DNA of 64,000 nucleotides from Mesodorylaimus sp. YZB2_4 (taxonomy: Eukaryota; Nematoda; Enoplea; Dorylaimida; Dorylaimidae), in the NCBI GenBank assembly GCA_030248295.1, contig JASANH010001297.1, forward strand, positions 372,001 through 436,000. The letters are read 5' to 3'. This document shows, piece after piece, positions 1-64,000 of the stretch (positions within the stretch are counted from its first letter, which is position 1; each line of letters opens with the position of its first letter). The notes beneath the pieces are model-generated. The model was not told where the DNA came from. It did no database searches and saw nothing but the letters and a program-made list of their open reading frames with translations. Both the position numbers and the translations under genes were made by a program.

Positions 1-918
1 TGATATATTGAAGGGAAATTTTTCAACTTTCGTCTCGAAACTTATCGAATGCAGAGAGTTTCGTAGCAAAATTTGATTTTTGTGGATGTGAGTAATTGTA
101 AGTTCAGGATTTGAATAACGCGCGTGGGTAGTCTGTATTTAATTGATGTTCAGGTTCTGGTCGGGCTTGCAATAGGCAGTCTAGGGTCGATGAGGTTCGG
201 GGCGGGGCGGGACCGCGAGTTGTTTAGGCGGAATTGTGCGTGCGGGCGGGACGATGTTATTTCGGTATTTTGTTCGACATTTTGAATGATATTTTTATTT
301 CTGAATCACTCGAATTAAATTATGCGATTTAATTAATGCAATTTATCAATTAGCTAGTTGAATATGAATTTGAAAAGTTTAGAAAGAATGGATTTTCTGA
401 ACAAAAATTGGAAAAGCATAAAAGATTTTTGTAAACAAAATTTTCTTAGAATTTACCAAAGAAAATTAGGAAAATTCGAAAAACGTAAGTGAGAATTATA
501 AGATGGTGAAGCTTTGTTTTTTTAGGAAATTGATTTTGATCGTGCACATATTCGTCGTCTGGCTGAGTATATTTTTGGTAAAGGTCAATCGAAAAATTTG
601 GTCTGTGCGGATTTCGGAGGTAAGATTATAAGATTCTACATGTTTCTTTTATTCAATTTGGTGGTTTTTCCTCCAGAACGCATCTAAAATTTGGGGAACG
701 TTTATCGAATCCGTATAATTTCACAAAAAACACCTTCGAGTAGAATTTTGTGCGGTGGGCGAGAAGATCGGGTGGTTTTTTCTGAAAATCTTTGTCGAGA
801 AACAAGTGCAGAAAAGAATTTCTTTTGTGCACTGTTTTTCTTGGTGATTCGAAGACTCGAATTTGTGAAATTTTGATTGGAAAAAGATTGCCTTTTTTGG
901 AAAGGCCGATATCGAGTG
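1..918 (+). other. Upstream region of the Na,K-ATPase beta gene; possible short exons
   Basis: AT-rich DNA with no recognisable gene. One weak exon candidate lies at 526-619, between a TTTTTTAG acceptor and a GGAG/GTAAG donor. It reads EIDFDRAHIRRLAEYIFGKG and continues to DFG. It could join 677-687 after a CCTCCAG acceptor and stop as ERI. I do not recognise the product and cannot find further upstream exons. It could equally be a transcribed leader of the downstream gene or chance. No promoter motif could be assigned. Confidence 0.2.
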
Positions 919-3900
919 ATGGCGATCGAGGATAATTCCGCGACGACCGATGGTGTGGACAAGGTGACCGTACGACAACCGCCGCAAGGAAAATTTAGGA
1001 ACTTCCTAAATTTTCTCTACGATAAAAAGAATGGCACTGTGCTCGGACGAACAGGCCGTAGTTGGTGTAAGTTCTGGGTTAAGGGGATCACAGCGCGTGC
1101 AGAAAAATGAGTCATGACTGCTTTGGGACTTGCAGAATAAAGTTTTTTAAATGAATTATATCTCGCATTTTTTCAGTTGAAATTACCGCATTTTATATTA
1201 TTTTCTATTCGTGCTTGGCCGGTTTTTTCGCTATCAATATGGCAATTTTCTTGCACACGTTAGATCCGTTGAAGCCGCGTTATTATGGAAAGGGAACGAT
1301 TATTGGCATTAATCCAGGTAAGCGAGGATTTTTGGGGGAAGGTGAGGTGGATTTGGTGATTGAGGGAAGGGTCTGTTGTGACATTTTTTGTTGGTGCATT
1401 AAAAGCATTGAGTCGTCGGCTTTTTGTGTTAAGAAAAGGATTTTCCTCGCGGGGATTGATAAAAAGCAGGAATATAGGATTTATCATGTCCTATGATTAA
1501 TTTGAAAATAATCCCAGCTTTAATAATGAAATCCTTGGCTCGCCCAAGGACAGACTGGTTCCTTGAATCAGTGCACCAATAGTCCATGCCCATTACATCA
1601 GCGAGTTCGGTGATGACCTGTTGCAGGCGCCATCAGCTTATGTAGCATTTAGTTAGTCAAATGTCGCATTTATTAAAACTGCAATGTAATATGATTTTAA
1701 AATGGTATAAATTTGGCATTTTTTCAAGATCTGATAAAAATGCATGTTTGAAATAGAATTATTTTGAGGTTCGGGCTCGCTACTAGGATGATTTAGTTTT
1801 TGCAAGGAATATGGTGCGTACAAGTAATAAGTCACGTGGAAAGGCGCGATTTTTGACAACAACATCAATCTAGTTGCTATCGATGCTATTCGACTGGGGA
1901 GGGGGATGCCCGCCATGGTATTGGGGGACTAGTTTGGAAATGGCTGAGGGAAGAAGTAGGCCGTTGTTGACCAATTATATTGTGATGGGGTTTAAGTACG
2001 TTAGATCTGGGTGAAACTGGTTAAGAGCGCCGAAGAGATGGTATAGAGTGAAGAACTGGTTTAGAAATGGCGAGTGTAGGGACGCCTATTGAATTTTGGA
2101 ATTTACAGGAGGGGGAGAAGACGGTTAGGCGGCTATGATAAATATTTGGCTTAGCGCTGTGTCGACTTTTTGCATTGGGTATTACAAGTTTTGTAAAAGT
2201 GGCTAGGCTGGGATTTTAGGGTGTAGCAAAATAGTGAAAAGTCAGATTTGAGACGGGCAGACAGGCGTGGATAGAAGAAAGGGGAGGATTGGATGAAGAT
2301 ATTGAATGGATGGTTGATTTTGATAAGTTGCAGGATATAGGAGACTTTAAATGGATTTTCTCAGGAAATAAGTGGGTAGAAATGGCAGAATGTGGGTTTT
2401 ATGAGTACGATTTGGTTAAAAAGTGGGTTTGGTTAGATGCGATTTTGTTCCGTGTTGCAAAGCCGCCGGTGAGCTTAAATTGGTGTAGTGGAAAAAGTTT
2501 GACTCAACGAAGACGCATTGCTGTTGTCGTCAGTGAAGACTGGTTTGACATTTACTAGGCTTTAGAAAAAAGGTGGCTGTTTGCTGGTGGAAGCTTGTTT
2601 AAACGCGAGTCGTCCAGTCGGGGTTTTGTCATTAAAAAAATTGGTGGCTAGCGAAGCAATTGAAATGCGAAAAAGCATAGTTTGGGAATATGAGGATCGA
2701 ATGGGAGTGGGTGACCTGTTGACGAAGTATGGGGTTGTGTTCATAAGATGTTGGCGGTATGTGACATTGGTTGGGGGGGGGGGGGGAGTATGTGCGTCAT
2801 AAAAACGAGTGAGCCGCCGAATGTGTCAGCTGGGCGAAGAGGAAGGAGAAGGAGTCGATTGGCGAGCATTGGGCGAGTCGTATCGAACGAATGGATCGAT
2901 CTAGCTTCTTAGCCGGTCTTCATGGCTCGCTTTTCCTTTTTTATTATTAACGCGTCACAAGGCCCCCGTCGGGCCCGTCCAATTGCGAGCAATGTGAAAG
3001 GGAGGGGTAGACGCGCGACTCGTGTATCTCTCGCACGCTGGCCCCCCAATTCGCGTCATTTTGTCTGGCTGGAGGCGAAGGCGCGCTAAATGCCGGTGCT
3101 GGGGGGCTCGCCTAGCCGATTTTCACTCACATACGAGCAGGTCCGAAGCTGTTTTAGTGCTCGGGGTGAAAGCTAACGGGGGCGATGCGCATTTTTCGGG
3201 TAGCAGTAGAAGGGAAGGGGACAGTTGTTGAAGAAAGCTGGCATTGGTGAAGTGGTGAATGATAATGGGCACTTTTGTCGTGACCACTTAACCATAGGCG
3301 GCCGAGGTGTTTTGCAAAAACGTTGAGAACATTCGTGTTGGACAGGTGGAAATGAGTAATTGGCTGGAGTGGGGATGGTAACCGAGCCAGGGATTGGGGA
3401 GATGGGCACGAGTGCAGAATGATCATGTGCAGTTGGTAAATGGTGTTTTGTTTTCTGATTGGACTGACAAACTTGAGAGTAGTTTGGCAGTCCATTCCAA
3501 ATGGCCTTGAGAGGGCTCAGACAGAGATGGTAGAATGAGTGGGTTGAAAACTTGGCAGTGCATGCAGGCATGATGATACGCAATTGAGCTGAAAATGGTG
3601 ATTTGCTTTTGATTGGAGTGACAGATCTGAGGGTAGTGTGTGAAAATGATGTGCTAATCTTTTTTAAGTGGCTTTTAGAGGTCACAGCCAAGGCACTGAC
3701 AGACTTTGTAGGGCGGGTTGGTCGAAAAGTTGACAGTGAAGGCATTTGAGTGTGTGCAAAATTGAGTGTGAGGACAGTCATGTGCAGGCGGGATATATGG
3801 ATCAGTGGAAGATGGCTTGTGTGTTATCTGATTGGGCTGGCAGATCTGAGGGTAGTGTGCGAAAAAGAATTAGCCTGATTGTAAATGGCCCAAGGACAGC

Positions 3901-5888
3901 CAAGACAGACTTAGTAGGGTGGGTGGGTTGAAAACTTGTAACTGAAGGCATGATAATATGCAGTTGTGGAAAATGGTTTTCTGCTTTCTGACTGAACTGA
4001 CTGACTTGAGGGTAGTGTGGGAAAGAGATTGTCGAGAACACAGCCAAGACACAGACAGATTGTGAATTGATAGAAGCTGGATGGCAGGACTGTGCCTGAT
4101 GAGGCAGCATTGCGTAACAATGTATTCTGTGAACAGTGGCAAAGAAGGTTTTGCTTTTATGATGTGCAGAATCTAGGGGTACGTCGGGATCCTGATCCCG
4201 ACATTGAGACATCGGGTTTTACATATACATATATAGGCATAAGCACGCTAGGTACACTCTGATCCATCATATTTGCGATGAAGCAGCAACAGTATCATAA
4301 GGGATCACCCTGATCCTGACCTATCCCTGGTAGAATCATGTGTGTGCGCATGTGCGCCACCCACCAGCCAGGATAAGAGCAGTGATTGCAGTGCATTCCT
4401 GACATTTTAGTGTGGAAGAAAAGCACTGTAAAGGGTGGCGTGCGAAGAAATGTTTTGTCTGTTTTCCATGTTGTCATATTTCGTTGAATAGCGTGAAGGG
4501 AAAAAACGTGACATGGAAATGACCGGTGTGATGTGTCATATTGCTTGCATCAAAAAATTGCACAGGTGATTCAGAATTCAGGGTGTTGAAAATGATGCAA
4601 TTTTAGGCATGGGTTATCAACCATGGATAGATACTGAACCTGAATCGACTTTGATCAAGTTTAGCCGCGACGACTATAAAACTTATGAAAAATATGTTAA
4701 ACAATTGGACAAATTTTTGAAAAGTAAGCAATACTTTATTTTAATAGAAAGTAATGGATTGATGGATATTTCTTTATAGAATACGAATACACGGACGAAG
4801 ATCTGCAAAAGACCAGAGATTGCAGATTGGGCGGTAATAACACGGAAACTGACAAGAAACCATGCCAATTCCTGGCCAATGAAACTCTAAAACAGGCTGG
4901 GTGCTCGAAGGAAAAAGATTATGGGTTCGCTGATGGACAGCCGTGCATTTTGCTGACGTTGAATAAGGTAGGGAAATGGAGTTTGCTAGTGATTGTGGAA
5001 AAAGATGGGGACTACTATGGATGGTGGGACACACAGGGAAAACAGGCCTGAGTAGGAGTCAGGGCCTGTACAAGGGTGGAAAATTTGGAAAATTTAGAAG
5101 AATGTGGAAAACCAGGGGGAAGGAAATCTTGGAGCCATGATAAGGAGTACTATGAGAGGTTACATTTTGAGGTTTAAAATTTCGAATAGCCCGCTTTTTT
5201 TAATTTATTGGTTGATTATTCTGAAAGTCAATGAATCACTTCCAGTAGTGCGTGGACAGGGTCAAAATAATCAGGGGACGATTCAAAACTTTGTCCTGGA
5301 ATCTTGAAATTTTTTAAATTATCGACTTTTTGCAGTTTATTGATTTAATCGATTTGTTGGTGATTTGTAGCTGATCGATTGGGAACCGGTGAGTTATTCG
5401 TTGGGTTCGGCACCAGTCGAAGTTCAAGGTCGTTACGACGTCGACAAAGGGGATGTGGCTGTTGCGTGCGAAGGGGAGGTAATATAAAATCGATAATATC
5501 GATTAGTTCGATTAATATAGAATTATTGATTTTAGTACATTGCCGATCAAGAAAATATTGGCAAATTGGAGTACTATCCACCCTCCGGTATTGATCGAAA
5601 GTACTTTCCTTACAGAGTGGTCGATGGATATCGTCAAGCTTTTGTAGGAAAAATGAAAAGAAATTTTAGAGATTCCAGTGAAAAATTTTGTTTTTTCAGG
5701 CAATTGTGAAATTCGCGACTCCTCCGAAAGGTATTTTAGTTGAAGTGGAATGCAAGGCTTATTCGTTGAACATAATTCACGATCGCACGAATCGTTTGGG
5801 AATGGTACATTTTGAAGTTTTAGTCGAACCGACTAAAGAGGAAAGAGAAAAAGGAGAAAAGAGAGCCAAGACTGGGGAATCGAACTAA
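919..5888 (+). CDS. nkb-1: Na+/K+-ATPase beta subunit (NKB-1-like), 7 exons, 332 aa
   Basis: Accessory beta subunit of the plasma-membrane Na,K pump, needed to fold and export the alpha subunit. Exons are 919-1066, 1177-1317, 4607-4723, 4780-4967, 5371-5478, 5536-5643 and 5700-5888. All junctions are GT-AG and keep phase. The protein has a cytosolic N-terminus of about 50 residues, one membrane span ([20 protein letters not shown]) and the family signature [19 protein letters not shown]. The extracellular part carries six cysteines in the expected order (RDC, KPC, AGC, QPC, VAC, VEC) and N-glycosylation sites such as NNT and NET. Near the C-terminus [10 protein letters not shown] matches the conserved closing strand. 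Length is close to C. elegans NKB-1 (about 320). The start is the first ATG in frame of exon 1. Intron 2 is 3.3 kb and full of repeats; the other introns are short. Confidence 0.95.
3430..4060. repeat. Degenerate tandem repeat in intron 2 of the beta-subunit gene
   Basis: A word resembling CTGATTGGACTGACAGATCT followed by GAGGGTAGTGTG recurs near 3440, 3607, 3822 and 3983. Spacing is therefore about 165, 215 and 160 bases. Shared satellite words such as GGTTGAAAACTTG, CACAGCCAAGACA and GGCATGATGAT follow each copy. Copies are diverged, and the open frames across them are shadows. A homopolymer G run lies nearby at about 2775-2788. Confidence 0.7.
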
Positions 5889-7962
5889 GAAAATTAATTT
5901 AGATGAAAATATGGTGGTTTTCATTTTGTTAATGAGGCATATTTTTCTCTTGATGAGGGTTCAATTTATTTCTGAAGAAAAAAATTTTGAATGAGGTTTT
6001 TTTGGAAGATGAAAGTGGGATTTTGATTTCTTTTTGACAACTGAAAATACGAGTTTAAAATTTGAATTAGGGAAGAAAGATTTGTTTTGATTTTTTAAAC
6101 TGGAGATTTTGGGGATTTCTCAGAAAAAACTTGTCGTCGAATTAGTATTGAATTAGTTGCAATTCGCATCGAATTTATGAAAAATAGATTAGATTTGATA
6201 GTTTTTTTGGCTCGATATGTGCAAGAGAAATGTGGTTGTTTTTTCGAATATTGGTGAATTATGTGTACTTTTTGTACGCGATTATGAAAATGGGAGAAAA
6301 TTTTTTAGCGTCGATTTTTTTGCGCGACGCGCGCGTTTGCTTGGCGGTTTTTTTTGATCTTGCTATTGGATCGTAACTTTGTAAATATTGCATGCATTTG
6401 ATTTAGACGAGGATATTGTAGAAAATAAGTAGAAATTGAGGAAGGGATTACTGCTTCGAATTTAGATTATTCCATCACTTTTCTATTTTTTCAAGTGTGC
6501 TATGATGGTATTTTTTGTGTATTCGTGCGTGACTATGTTAAAGTATAGGCGAAAATCTGGTGTATAGGTGGGTTCTGTATTTTGGTGGTCCCAGGTTTTT
6601 TTTTTTGAATGTGACTTTGGGTAGAAAAATGGTTATTCAGGGGTTCTAGTATGCGAAAATGAAAGTCATTTTTTTGTCATGATTTCAAAATTATTGAATT
6701 AGAATTTTTTTGGGAAAGCATGGATTTGATAAATGAGCTGCCATTTTGGATCATGTAATTTTTTGAATGAAATAAGCTCATTGAGTAGTCAAATTTTTTA
6801 TATCCCTGTGAAAAACTAGGTAAAATTTTTTGATTAAAATGAAATTGAGATTTTAATTTTAGTGTGGTTTTTCTAAATGTCATTTTCTCAGTTTAGTTAT
6901 TGTGAGTCGTATATAATATCAGGAAATGGTGAATTTTTTTTTTTTTTTTGCAATTTTCTAAACTCTTAAAAATTGTTTTCTAATTCTGGCTGCTCTAGTA
7001 ACAAGTTCATGTCCGGCTGGCTGCTCATTTGTGTGCTTTATAAGAATCTAAAAAATATGACTGTTTTGGAAGTTTAGTGAAAACTCATGAAAAATGAGAA
7101 TATATGCTAGAGAAAAATAGAAATATGGGTGTTTGTGGAAAAGACGAAAAGAAGGTTCTTGTGTTGCATCAATTGCTGTTTGTGCAGTTTCTTCTTTATC
7201 GGTGAGTAGAAATAAAATATGAAATTTTAAACTGCCTACACTAAATAAGGGTTCATGCAAGGTTCGAAAATGGGAGATTTTTGGCTAAAATAAGAAAATC
7301 ATAGGGTTGCGTTCTAAGGTTTAAAATCTTGAGCCTTTTTTGGAATCCTTCTCATCGTGCTGAAACCCAGTCAAATTTGGTGGAGTGATCGTGGTTGTGA
7401 TAGCAGTGTGAAAAGATCGAATTTTGTGAAAGGAACTCAGTGAAATCAGGGAAAATCAATTTCCTCGCTCGATATGGGCCTAGGAAAAGCGATCTTTCGT
7501 AGTAAAGGTGATTATCAGTTGACAAAAGTTCAGTGGACTGTTTGTTTCACTAAAAAGCGATTAGCAATGCTTTTTCCAGCAATGGATAATATCTGTGTTT
7601 CACCACGGATCGTTAAAAGCTATTGGATTTTACCAATGCTTTTAGCCCAGGCGAAACAGTACCCAGGTGACGAATTTTCGAAAGAAAGTTGAATTGCACG
7701 CACTTCGCGCGCTTTTGCCTGTGATGCGCAGGATAGCAGAGTACTGTAACCGCAAAGGTTTTCAGCAACATTAATGAAAAATAGGTAGGAACTTTTTTTT
7801 CTCACTCTTTTTGAGATTCAACGACGTATTCGATCTTATTCGCGATTTTTGAAATAAACAGTGCTTCCGCCAAATAGCCTACATCAATGTTAGGTCAACA
7901 ATAATGTGGCTATGTATAAAATTTATGCTCCCATTTTGGTGCTGAAACTGTAAATGACTCAA
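5889..7962. other. Intergenic, no gene seen
   Basis: AT-rich DNA with long T runs (for example near 6595 and 6935). Short open frames here have no recognisable domains, no splice context and no homology I can name. I see nothing else in it. Confidence 0.6.
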
Positions 7963-8651
7963 TTAGCGTTCGTTCGGGATCCCGGTCCCGATCCCGATCC
8001 CGGTCGGAATTGCCCCTCCCGAACCCGATCCCGATCCCGATAAAAAGTGTTCGGGATTGGGGACTGAATATTGTGGTGATAGAATGTTTTTATTGCAACA
8101 GGGAATGGGGCTGGTGTATGGGAAACGAGCTGTAGGGGTGATAATGGCATGATCGGATGAAACTACTCCCATAAAATGCACAAGTCCTGCTTTTTCTGAT
8201 GTACGATTTGCGCCCAGTTGGATACAGTAACAGCCCGCATTTGCCATCATTAGATGGTGGGCCTGCTGCAGAAGCTGGCGACATTCTGCTTGACACTGAC
8301 TCAGATGGTCATGGCCATCAAAATATTTCAGAAGGGGAAATATAGAGACCTTGGCGGATGATTGAATTGATAGAGGAGAAGGAGGGGATTTGTTTGCTGA
8401 TTTGTAACTGATTCTTCGCTTGCCTGATTTTGAATGCAATGATAAATACTGCACTAAAAATTATCCAAGGAAAGGGAATCTGTGGCTTTTAATTTGCTGG
8501 CTACTCAGGGTGGGTTGTAGGTCATCTATAGCCAATGAAAAGCGCTCTCTTCACAAAATCCTGATCCTGTCCCGATCCCGATCCCGGTCGGGATTGAGCG
8601 AGTCCCGATCCCGATACCGATCCCGAAAATAATGATCCCGAACGAACGCTA
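7963..8651. mobile_element. MITE with perfect 18-bp terminal inverted repeats and (GATCCC)n subterminal arrays
   Basis: The left end reads TAGCGTTCGTTCGGGATC and the right end is its exact reverse complement. Each end is followed inward by an array of GATCCC/GGGATC words, about 70 bases on the left and about 90 on the right, in opposite orientation. The 500-base interior has no transposase. Size and structure fit a non-autonomous DNA transposon. Whether the outermost TA is a target duplication cannot be decided from one copy. A much shorter GGGATCCTGATCCC patch occurs near 4185-4205. Confidence 0.75.
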
Positions 8652-9933
8652 GACTTAATGGCAAGAATTACACTCACCGGCACTCGGGATGGCAATAAAC
8701 TTTCAGTCGATGAACTAAAAAGGAGAGGTGCGATAATTTTTTGATGTCTAAAAATTAATACATACAGAACAAATAATTAATGAAAATTTTTTGAAAAACA
8801 AAAAATCAAAGCAGATATATTCCTGTGCTAAAGCATGTAAGTATTCCTGTCGAAATTTTCCTAACGTAGCTATCACTGAAAATCATATTCCAAAATTTAA
8901 AATACCCTCAGAACTAAGAGTTGGGTTTTGGACCCCTAAAATTTAACAGTGACTCGTTTTAGGAACACTTTTCGCTAATTTTTGTGGTAATTTTGATCAC
9001 AAATTCAAAAAATATGCACTGGAACAATTGGTTAGAATGAAAAATCAGCGGTTACAGTATGATCTGCTGCCTGCGCATCACAGTCCGCGAAGTGCGTTTT
9101 TTGAAAATTCGATTTTCGCATTTTCAAAATAGTGATACGGATCCGAGCAAAACGGAGTATGCCAACCTTATTTTATATGGGGACCACATATCACAGCATA
9201 CTCACCTTCTTCACGGTTACCCCCGTGCCACTAGAAAAATTGTACGCAAATATATTTTTCAAAATATATGGTGGCCGCGGTGTTTCATGTTATGTCCCCC
9301 CCCCCGGGACTTCCAATTTTTTTTGGCGGTTGATTTGAAATTTGAATTTCCTGCTGCAAGCCGCGAATGACAGGTTAACACAAAAAACTTTAAAGCTTGT
9401 GCGCTTAATCGTTCTCAGTTTTTATCATTTTTTTCTGAAAATTTTTGAGATCTAAATGCAAAAAATTTGTTATAAACACAATAAACTTTGAGATAAACTT
9501 TGATTTTGACCGCCTAATTTTTGACCCTGTTTCACCACTATGACCAAAGTCAACTGATTTACTGACCTTCAGCCTGATTAGCAAGTACATAAAAAGGAGG
9601 GAGATTCGAAATTGAAATCTCGAGCTGCAACCTGCCCATGTTTTCCCTGATTTTAGTTTCAAAAATCACATTTTTCCAGGCACTTCTTGGATTGGCTAGC
9701 ACTTTTCTAGGTTTTCCAAGCTTCCTAGCCTCGTAAAAACCCTGTCACTGATTGACCACGATCAGGAGGTAGCTCGATACTGTATCAAAATTGAGCAGGA
9801 TGGCAGATACTGTTTGCCTGTTGTATTTTTGTCATCTCATGTGACAATGTTGGCACAATAATTGGATCACGGAATATATCTAGCAGATCAAGGAGTATCA
9901 GAGCCTGAAGATCACGTGTGGTCTGGTCGTTGC
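8652..9933. other. Intergenic, no gene seen
   Basis: AT-rich with one C-run at about 9297-9307. Open frames at 9059-9370 and 9405-9662 lack domains or exon signals and are treated as chance. Nothing else was identified. Confidence 0.55.
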
Positions 9934-11055
9934 TCAACGTCGCCCTGGATTGACTTTTTTCTGCCCTTGCTTTACTTTCGCAGCTTGAATGGCCTTCGAC
10001 TGCTTGCGTTTTCGTTTATTTTGTTCTGAAGAGTCGTAAAAACTGTCGAACGATGAGCTTTCTTCGCTTCGTGGCATACCAATTCTTTTGCTGGTGAATT
10101 GTGTGTTCGTACTGGATAAGCCGGCTGATTTACTTCGACGCCCTTTCGTAGTCTCGAAGCTGATTTCTTGCATTTTCTGCCGATATCGTCGACGAAGTAG
10201 GACGACAGCGGTGGCGAACAGAGTGCACAGGACGACGATGGCGAGGCAAGCCCCCAGCAGCACCCACTTCCACGTCTCCGTCTTGGCACCCTCTAGGCTT
10301 TCAACTGTATTCGCTTTGGCAGCCTCGGCCGTGGCCAGCGCTGTTGATTCGACCTGTTTCCTCGCAGTTACCGTTTCCAATGGTTTGACATTTTGCATGT
10401 CGGACTCGCAGACTAGCTGATAATTTTTGCTGATCACCAATCCGATGTAGGGCGCAGGTCGGCAAGGAACGTCGTACAAGAACAGTTGTACGCTGTTGGC
10501 CACGGCCATGGCGCAGTATCGTCTCGTGTTATCCTGCTCGCTTCGATTGAGCCACAGCGGTGGTCTGTCCGAGTAAGGGAATAATTCGGCCAATGTCCGA
10601 CCGTCCGACATCGAACGCCATTTGGTCGAATCTCGCCAATTCGACACGTTGTTGGTTTCCTCTTCGGGAGCGAAATCGCGCATTAGATCAGTCCAAAACT
10701 GCAGATTATCGATTCGGCGCTGGTCTTTGAGTTTGCAGATGGTATTGGCTAGTTTGGTTTTCGATGTCCAATCGATGCTTGGTAGACGCCAGAAATGCAC
10801 TGGACGATTCATGCACATTCGATTAGCATCTTCGCGATCGTGCCAGTCGTTGGTCATGTCTTGAACCCAAATGCAATTATCGCCGTAGGGAAACAGGTCA
10901 TGTCTCGGATCGCACAATGGCGTCGATTCGCTGCTTCGCGAGCCGCGCACATCAGGATCGGTCACGGCCATTTTGCTCAAAGCAATCATTTCGAGAGCGT
11001 GCAACAGCAGAATTGCGATAAGGACTTGGAAAGAGAGCTCGGCTGAAGCAGCCAT
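9934..11055 (-). CDS. Single-pass membrane protein with C-type-lectin-like ectodomain, 373 aa, one exon
   Basis: The start chosen is the ATG at 11055, because the frame upstream offers only a GTG. The N-terminus is a hydrophobic signal sequence (FQVLIAILLLHALEMIAL). A cysteine-rich domain of roughly 150 residues follows, opening with CDPRHDLFPYGDNCIW and closing with paired cysteines (RYC, VPC, LVC). This is the general plan of a C-type-lectin-like fold. The classical calcium-binding EPN/QPD and WND motifs are not evident, so sugar binding is doubtful. A stalk leads to one transmembrane segment (WVLLGACLAIVVLCTLFATA), then a basic Arg/Lys/Ser-rich cytoplasmic tail of about 80 residues ending in VNPGRR. 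The gene appears intronless, unlike most neighbours. A different extracellular fold is possible, but secretion, orientation and membrane anchoring are clear. Confidence 0.7.
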   Translation of the reverse strand: MAASAELSFQVLIAILLLHALEMIALSKMAVTDPDVRGSRSSESTPLCDPRHDLFPYGDNCIWVQDMTNDWHDREDANRMCMNRPVHFWRLPSIDWTSKTKLANTICKLKDQRRIDNLQFWTDLMRDFAPEEETNNVSNWRDSTKWRSMSDGRTLAELFPYSDRPPLWLNRSEQDNTRRYCAMAVANSVQLFLYDVPCRPAPYIGLVISKNYQLVCESDMQNVKPLETVTARKQVESTALATAEAAKANTVESLEGAKTETWKWVLLGACLAIVVLCTLFATAVVLLRRRYRQKMQEISFETTKGRRSKSAGLSSTNTQFTSKRIGMPRSEESSSFDSFYDSSEQNKRKRKQSKAIQAAKVKQGQKKVNPGRR

Positions 11056-11176
11056 CCTGCACCAGTCGACTGTCAAGAATGCGAGCGGATGGCTGCTGGC
11101 CCACACTTGCCGACAGGCAGTGTAAACAGGGTTTGACTAACTCCTGTCCCCTCCTTTTTGAATTCTTCTTTGTGTA

Positions 11177-11793
11177 ACCCGTGTGCCTGGTGAGGCATGG
11201 CCGGTGGGAGACAATTTAGTGAGTTCCCTGGTTGGGAGACGATAGCCCGTCAGGATGTTTCAGCCGCAGGTATATTGTAGTTTTAAGACTTGCAGAGCTT
11301 CTTCCCTCGCTCTTGCGCCTGCCTGGCGGCACTTTTCCTGTTTGGTCCATCATGTAGGTTAGCTTAGGCTTGAGTGTTGGCTTAAAAGGCTTAGGCTGGT
11401 AATAGGCTGAAGCCGGCCCTATACCAGCCTAAACCTGGGGACCAAACGCCAAAAGCGCCCCCATCCGATATCGGCTAAGCATTCTGCTACCAAGCCAGCC
11501 AGGGCGCTTTTGCCGTTTGGTCCCCAGGTTTAGGCTGGTATACTGTAGGGCCGGCTTCAGCCTATTACCAGCCTAAGCCTTTTAAGCCAACACTCAAGCC
11601 TAAGCTAACCTACATTGGGGACCAAACAGGAAAAGTGCCGCCAGGCAGGCGCAAGAGCGAGGGAAGAAGCTCCGCAAGTCTTGAGACTACAGTATGCCTG
11701 CGGCTGAAACATCATCCCAACGGGTTATAGTCTCCCAGCCAGGGAACTCACTAAATTGTCTTCCACCGGCCATGCCCCACCAGGCACGGGGGT
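11177..11793. mobile_element. Fold-back element: 285-bp arms, about 40-bp loop
   Basis: The arm 11177-11461 is nearly the perfect reverse complement of 11502-11793. Words such as GGACCAAACGCCAAAAGCGC, TAGGCTGGTAATAGGCTGAA and CAATTTAGTGAGTTCCCTGG pair across the centre. Only scattered mismatches are seen, so it is a young palindrome able to form one long hairpin. It holds no coding capacity. A related but rearranged sequence with the same CTCCCAGCCAGGG and GATGTTTCAGCCGCAGG words occurs at 20430-20820. Confidence 0.85.
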
Positions 11794-12448
11794 CACTCAC
11801 TGAGAAAAGTTCTGTTGTCGAGCGTTGTTCAGCACCCATCCGCCCGCATTCTTGATGGTCGAGGTAGCAATGTAGCAGAGTGCCCACGCCGATATCGGAC
11901 GGGACAGTGAAGAGGAGGGGCTCTTTGTTGAAGAAGAAAACTCTGCGCATAATGTGGTACCAGCCTGGGGAGCTCATCAGAACTCGTCAGCGGCTATCAT
12001 TCTGCGATTTTTGACTTCTTGTTTGGGCAAGGACACCGAGCATTGCGAAAAACACACAGGGCTCCTTCCAAACACGGTTTTCGGGTTTGGGATTTTGGGC
12101 TTTGTGTTCTTGGGGCATGGAAGTGAAAAGTTTGACCACAGACTACCTCTTGTCTGTCAACAACTGACTTGTGATGTTACTTTTCAATAATTTGAGTGTT
12201 CACTTCTGGCGGGGAATGGCAATCAGAGGGTCGTCGTTTTGATTCATTTTTAAAATTGTCATGTGGCCTATTATCGTTCAGCAATGGGCCTTTTTAGCAT
12301 CACCAAAAATTTGAATTCCCGCCATTACGGTCTAGCTTGACTGCTCATGGCAGTGTGACTTGGTGAGCAGATCTGTTCGACCTATCGATCCAAATTGTGA
12401 TCTCGATCATCGCAGACAAAAGTCCTAGCCTAGCTTAGCCTTCCGAGG
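11794..12448. other. Intergenic, no gene seen
   Basis: Short open frames only. It shows no splice-linked conserved exon, RNA gene or recognisable repeat. Confidence 0.5.
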
Positions 12449-12617
12449 TGGGGTCGTAGCCTAGTGGGTCAAGGCATCTGCCTCTCACGCTGGGTGCACA
12501 CTTAGGGGAGGGTTCGATTCCCGCCTGGGTAAGCCATGATTGTCAAATATGTGTTCCTTAGCCCTCCAGTGCGCTTTATAGCGCTTGGCTACGGATAAAA
12601 TATGACATGACATGACA
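12449..12617 (+). mobile_element. tRNA-derived SINE (copy A)
   Basis: The head resembles a class II tRNA with an A box (TAGCCTAGTGGG) and a B box (GGTTCGATTCCC). It is followed by a conserved body (TGATTGTCAAATATGTGTTC) and the tail word CAGTGCGCTTTATAGCGCTTGG. The 3' end is an ATGACATGAC short tandem repeat. The same unit recurs at 28735-28904 and 38974-39140, and in inverted copies. Confidence 0.85.
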
Positions 12618-14401
12618 AGTGTAATTCAAAAATTCACAATCTCAATCTTTTTAGCAGCTCCTTCTCAAGTCTTTATGGTGGATAAATATTGATCTCTACC
12701 AGACAAGCCGAAATTTCACAAGACCGTGCACTAATCTGCTCGACCCTTTTCAAAAGCAAGATTTTCAAATTCGAAGCGTTTGACATACGCTGGGAAAATT
12801 CTAAAGTTTACGCTGCTATGTGATCTGTATTTCCATGGGAACGCGTGAAAATATTTTCACATTTCTGGCAGCGCACCTGTAGGCCACTTTCAAACATGTT
12901 GCGGGTATGCCCTTACAAAAATCCTGATTCAAAAATACCCATGAGAAACAATGATCAGCATGAGTTGCAGGCCTTGTGGCATTGGTGATTCTTTTTGCAA
13001 AAAAATTAAAACCAAAAATTTCGCGCAAAGATTCTATTGCGCAGTCCGCAATCTTCGTGAAAAATTGCTTCGAAATAATCACGCTTCTTCGCAGTTTCTT
13101 CAAGCCAAATAGAATGGCAGATTTTGCTGCAAAAAATCAAACGAGTTTTATATTGTGCACTTTCACTTCGTGGTCCCTGCAACTGATCAGCAATGCTTGT
13201 TTGAGATTGCAAACTATTCATTTTGGTCCAAGCTTTACCGTTTCTAGTCGAGTATAGCGTCAGTTTGACGCCGCCTGACTCACGACGCCACCTGGACTAG
13301 CCAGCCTTGCATAAGCATTCTGCTCATATTTAGACTCTGCATGGCCAACTTTTTCAAGGGTTAGAGATAAGGCTCACAAAAATTGCCTCCTGATGAAAAA
13401 GTACCTAAATTCCAGCCTTTCATGACCGAATTCTCGTTTTTTCCAAAGTCCCCCCTGCCCCAAGCCAGGTTCCTAGCTCTTCAATAGTTTTTCTGTTTTT
13501 TTAAGTTGACTAATCGCCAGTTGAGGAGCAGTGGTGCCAATGTGGTGGCTCCAGATCTGATACGATCGTCTGGTGCGGACGAAGGGTGAGCGGCAGGGCG
13601 ACCTAAGAGGAATGACGAATAGGCCCGTGCTGGTGACGAAAAGTAAACGATTCTTGGTTTCTGCGTGAAGCAGGTCAGTCCGATTCAAGTTGGCTCCACA
13701 AAACTGCTGACCATTTTTGTTTCTTCGTCGGTAAAGCCTGAATCCTGACTGCGCGATTTTTCTGCACCGCAATTATTGAGAGATTTTCTGGAAATCTGGT
13801 AAGTAGATTATCGATTTTAGTGCATTGCTTCAAAGGCAGCGGCAGTACCAGTGCGTTGTTTCTCTGTTAGCCGTGCAGATATTATGCATTGTTTTCCTCT
13901 GTTGTAGATGGGGTAGGCAAAAATCAATGCAAGCGATAGCGTGCGATCGGTATGGTGATAGCACCATTTAACCCACCATGTGTCCCCAGCTTTTGCGAGC
14001 CCACTGGAGAACAGAATATTTACGCACGGCTAAGAGAAAAGCGCAATCAAGACCTGGCTTCTTGTTGTTTCTAAATCGATCCGCACCACCACAGTTTTCT
14101 GGCTCAACGCAATCCGCGCAGGCAATGCACCTTTTAGCCTCTCTTTTTTTGTTATTCTGCTAGCATGCTACGTTTTTTGCAATTCGTGGGACTGATGCCT
14201 TGCGTGGCAAAAATTTGGCTATTGGAATAACACGGTCGCTGCCGCCGCCGCACAGCAACGCAGGATACGCGCAAAAGTACAGCGCAACACATCACATGTA
14301 ACCTAACGAAACCACAAACCACGCACACCCACGCGCACACGTGCGGCGCGTATGGAGTAAAAGTGAGTTTCAGCTGATGCTTATATATATTGATATTTCA
14401 G
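12618..14401. other. Intergenic, no supported gene
   Basis: No recognisable gene. A minus-strand frame near 13690-13800 reads KSRSQDSGFTDEETK after a TTTCCAG acceptor-like site. No flanking exon could be joined to it, so it is not called. Confidence 0.45.
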
Positions 14402-15805
14402 ATGGCAATGAATTCAAAGCAATTGCTGCTTGTTGCGATCATCTCTTTGATCCTGGGCGGCTCGATTGTTTTTAGCCAATGTCCACCCGAATGCTCGCAT
14501 TGCTTCGCTCGAATGTGGTCGTGCCGCAGAGTGCAATGGTCGCGCATTCCGTGTCACCTGCTCCCAGTTGGATTGGAAGTATTGGATGTTACTGGTGGCT
14601 CGTTCGCCTCGAAGCATACTTGTCAAATGGTCAAAATGCAATGCCCCGTAAAACTGGACAAGACTCGAGTGTGGGGCTGTCGATCTAACAATAAGATCAC
14701 TTATCGAGAAGAAATGGGTAAAAGTGAGTTAGCGTGGGAAAAGGGGCAGATAAAGCATGTGTAAGAAGCAGCTGGTAGGAAGACAGGCGCAGACACGATA
14801 CGAGCACTGATGATGTAGCAGTCAGGAAAACCATCCACATCGTAATAAAACAGAAGAATCAAGCGACGACGCGGGTTCGATTCCCAGTCATTACTCAATT
14901 TTTTGTGCACGAGCCTTATTTTTTTTCAGATAGAAAGGTCTAACTGTGGGTGCGGAAAGGCTTTAGAGGTCGTGTGGGAAAACTTCAACAAAACCATTAC
15001 TTTAAACCGTGGATTGGCTTGTTCAGATCAAACTTTCAAGAATTGTCATCCATCATTGCAGAATGAATTGCGTGCAATTGTGTCTGCGCTTTTTTGTGTG
15101 CTCCAATTGATCCTGATTAAGGCGGGATCGGATAAGTACACTGACTTCATTAGGTTCCTATGACAAACCGCGCGAATTCAAAAATTTTAAATTCGGTTTA
15201 GTGCACATGAATCCGCCATAAGTTTTTTTGAGTGTAGGTCAAGAGAGTAAACAAGCATATTTATAGTTCAATCTTTAGTGCAAAATTCAGAAGCAGAATT
15301 TAAACGGCAGGCTTAAAAGCAGGCTTTGACATAGGAATTATGGAAAAAGCCAACCAGGAACTTCATGCGCCATGTTCTAAGCAGTTCACAAAAAAAAATT
15401 AAATTCGGAATATGCGCAAATTTAATTACTGTAGCCTAGCATCTACGGTCAGAATATCTTTCTTGAATCCTAATGCAGCCGCTACAATGCAACTTCTTCC
15501 TAATCAACGTCAGCCCCTTGTTTGCCATGCCTCCATGCAGTAGGTCCGTTTGGGCAGGTCCGATGCCAAAAATATCTGCCTTTTCAGAAATCGTGGCTCC
15601 AAACGCGGGCAATACCACAGCTCACAATCAGTCCTTATCGACTTCTGCCAACGACCCGAGGGCGGATTCATTGTGGAAATGTATCTTCCTAACGTTCTGC
15701 ACCGGAATGCTTGTCGGATTCGTGCTTTTTTGCTCCTTCCTTTTCATCTACGAAAAATGCGCCAGCAGATTCCAAGCGGGCCCAGTGGGATATGAAACTT
15801 GCTGA
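14402..15805 (+). CDS. Small type I membrane protein with LRR N- and C-cap motifs, 3 exons, about 225 aa
   Basis: The model joins 14402-14723, 14934-15071 and 15588-15805; phases agree (1,1) and the total is 226 codons. The ATG lies directly after a TTTCAG acceptor, which fits a cis or spliced-leader junction. A signal peptide (LLLVAIISLILGGSIVFS) precedes CPPECSHC, an LRRNT-like cluster, and VGLEVLDVTGGSF, which could be a single leucine-rich turn. The segment NCGCGKALEVVW to NRGLACSD resembles an LRRCT cap. A transmembrane span (FCTGMLVGFVLFCSFLFIY) and a short tail ending GYETC finish the protein. The plan recalls GPIb-beta-like single-LRR receptors. The acceptor at 14934 and the exon 2 donor at 15071 were chosen to preserve frame; alternatives exist. 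The function is not known. Confidence 0.55.
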
Positions 15806-17122
15806 TTTTCCTATAAATATTGTACTTTTTCGTGTAACTTGCGTTGATGTGCCTGCCTGCCTGCATGCATGTGAAATTTTTTGTAGTGCTAATTCAGACT
15901 ATATCATAAAAACTTATGACAGCCACGAGTTGAAAATTTGAATTTACTTTTTGCTTTTTTAAAAATTGAAATTGCTCTTTCCTGTTCTTTTCCTCCTCCT
16001 GTATTCTTGCTTTTTTCCGTAAGCTAGATTAAAAAAAACATAAAAAATTTACTTCGAAAAATGTACTGTAAGTGTATTTCCAAAACAATTTCGAAGGTGT
16101 CTTTTTTTATTCCCAGTTTCAAAGAACTGAGTGTCATTGTGCTTTTTCTCAATAATAGCATGCTCTCTAAAGAAAAACAGTTTATTCTCTGCGGTGACTG
16201 TAGAAAACCTCAAATGGCACGCTTCTCGTATTCCGCGTAAAATTAGGTTTCAGATTAGGGTTATCCCAGACGAAAAAGGATCTGCTGTAAATTTTATAAT
16301 TGCTGTCATTCCATGCCTGCATCAGTTTTAAAGCATATAGCTTCAAACAAGCCTGCCACCGCTGGATTTTTTGTCTCCACTGATATCGCAAAATTTTTCA
16401 CCTGAAACTACATTTTACATAAATTTGAGTACTCTTTTATTCCTTTTTGGCGCGTTTTTTGGTTGCAGTGTTGCATGTACAAATGGCTGGTCTCATTTCC
16501 CACTGACTCGTAGGTCAATGATGCCAAATTCTGGCCTTGAATGTGTAAAATATGGTTTCAGTCCGGCTTATTTTTTTCACTGTTTTCTACCAAAATCTCA
16601 ATCAATCGTGCAATAAACTTTTCAAGCAATTCGTAAAATTCGTTTAGCATGAAAACAAAAAAGCGGCAACACAAAAAATTTCTTTTATTTCATAATTCAT
16701 GAATACGTTTATGTGCGATTAATATTTTGGATATGTTTTTTTAAAAGAAGGACAGGTAAATTTCAAAACGAAAAACATTTCAGGAATTATCATTAAAAAG
16801 AAGAAAAAAGACGATCTGGCGGGAATTTCGAATTTTTATCATTTTTGACAATTTAATATTTAGAAATATTGTTTCTGAAAATTATTTGTTTCCATTGTTT
16901 TCAAAACTGAACCACAATAAACTTTTTATCAGGTCATAGGGGATAAAATTCGAAACACATGACCCTGGTTTCTGGAAAGCTTAAAATGACAAGTTCAGTA
17001 ATTTAACGCGATTCAAATTTGAATCAAACCTTCTCCCCGCCAAAAATTATTCAAAAAGATAAATACTTGGAGTGGATAGAATAAGATAAGCTATTTATAA
17101 AATCGGTAATCATATTCCTTTT
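15806..17122. other. Intergenic, AT-rich, no gene seen
   Basis: No conserved exon found on either strand. It contains a run of polypurine words and a GGCGGGAATTTCGAAT word near 16818. Confidence 0.5.
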
Positions 17123-17388
17123 TCACAAAATGGTGCAGGATTTTTTTTCTTGATATGGATTTTGCGAGTCGGGTACACCAATCAATAAACTGTCATTTTG
17201 TTTATTCTTTTCGCAATAATCCATCAAACTACAAGACAGAAAATCATTTTATTTGTATTTTTCTTCAAATAAAAATCTTACTCTCTGGCAGCTTCGGAAA
17301 CGCGTTTTCTCGGCAAACTGGCTTCGACTCGTAGCTGTTCGAGTTGGGATCGTAGCGAATCCATTTGTTCCTTAGTCGTTTTCGACAT
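17123..17388 (-). CDS. Heterotrimeric G protein gamma subunit, 2 exons, 70 aa
   Basis: This prenylated partner of G-beta acts at the inner face of the plasma membrane in GPCR signalling. Exon 1 (17388-17282) encodes MSKTTKEQMDSLRSQLEQLR and VEASLPRKRVSEAA, the N-terminal helix that forms a coiled coil with G-beta. A 53-base intron ends in TCTTGTAG. Exon 2 (17228-17123) encodes DLMDYCEKN, then LLIGVPDSQNPYQEKK and the CAAX box SCTIL, predicting geranylgeranylation because the last residue is leucine. The phase-2 junction is exact and 70 residues is the usual family length. One oddity is NDSLL where the family usually has DPLL. It is too short to appear as a long open frame, and the open frame at 17265-17528 is its shadow. 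The family assignment is confident; the paralogue (gpc-1 or gpc-2 type) is not. Confidence 0.9.
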
Positions 17389-17795
17389 GAAGCTCTCGGC
17401 TGCGAGTGTGGGATGGCGAGTAGGGATGAGTGCTGGCGCCCGGTTATAATCCCTTTCCTACACGCGCCTCGAAGCCGGGTGCGATTGAGCGTAAAGGAAC
17501 ATAAATTGATGAACACGGTTGCCATCACAACAGCATCAAAAAGTTCATGCTTTTCTGGAAATTGTAATTAACTCTTAGCTCGAAAATCGATCTTTTAAAA
17601 GGCTATCCGTGCGCTGCCTGTTGCCAAGGCGCTCAAACACGCTCCTTTGGCCGGGACAATGCTCGAGTAAGTAGGCTTTATGTGTTTATTATGTGTCGAG
17701 GTAGCCGCTGGGGAGTTGATACCTTGGACTGGCTGGTGCGGGGACTCTCCAAGATATCACCTCGTCCTACAATGTTCTGCCCACATCTTGCGCAT
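17389..17795. other. Intergenic, 5' flank of the G-gamma gene
   Basis: Contains the divergent upstream flank of the G-gamma gene. No other gene or repeat was recognised. Confidence 0.5.
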
Positions 17796-18600
17796 GTACA
17801 GTCGAACTCGCTTAGCAGCAACCGCTCGGGACCTCCAAAAGAGTTCTTAACCGAGGTTGCGGCTGCCTGATGTTTGCCAAAAAAGCTTCCCTATTGTATA
17901 GGGACAGCAGAGAATAGGCTTTACACCAAGTGTTTACACATCGATAAAGTTACGAGCAGTGAGCACTACTGTACTTGCACATGTACACTCGAACTCACAT
18001 AACAGCAACCATTTTTGCCGCCCTAAGTAGCCTTTAAACCGGATATCAGCAAGTTTTGTCAATATGAAATGGTCCGAGTCTACATTTGACGCGAAAAGAG
18101 CGACTAGCGATGATCAGAAGATTAGATTTGGAAACAATTGCTTGCATAGCGCTCATTTACTTACATTCCCTTTTCTTTTTCTTAGCTTCAGTTATGGCCG
18201 GTTGGGAAAAGCAAAACCCAAAAAAGATGGTTTGACAAAGTGTATGAGGAAAAGATCCCTCATTTCTTTGAGAAATAAATAACTCTTCACAGTTGAATTC
18301 GCAACAGTTCGGGACCTCCAAAAGAGTTGTTAACCGAGGTGGCTGCTGTCCCATGTTTGACATAAAAGCTTCCCTATTGTATAGGTAAAGCAGAGAATAG
18401 GCCAACATCGATATAGTTACGAGCAGTACATGTAAATGTACAGTCGGACTCACCTATTAGCAACTGTTTGCCCAGCACTAAGTTTTTGCTGTACTTATAC
18501 AGTAGGGAAGCCATTTTGGCAAACATGGGACAGCAGCAACCTCGGTCAACAACAACTCTTTTGGCGGTCCCGAGCAGTTGCTGTTATCATCTATTTTCTT
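17796..18600. repeat. Cluster of pogo/Tigger-like terminal repeats
   Basis: Three copies share CGGGACCTCCAAAAGAGTT and ACCGAGGTTGC, with GTTTGACAT/GCC and GCTTCCCTATTGTATAGG. Copy A is about 17796-17900, copy B about 18301-18385 in the same orientation, and copy C about 18485-18590 inverted. Several start TACAGTCGRACTC. I know such ends from Tc1/mariner-superfamily (pogo-like) elements; no transposase of that type is visible, so these are remnants or MITEs. Confidence 0.65.
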
Positions 18601-19131
18601 TGAGAGTATACACGCCCGTCGCCCATGGTGCGAACCAGAGATGGCAGCACACTTGGATCGCCGGTCTACAGCCGGTTTGACTTTTGCCGTTCTGGCGCCA
18701 TGCATTTTGGCTGCACCGACTCGGCGCTTTTCAAGCTAGCGCCATATACGTAGATTGAGCGAGTAAAGATTTGGCGCGTACTCATACAGCGCCAAGCGAT
18801 CTGTCTGTCACTTTTTTAGCGATATGAAACTAATAGCGCCTTGATCAGAAAGGCTCTTATTTGGCACAAAATTACAGACCTGCACTCTTTTGCAGAATTA
18901 GAGGCGTCGTTTTTCTGTAAAAGCACACAGCAATGTCGAGTGTAATCGCCTCACACCACTGAATAACTCAAGCTTCATCGTTTTCCAACCATTTTTCTCA
19001 TCAATAACAAAGTGATTACGGAGATACTGTACGCGAAACAGGCACTACCAGTGGTATAATCATCATCAGCTGTACTCGTATCAGACCCAGTTTTCAGATG
19101 CGGAATCAGACCCCAGCAAAAATTTAGAAAC

Positions 19132-19719
19132 TCAATCATATGAAGCTAAATTGTTGCTGACACCATGCAAAAACTGTATGATGTGTATTTCCCGTCTTTC
19201 AAAGCGTCCTCGAAGCACATCGATGCGCAGATTGATGGACCGATACTTCCCGTTGATTCGATTCACGACTTGACCCGCACGAATTTGCTGAATAGTGACT
19301 TCGGTTGCCGCCTGTTCCTTTTGAATACACTCGACTAAAACGTAAATATTTGGGTGGTGTTTTTGGATTATAGCGTTGAATCGATAGTGCCACCCTTCCA
19401 AGTCGTTGTTAGTTCGACGATTCAAGCCATAAACGTTCCACATTGCCAATGGCGTATGTCGAATCCATTGAAGCCCAAAATAATTGAATAATTGGACTAA
19501 TATCGGATCAGCTTGTTGGCGTAACAAGTAGAAAACTTGCAGCACTTCAGCTTCAGGAACGAATTCTAAAGCCATCAGCTGACGTACACGGATATTTTTG
19601 TCTCGGCGATAAGCTTGGAGCAAACCGAGGTGTTGAACTTGGCGAAATATAGCTTGCGTGTGGTGAAAGTAGCAACCTCGATGCGTTGCCAGCGGAAATT
19701 CGGGTTTAAACAGATGGAA
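19132..19719 (-). pseudogene. MULE/FLYWCH-type transposase C-terminal fragment
   Basis: An open frame of about 196 codons runs from just after a TGA at 19720-19722 to a stop at 19132. It includes FPLATHRGCYFHHTQAIFRQ, then LEFVPEAEVLQVFYLL, and NRRTNNDLEGWHYRFNAIIQ with KHHPNIYVLVECIQKEQ. The pattern GC-F-H--QA-x(2)-R--Q and the N-x-LEGWH-x-FN motif are typical of animal MULE-derived transposases. The N-terminal catalytic part (with its aspartates) and a FLYWCH or other DNA-binding domain are missing. No complete start is present, so it is called a remnant. A spliced upstream exon outside the visible frame cannot be excluded. Confidence 0.75.
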
Positions 19720-19904
19720 TCACGCCACTTTCAAAATCGCTCATTATAGTTCTTGGACTGAAATGTAATTGATTCGCAGTGGCTGCATCTTTCAAGCATC
19801 GAAATAAAGCGACGTAAGCTTCACGTGATTTGTTTGCCATTAAACAATAAACTAACGGCACCTGAAAAGAAAGATCGATTTAAAAATAGGCTATAATCAT
19901 TAGT

Positions 19905-20100
19905 GTTCCAATGATCTGGGTTTTTGATTGTCTGACCTGACCCTGACCGACACTTTTTAAAAAATTTTGACCTGACCCTGACTGGACCCCTAAAAATTTT
20001 CTGACCTTGACCATGACTTTGGCCAAGGGTCGGTCAATCAGGATTTCGACAGAATTCTGATCTTGACCTTGAGGTCATTTCTAACATCAAATGATCACGC
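19905..20100. mobile_element. Small MITE rich in GACCTGACCCTGACC words (copy 1)
   Basis: About 195 bases, starting near GTGTTCCAATGATCTGGG and ending near CTTGACCTTGAGGTCATTT. The interior is repeats of (T)GACC(T)TGACC, and the ends are imperfectly inverted. It lies inside the 17982-20957 composite. A second, inverted copy at 29515-29808 shares both ends. Confidence 0.65.
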
Positions 20101-20429
20101 AGTACAGAACTACAATATCTGAAGAGATTCCACGAAAGTGTGTAACGTGAACAGTTGACGAAACAGATTTGGTACTGCGTCGAATCTTCCGTCTAGAAAA
20201 ATAGTCGCTGATTCGCACAGAATCCTCAGATTTGGAACCGTTGCAAAAACCAGAAATTCGTCTCGCTCGATCAATAAACTGAGATCCTGTCGAAGTTAGG
20301 CGAAGAGAGTTGCTGGTAATTGAGGATATCTAAAAAATTAATAAATAGGATGAGCTGTGATAGACAGCTAACTAACTTTTTAGGAAGCAAGCAATTGCTT
20401 CTAATCTGATCTTCTGATCATCGTCTGAT

Positions 20430-20820
20430 AGGGAGTGAGTAATCGATACTCTCCCCTGGCTGGGAGATCTGGGAGATGGTTGGGAGACTCTCCCCTCGGG
20501 TTGATGTTTCAGCCGTAGTGTGACCAGCACGCCTGGCGGTCGGGAATAATCGATACGATCCCCTGGCTGGGACGTCAACCTCTTCGGCTGATGTTTCTAG
20601 AGCAGGTATAGTCGCGAGACTTGCCTACCTCCAGTCGGAGTTTTTTGCTTAGAGACTTCGGTCTCGACTATCTCCCGCCGCCTGGGTGCGCTGGTTACAG
20701 TAGGTATAGTCGTAAAACTACTGGGTATAGCCTACTACAGTAGGTATAGCCTACTGAAGTCGGAGTTTTTGTCCTGCGACTTCGTTCGGCCACCTCCCTC
20801 CTCCGCCTGCCAGGCTTGGT
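20430..20820. repeat. Insertion related to the 11.2-kb fold-back family
   Basis: It contains repeated CTCCCCTGGCTGGGA, TTGATGTTTCAGCCGTAG and GCAGGTATAGTCGCGAGACTTGC. These match words at the base of the 11177-11793 palindrome. It interrupts the right arm of the composite element. Confidence 0.6.
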
Positions 20821-20957
20821 TACAATAGCTAGTCGCTCCTTCAGCGTCAAATGCAGCCATGGACCATGTCATGTTGACAAAAGTTGCTGTATTAAAGGCT
20901 ACTTTGCACAGTAAAAAATGGTTGCTGTTAGATGAGTTCGAGTGAATTGTAACGCAG

Positions 20958-22107
20958 TTGGCTAGTACCTGTGTGATGACGTAGCCTGACAACGTCACAC
21001 TCGAATGCTGTACAACTGACTAACTGAGCTTGGCAAGAAGGACTGGCATCGCTGGTCGTCGCGACAAGAATCTTCGACTGATTTGGCGGGACATGCAAGC
21101 AGTGACGATCTTCTTTATTTGTCCAAAATACGAACAAGCCATTGCACAGCGAAAATGCATACACATACGCTGACTCACCGCACGAATTGCACGCCTTGAT
21201 ATACTGTTCCAAGGCCCTATCCTTTGTACATACATTAGCATATCTCATCAATTATCAGAGGTCGCCAATTGTTCGAGCCTAAAAACTGGAAATCGCTAGT
21301 CACTCCAGGTCTTATGCAAATATACCTATGTGATAAGAATGGTCAGGACGGATCCAGAAACTGGTTGTGTTAGGTTGTGGTTTATGTGGATGACCTGGAT
21401 CCTATGAGAGCAGAAACTATATCACTGCTAAAGTCTGAAAAGGAATTGTCAGAAACGCGCCCAATCCAAAAAGTTGTTCAGAAACTATAAGATACTGTGT
21501 TTCAGTATTGTGGTTTTTCAGAGTTTTAATATGGAAAAGATTAGTTTACCCACATAGGAGAGAACTTTAGATCTGAAGAATGTTATCAGCACTTCGATCG
21601 AGCTATAAATTTTTGAGGTTGCTTGCATAAAAGTTGAAAGATTTCAGATTGAATGAAACAACTTATTATACACACTACACAAGCGCATAGCCTGGTCTGC
21701 CTCTCTGCCAGATGCGCGCACTTTTACAGGAGAGGATTCGATTCCCGCAGAGACCACTCGATTCGCAGCTATACATGTATACATTGAAAAATATGAAACA
21801 ACTGCCGTTATGCATGGAAAATAAAGTAATACTAATTTTAGCCCGGAAAATAGTCATGCTGAAGAACAGAGAATACGCAGACTATAGAAAATAGACTGGA
21901 TTGGCTCTGCTCGATGTCTTCCTGCCGCGTCACATCGATATTTGGCACTCACCCACGCAAAAGGTGGCTTCTGGACATCCGAGTACTTTTCTAATTGTGA
22001 GTCTGTTGGATCTATGCAAGCCAGGCATTTATACAGTATAAGAATCTAAATCAGCTATAGTATGCGCTACTTTGTTTCACAATTTATTTTAGAAAATGTA
22101 AAAGGAA
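20958..22107. other. Intergenic with one degenerate tRNA-like SINE head
   Basis: Near 21690-21760 a plus-strand sequence has AGCCTGGTCTGCCTCTCTGCC and a B box GATTCGATTCCC, like the SINE head but without the conserved tail. Nothing else identified. Confidence 0.4.
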
Positions 22108-22180
22108 TAGACCCTCCCGGGATCGAACCGGGGACCTTGAGTGTGTTAAACTCACGTGATAACCACTACACCAAGGGTCC
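22108..22180 (-). tRNA. tRNA-Val (anticodon AAC)
   Basis: A complete 73-base cloverleaf. The acceptor stem GGACCCT pairs with AGGGTCT (one G-U at the end), discriminator A. The D arm contains GGTGTAGTGGTTATCAC. The anticodon stem TGAGT/ACTCA carries loop TTAACAC, giving anticodon AAC. The T stem CCCGG/CCGGG encloses TTCGATC. The A and B boxes are intact. All stems pair, unlike the degenerate SINE heads around it, and no SINE tail follows. T-rich sequence downstream (3' side, AAAATAAATT on the minus strand) is only a weak terminator. Confidence 0.88.
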
Positions 22181-22947
22181 GACAACACTCTAATCTTTGA
22201 ATTATTTGGTGTTTGCTTGTGGGCTATCATGCGGCAGCGGTGTGCTAAAGTTAGACCAACCTTCTAATGATGATTGCATGAACGATGAACGCAGACGACA
22301 CAAGGCACCACTCTGGCCCTCTCTATTGTATCTACTCGGCAGCACTTCACACTCGGGCGAGGAGAAGGCATTTGCCACAAGAATTAGAGATTATAAACGA
22401 ATGCAATGCTAGAACCCGATCAGCGCTGTAGGCCTGGGACAGCAATCAGTGACGCGCAATATGTATGATTTCGCGCGAGACCGGAATCCACAGACATGGG
22501 TTCGAATCCCGCCCAAGGCTTAAGTTTTTGTATATATTTCCCATTATCTATGGTATTTCTGGACCTCTTTTTGATCCGAATGTATAGCTCACTGCAAATA
22601 GAATGTGAAGCAGCAGTGCGCAGATGGGCACCTCATGCGTGACTTCCTTGCCTTTGAATACTTCAGTCAACTCACAAAAGGGTAGACACTAGACCCAGGA
22701 TGCCCTCAAGCGGCCCGCAGATTTCTGCCTTGTACGTCGTCCGCGCGCACACATGGCAGCTGTTCGACTCCCGACTAGGTTAATCATTTTGTGCGCGATT
22801 GCTCCTTCAGAACCGGATGCATATGCGTCTGGGGATATGCACGAACATAAATAAGGGTGCTCCAGGAAGGTGCAAGTGCGAGATTGGTCCGACGTCTCTG
22901 GTCTTCGGCTTGTGAAAACGTTGGGTTATAAGTCAGAAGAGGGAGCA
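22181..22947. other. Intergenic with scattered B-box-like tRNA fragments
   Basis: B-box words occur near 22500 (GGGTTCGAATCCC) and near 22765 (TGTTCGACTCCC). They look like truncated SINE heads. No gene seen. Confidence 0.4.
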
Positions 22948-23282
22948 AGGATCTCGGTGGTGCAACAGTTCGGCGTTCGTCTACCCAAGTGACTGGGCTT
23001 ATCTTAAGTTCGATCCCCGGTAAGGGAAGTCGGTTTGCGAACCATAAATCTTCGCTGACCTGGCCGCGGGTGACTCATCCGGTACCCTACAGGTGCTTCA
23101 AGAGCCAAACGAGTAGACAGTCTGGACTGTGCAACAGCGCGCTGCTCACAGCTGACCCGCCATCGTCTGCGGAAGTCGGTGTCAGGTTAGACGCCCTCGT
23201 CGCTAGAAGTGCTCCTAGTGGAGACGCACGCAGGGACGCTGCAGTGTGCGCTGGGTCCCCACACAGCCTGGCTTACAATTGA
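22948..23282 (+). mobile_element. Possible second tRNA-derived SINE family
   Basis: A GATCTCGGTGGTGCAACAGT A-box-like head and an AAGTTCGATCCCC B box are followed by about 270 bases of GC-rich body, quite unlike the surrounding AT-rich DNA. The body ends near CACAGCCTGGCTTACAATT. It lacks the tail of the SINEs at 12.4, 28.7 and 39.0 kb, so it would be a separate family. Only one copy is seen in the window. The open frame through it is considered chance. Confidence 0.4.
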
Positions 23283-23674
23283 TGGTCACCTGCAGAGGCA
23301 AAACTAGCGTACGCCCAGAAAAGTTTGAAAAAAGTCTCTGCTCGCATTCGGGTCGATGCTCCTGTAGTATTGAATTTCAGCAGCATACGGATCGATTTCT
23401 CCCCCCCCCCCATGCACCTCAATTTCACATCCTTTTTATTCCTACAAAAAACATGAACCAGTTTTACGCTCTAAATTAGGAATCACAAATCCGCCATTCA
23501 TGCGCACCAATAAGCAGCTAGTTGGATTCGGCTCGGCCGAGTTTTATTGAATTTAATCAAAATAACAGTATTTTTACTCCTTGATCAGCTGGCGCCACCG
23601 AGCGAAAAAGGCATACAGCGTACAATTTTCTTTCCCACCAAAAAAACGGACGAAAACACGCGAGATAAAAATAC

Positions 23675-25354
23675 CTATAAAGTCGTCTCGCCGGACGCCA
23701 CGGACATTTGGGAACGAAAAGCGATAAAATTTAAGGAAAAATCAGACATTAAACGAATCGATTGACTAATTGAAGGGCGAACATGAACTAAACGTCGGGT
23801 TTCCAAATCAGGATCGTCGTCGTCGAATATGTCGTAGGGCGATTGTGCGCACGAGACGCTTCGAGTTCGACCACCGCCCAGCGCCCCTTTGGCCGAGGCG
23901 AGTAAGCCACCGCCATTTCGAATATGTTCCAATTCGAATGCGGTCGATCGACGACGCGACGACAATTTGGAGGAAATTTTTCGACGTTGCATATGCTCGC
24001 TTAATTTGCGTTGTTGATCGCGACATCGAGCGCAAATGCAACACCAGGAACAAGGGAATAATTCGATTAAAATTCGACGAAAATTTTCAGTCATTAAACT
24101 ATATAAAATAGGATTAATAGCGCAATTTAAATAAGGCAAAAGATGTATAGAATTAAATACAATTTTCAACGCGTCATTGACAACAATATTGGTGGCGTAG
24201 GTGACGACCAGAAATTGCGACCAATAAGGCAACCAGCAAAGTATATAGCACGTGATCACGGCCAATACCATCCTCGTTACTTTTCTGTAAGTTTTTTCGC
24301 GTTTCTTTTTTAAACGTTCAGCTCGATTCGATGCTTGAATTAATTGATTGACTACTTTAAAATAAAAGAATAAAATGACCATAGCTGGCATACCGAAACA
24401 AAATATGAAGGTCAATGTCACGAAATAGAACTGAGCCGATGGTGCCGTATATGGCATGTAGGTGAAATTGGAAAAATTACCCCCACTCAACGTCGTCTCG
24501 TTGACGAAGAAGGCGGGTAGATTGGACGAGGATGTGGGTGTATTGACGCATGATTCATTTGACAAACAGATCGATTCGTTGAACGAAGATGCGAGATCGT
24601 CGGTGAACATTATTGGCCAGACCACAGTGCATATTCGACTGGTATTCTCATTTCCGATCACTGTACTGTACAAATAGATGGGCGTCATGAGCAGGGCAGT
24701 CACCAACCATCCGATGACTGACACAGTCAGAGCCAGTCCCGGGTGCCGATATCGTTTGCACCAGTGCGGATGACACATGGCCAAATAACGATCCAATGAT
24801 AACACGCTCACAAAATATACACTGGCATATTTTGCAGTCGATTCGGCGATATAAAAAAGTTTACACACTGCTAATCCGAACATCCAATCTCGAAGTAATT
24901 GAAACATGATAACAATTGGTAAAAATGAAATATATACTAAATCGGCAAGACATAAATTAAAAATTAAAATATTTGTCACTGTTCTCATGCGTCGATATCG
25001 ACTTACGATAAATAATACCAGCACATTTGCTAAACCTAATAAAAATAGGATGCCATAAAAGACAGTGAATATTATACGATTCGTCCACATTGGATCTTTC
25101 GATGGATCGAATCGTAGACGAATCGGAAATTTATAATTATATAATATTGATGGAGGTTTTGTCAAATTCGCATTTAAATACGACTGCGATTTCTCTTGGA
25201 TTCGAGAAGCTTGGCATAAACCGACCGAATTCGATTGGAAAAAGAAGAAAATTAAAAGAAATACCATCGTCCAATTAAGGCCGTCCAATCTTCGTTTGGC
25301 GCAAGCGTAACTAATTTTATTCGAGGAGGGAACTTTTTCAATCAATTTACTCAT
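23675..25354 (-). CDS. Rhodopsin-family neuropeptide receptor, somatostatin/allatostatin-C-like, 559 aa, intronless
   Basis: This predicted Gi-type peptide GPCR of the plasma membrane is a single open frame from ATG 25354. An initial hydrophobic segment (WTMVFLLIFFFFQSNSVGL) may be a signal peptide. Seven membrane spans follow. TM1 contains GLANVLVL; TM2 NLCLADLVY; TM3 ends SLDRYLAMCHP (DRY box); TM6 contains CWLPYWSQFL; TM7 ends NCAINPILYSL (NPxxY). The NILIFNLCLADL, YASVYF and NFRR features resemble somatostatin, opioid and allatostatin-C receptors. The second extracellular loop is long with several N-glycosylation sites. The C-terminal tail of about 130 residues is rich in Arg/Ser and ends GETTL, a class I PDZ-ligand sequence. 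The absence of introns is unusual here. The exact ligand class is an inference. Confidence 0.88.
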   Translation of the reverse strand: MSKLIEKVPSSNKISYACAKRRLDGLNWTMVFLLIFFFFQSNSVGLCQASRIQEKSQSYLNANLTKPPSILYNYKFPIRLRFDPSKDPMWTNRIIFTVFYGILFLLGLANVLVLFIVSRYRRMRTVTNILIFNLCLADLVYISFLPIVIMFQLLRDWMFGLAVCKLFYIAESTAKYASVYFVSVLSLDRYLAMCHPHWCKRYRHPGLALTVSVIGWLVTALLMTPIYLYSTVIGNENTSRICTVVWPIMFTDDLASSFNESICLSNESCVNTPTSSSNLPAFFVNETTLSGGNFSNFTYMPYTAPSAQFYFVTLTFIFCFGMPAMVILFFYFKVVNQLIQASNRAERLKKKREKTYRKVTRMVLAVITCYILCWLPYWSQFLVVTYATNIVVNDALKIVFNSIHLLPYLNCAINPILYSLMTENFRRILIELFPCSWCCICARCRDQQRKLSEHMQRRKISSKLSSRRRSTAFELEHIRNGGGLLASAKGALGGGRTRSVSCAQSPYDIFDDDDPDLETRRLVHVRPSISQSIRLMSDFSLNFIAFRSQMSVASGETTL

Positions 25355-25489
25355 TTTTGACACTCGAACAGCCTTTGCTCTTCTAGTCGTACTCGTCCGT
25401 GCGTTCGGTTCAGAGGGTTTTTTGAGTGAAAAAATGTGCGACGAGCCAATTCGGGGCCTTATTCAGAACAAACGAGAATTTCAGATGTC

Positions 25490-25880
25490 AATCTTTTATC
25501 TAAAATTTTAACAGAATTTTAAAAACTAAGCCACGTTTTAATAGTTTTCAGAGAGCCTCGCAAAAACTTTGATCAGGATTTCAAAAATGAATGAGTCAGG
25601 AAAAAGTTTTATAAACAATCAGAAATATAAAAGTTGTGCTCTTACCGAAATCTTATCACGAAATTTTTTTAATAAAAACTCACACAACATTTGGTCAAAA
25701 CTTCAAAAAAGACTAGAAAGCATTAAAAATTTAGTCGGTGAACAGAAATATAAAAAGTTGCGACTTTATCGAAATCTTTTAATGAAAGAAATGGTTTTAT
25801 AATTTCAGACAAGTGTCGTCAGGATTTCATAAAGTACTAGAAGCCATGAAGAACTGATCAACTTGGAAAAAATTTTCACT
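25490..25880. repeat. AT-rich degenerate tandem repeat upstream of the receptor
   Basis: Units of roughly 140-150 bases share CAGAAATATAAAA-GTTG, CTTA/TTACCGAAATCTT, and AAGACTAGAAAGC/AAGTACTAGAAGCC. At least two clear copies are seen. No gene. Confidence 0.5.
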
Positions 25881-25989
25881 CAGCAATACTGATCAAATAT
25901 TTTAGAGCAGCAGAAGTTGATATCAGTCAATTAAGACAGACTTTTTGTAAGGTTCGACACTTGGAAAACGTGGGTTGCCAAGCTTCAAA

Positions 25990-27070
25990 TTTTGACCGCC
26001 TTTGTTATGCGTGCATTAGATGCACCCGTTGGTGATAGTGACGCAACAATGCTTTTTTGCAGACTCGATTTTCACGGGATTATCCCAAAAAACGTTTTTT
26101 TGAAAGTGCTGGAGCGATATCAGCCATAATTCGCCAATCTCTCGGTCTTTCTCGATCAACGACACATCAGCGTGTTCGCAAATGAATGAGGAATCGAATG
26201 CCTGTCAGACAAGTTTCTATCTTTCACCTATCTCGAGATATCGGATGCCGAAGTACGAGGTCCCCCCCCCCCCCCAAGTTGACCACTTTTAGACCTCCTG
26301 TTCGAATTTTAGCTGGGAGGCGGGGTTTGACCAGCCCTAAATATGCTCGACCCATCTGGCTATCAACGTTAACCCCTCGACTATGCTTTTGCTTTACATT
26401 TGATATTCAACTGCAGCCAAATACAGGACATTGTCAAAAAAATCCGTTTTTGAGAACTTTGCAAATCAGATCACGGAGTCGGAGATTTATTTTCGAATAG
26501 AGCATGAAAAATGCCATTGATTGGTGTTTTTCCCAGTTAAAATTCGACCTCTAACTGAGAAAATAGAGTGCAGAAAGTAGCGGTCACCAAGTGCCTGAAG
26601 TACCTGCCTTTTGAATTTACCGCCCACGCCCCGTTTTTGACATAAAAGCGGTTTCGGCTGCTTGCTCTGGAAATCGTGAGAAAATATGTAACCTTCCAAT
26701 TATTGCACTACGTGTCGATCTAATTTGCCCTAGAGCGCGTGCTTTTCGAAATAATTAGAAAAGTTTATAATTTCCCCGCTATTTCTAGAGACAGCAGCCA
26801 AAACCGTGTTTTTGTCATAAGCAGCGCGCGGGCGGGAAATTCAAAAGGCAGGTACAGCAGGCACTTGATGACCTCACTTTTTTACCCTTTATTTGCACAA
26901 TTAGAAGTCGAATTTGATCGGGAAATACAAATCGATGGCATTTTTTATGCTCTATTTAAAAAAAGCACTTTCAAAGAAGCATTTTTGGGGTATAATCGTG
27001 TGAAATCGAGTTTGCACAAAAACTAGTGTTGCGTCACAATCACCACGAATGGGTGCATCGAATTCACACA
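25990..27070. mobile_element. Interrupted fold-back element
   Basis: Outer left 25990-26115 pairs in inverse with about 26960-27070 (GTTGCGTCAC, GGGTGCATC, AAAATCGAGTCTGCA). Inner left 26490-26700 pairs with 26775-26955 (AAATTCAAAAGGCAGGTAC, AATGGCATTTTTCATGCTCT, CAGCAGCC). The left arm is therefore split by about 370 bases (26116-26485), which contain a 10-base C run. The arms are more diverged than in the 11.2-kb palindrome, so this one is older. No intact transposase is visible. Confidence 0.7.
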
Positions 27071-28734
27071 TAAAAAAGGCAAACTGTTTTCCATGGGTCG
27101 AACCTTATTGTCGTAAATTTTTTGACATTGCAATGCTATAATAAAAAATTGTGCAAAACCTATGGTTTCAATTTGTCTAAAAATTTGATGATATAAATTA
27201 AAATTCTCGAAATTCCTAAAAAGTCAACTAAAAACCAGCATGCCATAAAATTCGATCAAAGTATACGAAAGTATTTACCGGGCCAAAACTTTGATCGAAA
27301 TCACCCAAATTTGACTGCAGTACTGAAGAAAAAATTGCAGTGCAAAATAATAAAATGTTTTTGAAACTAGAAAATTAGACTTTATACTCGCGCTTCTAAT
27401 TTCAATAATCTAACACCACTGATACCACAAACCAATTTTTTCGCGGCCTAAGCTTTCATGAATCGAAGCTTGTATGTAGACCCGGGGCGAAGTGCGAGCA
27501 GAGCCCTGTCGAGCGAGTATACATAAAACAAATTAATTAAAAATAGTGAAATGTGATCGGCTAATGGGTCGGTCACCCCGTCGATTTAGGACAGGTATAA
27601 GGTAAAATTGAAAAATATATTCAATAGAAAACGTGCCAAAATAGCAGACACCTCCTCGTAATTTTATAAGGGGCATGGACCTGTTCGAGTTAGTAATATT
27701 ACTAGCACGCGTCCATAGTCGACCAGTAATCGAGGACGGGTCGGCCGACCAAGAACGACCTTATGTTATGAAAATGGTTCGATACGAGGCAAAATTAGAG
27801 ACTAAAGGAGACAGAAAAAAAGACTAAATTCAATCAACGAGAGACTATGGACTGAGGGTGCAATCAGCCATCGGAAATGCGAACAGGACACGAGTCGAAT
27901 CCTAAACTAGAAGGTGTCGAAAATTCTCAATTTCACGCATCCACACTCCCCGCCCTGACATATCCTATTTGAGGAGAAAGTCTCAGAGCTAGCTGACAGG
28001 CCGAGTCCAATTGCTCACGTGTCCAATGATGAGTGGGTGCATTGGCCAAGATGAATGTGAGGGGGCATGAAGGAACGCAAAAAATGTGCTTTTTCACACG
28101 CTTCCATACAAGCTTGCACGAAATATTGGCGAATTTCGATTCTAATTACGTTAATTAATTACCGATTGGTAAATTAGACTCTAAAGTAGCTTCGGTCTGA
28201 GAAACACTTCAGTCATATGGCGTGACCGATTGAAGCTGAGCACAAGATCGCGCTCTTCTTGGCATGTAATTTATCAAGCTAAGAGCGACCGTCAAATTTT
28301 CGATTGGCATATCTGAAAATATAAAATAAGTTTAATAAGGCACTGTATTAGCAATGCAAAATTCAGATCAGACGAAGAAGTATTTTTTCTGTGTCTGGCT
28401 AGCCTATTTGCATTTTAAAGTATAAAGGATCGAGGCATGCGGACGGCCAGGCAGTACTTTACTGAATTTAAAAAAGCGGAAGAATATGTTTCTAGACAAA
28501 TCAGAGATTTTAGAAAAGTTTGACTTTTACATGGGGAAGTCATAGTTTTTTTCATGCAATAGCGCCACTTAAAAACTTGAGTCAAGTGCGTGGTGGCTGG
28601 TTTAGCCGTGCCGTGGGTTCGATTCCCTCTCAGATCACACGTTTTTCTTCCAGTTCATTGCCTTCAGAGTCAAAGCGAATAGAGCCAAAGGTCCGAGGGG
28701 TTGTTTGGAACAACTCCATCTCAACAAGAAATGC
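27071..28734. other. Intergenic, no supported gene
   Basis: No conserved exon, RNA gene or repeat family was recognised. A tRNA-like B box occurs near 28612 (GGGTTCGATTCCC). Confidence 0.45.
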
Positions 28735-28904
28735 CTGGGTCGTGGCCTAGCGGGTTTAGGCATCTGCCTGTCACGCTGGATGCGCACTCACAGGCGAGGG
28801 TTCGACTCCCGCCTGGGTTTAAAGATAATTGTTAATTTATGTGTTCTTACCCCTCGAGTGCGCTGTATAGTGCATGGCTATGGATATAGGATGGCATGAC
28901 ATGG
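28735..28904 (+). mobile_element. tRNA-derived SINE (copy B)
   Basis: Head GGTCGTGGCCTAGCGGG, then CATCTGCCTGTCACGCTGG and B box GGTTCGACTCCCG. The body is TAATTGTTAATTTATGTGTT and the tail CGAGTGCGCTGTATAGTGC, ending in GGCATGACATGG. Same family as copies at 12449 and 38974. Confidence 0.85.
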
Positions 28905-29514
28905 CTGCATTGGGCCCACTGTAATCGCTTTATGTACTGCCACGAGCGATGAGACATGCATTAAGTGTTCAATTGTGTGACAGGCGTTGACCAAGCCATG
29001 ACCAGACCGTAAACAGAGATTACAGACCAATACAGAAACAAACCATGGAAATAGGTATAAAAGCGGAAGTAAAATCCTGATGACTATGCTTGATAAAGAC
29101 AAAAACTGTTGGAAGCATTGCAACAGATTGCATTAATTTTAGAACGCAAAACTTTTGACTTTGGTGCTTTTTCTATGAACACTGTCTGAGGTACACTACG
29201 AACTTCGGCGACATTCCAGAGGTAAACTATATGCATATGTACTGTCATGCTACACTTATGCCCTCCAACTATTACTGGTAAATGACCGTTAGGTCCTCCA
29301 GTGCAGCACTGGCAGCCTACTGCATGGCCTTTTGATGCGCAGGTACACATCTGATCCAACAAATATGTATCCACCACTCATGCTCTGCTTATCTGCTCCC
29401 CACACTGTGATGGGGAAGAATCAGTGACTGCATGCACCGAAGTCCAGCTCGCCTTTAGGCACGTACAGTTCAGACAGTATGGGAGCCTGGCTATGTGTCT
29501 TCGTTGTGACTTTC

Positions 29515-29808
29515 AAGATCATTTGGACCTCAAGGTCAAGGTCAGAAATCTATCAAAATCCTAATTGACCGGACCCTTTTCAAAGTCAGGGTTCATGTTC
29601 ATGTTTTACCACATCACCAAACGCTTATGCGCACTCGAGGGTGAAGAGACACATTTTACACGAAATGATTTACCGGCCCGCGAGTCGAACACTCGCCCGT
29701 AACTGCGCACCTGGCGTGAGGAGCACATGGCTAACCCACCAGGACACGAGGCCGGTAAAACAGGGTCGGGTCAGACAGTAAAAAACCGAGGTCATTGGAA
29801 CACTAGCC
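29515..29808. mobile_element. Small GGTCA-repeat MITE (copy 2), split by a SINE
   Basis: The ends 29515-29606 and 29762-29808 are the reverse complement of the two ends of 19905-20100 (ACCTCAAGGTCAAGGTCAGA on one side; CAGACAGTAAAAAACCGAGG and TCATTGGAACAC on the other). The middle is replaced by a minus-strand SINE, so the SINE inserted later. Confidence 0.65.
29622..29757 (-). mobile_element. tRNA-derived SINE (copy D, 3'-truncated)
   Basis: On the minus strand the head is GGCCTCGTGTCCTGGTGGG, the B box TGTTCGACTCGC, and the body ends in CACCCTCGAGTGCGCATAAG. The terminal ATGAC repeat is absent. Confidence 0.7.
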
Positions 29809-30960
29809 TAAATCATACCACATAGCACATACTGTAAGCTTGGAACAGAGGACTGGACGGCACGCTAAAGCAGAATCTCAGAGGCCCGGGTTCGAATCCC
29901 ACTGAATGACTTGTGCTTGATACCCAATCCACCAGAAAATGCCCTGGTCTGCGCATATAAAGGGCATATGGTTAGATAGTTCGATGTTACTAAAATTAAG
30001 CTCTAAACGAGTTTAAGAGGTCATCCAGGTATGGCGAGAAATTTCAGGATCTCACAATCAGCGGCAGAGCCATAATTATTAGGTCTAATTTGGCATTGTC
30101 GAGATGACTGCAGTTTTAACTGCCTCTTTATGAAAATAAAAAAAGTTTCAAAATTTAAAAAAGGCGGGAAAATTTCTAAGAATGGAGCTTTCCATTTTTA
30201 GTCTCGCTTTGTACATGTTTTTGTCACGAGGGCAATATCAGTTTTGGTGAAGGTCTAGCCCAGCCCAATCACATGTCCCAAACAAATGTTTGCCACACAT
30301 CAGTGCTTTAGCCCAGGTTATTTCCTGTTTAAAACCCATTTAGCGCCTGTTCAAAAGAATATTTTGAAAACCAAAACATCAGGACCTCATCCCAAAAGAA
30401 AAGCCATTTATCTGCTGTCATTTTTTCATTCCCAGCACACTTCATCACAATTTCATAGCACCTGTCAACGAAACACAATTCTCGTACGAACAATATGAGT
30501 ACGATATTTCGTGTATTTCGCCGCACAAATCAAATGTTCAAACAATTCTGAAAAACGGATCAAAATGCAATGCACAAAGCCGATTTTTGAAAAAAACCAT
30601 CTCCTTCGAAATAAATCACGATACTTTTTGAAAAAAAATTAAAAGTCCGAATAAGGCTCGAAAGAATTTCAAAATCAATGCTATGATTGATGTGCAGGTG
30701 AAGGTACATCTAATGGATTTGCATACGAGAGTGCATAGACTTCGAGACGACGGCTGATGGAAAAAGGATCAATATGAAAATTTTATACTCGAGGCCGTTG
30801 TCGTCGTATAAATTACGTATTCATTAAATTATTTGGCCAGGCGTGCCCGCAGCCAATGGGGCCGCCCATTTTTGGCATCATTTCAAATATAGACACACAC
30901 CAAGACCAGTAGAAAAATCGATATTTTTTGGTTCGAATAAGTAAGGGAAAAAGTACGTTT
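29809..30960. other. Intergenic, 3' flank of the CLIK gene
   Basis: Contains a B box near 29888 (GGGTTCGAATCCC) from a degenerate SINE head. No gene recognised. Confidence 0.45.
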
Positions 30961-32031
30961 TTAATATTTTACATGGCTAACCACATCGCGTCGTCCTTGA
31001 AATCCTCCAGTACCTTGCTGAGATTGCAGAAGTGGGGACGTGGCCCAAGGCACTACTTTCTTGCTGGCCACCACCTCATCGCTCGACATGGGATATCCGC
31101 CCGTGACCGGAGTGATCACTTGCCGAAATGGACCCAAGCCCGTCGAACCAGCGCCAGTGATCGGAGCTGGTGTGGGAAGATTTTTTAATTGGGCAAATTT
31201 CGGTAGGACCGATTCGGTTTTACGATCGTGACCCTTCTTCATTTTCAGACCGATGGCTATATCGGGTACTTGCTTACGAAATTTATCAATAACTGCAGTT
31301 CCAGCGTGACAATTTGGATTCGGAGTACCGAATTTTGTCAAAATAGCTTCGGATTTCTTTTCCATTTTTTCTTTCATATCAGGTCGATATTCGATCTTCA
31401 TGACTTGTTGTCGTATGGCCCCCATCGGCGTCTGACCACTTTGACTCGGCACTTCGTTATTGCCCGATTGTTTGGGAATGACCAATTGGCAAAGCTTCAA
31501 TTTTTCACTGTCAATTTCTTTGCCCAAATTTTCCAATCTAATTACATTATCTCGATGGGCACCAAAAGCGTGCATTCCGGCCTGCGAACTAAATTTATTA
31601 GTTTCAGCGAATAAGGTTAAAATATTTTCACTTCTCAAGGGGGCATCAGTTGGTAATTGTTTGCCACCTTTCATTTTAAACACTTCTTTTTTCGTACCAA
31701 AAGCGCCCATACCGGATTGGTTTTGTAGGGCTGGACGACTTTCCCAGGGTAAAACGAAGGGGATGACAATTTTTTTCTTTTTCGGTTGTTCATTTCCATT
31801 TTCGTCGTTCGCTGGTTGTGGATCCGTTTTTGGTTGGTTTTCTTTTTTCTCTTCTTTAGTTGTAGTTTGTGCTTTGGTTTTCTGATCCTGTCCAGTGGTT
31901 GATGGTTTCTTCTTGTCCAGAGGTGCCTTTGCGGGTGGAATGAGCGGTTGCGGCGGTTTGGGTTTTGAGGAAGTGGCGGGCTTTTGAGTGGCGGCCGCTG
32001 CCGAAGAGGGGGGTTTCTTGTCAATGACCAT
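30961..32031 (-). CDS. Calponin-like-repeat (UNC-87/CLIK family) protein
   Basis: A probable actin-filament-binding protein of muscle or contractile cells. The frame stays open to about 32184, but the first ATG in it is at 32031, giving about 356 residues. The true N-terminus may be spliced from further upstream. An N-terminal Pro/Lys/Thr-rich low-complexity region of about 115 residues is followed by about six repeats: QSGMGAFGTKKEV, SQAGMHAFGAHRDNV, SQSGQTPMGAIRQQV, CHAGTAVIDKFRKQV, GSTGLGPFRQVI and SQQGTGGFQGRRDVV. These are CLIK-23 repeats. No calponin-homology domain is present, as in C. elegans UNC-87 and the CLIK proteins, whose repeats bundle and stabilise actin. The protein ends HVKY. 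The family is clear; orthology to unc-87 itself is not proven. Confidence 0.85.
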   Translation of the reverse strand: MVIDKKPPSSAAAATQKPATSSKPKPPQPLIPPAKAPLDKKKPSTTGQDQKTKAQTTTKEEKKENQPKTDPQPANDENGNEQPKKKKIVIPFVLPWESRPALQNQSGMGAFGTKKEVFKMKGGKQLPTDAPLRSENILTLFAETNKFSSQAGMHAFGAHRDNVIRLENLGKEIDSEKLKLCQLVIPKQSGNNEVPSQSGQTPMGAIRQQVMKIEYRPDMKEKMEKKSEAILTKFGTPNPNCHAGTAVIDKFRKQVPDIAIGLKMKKGHDRKTESVLPKFAQLKNLPTPAPITGAGSTGLGPFRQVITPVTGGYPMSSDEVVASKKVVPWATSPLLQSQQGTGGFQGRRDVVSHVKY

Positions 32032-32184
32032 ATTGGTCGTTGGCTCCTCGTCCTTGTCGTTCGGCTGCTTAGGTGGCTGCCGATGTTGTTGTTGTTGGGA
32101 ATTGATTTGGGTTGGTCTTAATCGTTCTCTCCAAGTAGATGCCGTCGAGTAGAACTGTCTTCTCGGGAGCTTCAAAAGGGGCAC

Positions 32185-34160
32185 GAATGGCTCGGCCGCT
32201 GATTCGGTCTGGGTCGCCGTGACTATGTTTGCCTAAAGGCCGCTCGGGACCGGGCCCAGTGGACAATTGACGACTAACGAGCAGAAGGAGGGCCAAACTA
32301 ATATCTACAATATAAGCCTGCAGCTTTAGCAAAGTGGCCTCAATAATCGAAGTAGATATCGAGAGCCAGCAGACGAGGCGCGCAGAACCGACTAACCATT
32401 GTCGAAGAAAGAGGAAGAATTTCGTTGCTTAAACACAACTCGTTCACGCATGACCACGCTTCGAATAAAGAGAAAAGAGCAGTTGCTCGCAAAACTTTTA
32501 GCTTTTAAAACTTTACAAACTTTCACACCGGCTGACTCGGCTTGGCCGCCGTTGGAATTCTTGCTCAGCAAATTTTCGAATGGGTTGAGCGCGGGTGCAA
32601 TGGAGAAGACGTTCTTATGTTATGCGGCTATGATTGACGAAGAGGCGCACCCGAGATGCCTGTTTCGAGGAAACCAGACGAACGTCTATTTTTACACCCT
32701 TCCACTAGCCTTGCACATCCATCGCCCTGCGGCCAAACAATTCGTAAGCAAGACCTCATGCAGTCGGCGGCGGGCGGCGGCGCGATTATGGCGCTTACCC
32801 GTACGCCCTTCTCTGTTTTCGCAGGTAAGCTAACACGAGCCAGCAGACGGCAAGCCGCCTATTTTCTTCGATTTTCTACGACTCGCTTTGGCGTAAACGA
32901 CCGACTCGTGATGAAGCAGCTGCGATCCTTACAACATCAACGGCGGAAATGCAAGTTTATTTAAACAGAAATTGAAAGTGACTGGCAAAAAGAAGATTTG
33001 TCTGAAAAGATTTACGAAATTACCGTAGTCTGAATAAGTACCAGTTGAGTGTTCACTGTCAACTCGAGGGCAGTGCAGGCGAGGTGTTGCTGCGAGGGGA
33101 ACGACTCTTTTTTCTCCCAGCACTGCTTCTCAAACTAAATTTCGCAAAAAAATCTTTGTTCGCTGTTTCTGTTGCAGAGCTGCCGAAAGAAGTTTTATCA
33201 GTTGTGCCATAAAGAATGACCCTTGCAGAAATGGCTTCTTTTCTTCTGAATCCGTCGAGTTGTAAACAGGAAGACACAGCATCATTTCTAGATAGAACCA
33301 TGAAATACTGCATCAATAACATGTTATTCGGGTCAAAAATTTTAGAGCACTCGAATCTTACTGGAATACTTAATGGGAAAAATCAAATCACCGACTTTTG
33401 CGAGTACTGTATCCTCTAAACAGGCAGACAAGTCAGACCATCTGCAATTAACTCTCGTGCTGCACCAGCTTCAAAGTGAAATAGCCAAACTCCCCTGCAG
33501 CAAGCGCACTTTAGATAACTCCATACGATACTGAGTTTAGCGGCTACAGTATGCCTCTCTGTAATTTGTACCTGCGCATCAAAATTGTTGGCTCTTACAT
33601 CCAGTGGGCAGGAATGTTTTCAGTCAGTGCTGAGGCTACGGACTACAATACTTTTGCGAAGTATTCTCACTTCACAGAATATGAATTGTGTAAGCAGACA
33701 ACGCGCGGGAAATTAAAAAAACATTTTCACTGCCGGTATTCGGTGAAAGAAAACCGTTGGACGCTAGAAGTGGCAAGACTGGTGGAGAAAATCGTGTTTC
33801 TTTATGCAAGCACCAGGACAGTCTTAAATGTGCGAAATTTAAAAGACTGTTTAAACTAGAATTTTTAAAGATTTTAGTGTACTTTAAACAGAAGACACTA
33901 GATTTGGAAAAATGCCCAAGTTTTAATTTTTCGTAAGCAAGCTTTGAAAAATGTTCTCACATCAAAAAACTGCTTATTTTAGTAAAAGCATCAACAAAAA
34001 CGAGTAATATTACTAATCGACATTGGGTATGAGGTAACTGAGAAAACTAGACAGCACTCAACTTCATACATCAATCATCACAAACTATTCTGGACCTGTA
34101 CACAAATGAAACTGTACAAAAGTCATGTCAAAACCAAACAAAAACATTAGATAGTGCAAC
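32185..34160. other. Intergenic; probable 5' flank of the CLIK gene
   Basis: A minus-strand frame 32069-32332 overlaps the CLIK frame and could supply an upstream exon, but it has no ATG. The plus frame 32399-32833 has no recognised domain and runs antisense to the CLIK promoter. No gene is called. Confidence 0.45.
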
Positions 34161-35115
34161 TTATACAGCAGCTAACTTTCCAGTGACGGTGGTATAGGTC
34201 CAGCCGGGGGCATCGACCAACCACGATTCCATGATACTGCCATCGGTGACAGTCACACTGAGCAATTCGCACACTTGTGCTCCATTGATTGGACCGTAAT
34301 TGACCGAGTTACAACTGCCGTAGGCCCATTGGCACAATCGAATACAATCAGTTTCGGAAGCAGCGAAATGCCTGGCGTATACAGCTCCCATATTTGGGCG
34401 TAGTTTTCCGCGGTAACGTTTGCCAGGCACAGAGTGCGATGTTGGTGGCAACAAGCCTGAAAATCCTTTTTATAAGGGGCTTGAAGCACAAAAATCAGTT
34501 TCGTTATTTCAGCACTTTATATTGGCTAATTGCGACTTGTGGGAATAACGAAGAAACTTTTTTAAGCTGGGATACTGTACCTGTTGATGCATCGCACGAT
34601 CCAGGTTTGAATGCCGTGCACTGGTAACCGACTGCGTCCGGTGGACAGATACAATATTCGCCAGGGCCGGATTCCGAAGCCAAGCAATAGACACCATAGC
34701 AAATTGGACTGGTTATGCCAGGCATATTACACATGCGGGGAGCTGCTCGGTGATTCCTTTCTGAGCATCCTACGAAACAAATACAAATATGTAAGAGAAA
34801 ACAAAAAAAATGATATAATTTCTTACGCGATGAAATTATCCGATCTTTTCCAATGCCTCCAGTCACAAATGGTGTGCAAGAAAATTCACCACAATCCAGC
34901 GGTTTCGGTGAGGGTGGGTATGGATCTATCAAGAAAATGTAGGGTTACCGGTTTAAATCCTGATTCCCAATAGAGCTATAGGACATACCTTGCGAGGCGA
35001 TATACCCAAATCCGTTATTATCTCCAATCTTGTTGTTATCTCCCCAATTCTGTGGGAAACTGTTGACAAAAGTAATGAAAATTGGGAGCAGCAGATACAG
35101 ACTCGACGAACCCAT
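34161..35115 (-). CDS. Secreted PAN/apple-domain protein, 4 exons, 236 aa
   Basis: Exons are 35115-34989, 34925-34827, 34769-34581 and 34456-34161. All are phase 1 and GT-AG, and the total is exactly 237 codons. The signal peptide is MGSSSLYLLLPIFITFVNS. A low-complexity N/G/D segment follows, then a cysteine-rich region (CGEFSC, CSERNHRAAPRMC, GPGEYCICPPDAVGYQC) resembling an EGF-like or chitin-binding-like knot. The last exon carries ETDCIRLCQWAYGSCNSVNY and VCELLSVTV, the cysteine pattern of a PAN/apple domain. No membrane anchor is seen, so the protein should be extracellular. PAN domains bind proteins or sugars; the partner here is unknown. Nematodes carry many such proteins in cuticle and extracellular matrix. 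Confidence 0.82.
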
Positions 35116-35598
35116 CTTGATAGCAAGGCTGTCTCGACAGACAATGAGTCAAGTGTGTAAGGTTCTGTCTAATTATACAATTCATAATTAGCTTCAGGCT
35201 ATTTTTGTTCTATTTTTAAGATAACAATGTTTTTGTTTGGAACATTCCGCATCACGTGACCTTATCTTGCAGGGTTCCGTTTATGGTATGGAAACATGAC
35301 CAAACGTATGCAATTAATTTCAAACCAAAACTAGTTTACATTGCTCGCGGCATTCACACAGACTTCAGTGCAGAAATAAACTTGTGTACAGCAGAAGTCG
35401 ACAGTGACCCATTTTCTCAGTCGATTGTCTAAACTGGAAATTTCTACGTCAACAATGAGTAAGTTGAGAGTGGGTGGAAAGTTTTGGCCAATAACACTTT
35501 TATGTCTGAATGCTTGCTTTAGGGCATAAACGAAGTATATGTTGTAAAAATACATCACCGCGCAAACAAATCCGTCTCCAAAATAATCTTCTATGTTT
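35116..35598. other. Short intergenic gap
   Basis: Separates the PAN gene from the Ly6 gene on the same strand. A minus-strand open frame here ends in a cysteine-rich stretch (FCCTQVYFCTEVCVNAAS), but it has no splice context that links it to either gene. Confidence 0.4.
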
Positions 35599-37694
35599 TT
35601 ATGAAACGTAAGAGCAGCCAAAATAAGCTATGAGAAACAATGGTAAAATTCGCCAATAAAAACTCCACCCTAAACATGTCAGACGAGTTGAATAGGCCTG
35701 ACTCAATGCCTGGTTATTGCACAGTTCACCAAAACATGTGCACAAAGTCAGTTTATGCACAGGCGATGCATAGGTTGTTTGGCCTCGTGCGTTTGGCTTG
35801 TCGTCAACGTGAGTCATGGGTATTACTTCGCCAGTATCCATATCGTCGCATATTAACTTGGCTGTAGAAGCTGTTCGACGCAAAGTTCTCAATTTTGATT
35901 CCAAGTTCACTTTGAATATATTCGACAGACATCCCCGGGCCACGTTGTATCCACTCGGCTTCCCTGTAACTAGGATACCTAAATATGTAAATGATTATGC
36001 TCGCTGTCATTTGAATTCCCGCCTTGTCGAATCTAAAGGATAGCAGTTGGCTGTTGTCCGTTGCACTAAGCGTCCCATCTCCTTTAAACCATTTCACAGA
36101 TCTCGAACAACGCAAACTTTGAATTTCCCGCTTCTGATGCAAACCTTCTATGACAGTTTTAAATAGACGAAAAGCTCCTTACCTCAAAACTTGTGCGCGT
36201 CTCGATCTTGAAAGCTTTTTTAAACAAAAAAACAACAAATTCTGCCAACTTTTTGAAAGCAAAACCAATTAAAGCCATAAATCAGGAATACTGTCAACAG
36301 AAAATTTCTGTCAATAACTAACGCACAGGCTTTAAAGCAGCCACTTTTTATACGCGTAAAATTTTCATGGGCGATTAGCAGCGGGAAATTCAAATCTTGC
36401 ATTATGCGATGCCTGTGAAATCATACTGCTTGCATAAAACGAAATTTTGCTAGAAGTCGCCAAGGAGAAAATCGCGCCTAACAGGAGAAAAAAAAAGCGA
36501 TCTTTGAGGAGCGAGCGTTGCAAAAGGCCTACTGCAGGGTTTTTCAGAAGCAGGTCTCTCTTTCAAAAGGCTATTTGGAAAAATTTCAGGGCAAGTTTTA
36601 TGCAACGCGCTGAGCGATTCTTCTAGTTGGCTCCTTCTCCTAACTCCCATTGGACTAGGAGCTAAGAGAAGTTTTAATGCAACAGATTGCAACAGGTCGA
36701 AAAAGGATCTCATTTTGACCTTGTGTTTCTGAGCACAAAACCATGTTACATTTGGGAAAGTGCTAAGCGTTTGAATTCCCGCTCTATAGTAGGTTATAAG
36801 CAGGTTGGAAGTGTGGTGTTTTTTCAGGCAAAGGTGACTGACGCGACTTAGCATTTCCGCGCTACAGTAGGCAAATCTGATTCGCAGGTTCGTCGCTGCT
36901 TCCCCAACTGGTTTTGTCATTGGTGCGTACAAGGCTGCTATCTGTTTTTTGGTTGTCCCCAGGGACTCGACGTAAAATGCCTGAAACCAACTGTATGGTC
37001 TGAGGCGCATTAAGATTAGACACTTCCAGCCCTGTCTACTTGCCTCTAGTAATGTATGCGCGACTCCATAAGGGCATTGGAAGAGAGAATATTCCTGGTG
37101 ATGAGCAGACTAGAGGGCTAAACGGCTACAAGAGTCTCCACGAGCACTCTGAACTGAGTCCCTTGTACAATCCAAAAAAAGTATGTATATAATGCACGTG
37201 AACATTTAGTCCTGGCTGCCTCTTACCTCCAGACATTCGACGTTCTACGATGGTCAAACACGCGCTATCACATTGGACAGAACCAATCCGAAATCGACGA
37301 GGCATATCCAAACACGAATCAGTAAAATTTCGTGGCCTATTGTAAAGCCTACTCAATGTTTCCCAATGTTTTTCGAATTCGGCCGACATACAACTGTAGC
37401 ACGAAATTTGTATAGCTCGTATCCACGGTCTTGCTAAATCATAATCTGATAATGAGGCCATAACATTTTGATTATTATTATTACCATTGCGAAATTTTTG
37501 TGTATCTGAAACAGTTTTTGAAATGAGTTCTTGCCAAAAACTGACAGGTGGAGAATCAAGTGCAAATTTTTACCATTTTGCCAATAATTTTTTTTATTTC
37601 CCACAAAAATCTCCTGGCAAATTAAACTTTTTGGTATCAATGTTATAAGTGTCCATAAAAATATCCAAACTACGTATTCAGGTTCGAACCGCAT
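35599..37694 (-). CDS. ODR-2/HOT-like Ly6/uPAR protein, GPI-type, 3 exons, 254 aa
   Basis: Exons are 37694-37574, 37505-37227 and 35963-35599, all phase 1, total 255 codons. The signal peptide (YVVWIFLWTLITLIPKSLIC) leads into an Asn-rich spacer. The Ly6-like domain opens with ISCYSCMSAEFEKHWETL and continues NFTDSCLDMP, VQCDSACLTIVERR and ARGCLSNIF. It closes CTCFGELCNN, the CxC...CN ending of the three-finger fold. A hydrophobic C-terminus (WRILPLFLIAYFGC) fits a GPI-attachment signal. The spacing C-YSC-x-C with NFTD and the late R-GC motif resembles nematode ODR-2 and its HOT homologues, which act in neurons at the cell surface. The second intron is 1.26 kb. The family is well supported; the specific orthologue is an inference. 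Confidence 0.85.
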
Positions 37695-37750
37695 TCTCGA
37701 CCAATTTACGTAATATATCTCATTTTTCTTCTCTCATGGACAACGAAAAA

Positions 37751-38187
37751 TTATTTGCCATCGACGAGGACGATGTAATTAGCATTAGCTTCACCATCCA
37801 CCTGGAAAATTAAAAATTTGACCCCCAGTCACCGCGCTTGTAAAATCGATTCACATTTTTCTCCGTTCTCTGAAAATTGCATTTTTAAGTGCCTGATGCA
37901 ACTACCTTCAAGAAAACCACTGAAGGCTAGATCTTTTGAAAAATCCTGTATAAAATCCACACATTTCGTGAAAGGAAATCAGAAAGAGTACAGCCAGGTT
38001 GTTCATCATAATCTTTTCTCACCAAATCGATCGGGCGGCGCGAAGAGGAGGATTTTGATGCATTTTGTTTCCTTTTGCTAACAAATAGCAGTGATCACAT
38101 ATGATTGAATACGTCCTTCCTGACCGAACATTTTAACAAGCACCCTCGGGTTCACCGTCGGAGAACCGCCTTGGTAATAAAGAAAAG
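37751..38187 (-). CDS. Candidate 3' exons of an unrecognised small gene
   Basis: Two exon-like segments keep frame. The segment 38187-38099, after a TTTCCAG acceptor, reads FLYYQGGSPTVNPRVLVKMF then GQEGRIQSY. The segment 37801-37751, after a TTTTCCAG acceptor, reads VDGEANANYIVLVDGK and stops. The joined 45 residues look like real protein, but I cannot name the family. The donor (TAT/GTGATC) is not the best consensus, and no upstream exon could be found. It would lie head to tail with the Ly6 gene, ending about 57 bases before that gene's start. It could be a short extracellular-protein terminus or chance. Confidence 0.35.
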
Positions 38188-38973
38188 CTGGAAATAAAGC
38201 AGGACAGTGCGGGAAAACATAAGTCTGGAAGCCAATTCTAGGACTGCCCAATTTTACCCGAGTAGAGGTTTTCTGTTAGCCGTGCCCTTATCATTATCAG
38301 ATGACCTGGCTGCCCTCCACAGTTTGCGGCTAGCAAAACAAGAATCTTGGCGAAGGGCAACTCGACTGACAGGAAACACTAACTCGTTTATCAAATCTGC
38401 AAAAATTGATTTCTGGCCACCATCTATAGAAAGAGATTGGTGCACGGCTAATGGGTGGGAACACAGAGCAACGTCTCGCCACCCACCTTTCTCCCAATCT
38501 CGAAAATAACTAATCCACTCTTAGAAACAGATTCTAATATATTATGAAAAATTACATTATTCACCGAACATATTGGAAAGGGCGAGTAGGTTAGGGGGAG
38601 CGGGGGTTGACACAGTGTCACCATATTCATTCTAGACGGCGTCGGCGAGGAGGCAGCTGTCAAAGGCACGGTGTCTGTACGAGACGGTGGCCATGGGAAT
38701 AATGGTAGAGCTAGGTAATCGCGAGCCTCCGATCCCCAGGCACCCCGTCCTCATTTAGATTATTACGTGTCGACCAGAACTCACATCTCCTAATGCTAAT
38801 TGTTTTGTCAGCAAATTATTTCGTGTTCCAATAACATACATATAAGCCACTTGTTTAATCATATACCAAATAAAAATAATAAGATCCCCCCCCCCCCCCC
38901 CCCGACGTTGACGAGCTCGAACTGATGGCGAAAAACAGCTAAAAGGGCCAGGCCCTTAGTTGAGGTCGGGTAC
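38188..38973. other. Intergenic with a C20 homopolymer
   Basis: No gene identified. A run of about 18-20 C at roughly 38886-38904 lies just before SINE copy C. Confidence 0.5.
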
Positions 38974-39140
38974 TGGGCTAGTGGCCTAGCGGGTTAAGGC
39001 GTCTGCCTATCCGCTGGGTGCGCACTTCCAGGGGAGTGTTCGACTCCCGCCTCCGCACAAAATGATTGTTAAGTATTTGTTCCTTAGCCCTCGAGTGCGC
39101 TGTGGTGCTTGGCTATGGATAAAATATGACATGATGACAT
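38974..39140 (+). mobile_element. tRNA-derived SINE (copy C)
   Basis: Head GGGCTAGTGGCCTAGCGGG and B box TGTTCGACTCCCG. The body is AAATGATTGTTAAGTATTTG and the tail CGAGTGCGCTGTGGTGCTTGG then ATGACATGATGACAT. This tail is the closest of the copies to the 3' end of the LINE at 50.5-53.4 kb. Confidence 0.87.
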
Positions 39141-39320
39141 AAGCTGACGATTCCATTTGGAGTCTGATTTACTTGCACGATTGGTATTAGTACCATGCCT
39201 ACAGACAGCTGACCTTGGTAGCAATGATCTTCAGACATACTGTATCACTCTTGGAATGTCCATAGTCTGTGGTACGGTTTCTCAAGCCAGAGCTTCATGT
39301 CACGTCATACTTTAACCAAA

Positions 39321-39474
39321 GCCGAGCACACACTCGAACTTACACCGAACTCGAGGGTAAATAAACGCATATAGTTTGACAATTTACCTTGGCGAGATTC
39401 GAACCCGCATGTAAGTGCACTCCCTACGTAGGGGGAGAGGCAGACTCCTTAACCCATTAGACCACGACCCGGGC
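39321..39474 (-). mobile_element. tRNA-derived SINE (copy E)
   Basis: On the minus strand: GGGTCGTGGTCTAATGGG, AGTCTGCCTCTCCCC, B box GGTTCGAATCTCGCC, body AAATTGTCAAACTATATGCG and CCCTCGAGTTCGGTGTAAG. It lies about 180 bases from copy C in the opposite orientation. The terminal repeat is lost. Confidence 0.75.
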
Positions 39475-41787
39475 GCTCCAAGGATGTCCTGTTCTGCGGA
39501 AGCGATATTTCGCGCAGTCAATCAAGCACAATCCACGTGACGCGCAGTATCTCTTTGCGTGTGCTGTCGTCTGAGAAGGTCAGTGTCCAGTCCAAGATGC
39601 CCGCGCGTGTAGGTCGTATCACCAAAGAAAGTGCAGGGGCACATTGCACACGAAATTATTATAGCGCAAATAAGAAATGAACTTAGACATTCGCCACCAC
39701 AAAATAACGCAATTAATTTAAATCTCCCGCCAAATGCTAGCAGCGCCCATTTAGTTGAAATTGTTTTTATTTTGAGCCGAGTTTCTCTCTCTTTCGTGCT
39801 CACGATCAGCCAAACAGGGAAGCTGTGGTCTTGAGTTGGAGGAAAGGAGATTTCTGACGAAATATTGGGTTCAGGAGATCGCTCCTCCTTAGGCACATCT
39901 CGAGCTGGAGACTGTGGTGAAGCCTGTCACTCTAGCAACATGTATTTGGATGCAGTACTTGCGTGACCATTTGCAATGACTCGTGTCCATGTGGCTGTCA
40001 AGTCAAGCATTGCCAAAACGCTAATCACCCGCCCACGTTGGCCTCCACCTGGTTTCATAAGATATTTTCCATTTTTTTTGAAAATTAACAGGAGTCTGTC
40101 TGAAAAACTGAAAAATCAAAATAAAGCCTTGAAGCAACATCTACTGGCCAGATGAGAGCAGCCCTGAGAACATTACTAAATTCATGGTTTTAGTCATTAT
40201 GTGAAAATGGTGATAAGCATTTTGTGTGCTTACAATGAGGCCTACCTATCAAAATCGGCATAATCACTCAAAAATTTTGGTGATTATCAGATCTGGAATG
40301 TCCGCTGTTTGTAAAAGCAATTTTTAGCAACATATTTGGATTCTTTGTCAGTTCACATATTTCTTCTTCTCTGATTTAGTTTAGTGGTAATGATAAGAAT
40401 TTTCTTGCGAAAAAGCAACTTTTTTGATATATCTTCAAATAAGGCGCATGAGCCAAGACAATCACGCTACAGAACTACAGTTAGTACTTCAAAAAACTGA
40501 GGTGTCAGATCAGAAGTTTTATGAGAGTTCATGAACTGGTCTCTAATGCTGTCTTATTCCACCTTATTCTTGGTTATTCTTGCAGTTCTTTCGACTGCCT
40601 GTGTTCGTTTATGCATAATTATGCATAACAAAAATTAAATTTCACTGTGTAACTAAAGAAGATAGAAAACCAGAATAATTTCTTGCTGCAATATCAGCAA
40701 TGTCACAAAATAAAAGTCTGAATTGATATGTTTCTCTTATTCTATCAAGATAAGAAGCTGTTTTGCACCTGCTTCTTCTTCTTTGGCTTAGGTATGCAGA
40801 GCAATAACAAATGAGGCTCGTTTGTTGCAGTCTTGTCATGTATCACGAGCGAACAGTCAACTTTGCTGCTTGTAGTTTTCGAAAACCAGGAGAGTCCTTT
40901 CAGAAAAACTGGATCGGTACGCGTATAAATTTCATGAAGCATAAAAATTTTTTCCTGCAGCGGAATAAAATTTTTTATGAAATTTTGTGTACAGTACGCA
41001 GTAGTTGACAATCGGACTGTTGACCAAGAGTGGAGTGGGGAACGGTGATGATATATGTATGAGTCGTAATTGATATGGCTGCAATAAGTAAAGTTTGAGA
41101 ATGGATTTGAGTGGAACTGACCAATTTATGAGGACCATAAGCCACAAGAGACAACTATTATCTGTGCCATTTTCATAAATCATGGCTGATGCATTTATGA
41201 TCATAATTTTATCATTTATCGCCAATAGTTTGAACAGAATCTTGGTTCCGAGGCGCAAGAAGAAAGTGCATTGAATTAAGTGTTGGAAAAGTGCACTCAC
41301 GCTCGAAAACGGTTCATCAAAATGAGTGCCCATAACATTTACTGGGAATAATAGACACGAGCAAAATACTGGTTTGTACCTGTTTGGGCGTAAATATATT
41401 TTAATTCTCTTGCAATAGCACCTGCATCGTTAGCCAAGCTTTCGTTCTTCTTCTCGATTTTTCTGATGAGCTTAGCTGGTTTCTGTTGCACTCAATTTTC
41501 CATAGAGAGTCGGTTCTGGGCGTTGGGCGCATATATTTTTTTGTTTAATCGGTCAAAGTCTTTATTTGTCCCACATTGAGTCTGACTTTGACGACAAGCG
41601 GGCAGTGACCAGGTGTGTGGTGCATAGCGACGGCGGTTTCCAAGTGATATCAAGTTTGAGTGGTCACGCGAACATTTCGTGATCACATTTTATCTTTCGA
41701 GTTCACTCGCATTTAAGCGCTCGTCTGTTAAGACTCGGTACTTTTATCTGCACTTGACAAAGAAGTTGGTGCAAGCGACAGTGGAAA
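39475..41787. other. Intergenic, 5' flank of the DEG/ENaC gene
   Basis: Only short unsupported open frames. No repeat family or RNA gene was recognised beyond AT-rich words; the DEG/ENaC promoter must lie in or before this stretch. Confidence 0.5.
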
Positions 41788-44700
41788 ATGGGCGGTGATC
41801 AGGATGGTCTGCTCAAGTATTTGACCCGACCATGGGGAGTTAGGAAGTAAGTGGTGGGGGGGGGGGGGAAGATGGGGCTGATGGGGCTGATAGGATGGGC
41901 TGTTGGCACATAGAGTTTGCCATGGTTGATCTGACTCATGTCTGATAAGTGTTGATGTGAGGCACATGGCCTGACGATAATAGGCACTGCAGGTTTGAAA
42001 AATGAGGCGACTTCATGGTTGGCTGAGGACTGGGAGTTTAGGTGCGAAGATTGGAAAGATGTCAAAGTGGGGGATAAGATGGAAAGTTTGAGAGGTGGCG
42101 AAGCTTGATACCAGATAAGGACCGCCTGCGGATATGAAAGACGCTCTGCTTATTACTTGCGGGATTTGGGAGCAAAGACGACTTTGAGATAATAAAAAGT
42201 CCAAAAGAAGTTTTTGTGTCGAATAAGTCTGACAAGTCGCCTTTATTTTCAGGCTGCTCTGGCTCCTGGTAGTTGCTGGTGGCTTGATCTTGTCAGGGCG
42301 AGACATTTGGACTGCTGTTGCCAGATATATGAGAAAACCAACAAATACAATTACCAAACTAGAGTACCCTCCTGAAGTCACTTTTCCGCAACTTATTTTG
42401 TGCAATAGCAATCAATTCAGGTAAGATTCTTGTTCTTGTATTATATTGTCTCTTTTGATCTTACGATTAGCGCTTCCAGTTCAAATTATCGATTATCTCT
42501 GATCAATATTTGGATCAGTTAATTTACTTTATAGAATAACAGAAACTGAGAAAGATCTTTACGACGTGATCACAGCTGCTTATGAAAATTTGGATAACCG
42601 TAGCTATTTTCAAATCGACGATTATCGGCCACAATTATTGCAAGCATTGAAAAACATACCCACTCATATAGCAGCTGATTATCGAAGGAGTGTAGCGCAT
42701 CAGAGCAAGGACATGATCCTCAAGTAAGCCGCGTGGGGACATGGTGCATAAGGACTGAGACTTCAGATTGGAATTCTGTCTTGAATTTTTGTCATTTTCT
42801 CTCTGCTCAAGTTGCCACTCTGGTTGCAGTCCGGGCTTTTTTCATGCCTTTTTCAGTATGTAACCCCAGTGTGTGATGCCCTTGGAGTGCGCTTTGATGT
42901 TCATGGCTACCCAGTCGCCCTCCAAAGTCAATGCATTTTCAGATGCAAAACGTGGGACAACCGTAATTGCAAAAGCAACGACAGTTTTGTTGATCAAATC
43001 TACGATTATGGCGTTTGTTTGCGATTCAACGGGTCAGCCTGGCCTCCTATCACCCAGCCTGGCAGTGGCCAGGCCTTGCTGATGTATTTGAATTTGGAAT
43101 CGTATCAGCACATGCAAGGACCCGCGCAATTCTTGAACAGTCTGAAAGTAAGGTTGGTGTTGTTTGGGCCGTCTAATGTGCAATCATGAGTGCACTGCAG
43201 GTGACCATTGTGGACAAGGACGACTACCCTTTCATAGCAGCCAAAGGATTCGATATCGTCCCTGGTTACATGACCATGATCTCACTGCGGTACAAAGAGG
43301 TATAGGTTTGTGGTTTTAAAAGCGCTGTCATATTGGTTTGTTTTGGAGGGTGCGTTGCTTGCTCAGCGGATACAGTATCCCTACTTTTGAATTTGAGGCG
43401 CGGTCTGCTTTGGAGATATTGTAACTAGGTGAGGGTCAGACCGTGCGCAGGACACTACTGAGACAGGTTTCTGGCCCGCTGCCTCGTCTGGTCCAGCGCA
43501 ATTACTTTTTGCTGCCGAACATCCCTCGGGTGTGTTGAGTGCAAGCGCGACAGTGCAAAGTCGTCTGGGCGTGGTGGCAGGTGTGTAGTACTTGATTTCC
43601 CTGATGACATTTGCGAGGTCATTGTGAATATAAAATAAAGGCAGGTACTCTCTCGATGAGTTTTCGAATCTTAGGCATGCACTCGTTTGTTAGCAGCAGG
43701 TGGACGCGCACGATTGAGCGCCCATAGCAATTTAGTCAGTTAATGCCAGGTTGTAGAAGCCGATTAGGCTGCTTCGGGTATCGATCCATATCCAAGCCAG
43801 CTCTGGGCTGAGGCCTGAGGCTTATCTCTCCACAAGAGTGCCGCTAGCGTGTGGCCCGGGCCCGGCATACTCGTAGCAGCACAGCAGATGAGGCCACAAA
43901 ACGCAGGTACGCAGTCAAGGATGGAAGCACATTACTAGCGCGAGCCAAACAAGTGCTTTGACATCATGGCGGCCTGCTGCAGTCAGACCTAAGTCGTTTC
44001 ATGCATGAACAAAAACAGACTAGCCGCGTGGAAGGGCAGTAGTTTGGGGTGAGGAATATATCGAGTACTATCCTTTTCAAGAAATGTTAGGGCCGGACTA
44101 ACTGACTTAGTTTACTGTACCAAAAACACTCAGCAGCCCATCCCCAGTGGTAGAGAGCACAAGTGGAAACCTTGAAACAAGCGAATTCAAAAGAGCAAAC
44201 CTATCAACTCGTGTCGCCGAAAAAATGTGAGCAAGAACTCTGCTCGGAGTCAATCGTTTGAATCTCTCGCCTGAACTTGTGACATACAGTATAGATAAAG
44301 GGCATGGATAAAAGACGGCAGTTTGGAATTCTAGCAATGGTCTTCGCTGACTTGAGTATTTTCCGTGTGAAAAGGAGGGAAACCTCAGCGAAGACCATCG
44401 GGGACACCGCGTGAACAGTGCATGTGTTTGGCACCTGGAACATGGAGCATCGCAGTCAAAATGAATTGACTAGCGATCGTCAAATAAGATTCCTCATAGT
44501 ATCAGAAACTTGGTTGTACTGAGGATGTTACTGCACAAAGAGACATTCAAAGGCCAACGTGGTCTTGTAATCAGCATGTTGGCGAAACAGTGCAATGCTT
44601 GACTTGGCAAGCCACATAGACACGAGTCAAAGCAAATGGTCACGCAAGCCCTGCATCGAAAGACATGCTGCAAGAATGACAGATCAGCGGGAGATGCCGC

Positions 44701-47700
44701 AGGTGAACCGACTTCCTGATCTCTGCATTTTCTCAGAAATCATGTCAAGCACTATACAGAGCACTCAAGGACTAAGGAACACATATTTGGCAATCATTTT
44801 TTACCCAGTTGGGAGTCGAACCCTGCCCTGGCTGTGAGCGCCCAGCGTGAGAGACAGACAGACCGCCAGGCCACATACACGAGTCTCCCTCCCTCCACTC
44901 TAATCCCAAGACCGCTCATGTTTTCTGTTCTCCCAAGTCAAAAAAAGAGAAAGAAACTTGACTCAAAATCAGAAAAATTTCAACCTGATGGGCGCTGCTA
45001 GCATTTGGCGGGAGATTCAAAATTATTATTGCGCCAGTTCGTGTTAGCTAAACTCAAACTTATTTCGTGCTTGTGCTAAAATCATTTTTTTTGTGAAATT
45101 AGCTCGAACTCTCTTCGGTATTCATGATATCCTTGTTTTTTAGTATTCTCGAGTTTTATCAGATGAAGGAGGCGCGTGCATTGAAAAAAAGCAGCTACAA
45201 CATTTTGATACTCGCTATTATTCTTCGGATACATGCCAAATGAATTTAGTGTTGCTAAAAATACAAAACAAATGCGGGTGTAAACCGTACGGGACACCAT
45301 GCGATTTAAGTAAGTCTTTGATCTTGTATGACAACTTGCTCAAAAACCCAAAATTGTATGTTTCAGAAAATGTGACGTATTGCAACATAATCCAACATTT
45401 CGATTGTGTCATGTGGCAAGATTTAAGCAAGCTCTTAAACTTACTACATTTTATTCCCCCTGAAAGAACATATGCTTGACATTTCAGACGTAAAAGACGC
45501 TGCTAGCAAATGCAAGCAAGCCTGTTTCACCATCGATTATGAAGTATCCTTGTCTCAGATCAAAATCTCCCCTTCGATTTGGCCCATATTAGTCGATTCG
45601 GAACAAGAGAAGAAAATTTATGACACGTTTAATGCCTCGCAAGAAGCTGTTTCCAGGTACGATAAGAAACGAGCTGGCATGCTTAAAACGATGGTGGAAG
45701 CTGTCGAAAATGCGTCAGCACTTTTGAGAAGTTTGGGTGTTGAACCACCGAGTGGCGAGAATGTGTCCAACGATGCTCGGGTACCCTTCGATCGAACGAT
45801 GAATCCACAATGTTTCGCTGGTGTGAAGCAAAAATACGCGTATTTGTTTGAAGAAATGAAAGAACGAGGACTGGTCGGAGGAGCCTGCACATTCGGGGCT
45901 GCAAGCACTGAAGGTGAGGCCAGTATCGATGCGTGACTTTCTTTTCTGAGTTTGCAGTCAAAAGCATATGGTCATGGATTGAATGACCTGGTCATCAGTC
46001 TGTGCTGTATATATGCATCCAGCACAGTCTCTGCTGTATATGTGCATCCAGCACAGACTGACTCCAGCAGAGATGCTGTTCTTTGTACTCACTATGCATA
46101 TTCGACAGCATTTGAGTACAATATGTATATATATATATTATTATATATACATATGTGTATATACATAGTATAAACGGTATGTCATTATATACTCATATGT
46201 ATGTATATACTGTATATATGTACAGTATGTACGGTATGTGTACTATATATTCTCATATATATATAGTATACATGAGTATATATACCCGTATATATATATA
46301 TGTAATGTGAGTGGCGTGTATACACCATGAATGGTATATGCTTATTACATATGTAAGTTATACTATTCATTTTCATATATATATCTTTCTGTCTCTTTTT
46401 GAGAGTTTTTAAAAGTTTAAACATCAATGCCACATGCAGTATGGCACAGGCATAAATTATCGTGAGCGGATTGGCATGCTAACCAGCCATATACTACTTA
46501 TGACGCCTGATAGTACTCGCAATGATCAGTGAATGTCATTCCAGTGCATCCTACCTTAGCGGCCACGCATACAGGACTGTAGACTTGACATACCAGACCA
46601 GAAGACCAATAGCACAAGTAGCAAGGACTGTGTCAAATCATGTAACGAAAATGAAACCGGCCAGTCAAAAAGAGAATTTTTCAGATGTCAAGAAAACAGT
46701 GAGTACGAGCTCGTGTTTGGATCAAATAGCCCCCGTTTGGTTGGATTTTTATCCACAAGACAAGTTCATATCAAACAGTTCCGAAAACTCGACTATTCAA
46801 TTGTACAGAACCAAAGTGGTCGATGAGTTCGCCCAATTCGTGGCCAGTATGATGGGCGTGTACGCCTCGCCCTGGTGTCTAGCTCAACCAACCAGATTAA
46901 AAGAATATTGGGAAATTAGGCAGAATATCGATTTGTATTATCAGGGTAATATTACCTTAAAAGAATGGGTGGACAAGCAATCTACTGGCACTGGAGAGAG
47001 ATATAAGGTAACATAAATTTTGGGACATTGCATTTGGTTAAAATTCAAATTCAAAATTTGAATTAATATTATTTTTTAGACTAATTTTGCCAATGTGTTT
47101 ACAAATCACTACTTGATCATGCAAAATAATTTGGAAAATATGGTTATAAAGAGCAGGAATATATCGGATACATATGCAAATCGCTCACAATTTTGGACAT
47201 ATTTTGGTCTATATATGGGCGTATGCCAGCATGTCTACAATTACTCGGCCTGTACAAATAATGCAACTGCGGGTATGTTGCCTTGTCTATTGCCGTGGTT
47301 ATACTCTCAGAAAAATCAATAAATTATACAGGCCTGTCTAAATTGCACATTCGATTATAGATGGCTGGGCCAGTTCGATGTGCTCATCGGTTCCGTTTCA
47401 CACTTTCGAATCTTTCTTCATCGAATCGATCGATTGTTTCTCGAGTGATCTCGCAACGAATTTGTCCGATTATAAAACTCAGGTAGAGAAGGCAGCTGAT
47501 AAATATAAAGCGGCTGTGGAAAATTTGGAAGCTTTCCTAATGTCATATGGCAAACGATGGGAATTCGGTGATGATTTCTTTTCGTAAGTGAATTTTTTGA
47601 TATTTTTTATTCGTCTTATGACAATAAGTTCTTGGATAACATATTTTTTTAAGGAATAATATTGTCGGATTGAAAATATTTTTCGCAGATTTAAGTCAAG

Positions 47701-48267
47701 AAATTGTGACTGAAGAAATCTCATACGATATCTCGAATTTGTTTGGTAAGTGATTGAATCGTTGTATCTCGGAAAAACCTAAAAAAAATGATTATTGCTG
47801 TGGAATACTGTACATACAGTAGGATGTACCGCATGCAAAAAGTCTCGGGAGGGTGACTGTGAGTTATGTATGGCCCCTCATTTGGGGGGGGGCGTAGAGT
47901 CGGATTCCTGGATATTCTTTCTGATTTTTCTCCAATTACTCGGTGTAAAGCCTGAATTAGTTTATCCTAAAATGGTAAATCAACATAGGAGAACCTGATA
48001 GTTGATAAAACTGATCGCATTGCAGGTGATATCGGAGGTTCAATTGGACTGTTCATCGGAGCGAGTCTCTTATCAATTTTCGAATTTTTGGACGAATTCT
48101 TATGCGAAATGCCCTTCATGAAACGTCTTCGGACAAAACTTATTAAAAGATCAGGCGTAGGAAACAACAGCCAGCAGCCCCCGCACTCATCCACCAGTCA
48201 AATTAAGGTACCACCACCCAGGCCCATGTTCGTTCAACAACGTTTCGGCATTGAGACAGTCAAATAA
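41788..48267 (+). CDS. DEG/ENaC (degenerin-type) cation channel subunit, 13 exons, 807 aa
   Basis: Exons are 41788-41846, 42253-42420, 42535-42723, 42943-43147, 43201-43299, 45144-45309, 45367-45405, 45488-45913, 46685-47007, 47080-47272, 47361-47583, 47654-47745 and 48026-48267, exactly 808 codons with stop. The cytosolic N-terminus is only about 20 residues, then TM1 (LLWLLVVAGGLILSG). After it come VTFPQLILCNSNQF and the DMILKC...DYGVCLRFNG segment. PGSGQALLMYLNLE is the family GPGNGL strand. Cysteine-rich parts include DTCQMNLVLL and KCGCKPYGTPC. Exon 13 gives GGSIGLFIGASLLSIFEFLD, the selectivity-filter GxS and TM2 signature. Exons 8-12 give a large extra ectodomain before TM2. The exon 7 donor (45405) is inferred from phase. 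Degenerins form trimeric amiloride-sensitive sodium channels used in touch, proprioception and acid or peptide sensing. Confidence 0.93.
43300..45143. other. Intron 5 of the DEG/ENaC gene, repeat-bearing
   Basis: A 1.84-kb intron. It holds an inverted SINE (44746-44874). At 44428-44520 a plus-strand frame reads FGTWNMEHRS then RQIRFLIVSETWLY, resembling the start of a LINE endonuclease domain (GTWN and SETWL motifs). The latter is short and may be coincidence. Confidence 0.5.
44746..44874 (-). mobile_element. tRNA-derived SINE (copy F) inside DEG/ENaC intron 5
   Basis: On the minus strand: GTGGCCTGGCGGTCTG, CTCTCACGCTGGGCGC, B box GGTTCGACTCCCA, body AAATGATTGCCAAATATGTG, and TTAGTCCTTGAGTGCTCTG with AGTGCTTG. 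It is antisense to the host gene. Confidence 0.8.
46115..46390. repeat. (TA)/(TATG) simple-sequence region in DEG/ENaC intron 8
   Basis: ATATGTATATATA-type words with CATATGTA punctuation over about 270 bases. Imperfect, with internal inverted symmetry. Just upstream, GCATCCAGCACAG is repeated three times near 46015-46060. Confidence 0.8.
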
Positions 48268-50502
48268 TTCTTTGTTTCGCTGATTGTGGTTCGACTTGTC
48301 CGAAGATTCTTGTTAGAAGTGTGATATGTGTACAGATCGTACTCTCTCCCCCCACGCTCGCCCGCTTACTGCCCATATTGTCCTTGTATCTACTGAAACT
48401 GTGCACCTGGAAATTACTGGAGTAAAAGTTCTTGTTGAACTAAGGTTAGCTCGAAACAAGTTTTGGAAACTTTTGCAAAGTTACAAACTCAGAAGAATTT
48501 TTGCAACTCGATATGATGTTTCTGCCGTTCTTCCAGTTGCTTATTGATTTCTGCTGTCTCCACCTTTTTCTATCAGCCCGTGTTTTTAACTAGCCCACGT
48601 GCAAGAAGTGTCTCTACTGTAACTAGCAACATCAGGAGTCACAAAGCGTGTCAACCAGCTTATATCTCGACTAAGCGGCCCGCCACGAAGCCAGGATCGA
48701 ATCTTTGATTTTTTTAATGTAGAAGTGGAGTTAAGCCGTTTTGACGTTAGTCAAAATCCTTCGACGTCGGGAAGGACCGAAATTTCTAAACTCTCTTAGA
48801 AACATCAATGCAACAAGAAATTATGTGATCGACATACAGTAAAAGCGTATTAAGAAAAAGCGGTTTAAATGAAAGAGATTTCCGTGTGGGGCTTAGAAAA
48901 TGTGATGGGTTCATTTGAAGGCGTGCGCAAGATTCCTAATCCTGGGGTTCAAGAAAAAAGGTGTCAATGAAAATGGAGACCTGGTGCTGCCATAGCCAAG
49001 CAAAAAGTACCTCCAGAAGATAAATTCTGAATTTTCGCGCAATGAAATGGGAAGTTTTTGAACACGCGCTGGACAGATGCACAGGGCATCGGCAGATCAG
49101 AGATCGTATTATGCAGCTTCTTTCTGCCATGTGCAGTAACCAGGGCATCGATCTGATCAACGTGACTGCGAAACTATTGAGTTTGAGTAAAACTGAACGA
49201 AAAAATCCCTGCGAGTAATTATCATTTCAAGCCGCTATGAAGCGATCAATAGTTCCAACACCTTTAGTTCAAGTCCTACCAAGGAAGGAGATGATGATTG
49301 TTTTCACAAAACCTTGAAGGAAACCCTTGAAGCACGTGGAATTCACTGACTGAGCATAGTTCTTTCATTCTAACGAAAATGCCATGAGCGAATTCCATGA
49401 TATGGGCCGCAAGTATTGACCTACTGTAGATGCCCTATTTTATAGCCCTGGTGCAATCTGGTGGGTCCTGAACTGAGCTCAAATGTCAGATTCGAATTCG
49501 CTCTTGTGGTCGTCTCGAAGAATAGTCTTGAATTGGATATGTGACTATGACATTTAAATGTATGGTAGCTGAAAAAAATGATAAAACATAATTTATGCTG
49601 GAAAGCTAACTGGGAATATGCTTCAAGACTTTGAGGACATTTGATCATTACAAGACTAAAGGATTCTAGAAAAAAACAGAATCGGGTAAAATTTGACAGG
49701 AGGCGGGTGACAGGGGTTATGTGGAGGTTATAGCTAAGGAGAAAGAGTAACAGGTAGCGCACTTTTCGAATGGTTGTCTGTTGGTCTCTCTCCTATTGTA
49801 GGGGCCAGAGAGATGAATCAAACGCACGCAGTGTCGACGACCGCGATAACAAAGTAGCGATCTCAGGAAATGTTTGCCTAGTGCGATCACGCGAAAAAGT
49901 CTAATCAGAGGATGTGCCTCTGATCAGACAGATAGGGCTTGTTTTTGTGATACCAAACTCATAATAGACACTTCCTGCATGCCATCTCCAAATTAGCTAA
50001 GGGAAGTATCTGCACCCGTCGTCTTGTCCTTCTTGCCTCTATTCAAATGAAGATATTGATCTGTTTTGTACCCGCAAGTATTTTGCTTCACCACAGTTTC
50101 GCAAGCATATTATGTCAGAGTCATTCCTTTTTAATTTAAACTTTGCCAGTCACGAAGTTGCTCCTTCACCATTACCATAAATTGAGGTGTTCTCTTTCAC
50201 TGTCTTGCGGGCAATCGTTCTCGATTCGTCGCCTGTAGAGCGCAGATGGTCGATTCTGGGGGTTCTCATTATGTTTTCATAAGCTACGCTGTCTTGAAGA
50301 GGTGTTGAGAAGACACAGTCAGCTTTACTCTTACAGCAGATTTGTGTCTGGTGTATTGACATGTCGTGAGGAGAGGCGTAAAAGTTGTGAGCCCTTGCGA
50401 TATCCTAATGTAACACATGCCTGGAGCCAGCAGTGTGAGCACTGGACTCATCCATAGTCGAATTGATGCTCCACAAGCCACGATCAGACCTATCTACCCC
50501 TA
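48268..50502. other. Intergenic between DEG/ENaC and the LINE
   Basis: Only short open frames without conserved content. No RNA gene or repeat family recognised. A 30-base-period duplication (CCTATCTGGTTGTTTATCATT at about 50507 and 50537) marks the 5' edge of the LINE. Confidence 0.5.
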
Positions 50503-53443
50503 ATGGCCTATCTGGTTGTTTATCATTCGATCAGACCTATCTGGTTGTTTATCATTATGACTCCTGTTTGGAGATTCGGTTTTGGGAACATCAACAGCAT
50601 AATTGGGAAGTTTAGTATACTTCGAGGTGAAATCGAGGCCGAGCAGTTCGATTTTTACGGCGTTGCTGAGACCAAAATTGATTCGTCGATCTTGGACACT
50701 GAGATTCATATCCCTGGATACGATCTTTTTCGGCAAGATCGAAAACATGGAGGCGGCGGTCTTGCCCTCTACTGCAGTAATGCTCTCCCTTGCATACGCT
50801 TTAAAAATCATGTGGAGTTCGGTATCACTCAAACGGGTCTGGAAACACTAGCAGTTCGAATTGGGAATCCCCGTCATTATATCATTGCAGTGGTTGTTTA
50901 TATCCCTAAAACTTCCCCTGCATTGATGCCCTTTACGATTACTTGTGCTTGGCTTTTGGGCGAAATTTTCAAAGATTAGTAATTTTTGGCGACTTCAATG
51001 CTAACATGTTAACTGATTCTCCTGCCCGTCGGCACCTAGTGCACTTGGTGTCTTCTATTGGAGGAACTCAGACTGTGACTTCCCCTACACGTAGAGATCG
51101 TACTCTGCTGGATGTCGTCATTTTTGGTGACCCAGGGCGCCATCGCTCGACTGAAGTTCTGGATCCTATTTCTGATCATAATTCGATCGCTGTCGAAATG
51201 TCAGGGTTTTTTGTAAAGAACCCACCCGACTGTCGACGAATTTGGCTTCTGAAACGGGCCAATTGGGTTTCGGTCAACAGTCACCTTCAACAACAGGATC
51301 TCTCAAATTTGGTTCGATCTTCGAGTTCAGTTGACGTCGCCTGTTCATCGCTCACGGCTGCGATTAGAAAGGCATTAGATGAATTCGTTCCTCGAAAACT
51401 AGTTCGATGTGATCGTCGGAAATCTTGGATGCATTCAGAATTACTGTCTCTGATTCGTCAGAAAAACATGGCCTACAAGCTGTGGAAGCGGAATGGTTCA
51501 GATCTGGATCGTAATTTATTTTTGACTCTTCGGCGTCAATGCAGAAAGGGAATACGATCCGCCAAAATTGCCTTCGTGTCTGCAAACTTCTCGAACTGTA
51601 GTTCAGTCGCAGAGTTCTGGTCCGCATATCGTAGTCTGGCGCCTAACTGTCGTAAAATTCCTGCCTTACTGAATGATTTTGATCGCCCGATTTTTGGGAA
51701 TGGAGAAAAAGCCAATGCCTTGAATACCCATTTTGCGAGTAATTTCAACCGTGCCGATTATGGTGAATTTCGTCTGCCAGATCTGGATCCAGATGACATG
51801 AGCGATTATTCTGTCACAGAAGTCTTCGTTCTCAGGGAACTTCGTCAGCTTAGATCTAAGAGCGCGCCAGGGGAAGATAATTTAACTGCTCCTGTTCTCA
51901 AAAACCTGGCAACTACTATCGCTCCACCACTCACCCTCCTTTTCAATCGATCACTCGACGATGGACAATTTCCAACTTGCTGGAAGCTAGCAAAGGTCGT
52001 CCCAATTCCAAAACCCGGGGACAAAAGTAGCATCAAATCATGGCGACCAATTTCTCTACTGTCGATAATGTCAAAAGTCTTCGAGCGGCACATTGACCAG
52101 CTTCTCAGGTCGCGCATCATTCTGTCACCTGAGCAGCATGGATTTTGCAAGCGTCGCGGTACAAACTCTGCTCTTATTGGTGCGACCCAATATATTCATG
52201 ACCATTTAAATTCGAGAAACTGTCGTTTTGTCGCAGGAGTCTTCCTGGACCTCAGAAAGGCCTTTGACCAGGTTTCACACTTTCAATTACTTCGTTGTTT
52301 GCAAACTGTTCATCATATTCCGCCAAATCTGGTCCGTTGGTTATCATCATATTTGCTTGATCGATCTCAGAGGGTCGTCATCGAAGAATGTTCTTCCGAC
52401 TTGACATCAGTGAGCTCTGGGGTGCCGCAGGGTAGTATTTTAGGCCCCACGCTCTTCGTCGCTTATATCGACCCGCTTCTTCGCGACTTTCGTGTTCGTT
52501 TCCCGCATTTGCATCTACAGGCGTACGCTGATGATACGGCCTTATTCATTCCTGGTCAAACTTTGGACGATATCGATCGGCTGGGACAACCTGCCATGAA
52601 CTGGATTTCAGAGTGGGTCGAATCAGCAGGTCTGGACTTTAACCTTTCTAAATCTCAAGCTGTCTTGTTCAGATATGGTTATGGTCAGCTTCCACGAATG
52701 CCCTGCTTGAGTATTCGGGACAGACCAATAGAATTTGTTCCAGAGGTGTCTTACCTGGGTGTTATCCTCAGTTCTGACTTGAAATTCTCAGAACATGTTT
52801 CTAGTGTTGTAAAAAAATGTAATGTTATGATTGGGGCCCTGAGACGCAAACTTGGAAATCATTTATCTCCTAAAGTCTTTGGTGATGTCTATTCTGCTTG
52901 TATTCGGTCTATTCTTGAATATGGCTGTGTCGCATTGGCACCCACTCTGAAAGGGGATATATCTAATCTTGAACGTGCACATTTATATGCCTTGAGGCTG
53001 TACTTGAACGATTTTACTGTGTCCTATGCAGAGGGTCTGCGCAGGGCTGGTTGGTCCTCACTTCGGGATAGACGTAACTGTTTGAAACTGTGTCAGTTTT
53101 ACAAATTCTATCATGTCCATCATGACTTTGGGAACGCTCGTTTTTTGCATCGATCTGACTTGCGTTCGAGTGATAGGACATGTGAAGCCCATCATTTGAT
53201 TATCCCAAGGCACTTTTACGAGAGTTTTAAACAAAGTTTCATCTTTTCGACAATTTCTTTATGGAATCAGTTGTCTGAGGTAGTGGCGCTATCTGACTGG
53301 CCCCTTTTTCGACAAGGTTTATCTAGGCTAGTTTTTAAGTAATCATGTTTCCCTTATTGTATTTCTGTGTTTTATACTCCCTGAGTGCGCCTGTGGTGCT
53401 TGAGTATAAATAAAGTATGAAGTATGAAGTATGAAGTATGGCA
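50503..53443 (+). mobile_element. Near-complete non-LTR retrotransposon (CR1/Jockey group), one frameshift
   Basis: The ORF2-type protein has an N-terminal AP-like endonuclease starting FGNINSIIGKF, with YGVAETKID and HGGGGLALY. It continues in a second frame from about 50922 with IFGDFNANM and ISDHNSI. Reverse transcriptase follows: SAPGEDNLTAPVLKN, WRPISLLSIMSKVFE, EQHGFC, FLDLRKAFDQVSH, SSGVPQGSILGPTLF and the catalytic AYADDTALF. A C-terminal conserved region follows, and a stop lies at 53340-53342. No internal stop is seen in the 799-codon second frame. The 1-nt shift near 50922 (IPKTSPAL to DALYDYL) inactivates the copy. No ORF1 is visible upstream, so the 5' end is truncated or ORF1 is lost. 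The 3' UTR holds CTGAGTGCGCCTGTGGTGCTTG and ends in (GTATGAA)n. Confidence 0.93.
50943..53342 (+). pseudogene. LINE ORF2, second reading frame (endonuclease end, reverse transcriptase)
   Basis: This is the long in-frame part of the element above, about 799 codons. It begins inside the endonuclease, before the GDFNAN motif. The YADD box, LRKAFD and GVPQGS motifs are intact, so catalytic residues of the reverse transcriptase are retained. Only the frameshift separates it from the endonuclease start at 50503. There is no host-gene context; it stands between the channel gene and a GPCR remnant. Confidence 0.9.
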
Positions 53444-54103
53444 GCCGGAACATCGAGACTTACGTCATAGGCGATTCTGACTAGCTGTTCTAAGCAAGCT
53501 GTGTAAGCTGTCCTGTGTATTTGCTCGTTTTTCTCTCCAGACCCCTTATTCTACAGTATCCTCCAACAGCGCGTGCTCGAATGTCCGCGTCAGATTTCCT
53601 AAAGCTGCTTAAAGCAGCGAATGATGTAAGGCTTCTTTTGTAAGCTGATTACACACTTTTCGACCGGGCTCATGTTGCATTTCAAAATGCATTTGTTTCA
53701 TCCTCGAGATTTCTGCCTTTTGCTGACATTTGAAAATTAATAGAACATCCAAAAGATTTCGAACATCCATACTTGACTTGTGGAAAATTCCTGATCAGAT
53801 TTAATTTTGAGCTTTGATCCGCTCTTTTTCATAGCATATGCGTACAAAAAGGCGTCAAAAAGAGCGGATAATAAAGCCCTTACACAGCGGAAAAAGTCGA
53901 CAGGTTCGAGCTTCGCTACTGCGAGGTATCCTAGTGCACTTTTATGACAATTAATGAAAAGCGTGGGGAAGCTAAGAAAACTGATGTCATTTGCCTGTCA
54001 GACTGATAGCAGTTGCTTGACTTGGCAAACAACTGCAACTACTTATTAGCTGTTCCTGTTTCAGGTCATGCAGAACGCATAGTAACCCAACACATTTCGA
54101 TCA
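53444..54103. other. Intergenic, no gene seen
   Basis: No recognisable content apart from AT-rich DNA and a GTATGG trailing the LINE. Confidence 0.5.
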
Positions 54104-56090
54104 TGATCACAATGGATGAAGACTGCGGCATCTCGTACGCCGTGCTGGTCATGTAGAATGTCACCTTTATCATCGGCTATGGCCTGGTGACAGTTCTCTA
54201 CATCGTGGTCGGTCTGACGGGCAACATCACCTTGCTAGTGCAACAGGCTGAACGGCCGTACATTGGAGAAGGTACCGCGGGGAGCGGATGGACTCAAATA
54301 TACCTCCAGGCAGGCCACCTAGTCGTAGGTGGCTGAGACATCAACCCCACGGGTTTCAGCCTCGCCTGGAGGAGCGTATCGACTGGCCAACGAAGGCAAG
54401 CCAATACACTGCTCCATGTATAAGGCAGCCAATCAAGGCAACCAAATACACAACCTTCCCCACCGGCCAAACACGCCTATTGCATTCCTCCCTCCGTTCG
54501 GAAAAGACCCAGAGAGAGAGGAGAAACAGGTTCGAACGCGTGGCAGCGCCTGGCACCCGGGAGCTCTAGGCATCGCATAGAACACCGTGCGACCTCACGG
54601 TCTGGCCCATACTGGCAGAGCCATCGCGAAGATGGTTACCTGGACAGGGGTTCCCGACGCGAGCACACCCTGCGCACCGGGCACATACCAACACGCCCTA
54701 CTCGTGACGCCAAATGCAACAGTCAGGTTCTCGTGCTAGTACACTGAACCAACTGCGCTATGGTGTGGAGGTTCGAATCAAGCCACGCAGCCCAAGTACC
54801 GGTATAGTTTATTACTAGCGTCCACTACGCCGGACTAGGGGGGACTCACGTAGGATCGGAAGAGCCGGCTACAATCGTCAGGTCGTCGAGGAGTCTCACT
54901 GATCGAACTGATCTCGCCAGGCCAGGAGCAGAGCCTTTGTATAACCGGTGCTCGGGGTCCAGGAACTAGTCCTATCAATCCCTCGCATGTTAGGAAAACC
55001 CGTCAGCTCGGCCTCTTGGCCTCGCTCGGCCCCGACCAGGAAGGAGGGAGACAAATAGTCTGTGCCTCGTGTGCACACTAGATGTCTTATGCAAATAGGA
55101 TAACCACTGAAGGCACCTATTACACTAGTTGCGTTCTACAAGCAGTCGAATAGTGACTGTGCTTACGCGTACCAAGTGTTTCTGACCACGAGTGAAGCAC
55201 TAGAAATCTTTTTCTCTTGGTTCATTCTGGGCTACAAATGGGGATCGGACACCGAGCACGAAGGACTGGCCTGGTATCGCAAGAATTACCTTCTGGCTCA
55301 TGTTCTACGCGGCCCACATCGGCTGCCCGCTGGGCAACGTGTTCATCGTCAGTTCGCTTCTCTGCGCAGTGGCCATGACTGCGGATCGTGTGTGTTCGCT
55401 TAGGGAAAGCCATTCGCCTACAAGAATATCAATCAGAGGCGGCATCAGATGGTGGCGGCCACCATCTGTTTTACAGTCGGTGTGCTGGCCAACATCTACG
55501 AGACCCTACGCTGGTACTTCGAGCCCAGACGAGTGGTAGGGAATGGCACTTGGGACGGGTTCTACGAGGTACTGCCCGACGAGGAGTACCTGGGTAGTCC
55601 CCTGGGCGTGGTCCTGGCTAACTTGCGCACAGGAGTCCGCTTCATCGGCGTGCTCACTCTGATCGGTCTAAACATAGCCATGGGTATGATTTTTCGCAGA
55701 CGAATGAAGAGGGTCAGCCAGATGGCAGCGACAGCTAATGACGAGAAAGAGAAGGAGCGGCGAGCATCGGAGAAGAACCTGTTGATCCTGACCATCTATC
55801 AGTCCTGTCTGATGGCAGCCAATCAGATCCCTCACTGCGGCGAGTATGTACATCGCCATCATCGTTTTTCCCACATTCACACGATGCTGGGGCGTGATCG
55901 TGGCCCCGTTTGTCGATGGATGCATCCAGGTCACCGATACGGCCGATTTCTTGGTCATCATGGCCATCAACAAGAGAATGAGACGAGCCATTTTGGGAGT
56001 ACTGCCCGATTGGATACGGCGTCCGAGCCGACTGATGCAGTCTACTGTCAAGCATGTCATGTCGGTCGGGACGCAGCCGAATCGAGTTGA
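54104..56090 (+). pseudogene. Broken rhodopsin-type GPCR
   Basis: Pieces of a seven-transmembrane receptor lie in order but in different frames. At 54104-54271, TM1-like LVTVLYIVVGLTGNITLLV is preceded by an in-frame TAG at 54155. From about 55155, YQVFLTTSEALEIFFSWF ends in a frameshift near 55285. Then FWLMFYAAHIGCPLGNVF and AMTADRV follow (an E/DRY-like box), with a further frame change after CSL near 55402. MVAATICFTVGVLANIYE and RFIGVLTLIGLNIAMGMIF follow in one frame. After NQIPHC near 55840 the frame shifts again, and VIVAPFVDGCIQVTDTADFL (TM7-like) comes last. At least one nonsense and three frameshifts argue for a pseudogene, although sequencing error or missed introns could explain some. 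The FMRFamide-receptor-like impression is weak. The 54270-55150 gap is GC-rich, possibly an inserted repeat. Confidence 0.7.
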
Positions 56091-57896
56091 ATGAGGCAGT
56101 GCCCGACGTAGGAGAGGATGCACCATGATTGGGCACAGCTGAATAGCACAGTTGATGGTCATATTTGCACATGCATATTGGGCATTTCAATTTGCACATC
56201 TGGCTAATCTTATTATTCAGTATGGTGACTCTGTGTCACATGAACCAGCCGTTGCATTAATCGAATATTGAGTATAAAGCAAGAGATTTTTTGCAGTGTT
56301 CACACAATGCTCATTTCCTTGACTTGTTTTTCAACAAATGCAGCAGTTCAGAGAGTCCGCATTTGTTACCCCAGGGGCTAAAGGATAATAGAGATCAATG
56401 CGAGGAATGCAAATGTGGAATACAGGCAGGGCACATGTCTGATTGGAATACTGTATTTGAGAATGCTCAGTGAAGCCTTTGCAAATCGTCAAACACCCCC
56501 GAAGCAACCAAAAAAGCCCCGCTGGTGGTGGTCCACCGTGGAAGATCTGTTGCTGGTTAAGTGCGAGGATGGAAACCCGCCCCAACAGCAGCAGGCTTCG
56601 ACAAGTCATTAACGCGCGCGCAAGAAGATGGCTTCGATTCTGCCCCTGTCAAGTTACGAGGAATGTGCAGTTGATCAACTTTCCGATCACAGGTTTTTGA
56701 GAAACCGTCTGGGTGGGGGGTTAGGTGAAGTAGGTACAAGTAGGCGCTACATATTTGCAAGCACCTGACGGGATAAAATGGCAGAACGAAACACATTGAG
56801 AAAGTTCATGCACTAAAGTCACCCCGCTTTCCAATCGGATTTTCAAAATGTACCACTTTTAGCTAGCCGTGTTGATTCATGCGCGCAGTGAAAAGTCTCG
56901 CAGATCACCGTTTGAGCTCGCGATATTTACGGCAGATGGGTATTACAGACGTCATGCATATTGTTTGGGGGGGTTAAAGGCTGACAGTGGTCATATATAA
57001 TTGGAACGCAGACCACCGATTGACAGATTTTACAACCTATCAATCAGTAACTGGGTACTGGCTTTCAATAATAAACGCTGCCAGAAACACTTGCACAAAT
57101 CCTGTTTACCTGGGCACTGAAGTCAATTTTTCAAATGCGTCAGGGCTCACTATACTCTCTGACAAATCATAGGGTACCTACTCTTGCACCCAGCCCCTCC
57201 CTCGCGCTTAACATGATGAAAACGCTGGCAAGAACGGCTTCTCCTCGCCCAGGCTCGTGTTGCAATGCACATGTGTCGCGCGAATGGCACACAGCTGCCT
57301 GGAAAACATAGAAATCGAGGTCTTTGATGAACGGAAAGCATTTATATTGAATCGTATGTAAAAATAAAAAATAGTGTGGCGAGGAAGAATGAAACATGGA
57401 ATCGAGCCTGTGAGCTTTTGATATCCAACTGCAGAACTGTTGCAAATAGCGATTATCCCAGTTTTGGATGCCGCTTGCTTTTTTCAATTATCTTACTCTC
57501 TCTCTTCGCAAATTATCTGCGTCCGTAGTCTGTGTTAAAAGACCCCATGATCTGTGGGTCTGTGGGTCTGAAGAGTCTGAGGGTGTCTGCAAGGATCGAC
57601 CCCACGATTTTTTGTTCTTAATCTAAGGTGTCCCTCAAACATAAAAAATGACTTTGGCGACCCTCTGCAGTAAAAATATTTTACAATGGGTGTCCTACCA
57701 GCTAGCTACTTGTTCCGATTTGTGACATGCTAAGCAACATCGAGTATTTCTCACTCGTTGAAGTAGCAACATTATTCTCTGCACATTTGTACGCCAGTTA
57801 TTTATTGAATCGCATAAAATGAAAGTGAAATGAATTAGTGCATGATGAATGCCAGACACTGGTGCACGGCTGGGTGGTAGATCATTGATCTCTACA
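56091..57896. other. Intergenic, no supported gene
   Basis: Short open frames on both strands without domains. This is the 3' flank of the LIM-homeobox gene. A tandem GATCTGTGGGTCTGTGGGTCTG occurs near 57552. Confidence 0.5.
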
Positions 57897-60800
57897 CTAG
57901 CACATATGACTATCGAAATAGGTAGTGGTACTTTGGCGAATGGACACTTGACCACCGGTCTGTTGACTGTTGCCACCAGTAGTACTGCCTGCTGATTCGC
58001 CACCCTCGTCCATGATTAGCAATCGATTTTGGTCAGTTTGCGACGGATTTTGACGAGATACGAAATTGATATTGACGATGGACGAGGTAGACGACTGACG
58101 ATTCGAAGGGCCTGGCGAGGGCGAGGGTGATTGGGTCATCTCGTCCAACTCGTCATCATCGCAATCGATGTCGATCGAGTTCTCTGGACTGCAACACTCG
58201 GATGATTGCAGTCCCCCGCTGGAACCCCCCGACGCCACGTTCTTCACTTTCATTCCTTGATATTTCTTTTGACGTGCGCGCGAGTTCTGAAATGAAATTC
58301 TATCAATGAAGAGAACAATCGAGTGCCCCTGGTTGGCACTGTGTGTCGGATAATTCTGGGATCAAAAAAGGACAAGCCAGAAAACCAAATCATCTCTTTA
58401 CGACTCACCTGAAACCAGACTTGTGTGACTCTTTTGCTCAGTCCAGTCATTTGAGCGATTCGTTCCAAATCCTGCCCATCTGGATTACTGTCCACTTGAA
58501 AATTAGCTTGTAATATTTGTAGCTGTTCTTCTGAGAATGTCGTACGGACACGTTTCGTCTTTTGTTTTGTGTGAGCTAAAAAATGATTTTTGTGATTTGT
58601 CATATAATTGAGTAAAAGTATTTGAAATGCCCGTTATTGGGGCCTCAGGCGCGGGAAGTTTGAATTTCTTGTCAAATACTTATGGAATCTGGAATGGTCC
58701 GCGATTTTCTGGTTTCACTAGCAATGTCATGGCCATCCTACGATCAGCAAATTTCAAGCTGTGAATGCCACAAAAATCAACCGAACATCGAATGTATCCG
58801 GCCCCATGAAGATTCACAATAAATGTGCTTCTGCTGATCTGCCCACACTCCGGAAAAATGGTCGAGAAATCCTATTTTGAGGCAACAAAATCTGACCTTT
58901 TCCGGAATCTCCTTCCAACAATTCCATATAGTGTTGTTTGCACAGGACGCTGCTGTCTTGCAAAGCGAATTCTTCTCCGGTCGACAATTGCCTTTTGCAC
59001 GAATCGCAAGCGAAGCATGCCAAATGGTATACAAATTGACGGGCTCGACGGACCCAGTCGGTGGCTTGGATCGTGCGACCACAACGCGCGCACTTGATGC
59101 CAAAATGTCTGAAAATAACTATCGTTCAGCGCCTAAAATTTTTAGGTTTTAGAAATTCAAAAAGTCAGGCATCTGGTCCTATTTTTGAAATTCTACACCC
59201 CCTCTTGCATCCTGAGCGAAATAACAAATAATTATAGGTTTCTGACTCCTTTCCGAACAGAACGCTTTAATCTTGAAATTTGCCGAATTAATGAATTTCC
59301 GGTTAGGAATTAGCAAATGCGTGGCTAATCATTGACGGGCATTGAATTCACGGGTGGGTAGGGGGCACGAGGCGTGAATGGGCGACCACGCCTCCTAATT
59401 GTCCATTACTCCCTGCCCCAGCGGGGTGCTGAATAAATGGTGACGATCGGGCTTAGGCGCCAATCCGCTAATAATTACATAATCTAACGGCAGTAGGCTA
59501 TGGTCGGACATGAGGACACGGAGTCCGTGTGCGTCCTTGAAGGATAGGAAGTGTAGATTTCGATTGATAAGCTTATCAGCGATGGGAAATTGGAACGGCA
59601 AGAATTTGAATATGGCAGTGATAAGCGAATACTGATGAAACAAATGAAAGGTGATTGACAAGGCACCTTTCAGTGATAAGACAACACGTCAGTGTCCTAG
59701 GTCGCAATCAGCCCCTGTCAGCCGCTTTTGTCAAAGATATGCCAGATATTTGCTGAAAGCCATAAATGTCAGAAATGATTTTTATAGCTTGTAGATGCTG
59801 TATGGAATCAGTGATAAAGGACCACAAGGCTCTGACGCCAGCTACGACAAAGTATCCCTCCGAGTGCGACCACGTTCCTCTGATTGGCGCAGTAAAAACA
59901 GGCAGTGATATCTGATTTTGGCCCCCTATTAAGAACTCAGTACTCGCTCATATTCTGATGAGACCTGTGTATGAAACTGATAAGTGGGTCGTCTTATCAG
60001 TTCGCTTGTAATTGGGTAAAACATTGTTTTTTCCACCCTTCGTGATGATTCCTTCTATGCTCCAAATCTGCGCCCTGACTCTCCCACCCGGCATCCAATA
60101 CCTTTGATAGCAGGCTTTGCAGTGAATGCGATCGTCGCGGACGTAGCATGATGGCAACTGTTCCAACTGAAGACCACAGGCCGAACATCGTAAACAGTCG
60201 CTGTGCCAAATTTGGTCGCCCACTTGCAACAAGAAACGATCGAATATGTACCCTCCGCAACCAAAACACACGTCGCCCGCTAGCTGAAATAAAAGCGGTC
60301 AAATCGCGAGTTTTCAAGCTTAGAGAAGAGAATTTTTAAATTTGAATTCGCGCTCGCAACTACTTATAACATCCTGGCATGGGGAGAAGCGGAATTTGAA
60401 AAACAAGAAATTAAACAAAATTGAGTGATTTGAATCAGTGAAATTTTTTCAAATATGAAAATTACAAAAATTTAATGATGCGATTGTCAGTTTTGACGAA
60501 CTGATACTGGTTTCCAGTTAGAGGAAACGGCATCACACCATCAAATCATCCCCTTATCACTATTTTCGCTCATACTCGGCAGAAATCAAAATAGAAGCAT
60601 CTCCCGCTCAGAAAAACTTTTTGCTAGACATCACCACTCCATGCTTCCTACTCGACCATTTGGCAGCAGTAAAATCCAATTATCCCCTGGCCTCACCTTG
60701 ACCATTCCATAAGTGAATCCCGTTTCTGCCGCACACTCCCCGGATCGTCGTGGATCAACTGCGGCAGCAGCCGCGGCGGCGGCGAACAGCAGTTGTTCCC

Positions 60801-60924
60801 TGGTGAGCACGGTGTCTTGTGTGGAGTCGTACTGTAGACGGGTCTCCTCGCTCGACATGGCACCTCGATGCGAGCCCGGCTGCGGCTCGACTGACGATGG
60901 CCGTATAAGATCGGCTGTCATCAT
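57897..60924 (-). CDS. lim-4: LIM-homeodomain transcription factor (LIM-4/Arrowhead/LHX6-8 class), 5 exons, 392 aa
   Basis: Coding exons are 60924-60697, 60283-60102, 59108-58897, 58575-58409 and 58286-57897; phases 0,2,1,0 agree and the total is 393 codons. The N-terminal region includes eight alanines. LIM1 (about residues 82-134) starts [18 protein letters not shown]2 (about 143-196) starts [14 protein letters not shown]. All zinc-ligand Cys/His/Asp positions look intact. The homeodomain (about 213-273) reads [39 protein letters not shown] and [15 protein letters not shown], with an intron after WFQ. This matches Drosophila Awh and nematode LIM-4, which specify neuron identity. The C-terminal tail is acidic then Ser/Pro-rich ([20 protein letters not shown]), a possible activation region. 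The symbol is by class; one-to-one orthology is inferred. The start could be either of two adjacent ATGs. Confidence 0.95.
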
Positions 60925-62560
60925 TGGAGAGGCGGGATTCGACGAGTCATGAACACTGCGCCCAATAAGCACATAGGCGTCGTACAAGTGTTTCAACCTA
61001 GCCAACACCCCCCGAGCTCTAATAAACCCTCGCCCGAGGCCTAATCCAATTACAGTAGGAAACCCGAAAATCCATACCCTTGCCACCAACACAAAAACAC
61101 GTCCCGCCTTCTCGCCCCATCTGCACCCGATTCCTCGACCAGGTAGTGGGCAGATTAGACAAAATGCAAACACGGTACATCTGTGCCCCCACCCCTCACT
61201 TTTCTCTTTCCCATATTTATATTCGCGAAGAGACCGAAATTCGCAAATGTCCAAATTTGGGCACACACATTTAAGATGGCCAGACGGCGCGCATCAAATC
61301 GAGCGTGTCAGAGCTCGACTCGGCCGATGCGTCAGTAACGCGATTACGAGCTATGCCAGCCATAATTGCATTACGTATGGCCAAAAATTTCACGCCCCTC
61401 CTTTCCCTAATCGTCTCCGTTGCCTGGCCCGCCTCGCACTCCATCCCATCTCCAACCATCTTTCCTTGTCAAAATAGAAAACAAATCAAAGTCCCAAAAA
61501 AATGAAATCAAAGATGACATATTGTACAAAAAAAGCGAGGCAATAAAGTTTAAGTAGAAAAAAGCGAAAAATTCATCTATTATTTTATCGATTATGTCAT
61601 GCCATCGATTGCACACGCTTATGATAATTGTCTTTGACATTTTTTCGTCTCTTCCGACGTCTGTTTTTTTTTATTTCTTTGCTTCCGTTCATATTCTTGT
61701 TGTAATTCGGCTGCTGATAGCAACATATTCGACATATCGACCGATGGATAGTTCTACAACAGAACACACTGTGTTCAGGAGGATCCATCCACTGCTGATC
61801 CTCGCAAGTTATCCTACTGTACTCGCATTACTTGAATCTACAGTACCCGACTGGCTTATTGTAGGTGTCTCCACCTGAATCAACATCGAATTACCCCCAT
61901 TTCATGAAACACCATATCTTTCATATCCAGAATTAGCCCTAGTCAACACGCCACTATGAGTGCTTGTCTCAAAAATGAACTCTACTCGAAGAATAGAGTT
62001 GATAAAACAAATGTAACGAGACTATTTAAACATTATCTAATTTGTGTCTCTTATCACTGATACGATGATGACTTATCTGCAATCACAACTTCTCTTACTC
62101 TGGGCTCTAATCAACGATCATTGTCACACATTGGCCCTCATCCTTTCCACGTAGGTACCATAGCGGATGTACCACCCCTCGTCCTCAATATATGTTATCA
62201 CTGATAAACATAATATGATCTCAAATTCGAAAATTTGAATTTGACCTCAATAAACATAATATGACCGATACTGGACCTCAATTTTTTTTAAATTTCGGAT
62301 ACATGAGATCTACCTCATCACTTAAATTCTCTCCACTCTCCCTTATCACATAAGAATCTTATCACTCTTTAATTTAACGGACTTGAAGCGCATATCACCT
62401 TATCAGCGCCAAACCATCTTGCAAAACGAACTTCACCATCTTATCAGTAAACAATTTGATTATCGCTCTTATCTTTGATAACAAACATAACCCTAATCAG
62501 GAAGCGGTCCTATCACCGCGCCCTAGCAGCCCTTACGTCTTTCGATGTTATCACTGTTTT
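59500..62560. promoter_or_regulatory. Dense TTATCA/TGATAA (GATA-type) words around the LIM-HD and TBC genes
   Basis: At least fifteen CTTATCA/TGATAAG or close variants occur, in both orientations, in introns 2 and 1 of the LIM gene and in the last intron of the TBC gene. Examples are near 59570, 59620, 59673, 59977, 59993, 60552, 62050, 62190, 62342, 62358, 62398, 62440, 62470 and 62550. The rest of the window is not visibly as dense. GATA factors recognise this core. Several in 62040-62560 sit in a loosely repeated context, so a degenerate tandem repeat is an alternative. Confidence 0.45.
60925..61618. other. 5' flank of the LIM-HD gene and 3' flank of the TBC gene
   Basis: About 690 bases between the start of the LIM gene and the end of the TBC gene, both on the minus strand. 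The open frame that extends through 61266 is 5' untranslated or intergenic. No other gene seen. Confidence 0.5.
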
Positions 62561-63976
62561 AATGTCACCCTGTTCCTAGAATAGACTCGTCTGGCTAGCA
62601 TCGATTTCCATCTCCCCTCCCCTAAAATGATATTTTTCCAGCCCTAAACGTCTTGAAAATTTCGAGGTCAAAGCTTCTAACGAACGTTAAGCCCATAATC
62701 TCAAGACGACGCGAAACAATGGGTGGCAATCAAGGCAACGACCGACTGTCGCCCCTCCGAGGACCCGCCTCGGCCCGCCCATGCGCTAATAAGCCGATAT
62801 TGACAGGCCGCGCGCCCTGCTTGACTCGTCCCCTGTCTTACCCTCCCCGCCCAAGTGGCCACGGTTTAACCAATTACGAGGCATTATCGAACCGAACACA
62901 CTCGAAAACCACATCAAATCCTCACCCGCACCACAATTATCGATTCTCCCAACTACGACTAGCGGTTACAGTAAGACACGCAAAAACTGCATTTATTTTT
63001 TGCTTGTTTATGTTCTTGTTTTGCCACACAGTCGATCTTATGGACCTGCCCGCGTTTGACTTACTTGCAATAGCCGTATATTGGCACTAAAATCGCCCGC
63101 CAGCAATCGATCACGTACATTCCTAAAAGAGATAGAGCTCACGATAAGTATCTGTCACATTTTCGAGTTAAAATTTAAATTTAAATTTTGGCGGGAATAT
63201 CTTAGCCGTGGTTAAAAATTATGCGAAATCTTATTATCTTACAATCATTTTGGAAAGACTTTTATTCTACAGTTGGTCTTAGACATAAAAAAAGGAGGAC
63301 AGCCCCAACATATACACTCACCACCCATGAGATGATCGTGATGGCCCCTTTTCTATCTGGTGCTTAAAGGCGAAGTACACTCTAGAATCGATGTCAGCAA
63401 ATCAAAAAAGAATATAGTATTCAGATTTAGCACCCAAAAATTAAAGGGGGCAACCAAAATTCTGGACCTCCAACACCAAAGTGAAAAAGGTCGAAATTCT
63501 TGATCGCAAAGGGGGGACCATTGCGAAATCAAAATTTTGACTTATTAAATAATTGAGATCGGGGTCCAAAGTTTTGGCCGCCCCCACTAAAACATGGGTG
63601 CTGGATCTGAATATCATACTTCTTTTCAATATTCCAACATCAATTCTACAATACAGTTCGTCTAACTTTCCAGCTCACTTACTCAATCATGGCTAAGCAA
63701 ACGAAAAGTAAAAATTCGAATCTTGCTTCGTCCGAAAATAACGAGTCCCACAATCGAATAACATCTAAAAATTGACATATACTGTATTTTGAAAAAGATC
63801 TAAAAGACTAGCAAATTCAATGCGCTCACCAGGAAGCGGAAATTCTTGCGATAATAACAAGGATAACCAACGAAACGCGTAATATTGGGGGAGGACATCT
63901 TGGTCGATCGATAAGTGCTGATATAGTTCAGGGTCCATATCGTGCATTAAATCGTGCAGTCGATGCATTTGATATT
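61619..63976 (-). CDS. TBC-domain RabGAP, TBC1D13-like; last four exons, 5' end outside the window
   Basis: Exons on the minus strand are 63976-63830, 63764-63683, 63122-63065 and 61753-61619; phases 1,2,0 agree. They encode MHRLHDLMHDMDPELYQHLS, YAFRWLSLLLSQEFPLPD, VIRLWDSLFSDEARFEFLL, then ENVRDRLLAGDFSANIRLLQ and NYPSVDMSNMLLSAAELQQE, and end in a charged tail QTSEETKKCQRQLS. The RWLSLLLSQEF-x-LPD-x-IR-WDSLF order is the C-terminal half of a TBC domain, closest in memory to TBC1D13, a GAP for Rab35-type GTPases in endosomal traffic. The catalytic arginine and glutamine fingers belong to the part outside the window. The first exon shown begins after an AATTTAG acceptor, so coding continues beyond position 64000. 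The last intron is 1.3 kb. Confidence 0.9.
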
Positions 63977-64000
63977 CTAAATTGAAATGACAAAAAATTA

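Follow-up and report, generated by a model that had tools for sequence, protein, structure and literature searches.

Two tRNA-like SINE families of the nematode Mesodorylaimus sp. YZB2_4, here called SINE-1 and SINE-2, end in a tail that also forms the 3′-end of a broad group of LINEs in the same genome, and this tail very probably serves as the 3′ recognition element of that LINE group, through which both SINEs would be copied in trans, the SINE-1 tail most likely being derived from a LINE resembling the L092 family. Mobilisation of the SINEs via the tail by these or related LINEs appears well supported by the sequence comparisons. An initial annotation of the window, by which we mean the whole stretch of 64,000 nucleotides that was analysed, had proposed that a LINE located there, which it assigned to the CR1/Jockey group, or a relative of it, mobilises a SINE family with the same tail. 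Homologous, alike-folding tails with short tandem repeats were indeed found in the LINEs and the SINEs, but the window LINE did not emerge as the specific donor.

The window LINE and its 3′-end

The window LINE, which is interrupted, lies on the plus strand at 50547..53342 (start approximate) with its repeat extending to 53440, as determined from Pfam and PDB matches and the list of open reading frames. Its endonuclease is split, with a partial domain in a frame that stops at 50979 and the remainder in an 810-aa frame (50910-53342) that continues into the reverse transcriptase. The latter was identified by Pfam RVT_1 (E 7.7e-34), the PDB matches were to R2, LINE-1 and other reverse transcriptases, and the Pfam matches of the endonuclease (E 0.016 to 0.078) were all below the curated cut-offs. 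Using the 3′ UTR as query, 40 genomic matches were scored, the best of 58 candidates and including the window's own; the next four copies were 98-99% alike, and this near-identity indicates that the family was recently active.

As the initial annotation had quoted it, the 3′ UTR contains GAGTGCGCCTGTGGTGCTTG exactly at 53383-53402 (one match, and none in 100 shuffles), followed by AGTATAAATAAAG and a terminal tandem repeat of four AAGTATG copies at 53413..53440 (+). The whole tail was matched at 53361..53422 (+) by the covariance model R1 with 66.2 bits and an E value of 6.1e-14, the window LINE (L039) being itself one of the 21 sequences behind this model. The 5′ and 3′ sides of the predicted outer stem, TTTATACTC and GAGTATAAA, are located at 53371..53379 and 53402..53410, respectively, and the predicted inner stem GCGCC-TGT-GGTGC at 53387..53399, all on the plus strand; the inner stem is given in the consensus register, drawn from covariation across 21 LINE families, with a second register possible.

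Two imperfect 6-base tandem arrays (GATCCC, ATCCCG) are found elsewhere in the window, at 7978-8041 and 8558-8626. Stretches resembling COX1 and carrying TGA codons were seen in a 488-kb contig (L155, G000:C73:253616-254216) and in other contigs; the pieces occur in both orientations, their TGA must be read as an amino acid, and the 601-base piece is open under genetic codes 4, 5, 9 and 13 alike. They are probably nuclear copies of mitochondrial DNA.

Fold and spread of the tail among LINE families

LINE 3′-ends were read at 90 places (30 loci with flanks and 60 fetched), of the 150 scored among 1542 candidates, and one tail was taken for each of 21 distinct-looking families. These tails were picked partly by a hairpin-finding script, which gave no hairpin for L057, L058 and L109 and settled on different sites in some further loci, so that the set is biased towards visible hairpins. 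The families differ widely in protein, with matches from 100% (the window copy itself) down to 44% identity to the last 140 aa of the window LINE.

RNAalifold predicted a two-stem fold from the 21 LINE tails alone, with no structure supplied. With the pairing of the L092 row as the tested structure, 89.7% of the 271 cells were paired and changes on both sides occurred in 10 of the 13 pairs. The covariation was 0.614 versus a mean of 0.263 for shuffled alignments (0 of 500 reached it) and a maximum of 0.144 for slid structures, with the caveat that related sequences can outdo shuffles without any structure and that a structure derived from one row tends to outdo slid ones. No single control amounts to proof; it is the agreement of the unsupplied prediction, the shuffles and the slid controls that carries the case for the predicted fold. 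Conservation of the hairpin, a check that the initial annotation had suggested, is thereby supported, but the predicted structure is larger than the small hairpin described: it spans ~40 nt and comprises two stems, one outer and one inner. A wider alignment of 87 distinct rows, which was fitted to the model, gave 91.1% paired cells and a covariation of 0.591.

The outer stem differs in sequence among the LINE families yet stays paired, with one pair (columns 18 and 55) broken in 11 of the 21, and its conservation, as shown by comparing the predicted pairs across families, is well supported by covariation. The register of the inner stem is less certain: the consensus register has 96.4% of its cells paired and one pair that changes from G-C to A-U in 9 cells, and a possible alternative (columns 28-33 with 43-48) has 95.2% paired and no two-sided change. 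A29, T31 and T47 are invariant in the 21 LINE families, G30 and T48 are present in 20 and G28 in 17; as these bases would be paired in the alternative register, a fixed base and a fixed pair are inseparable at these positions. Downstream of the hairpin, TAAA and ATGA are nearly fixed across the families. The inner part of the single-sequence minimum-energy fold departs from the consensus in three of six tails (L039, L092 and L067), and the folding energies of seven tails were modestly better than those of shuffles (z -1.2 to -3.5), so that support for the fold comes from covariation and not from energy.

At E up to 0.1, the covariance model built on the 21 LINEs matched all but two (L062 and L118) of 97 LINE-derived loci, a total of 95, with weak matches (E 0.0005 to 0.05) in L146, L115, L143 and L109; the 97 include the 21 loci that built the model and many further copies of the same families, and leave out L045, whose tail is interrupted, and the SINEs L144 and L145. 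In the genome, 264 places matched a pattern written for both kinds of tail, and its reversed control matched none. When the LINE-only model was run without filters over the whole window, the best SINE tails were detected at E ~1e-11 to 1e-12, which supports homology of the LINE and SINE tails by comparison. Both kinds of element end in a short tandem repeat and not in poly(A), a trait of the stringent type, and some copies have 1-2 units only.

SINE copies and the LINE tails closest to them

SINE-1 copies were found at the four places given by the initial annotation. Three are on the plus strand, at 12450-12616 (tail match 12545-12607, 56.2 bits with the covariance model), 28734-28903 (tail match 28835-28896, 26.5 bits, decayed tail) and 38975-39134 (tail match 39071-39131, 58.4 bits), and a decayed one is on the minus strand at 44746-44859 (17.9 bits, E 0.11, not significant alone). 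The tail string quoted for them is exact at 39093-39112, and no further place was found with up to 3 mismatches; the tails of the remaining copies are looser (CAGTGCGCTTTATAGCGCTTGG, GAGTGCGCTGTATAGTGCATGG and GAGTGCTCTGTATAGTGCTTGA). An old, diverged relative of SINE-1 with 70% identity (14 bits, E 1.1, not significant) is located at 39295-39473 on the minus strand, ~160 bases from a younger and oppositely oriented SINE-1 copy. The LINE-only model also exposed SINE-2, a second abundant tRNA-like family that the initial annotation had overlooked, with a window copy at 29586-29760 on the minus strand (tail match 29597-29658, 56.3 bits, E 2e-11). SINE-2 was matched at 40 further places in the genome, the best of 2170 candidates, 39 of which were 95-96% alike along almost the entire query; six of the scored copies were read.

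SINE-1 is composed of a tRNA-like head, a short linker and a LINE-like tail. With the Rfam tRNA model, the head scored 26.0 bits in L030, below the gathering score of 29, and L037 had no hit at E values of up to 1; TGGCCTAGCGGG and GGTTCGACTCC from SINE copies fit what we take to be the A- and B-box consensus. Separately, ARAGORN predicted a tRNA-Val (AAC) at 22108-22180 (-) of the window, which is absent from the Rfam list at gathering score. Among 27 parsed copies of the 30 obtained, which were top hits and no random sample, 12 were identical over 155-158 nt, a comparison that shows SINE-1 to have been recently active. Two main loop classes were distinguished, with C-G versus U-A at one inner-stem pair. 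One young SINE-1 copy (L021) sits between 15-base inverted repeats (TTGATTTCAGGATAC ... GTATCCTGAAATCAA), as if inserted in a palindromic element.

Target-site duplications, another check suggested by the initial annotation, exceed expectation but are short and weak. In 26 of the 30 copies (three having no parsed tail and one no recognised head), the mean was 2.31 nt versus 1.34 for swapped flanks, a value reached by 3 of 2000 swaps, and duplications of at least 5 nt were present in only 4 of the 26. An earlier test with wide offsets on 27 of the 30 copies gave 3.33 versus 2.32, the largest of 300 swaps being 3.33.

The SINE tails are predicted to adopt the LINE fold. SINE-1 keeps 12 of the 13 consensus pairs, its minimum-energy fold adding one small stem to the consensus fold, and the SINE-2 tail folds alike with one bulge, so combining the fold of SINE-1 with another stem and another repeat (AACATG). 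All support for a role of the tail is comparative, as would also suit a tail shared through common descent only and playing no present part in mobilisation; this reading is highly improbable, however, because a long-neutral tail would hardly be expected to retain compensatory pairing across numerous families and the young SINE copies still have an intact tail.

To rank possible donors, the 74-nt 3′ part of SINE-1 was locally aligned against the 90 LINE 3′-ends. The L092 family scored 72 (L092 and L105), 67 (L099), 62 (L087) and 59 (L104), with the similarity between SINE-1 and the L092 type extending over 67 alignment columns; the window family scored 58 (L108) and 53 (window copy), and the largest of 2000 shuffles 29. 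The sharing of a tail between the window LINE and the SINE, as originally claimed, is therefore upheld (53 versus 29), and one of the findings that the initial annotation had named as evidence against its proposal, a different LINE family with a much better match, applies in a mild form (72 versus 53), making an L092-like LINE the closest donor found among the 90 ends. That the window family is itself both donor and helper of SINE-1 is improbable: it was recently active, both of its alignments are far over the shuffle maximum, and it has GGTGCTTG and GTATGA in common with SINE-1, but L092-type LINEs score higher and have ATTGTCAAT, CTTA-CCCTCGAGTGCGCCT and more in common with SINE-1, and the outer stem reads TACTC/GAGTA in the window LINE versus TAGCC/GGCTA in SINE-1.

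BLAST with the L092 3′ UTR returned SINEs among its hits (L144 and L145). The SINE-1 loop motif followed by GAATAAA was present at 33 places in the genome and at none in the reversed control; by eye, 11 are L092-type (10 with one identical string, and one variant at a place also matched by the L092 query), 20 SINE-1-like and 2 SINE-2-like. For SINE-2, too, the best genuine LINE tail is that of the L092 family, with a score of 43 versus 28 for the largest of 2000 shuffles. Two seemingly good matches were rejected: L081, which scored 67 with SINE-1, is really a headless SINE-1 3′ fragment in a LINE flank (~205-263, 23.7 bits with the covariance model, directly after the LINE terminal repeat), and the best match of L104 to SINE-2 is likewise a separate downstream piece. 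The SINE-1 outer stem combined with GGCTANGAATAAA matched 19 places in the genome, all SINE-like by eye, and no LINE was recognised among them. Likewise, a pattern for SINE-type tails lacking a SINE upstream gave 10 places, none recognised as a LINE; within the 140 nt read, remains of a SINE head are present in six and not in four (L072-L075), of which L072 ends like SINE-2. Most likely, the SINE-1 tail comes from an L092-like LINE rather than from the window LINE itself.

The SINE-1 repeat ATGAC and apical loop UUAU are closer to L086 and L096 than to L092, which leaves the present helper uncertain. Because the outer-stem sequence can change freely and what is fixed is the fold plus a few bases, SINE-1 might also be a generalist copied by several LINE families of the group, a serious possibility although short of an even chance. 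Its tail resembles a mosaic, with the loop motif of L092, the UUAU of L086 and L096, the AGCC/GGCU of L096, the ATGAC repeat of L086 and the GGTGC of the window LINE, and all 21 LINE families share some unpaired bases; such short shared features may nevertheless arise by chance, and recognition in zebrafish is reported to be strict for each LINE (PMC4176376).

One outer-stem difference sets the SINEs apart from the LINEs: SINE-1 has C16-G56 versus U-A in 20 of the 21 LINEs. Column 16 is C in both SINE families (SINE-2 placed by eye) and T in 20 of the 21 LINEs, and the C has a G partner in the predicted folds of both SINEs. The longest T-run in the SINE-1 tail is TT and the SINE-2 tail has one TTT, versus TTT in 20 and TTTT in 6 of the 21 LINE tails. 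A speculative and rather doubtful extension, based on two SINE families, is that one structural tail code, made of a variable outer stem and a few fixed bases, serves the whole LINE radiation with the SINEs as generalists, and that the column-16 C might preserve the stem yet interrupt T-runs at which Pol III would stop.

Putative recognition of the tail and known LINE/SINE pairs

If the tail is the recognition element of the LINE group, as we favour, the transcript 3′-end would fold into two stems, the outer of ~9 and the inner of 4-5 pairs, most likely separated by an asymmetric internal loop with GAGU opposite UU, and the hairpin would be followed by UAAA-NN-AUGA and the short tandem repeat. 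It is probably this fold, together with the fixed bases, that the LINE protein recognises, and target-primed reverse transcription would begin at the tandem repeat. Because SINE-1 and SINE-2 bear this element, we infer that they are copied by a LINE protein supplied in trans, the present-day helper presumably belonging to the same group.

This arrangement is like that of UnaL2/UnaSINE1 of eel and ZfL2-1 and ZfL2-2 of zebrafish in its shared 3′ tail, stem-loop and terminal short repeat, and unlike the UnaL2/ZfL2 pairs in that, within a single genome, 21 LINE families and both SINE families display one two-stem fold. The UnaL2 3′ element presumably has an Rfam family of its own, and no match to that element was obtained in seven tail loci at E up to 10 or in the window at gathering score. 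The window gave no Rfam match for the tail at gathering score, and the seven loci gave four matches (E 5.1 to 8.7), of which two overlap the tail and none is a LINE element.

For two zebrafish L2-clade LINEs, experiments are reported to show that the tail is needed, that its stem can be exchanged (once at about half the rate) and its loop cannot, and that the LINE protein binds the tail stem-loop via a segment linking its endonuclease to its reverse transcriptase (PMC4176376); a variable but paired outer stem with fixed bases, as found here, would follow the same logic. The residue numbers published for this L2-type binding region place two tryptophans at a distance of 19 residues, with basic residues in the interval and beyond it (PMC4176376). 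The 810-aa frame of the window LINE contains one W-18 residues-W stretch, starting at residue 173 and followed by KR, which, being anchored by spacing only and differing at some basic positions, is a lead only to such a region.

Stems that tolerate replacement are described for stringent LINE/SINE pairs of the L2 and CR1 clades (PMC4176376, PMC3747384). The tails of plant L1-lineage LINEs with maize and sorghum SINEs are likewise conserved at the 3′-end with a compensatory variable stem, and bases next to the stem and within the loop are invariant, but they belong to another LINE clade and another host kingdom and fix other bases (PMC3747384). Tail sharing and compensatory stems were thus already known (PMC3747384, PMC4176376). 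Among titles and abstract openings, no published description of the present LINE/SINE pair was found, although a Repbase entry may exist.

What is unusual here is the breadth of the tail in one genome, together with a compensatory change, C16-G56, that is specific to the SINEs. The stringency with which a LINE protein chooses its RNA is known from few elements, and the 21 LINE and two SINE families would constitute a natural mutation series of one recognition element, which separates the near-fixed bases (the A and T of GAGT, TT, TAAA and ATGA) from those that are merely paired. With such a series, whether the choice depends on fold or sequence, and whether it is strict or shared, would become directly testable.
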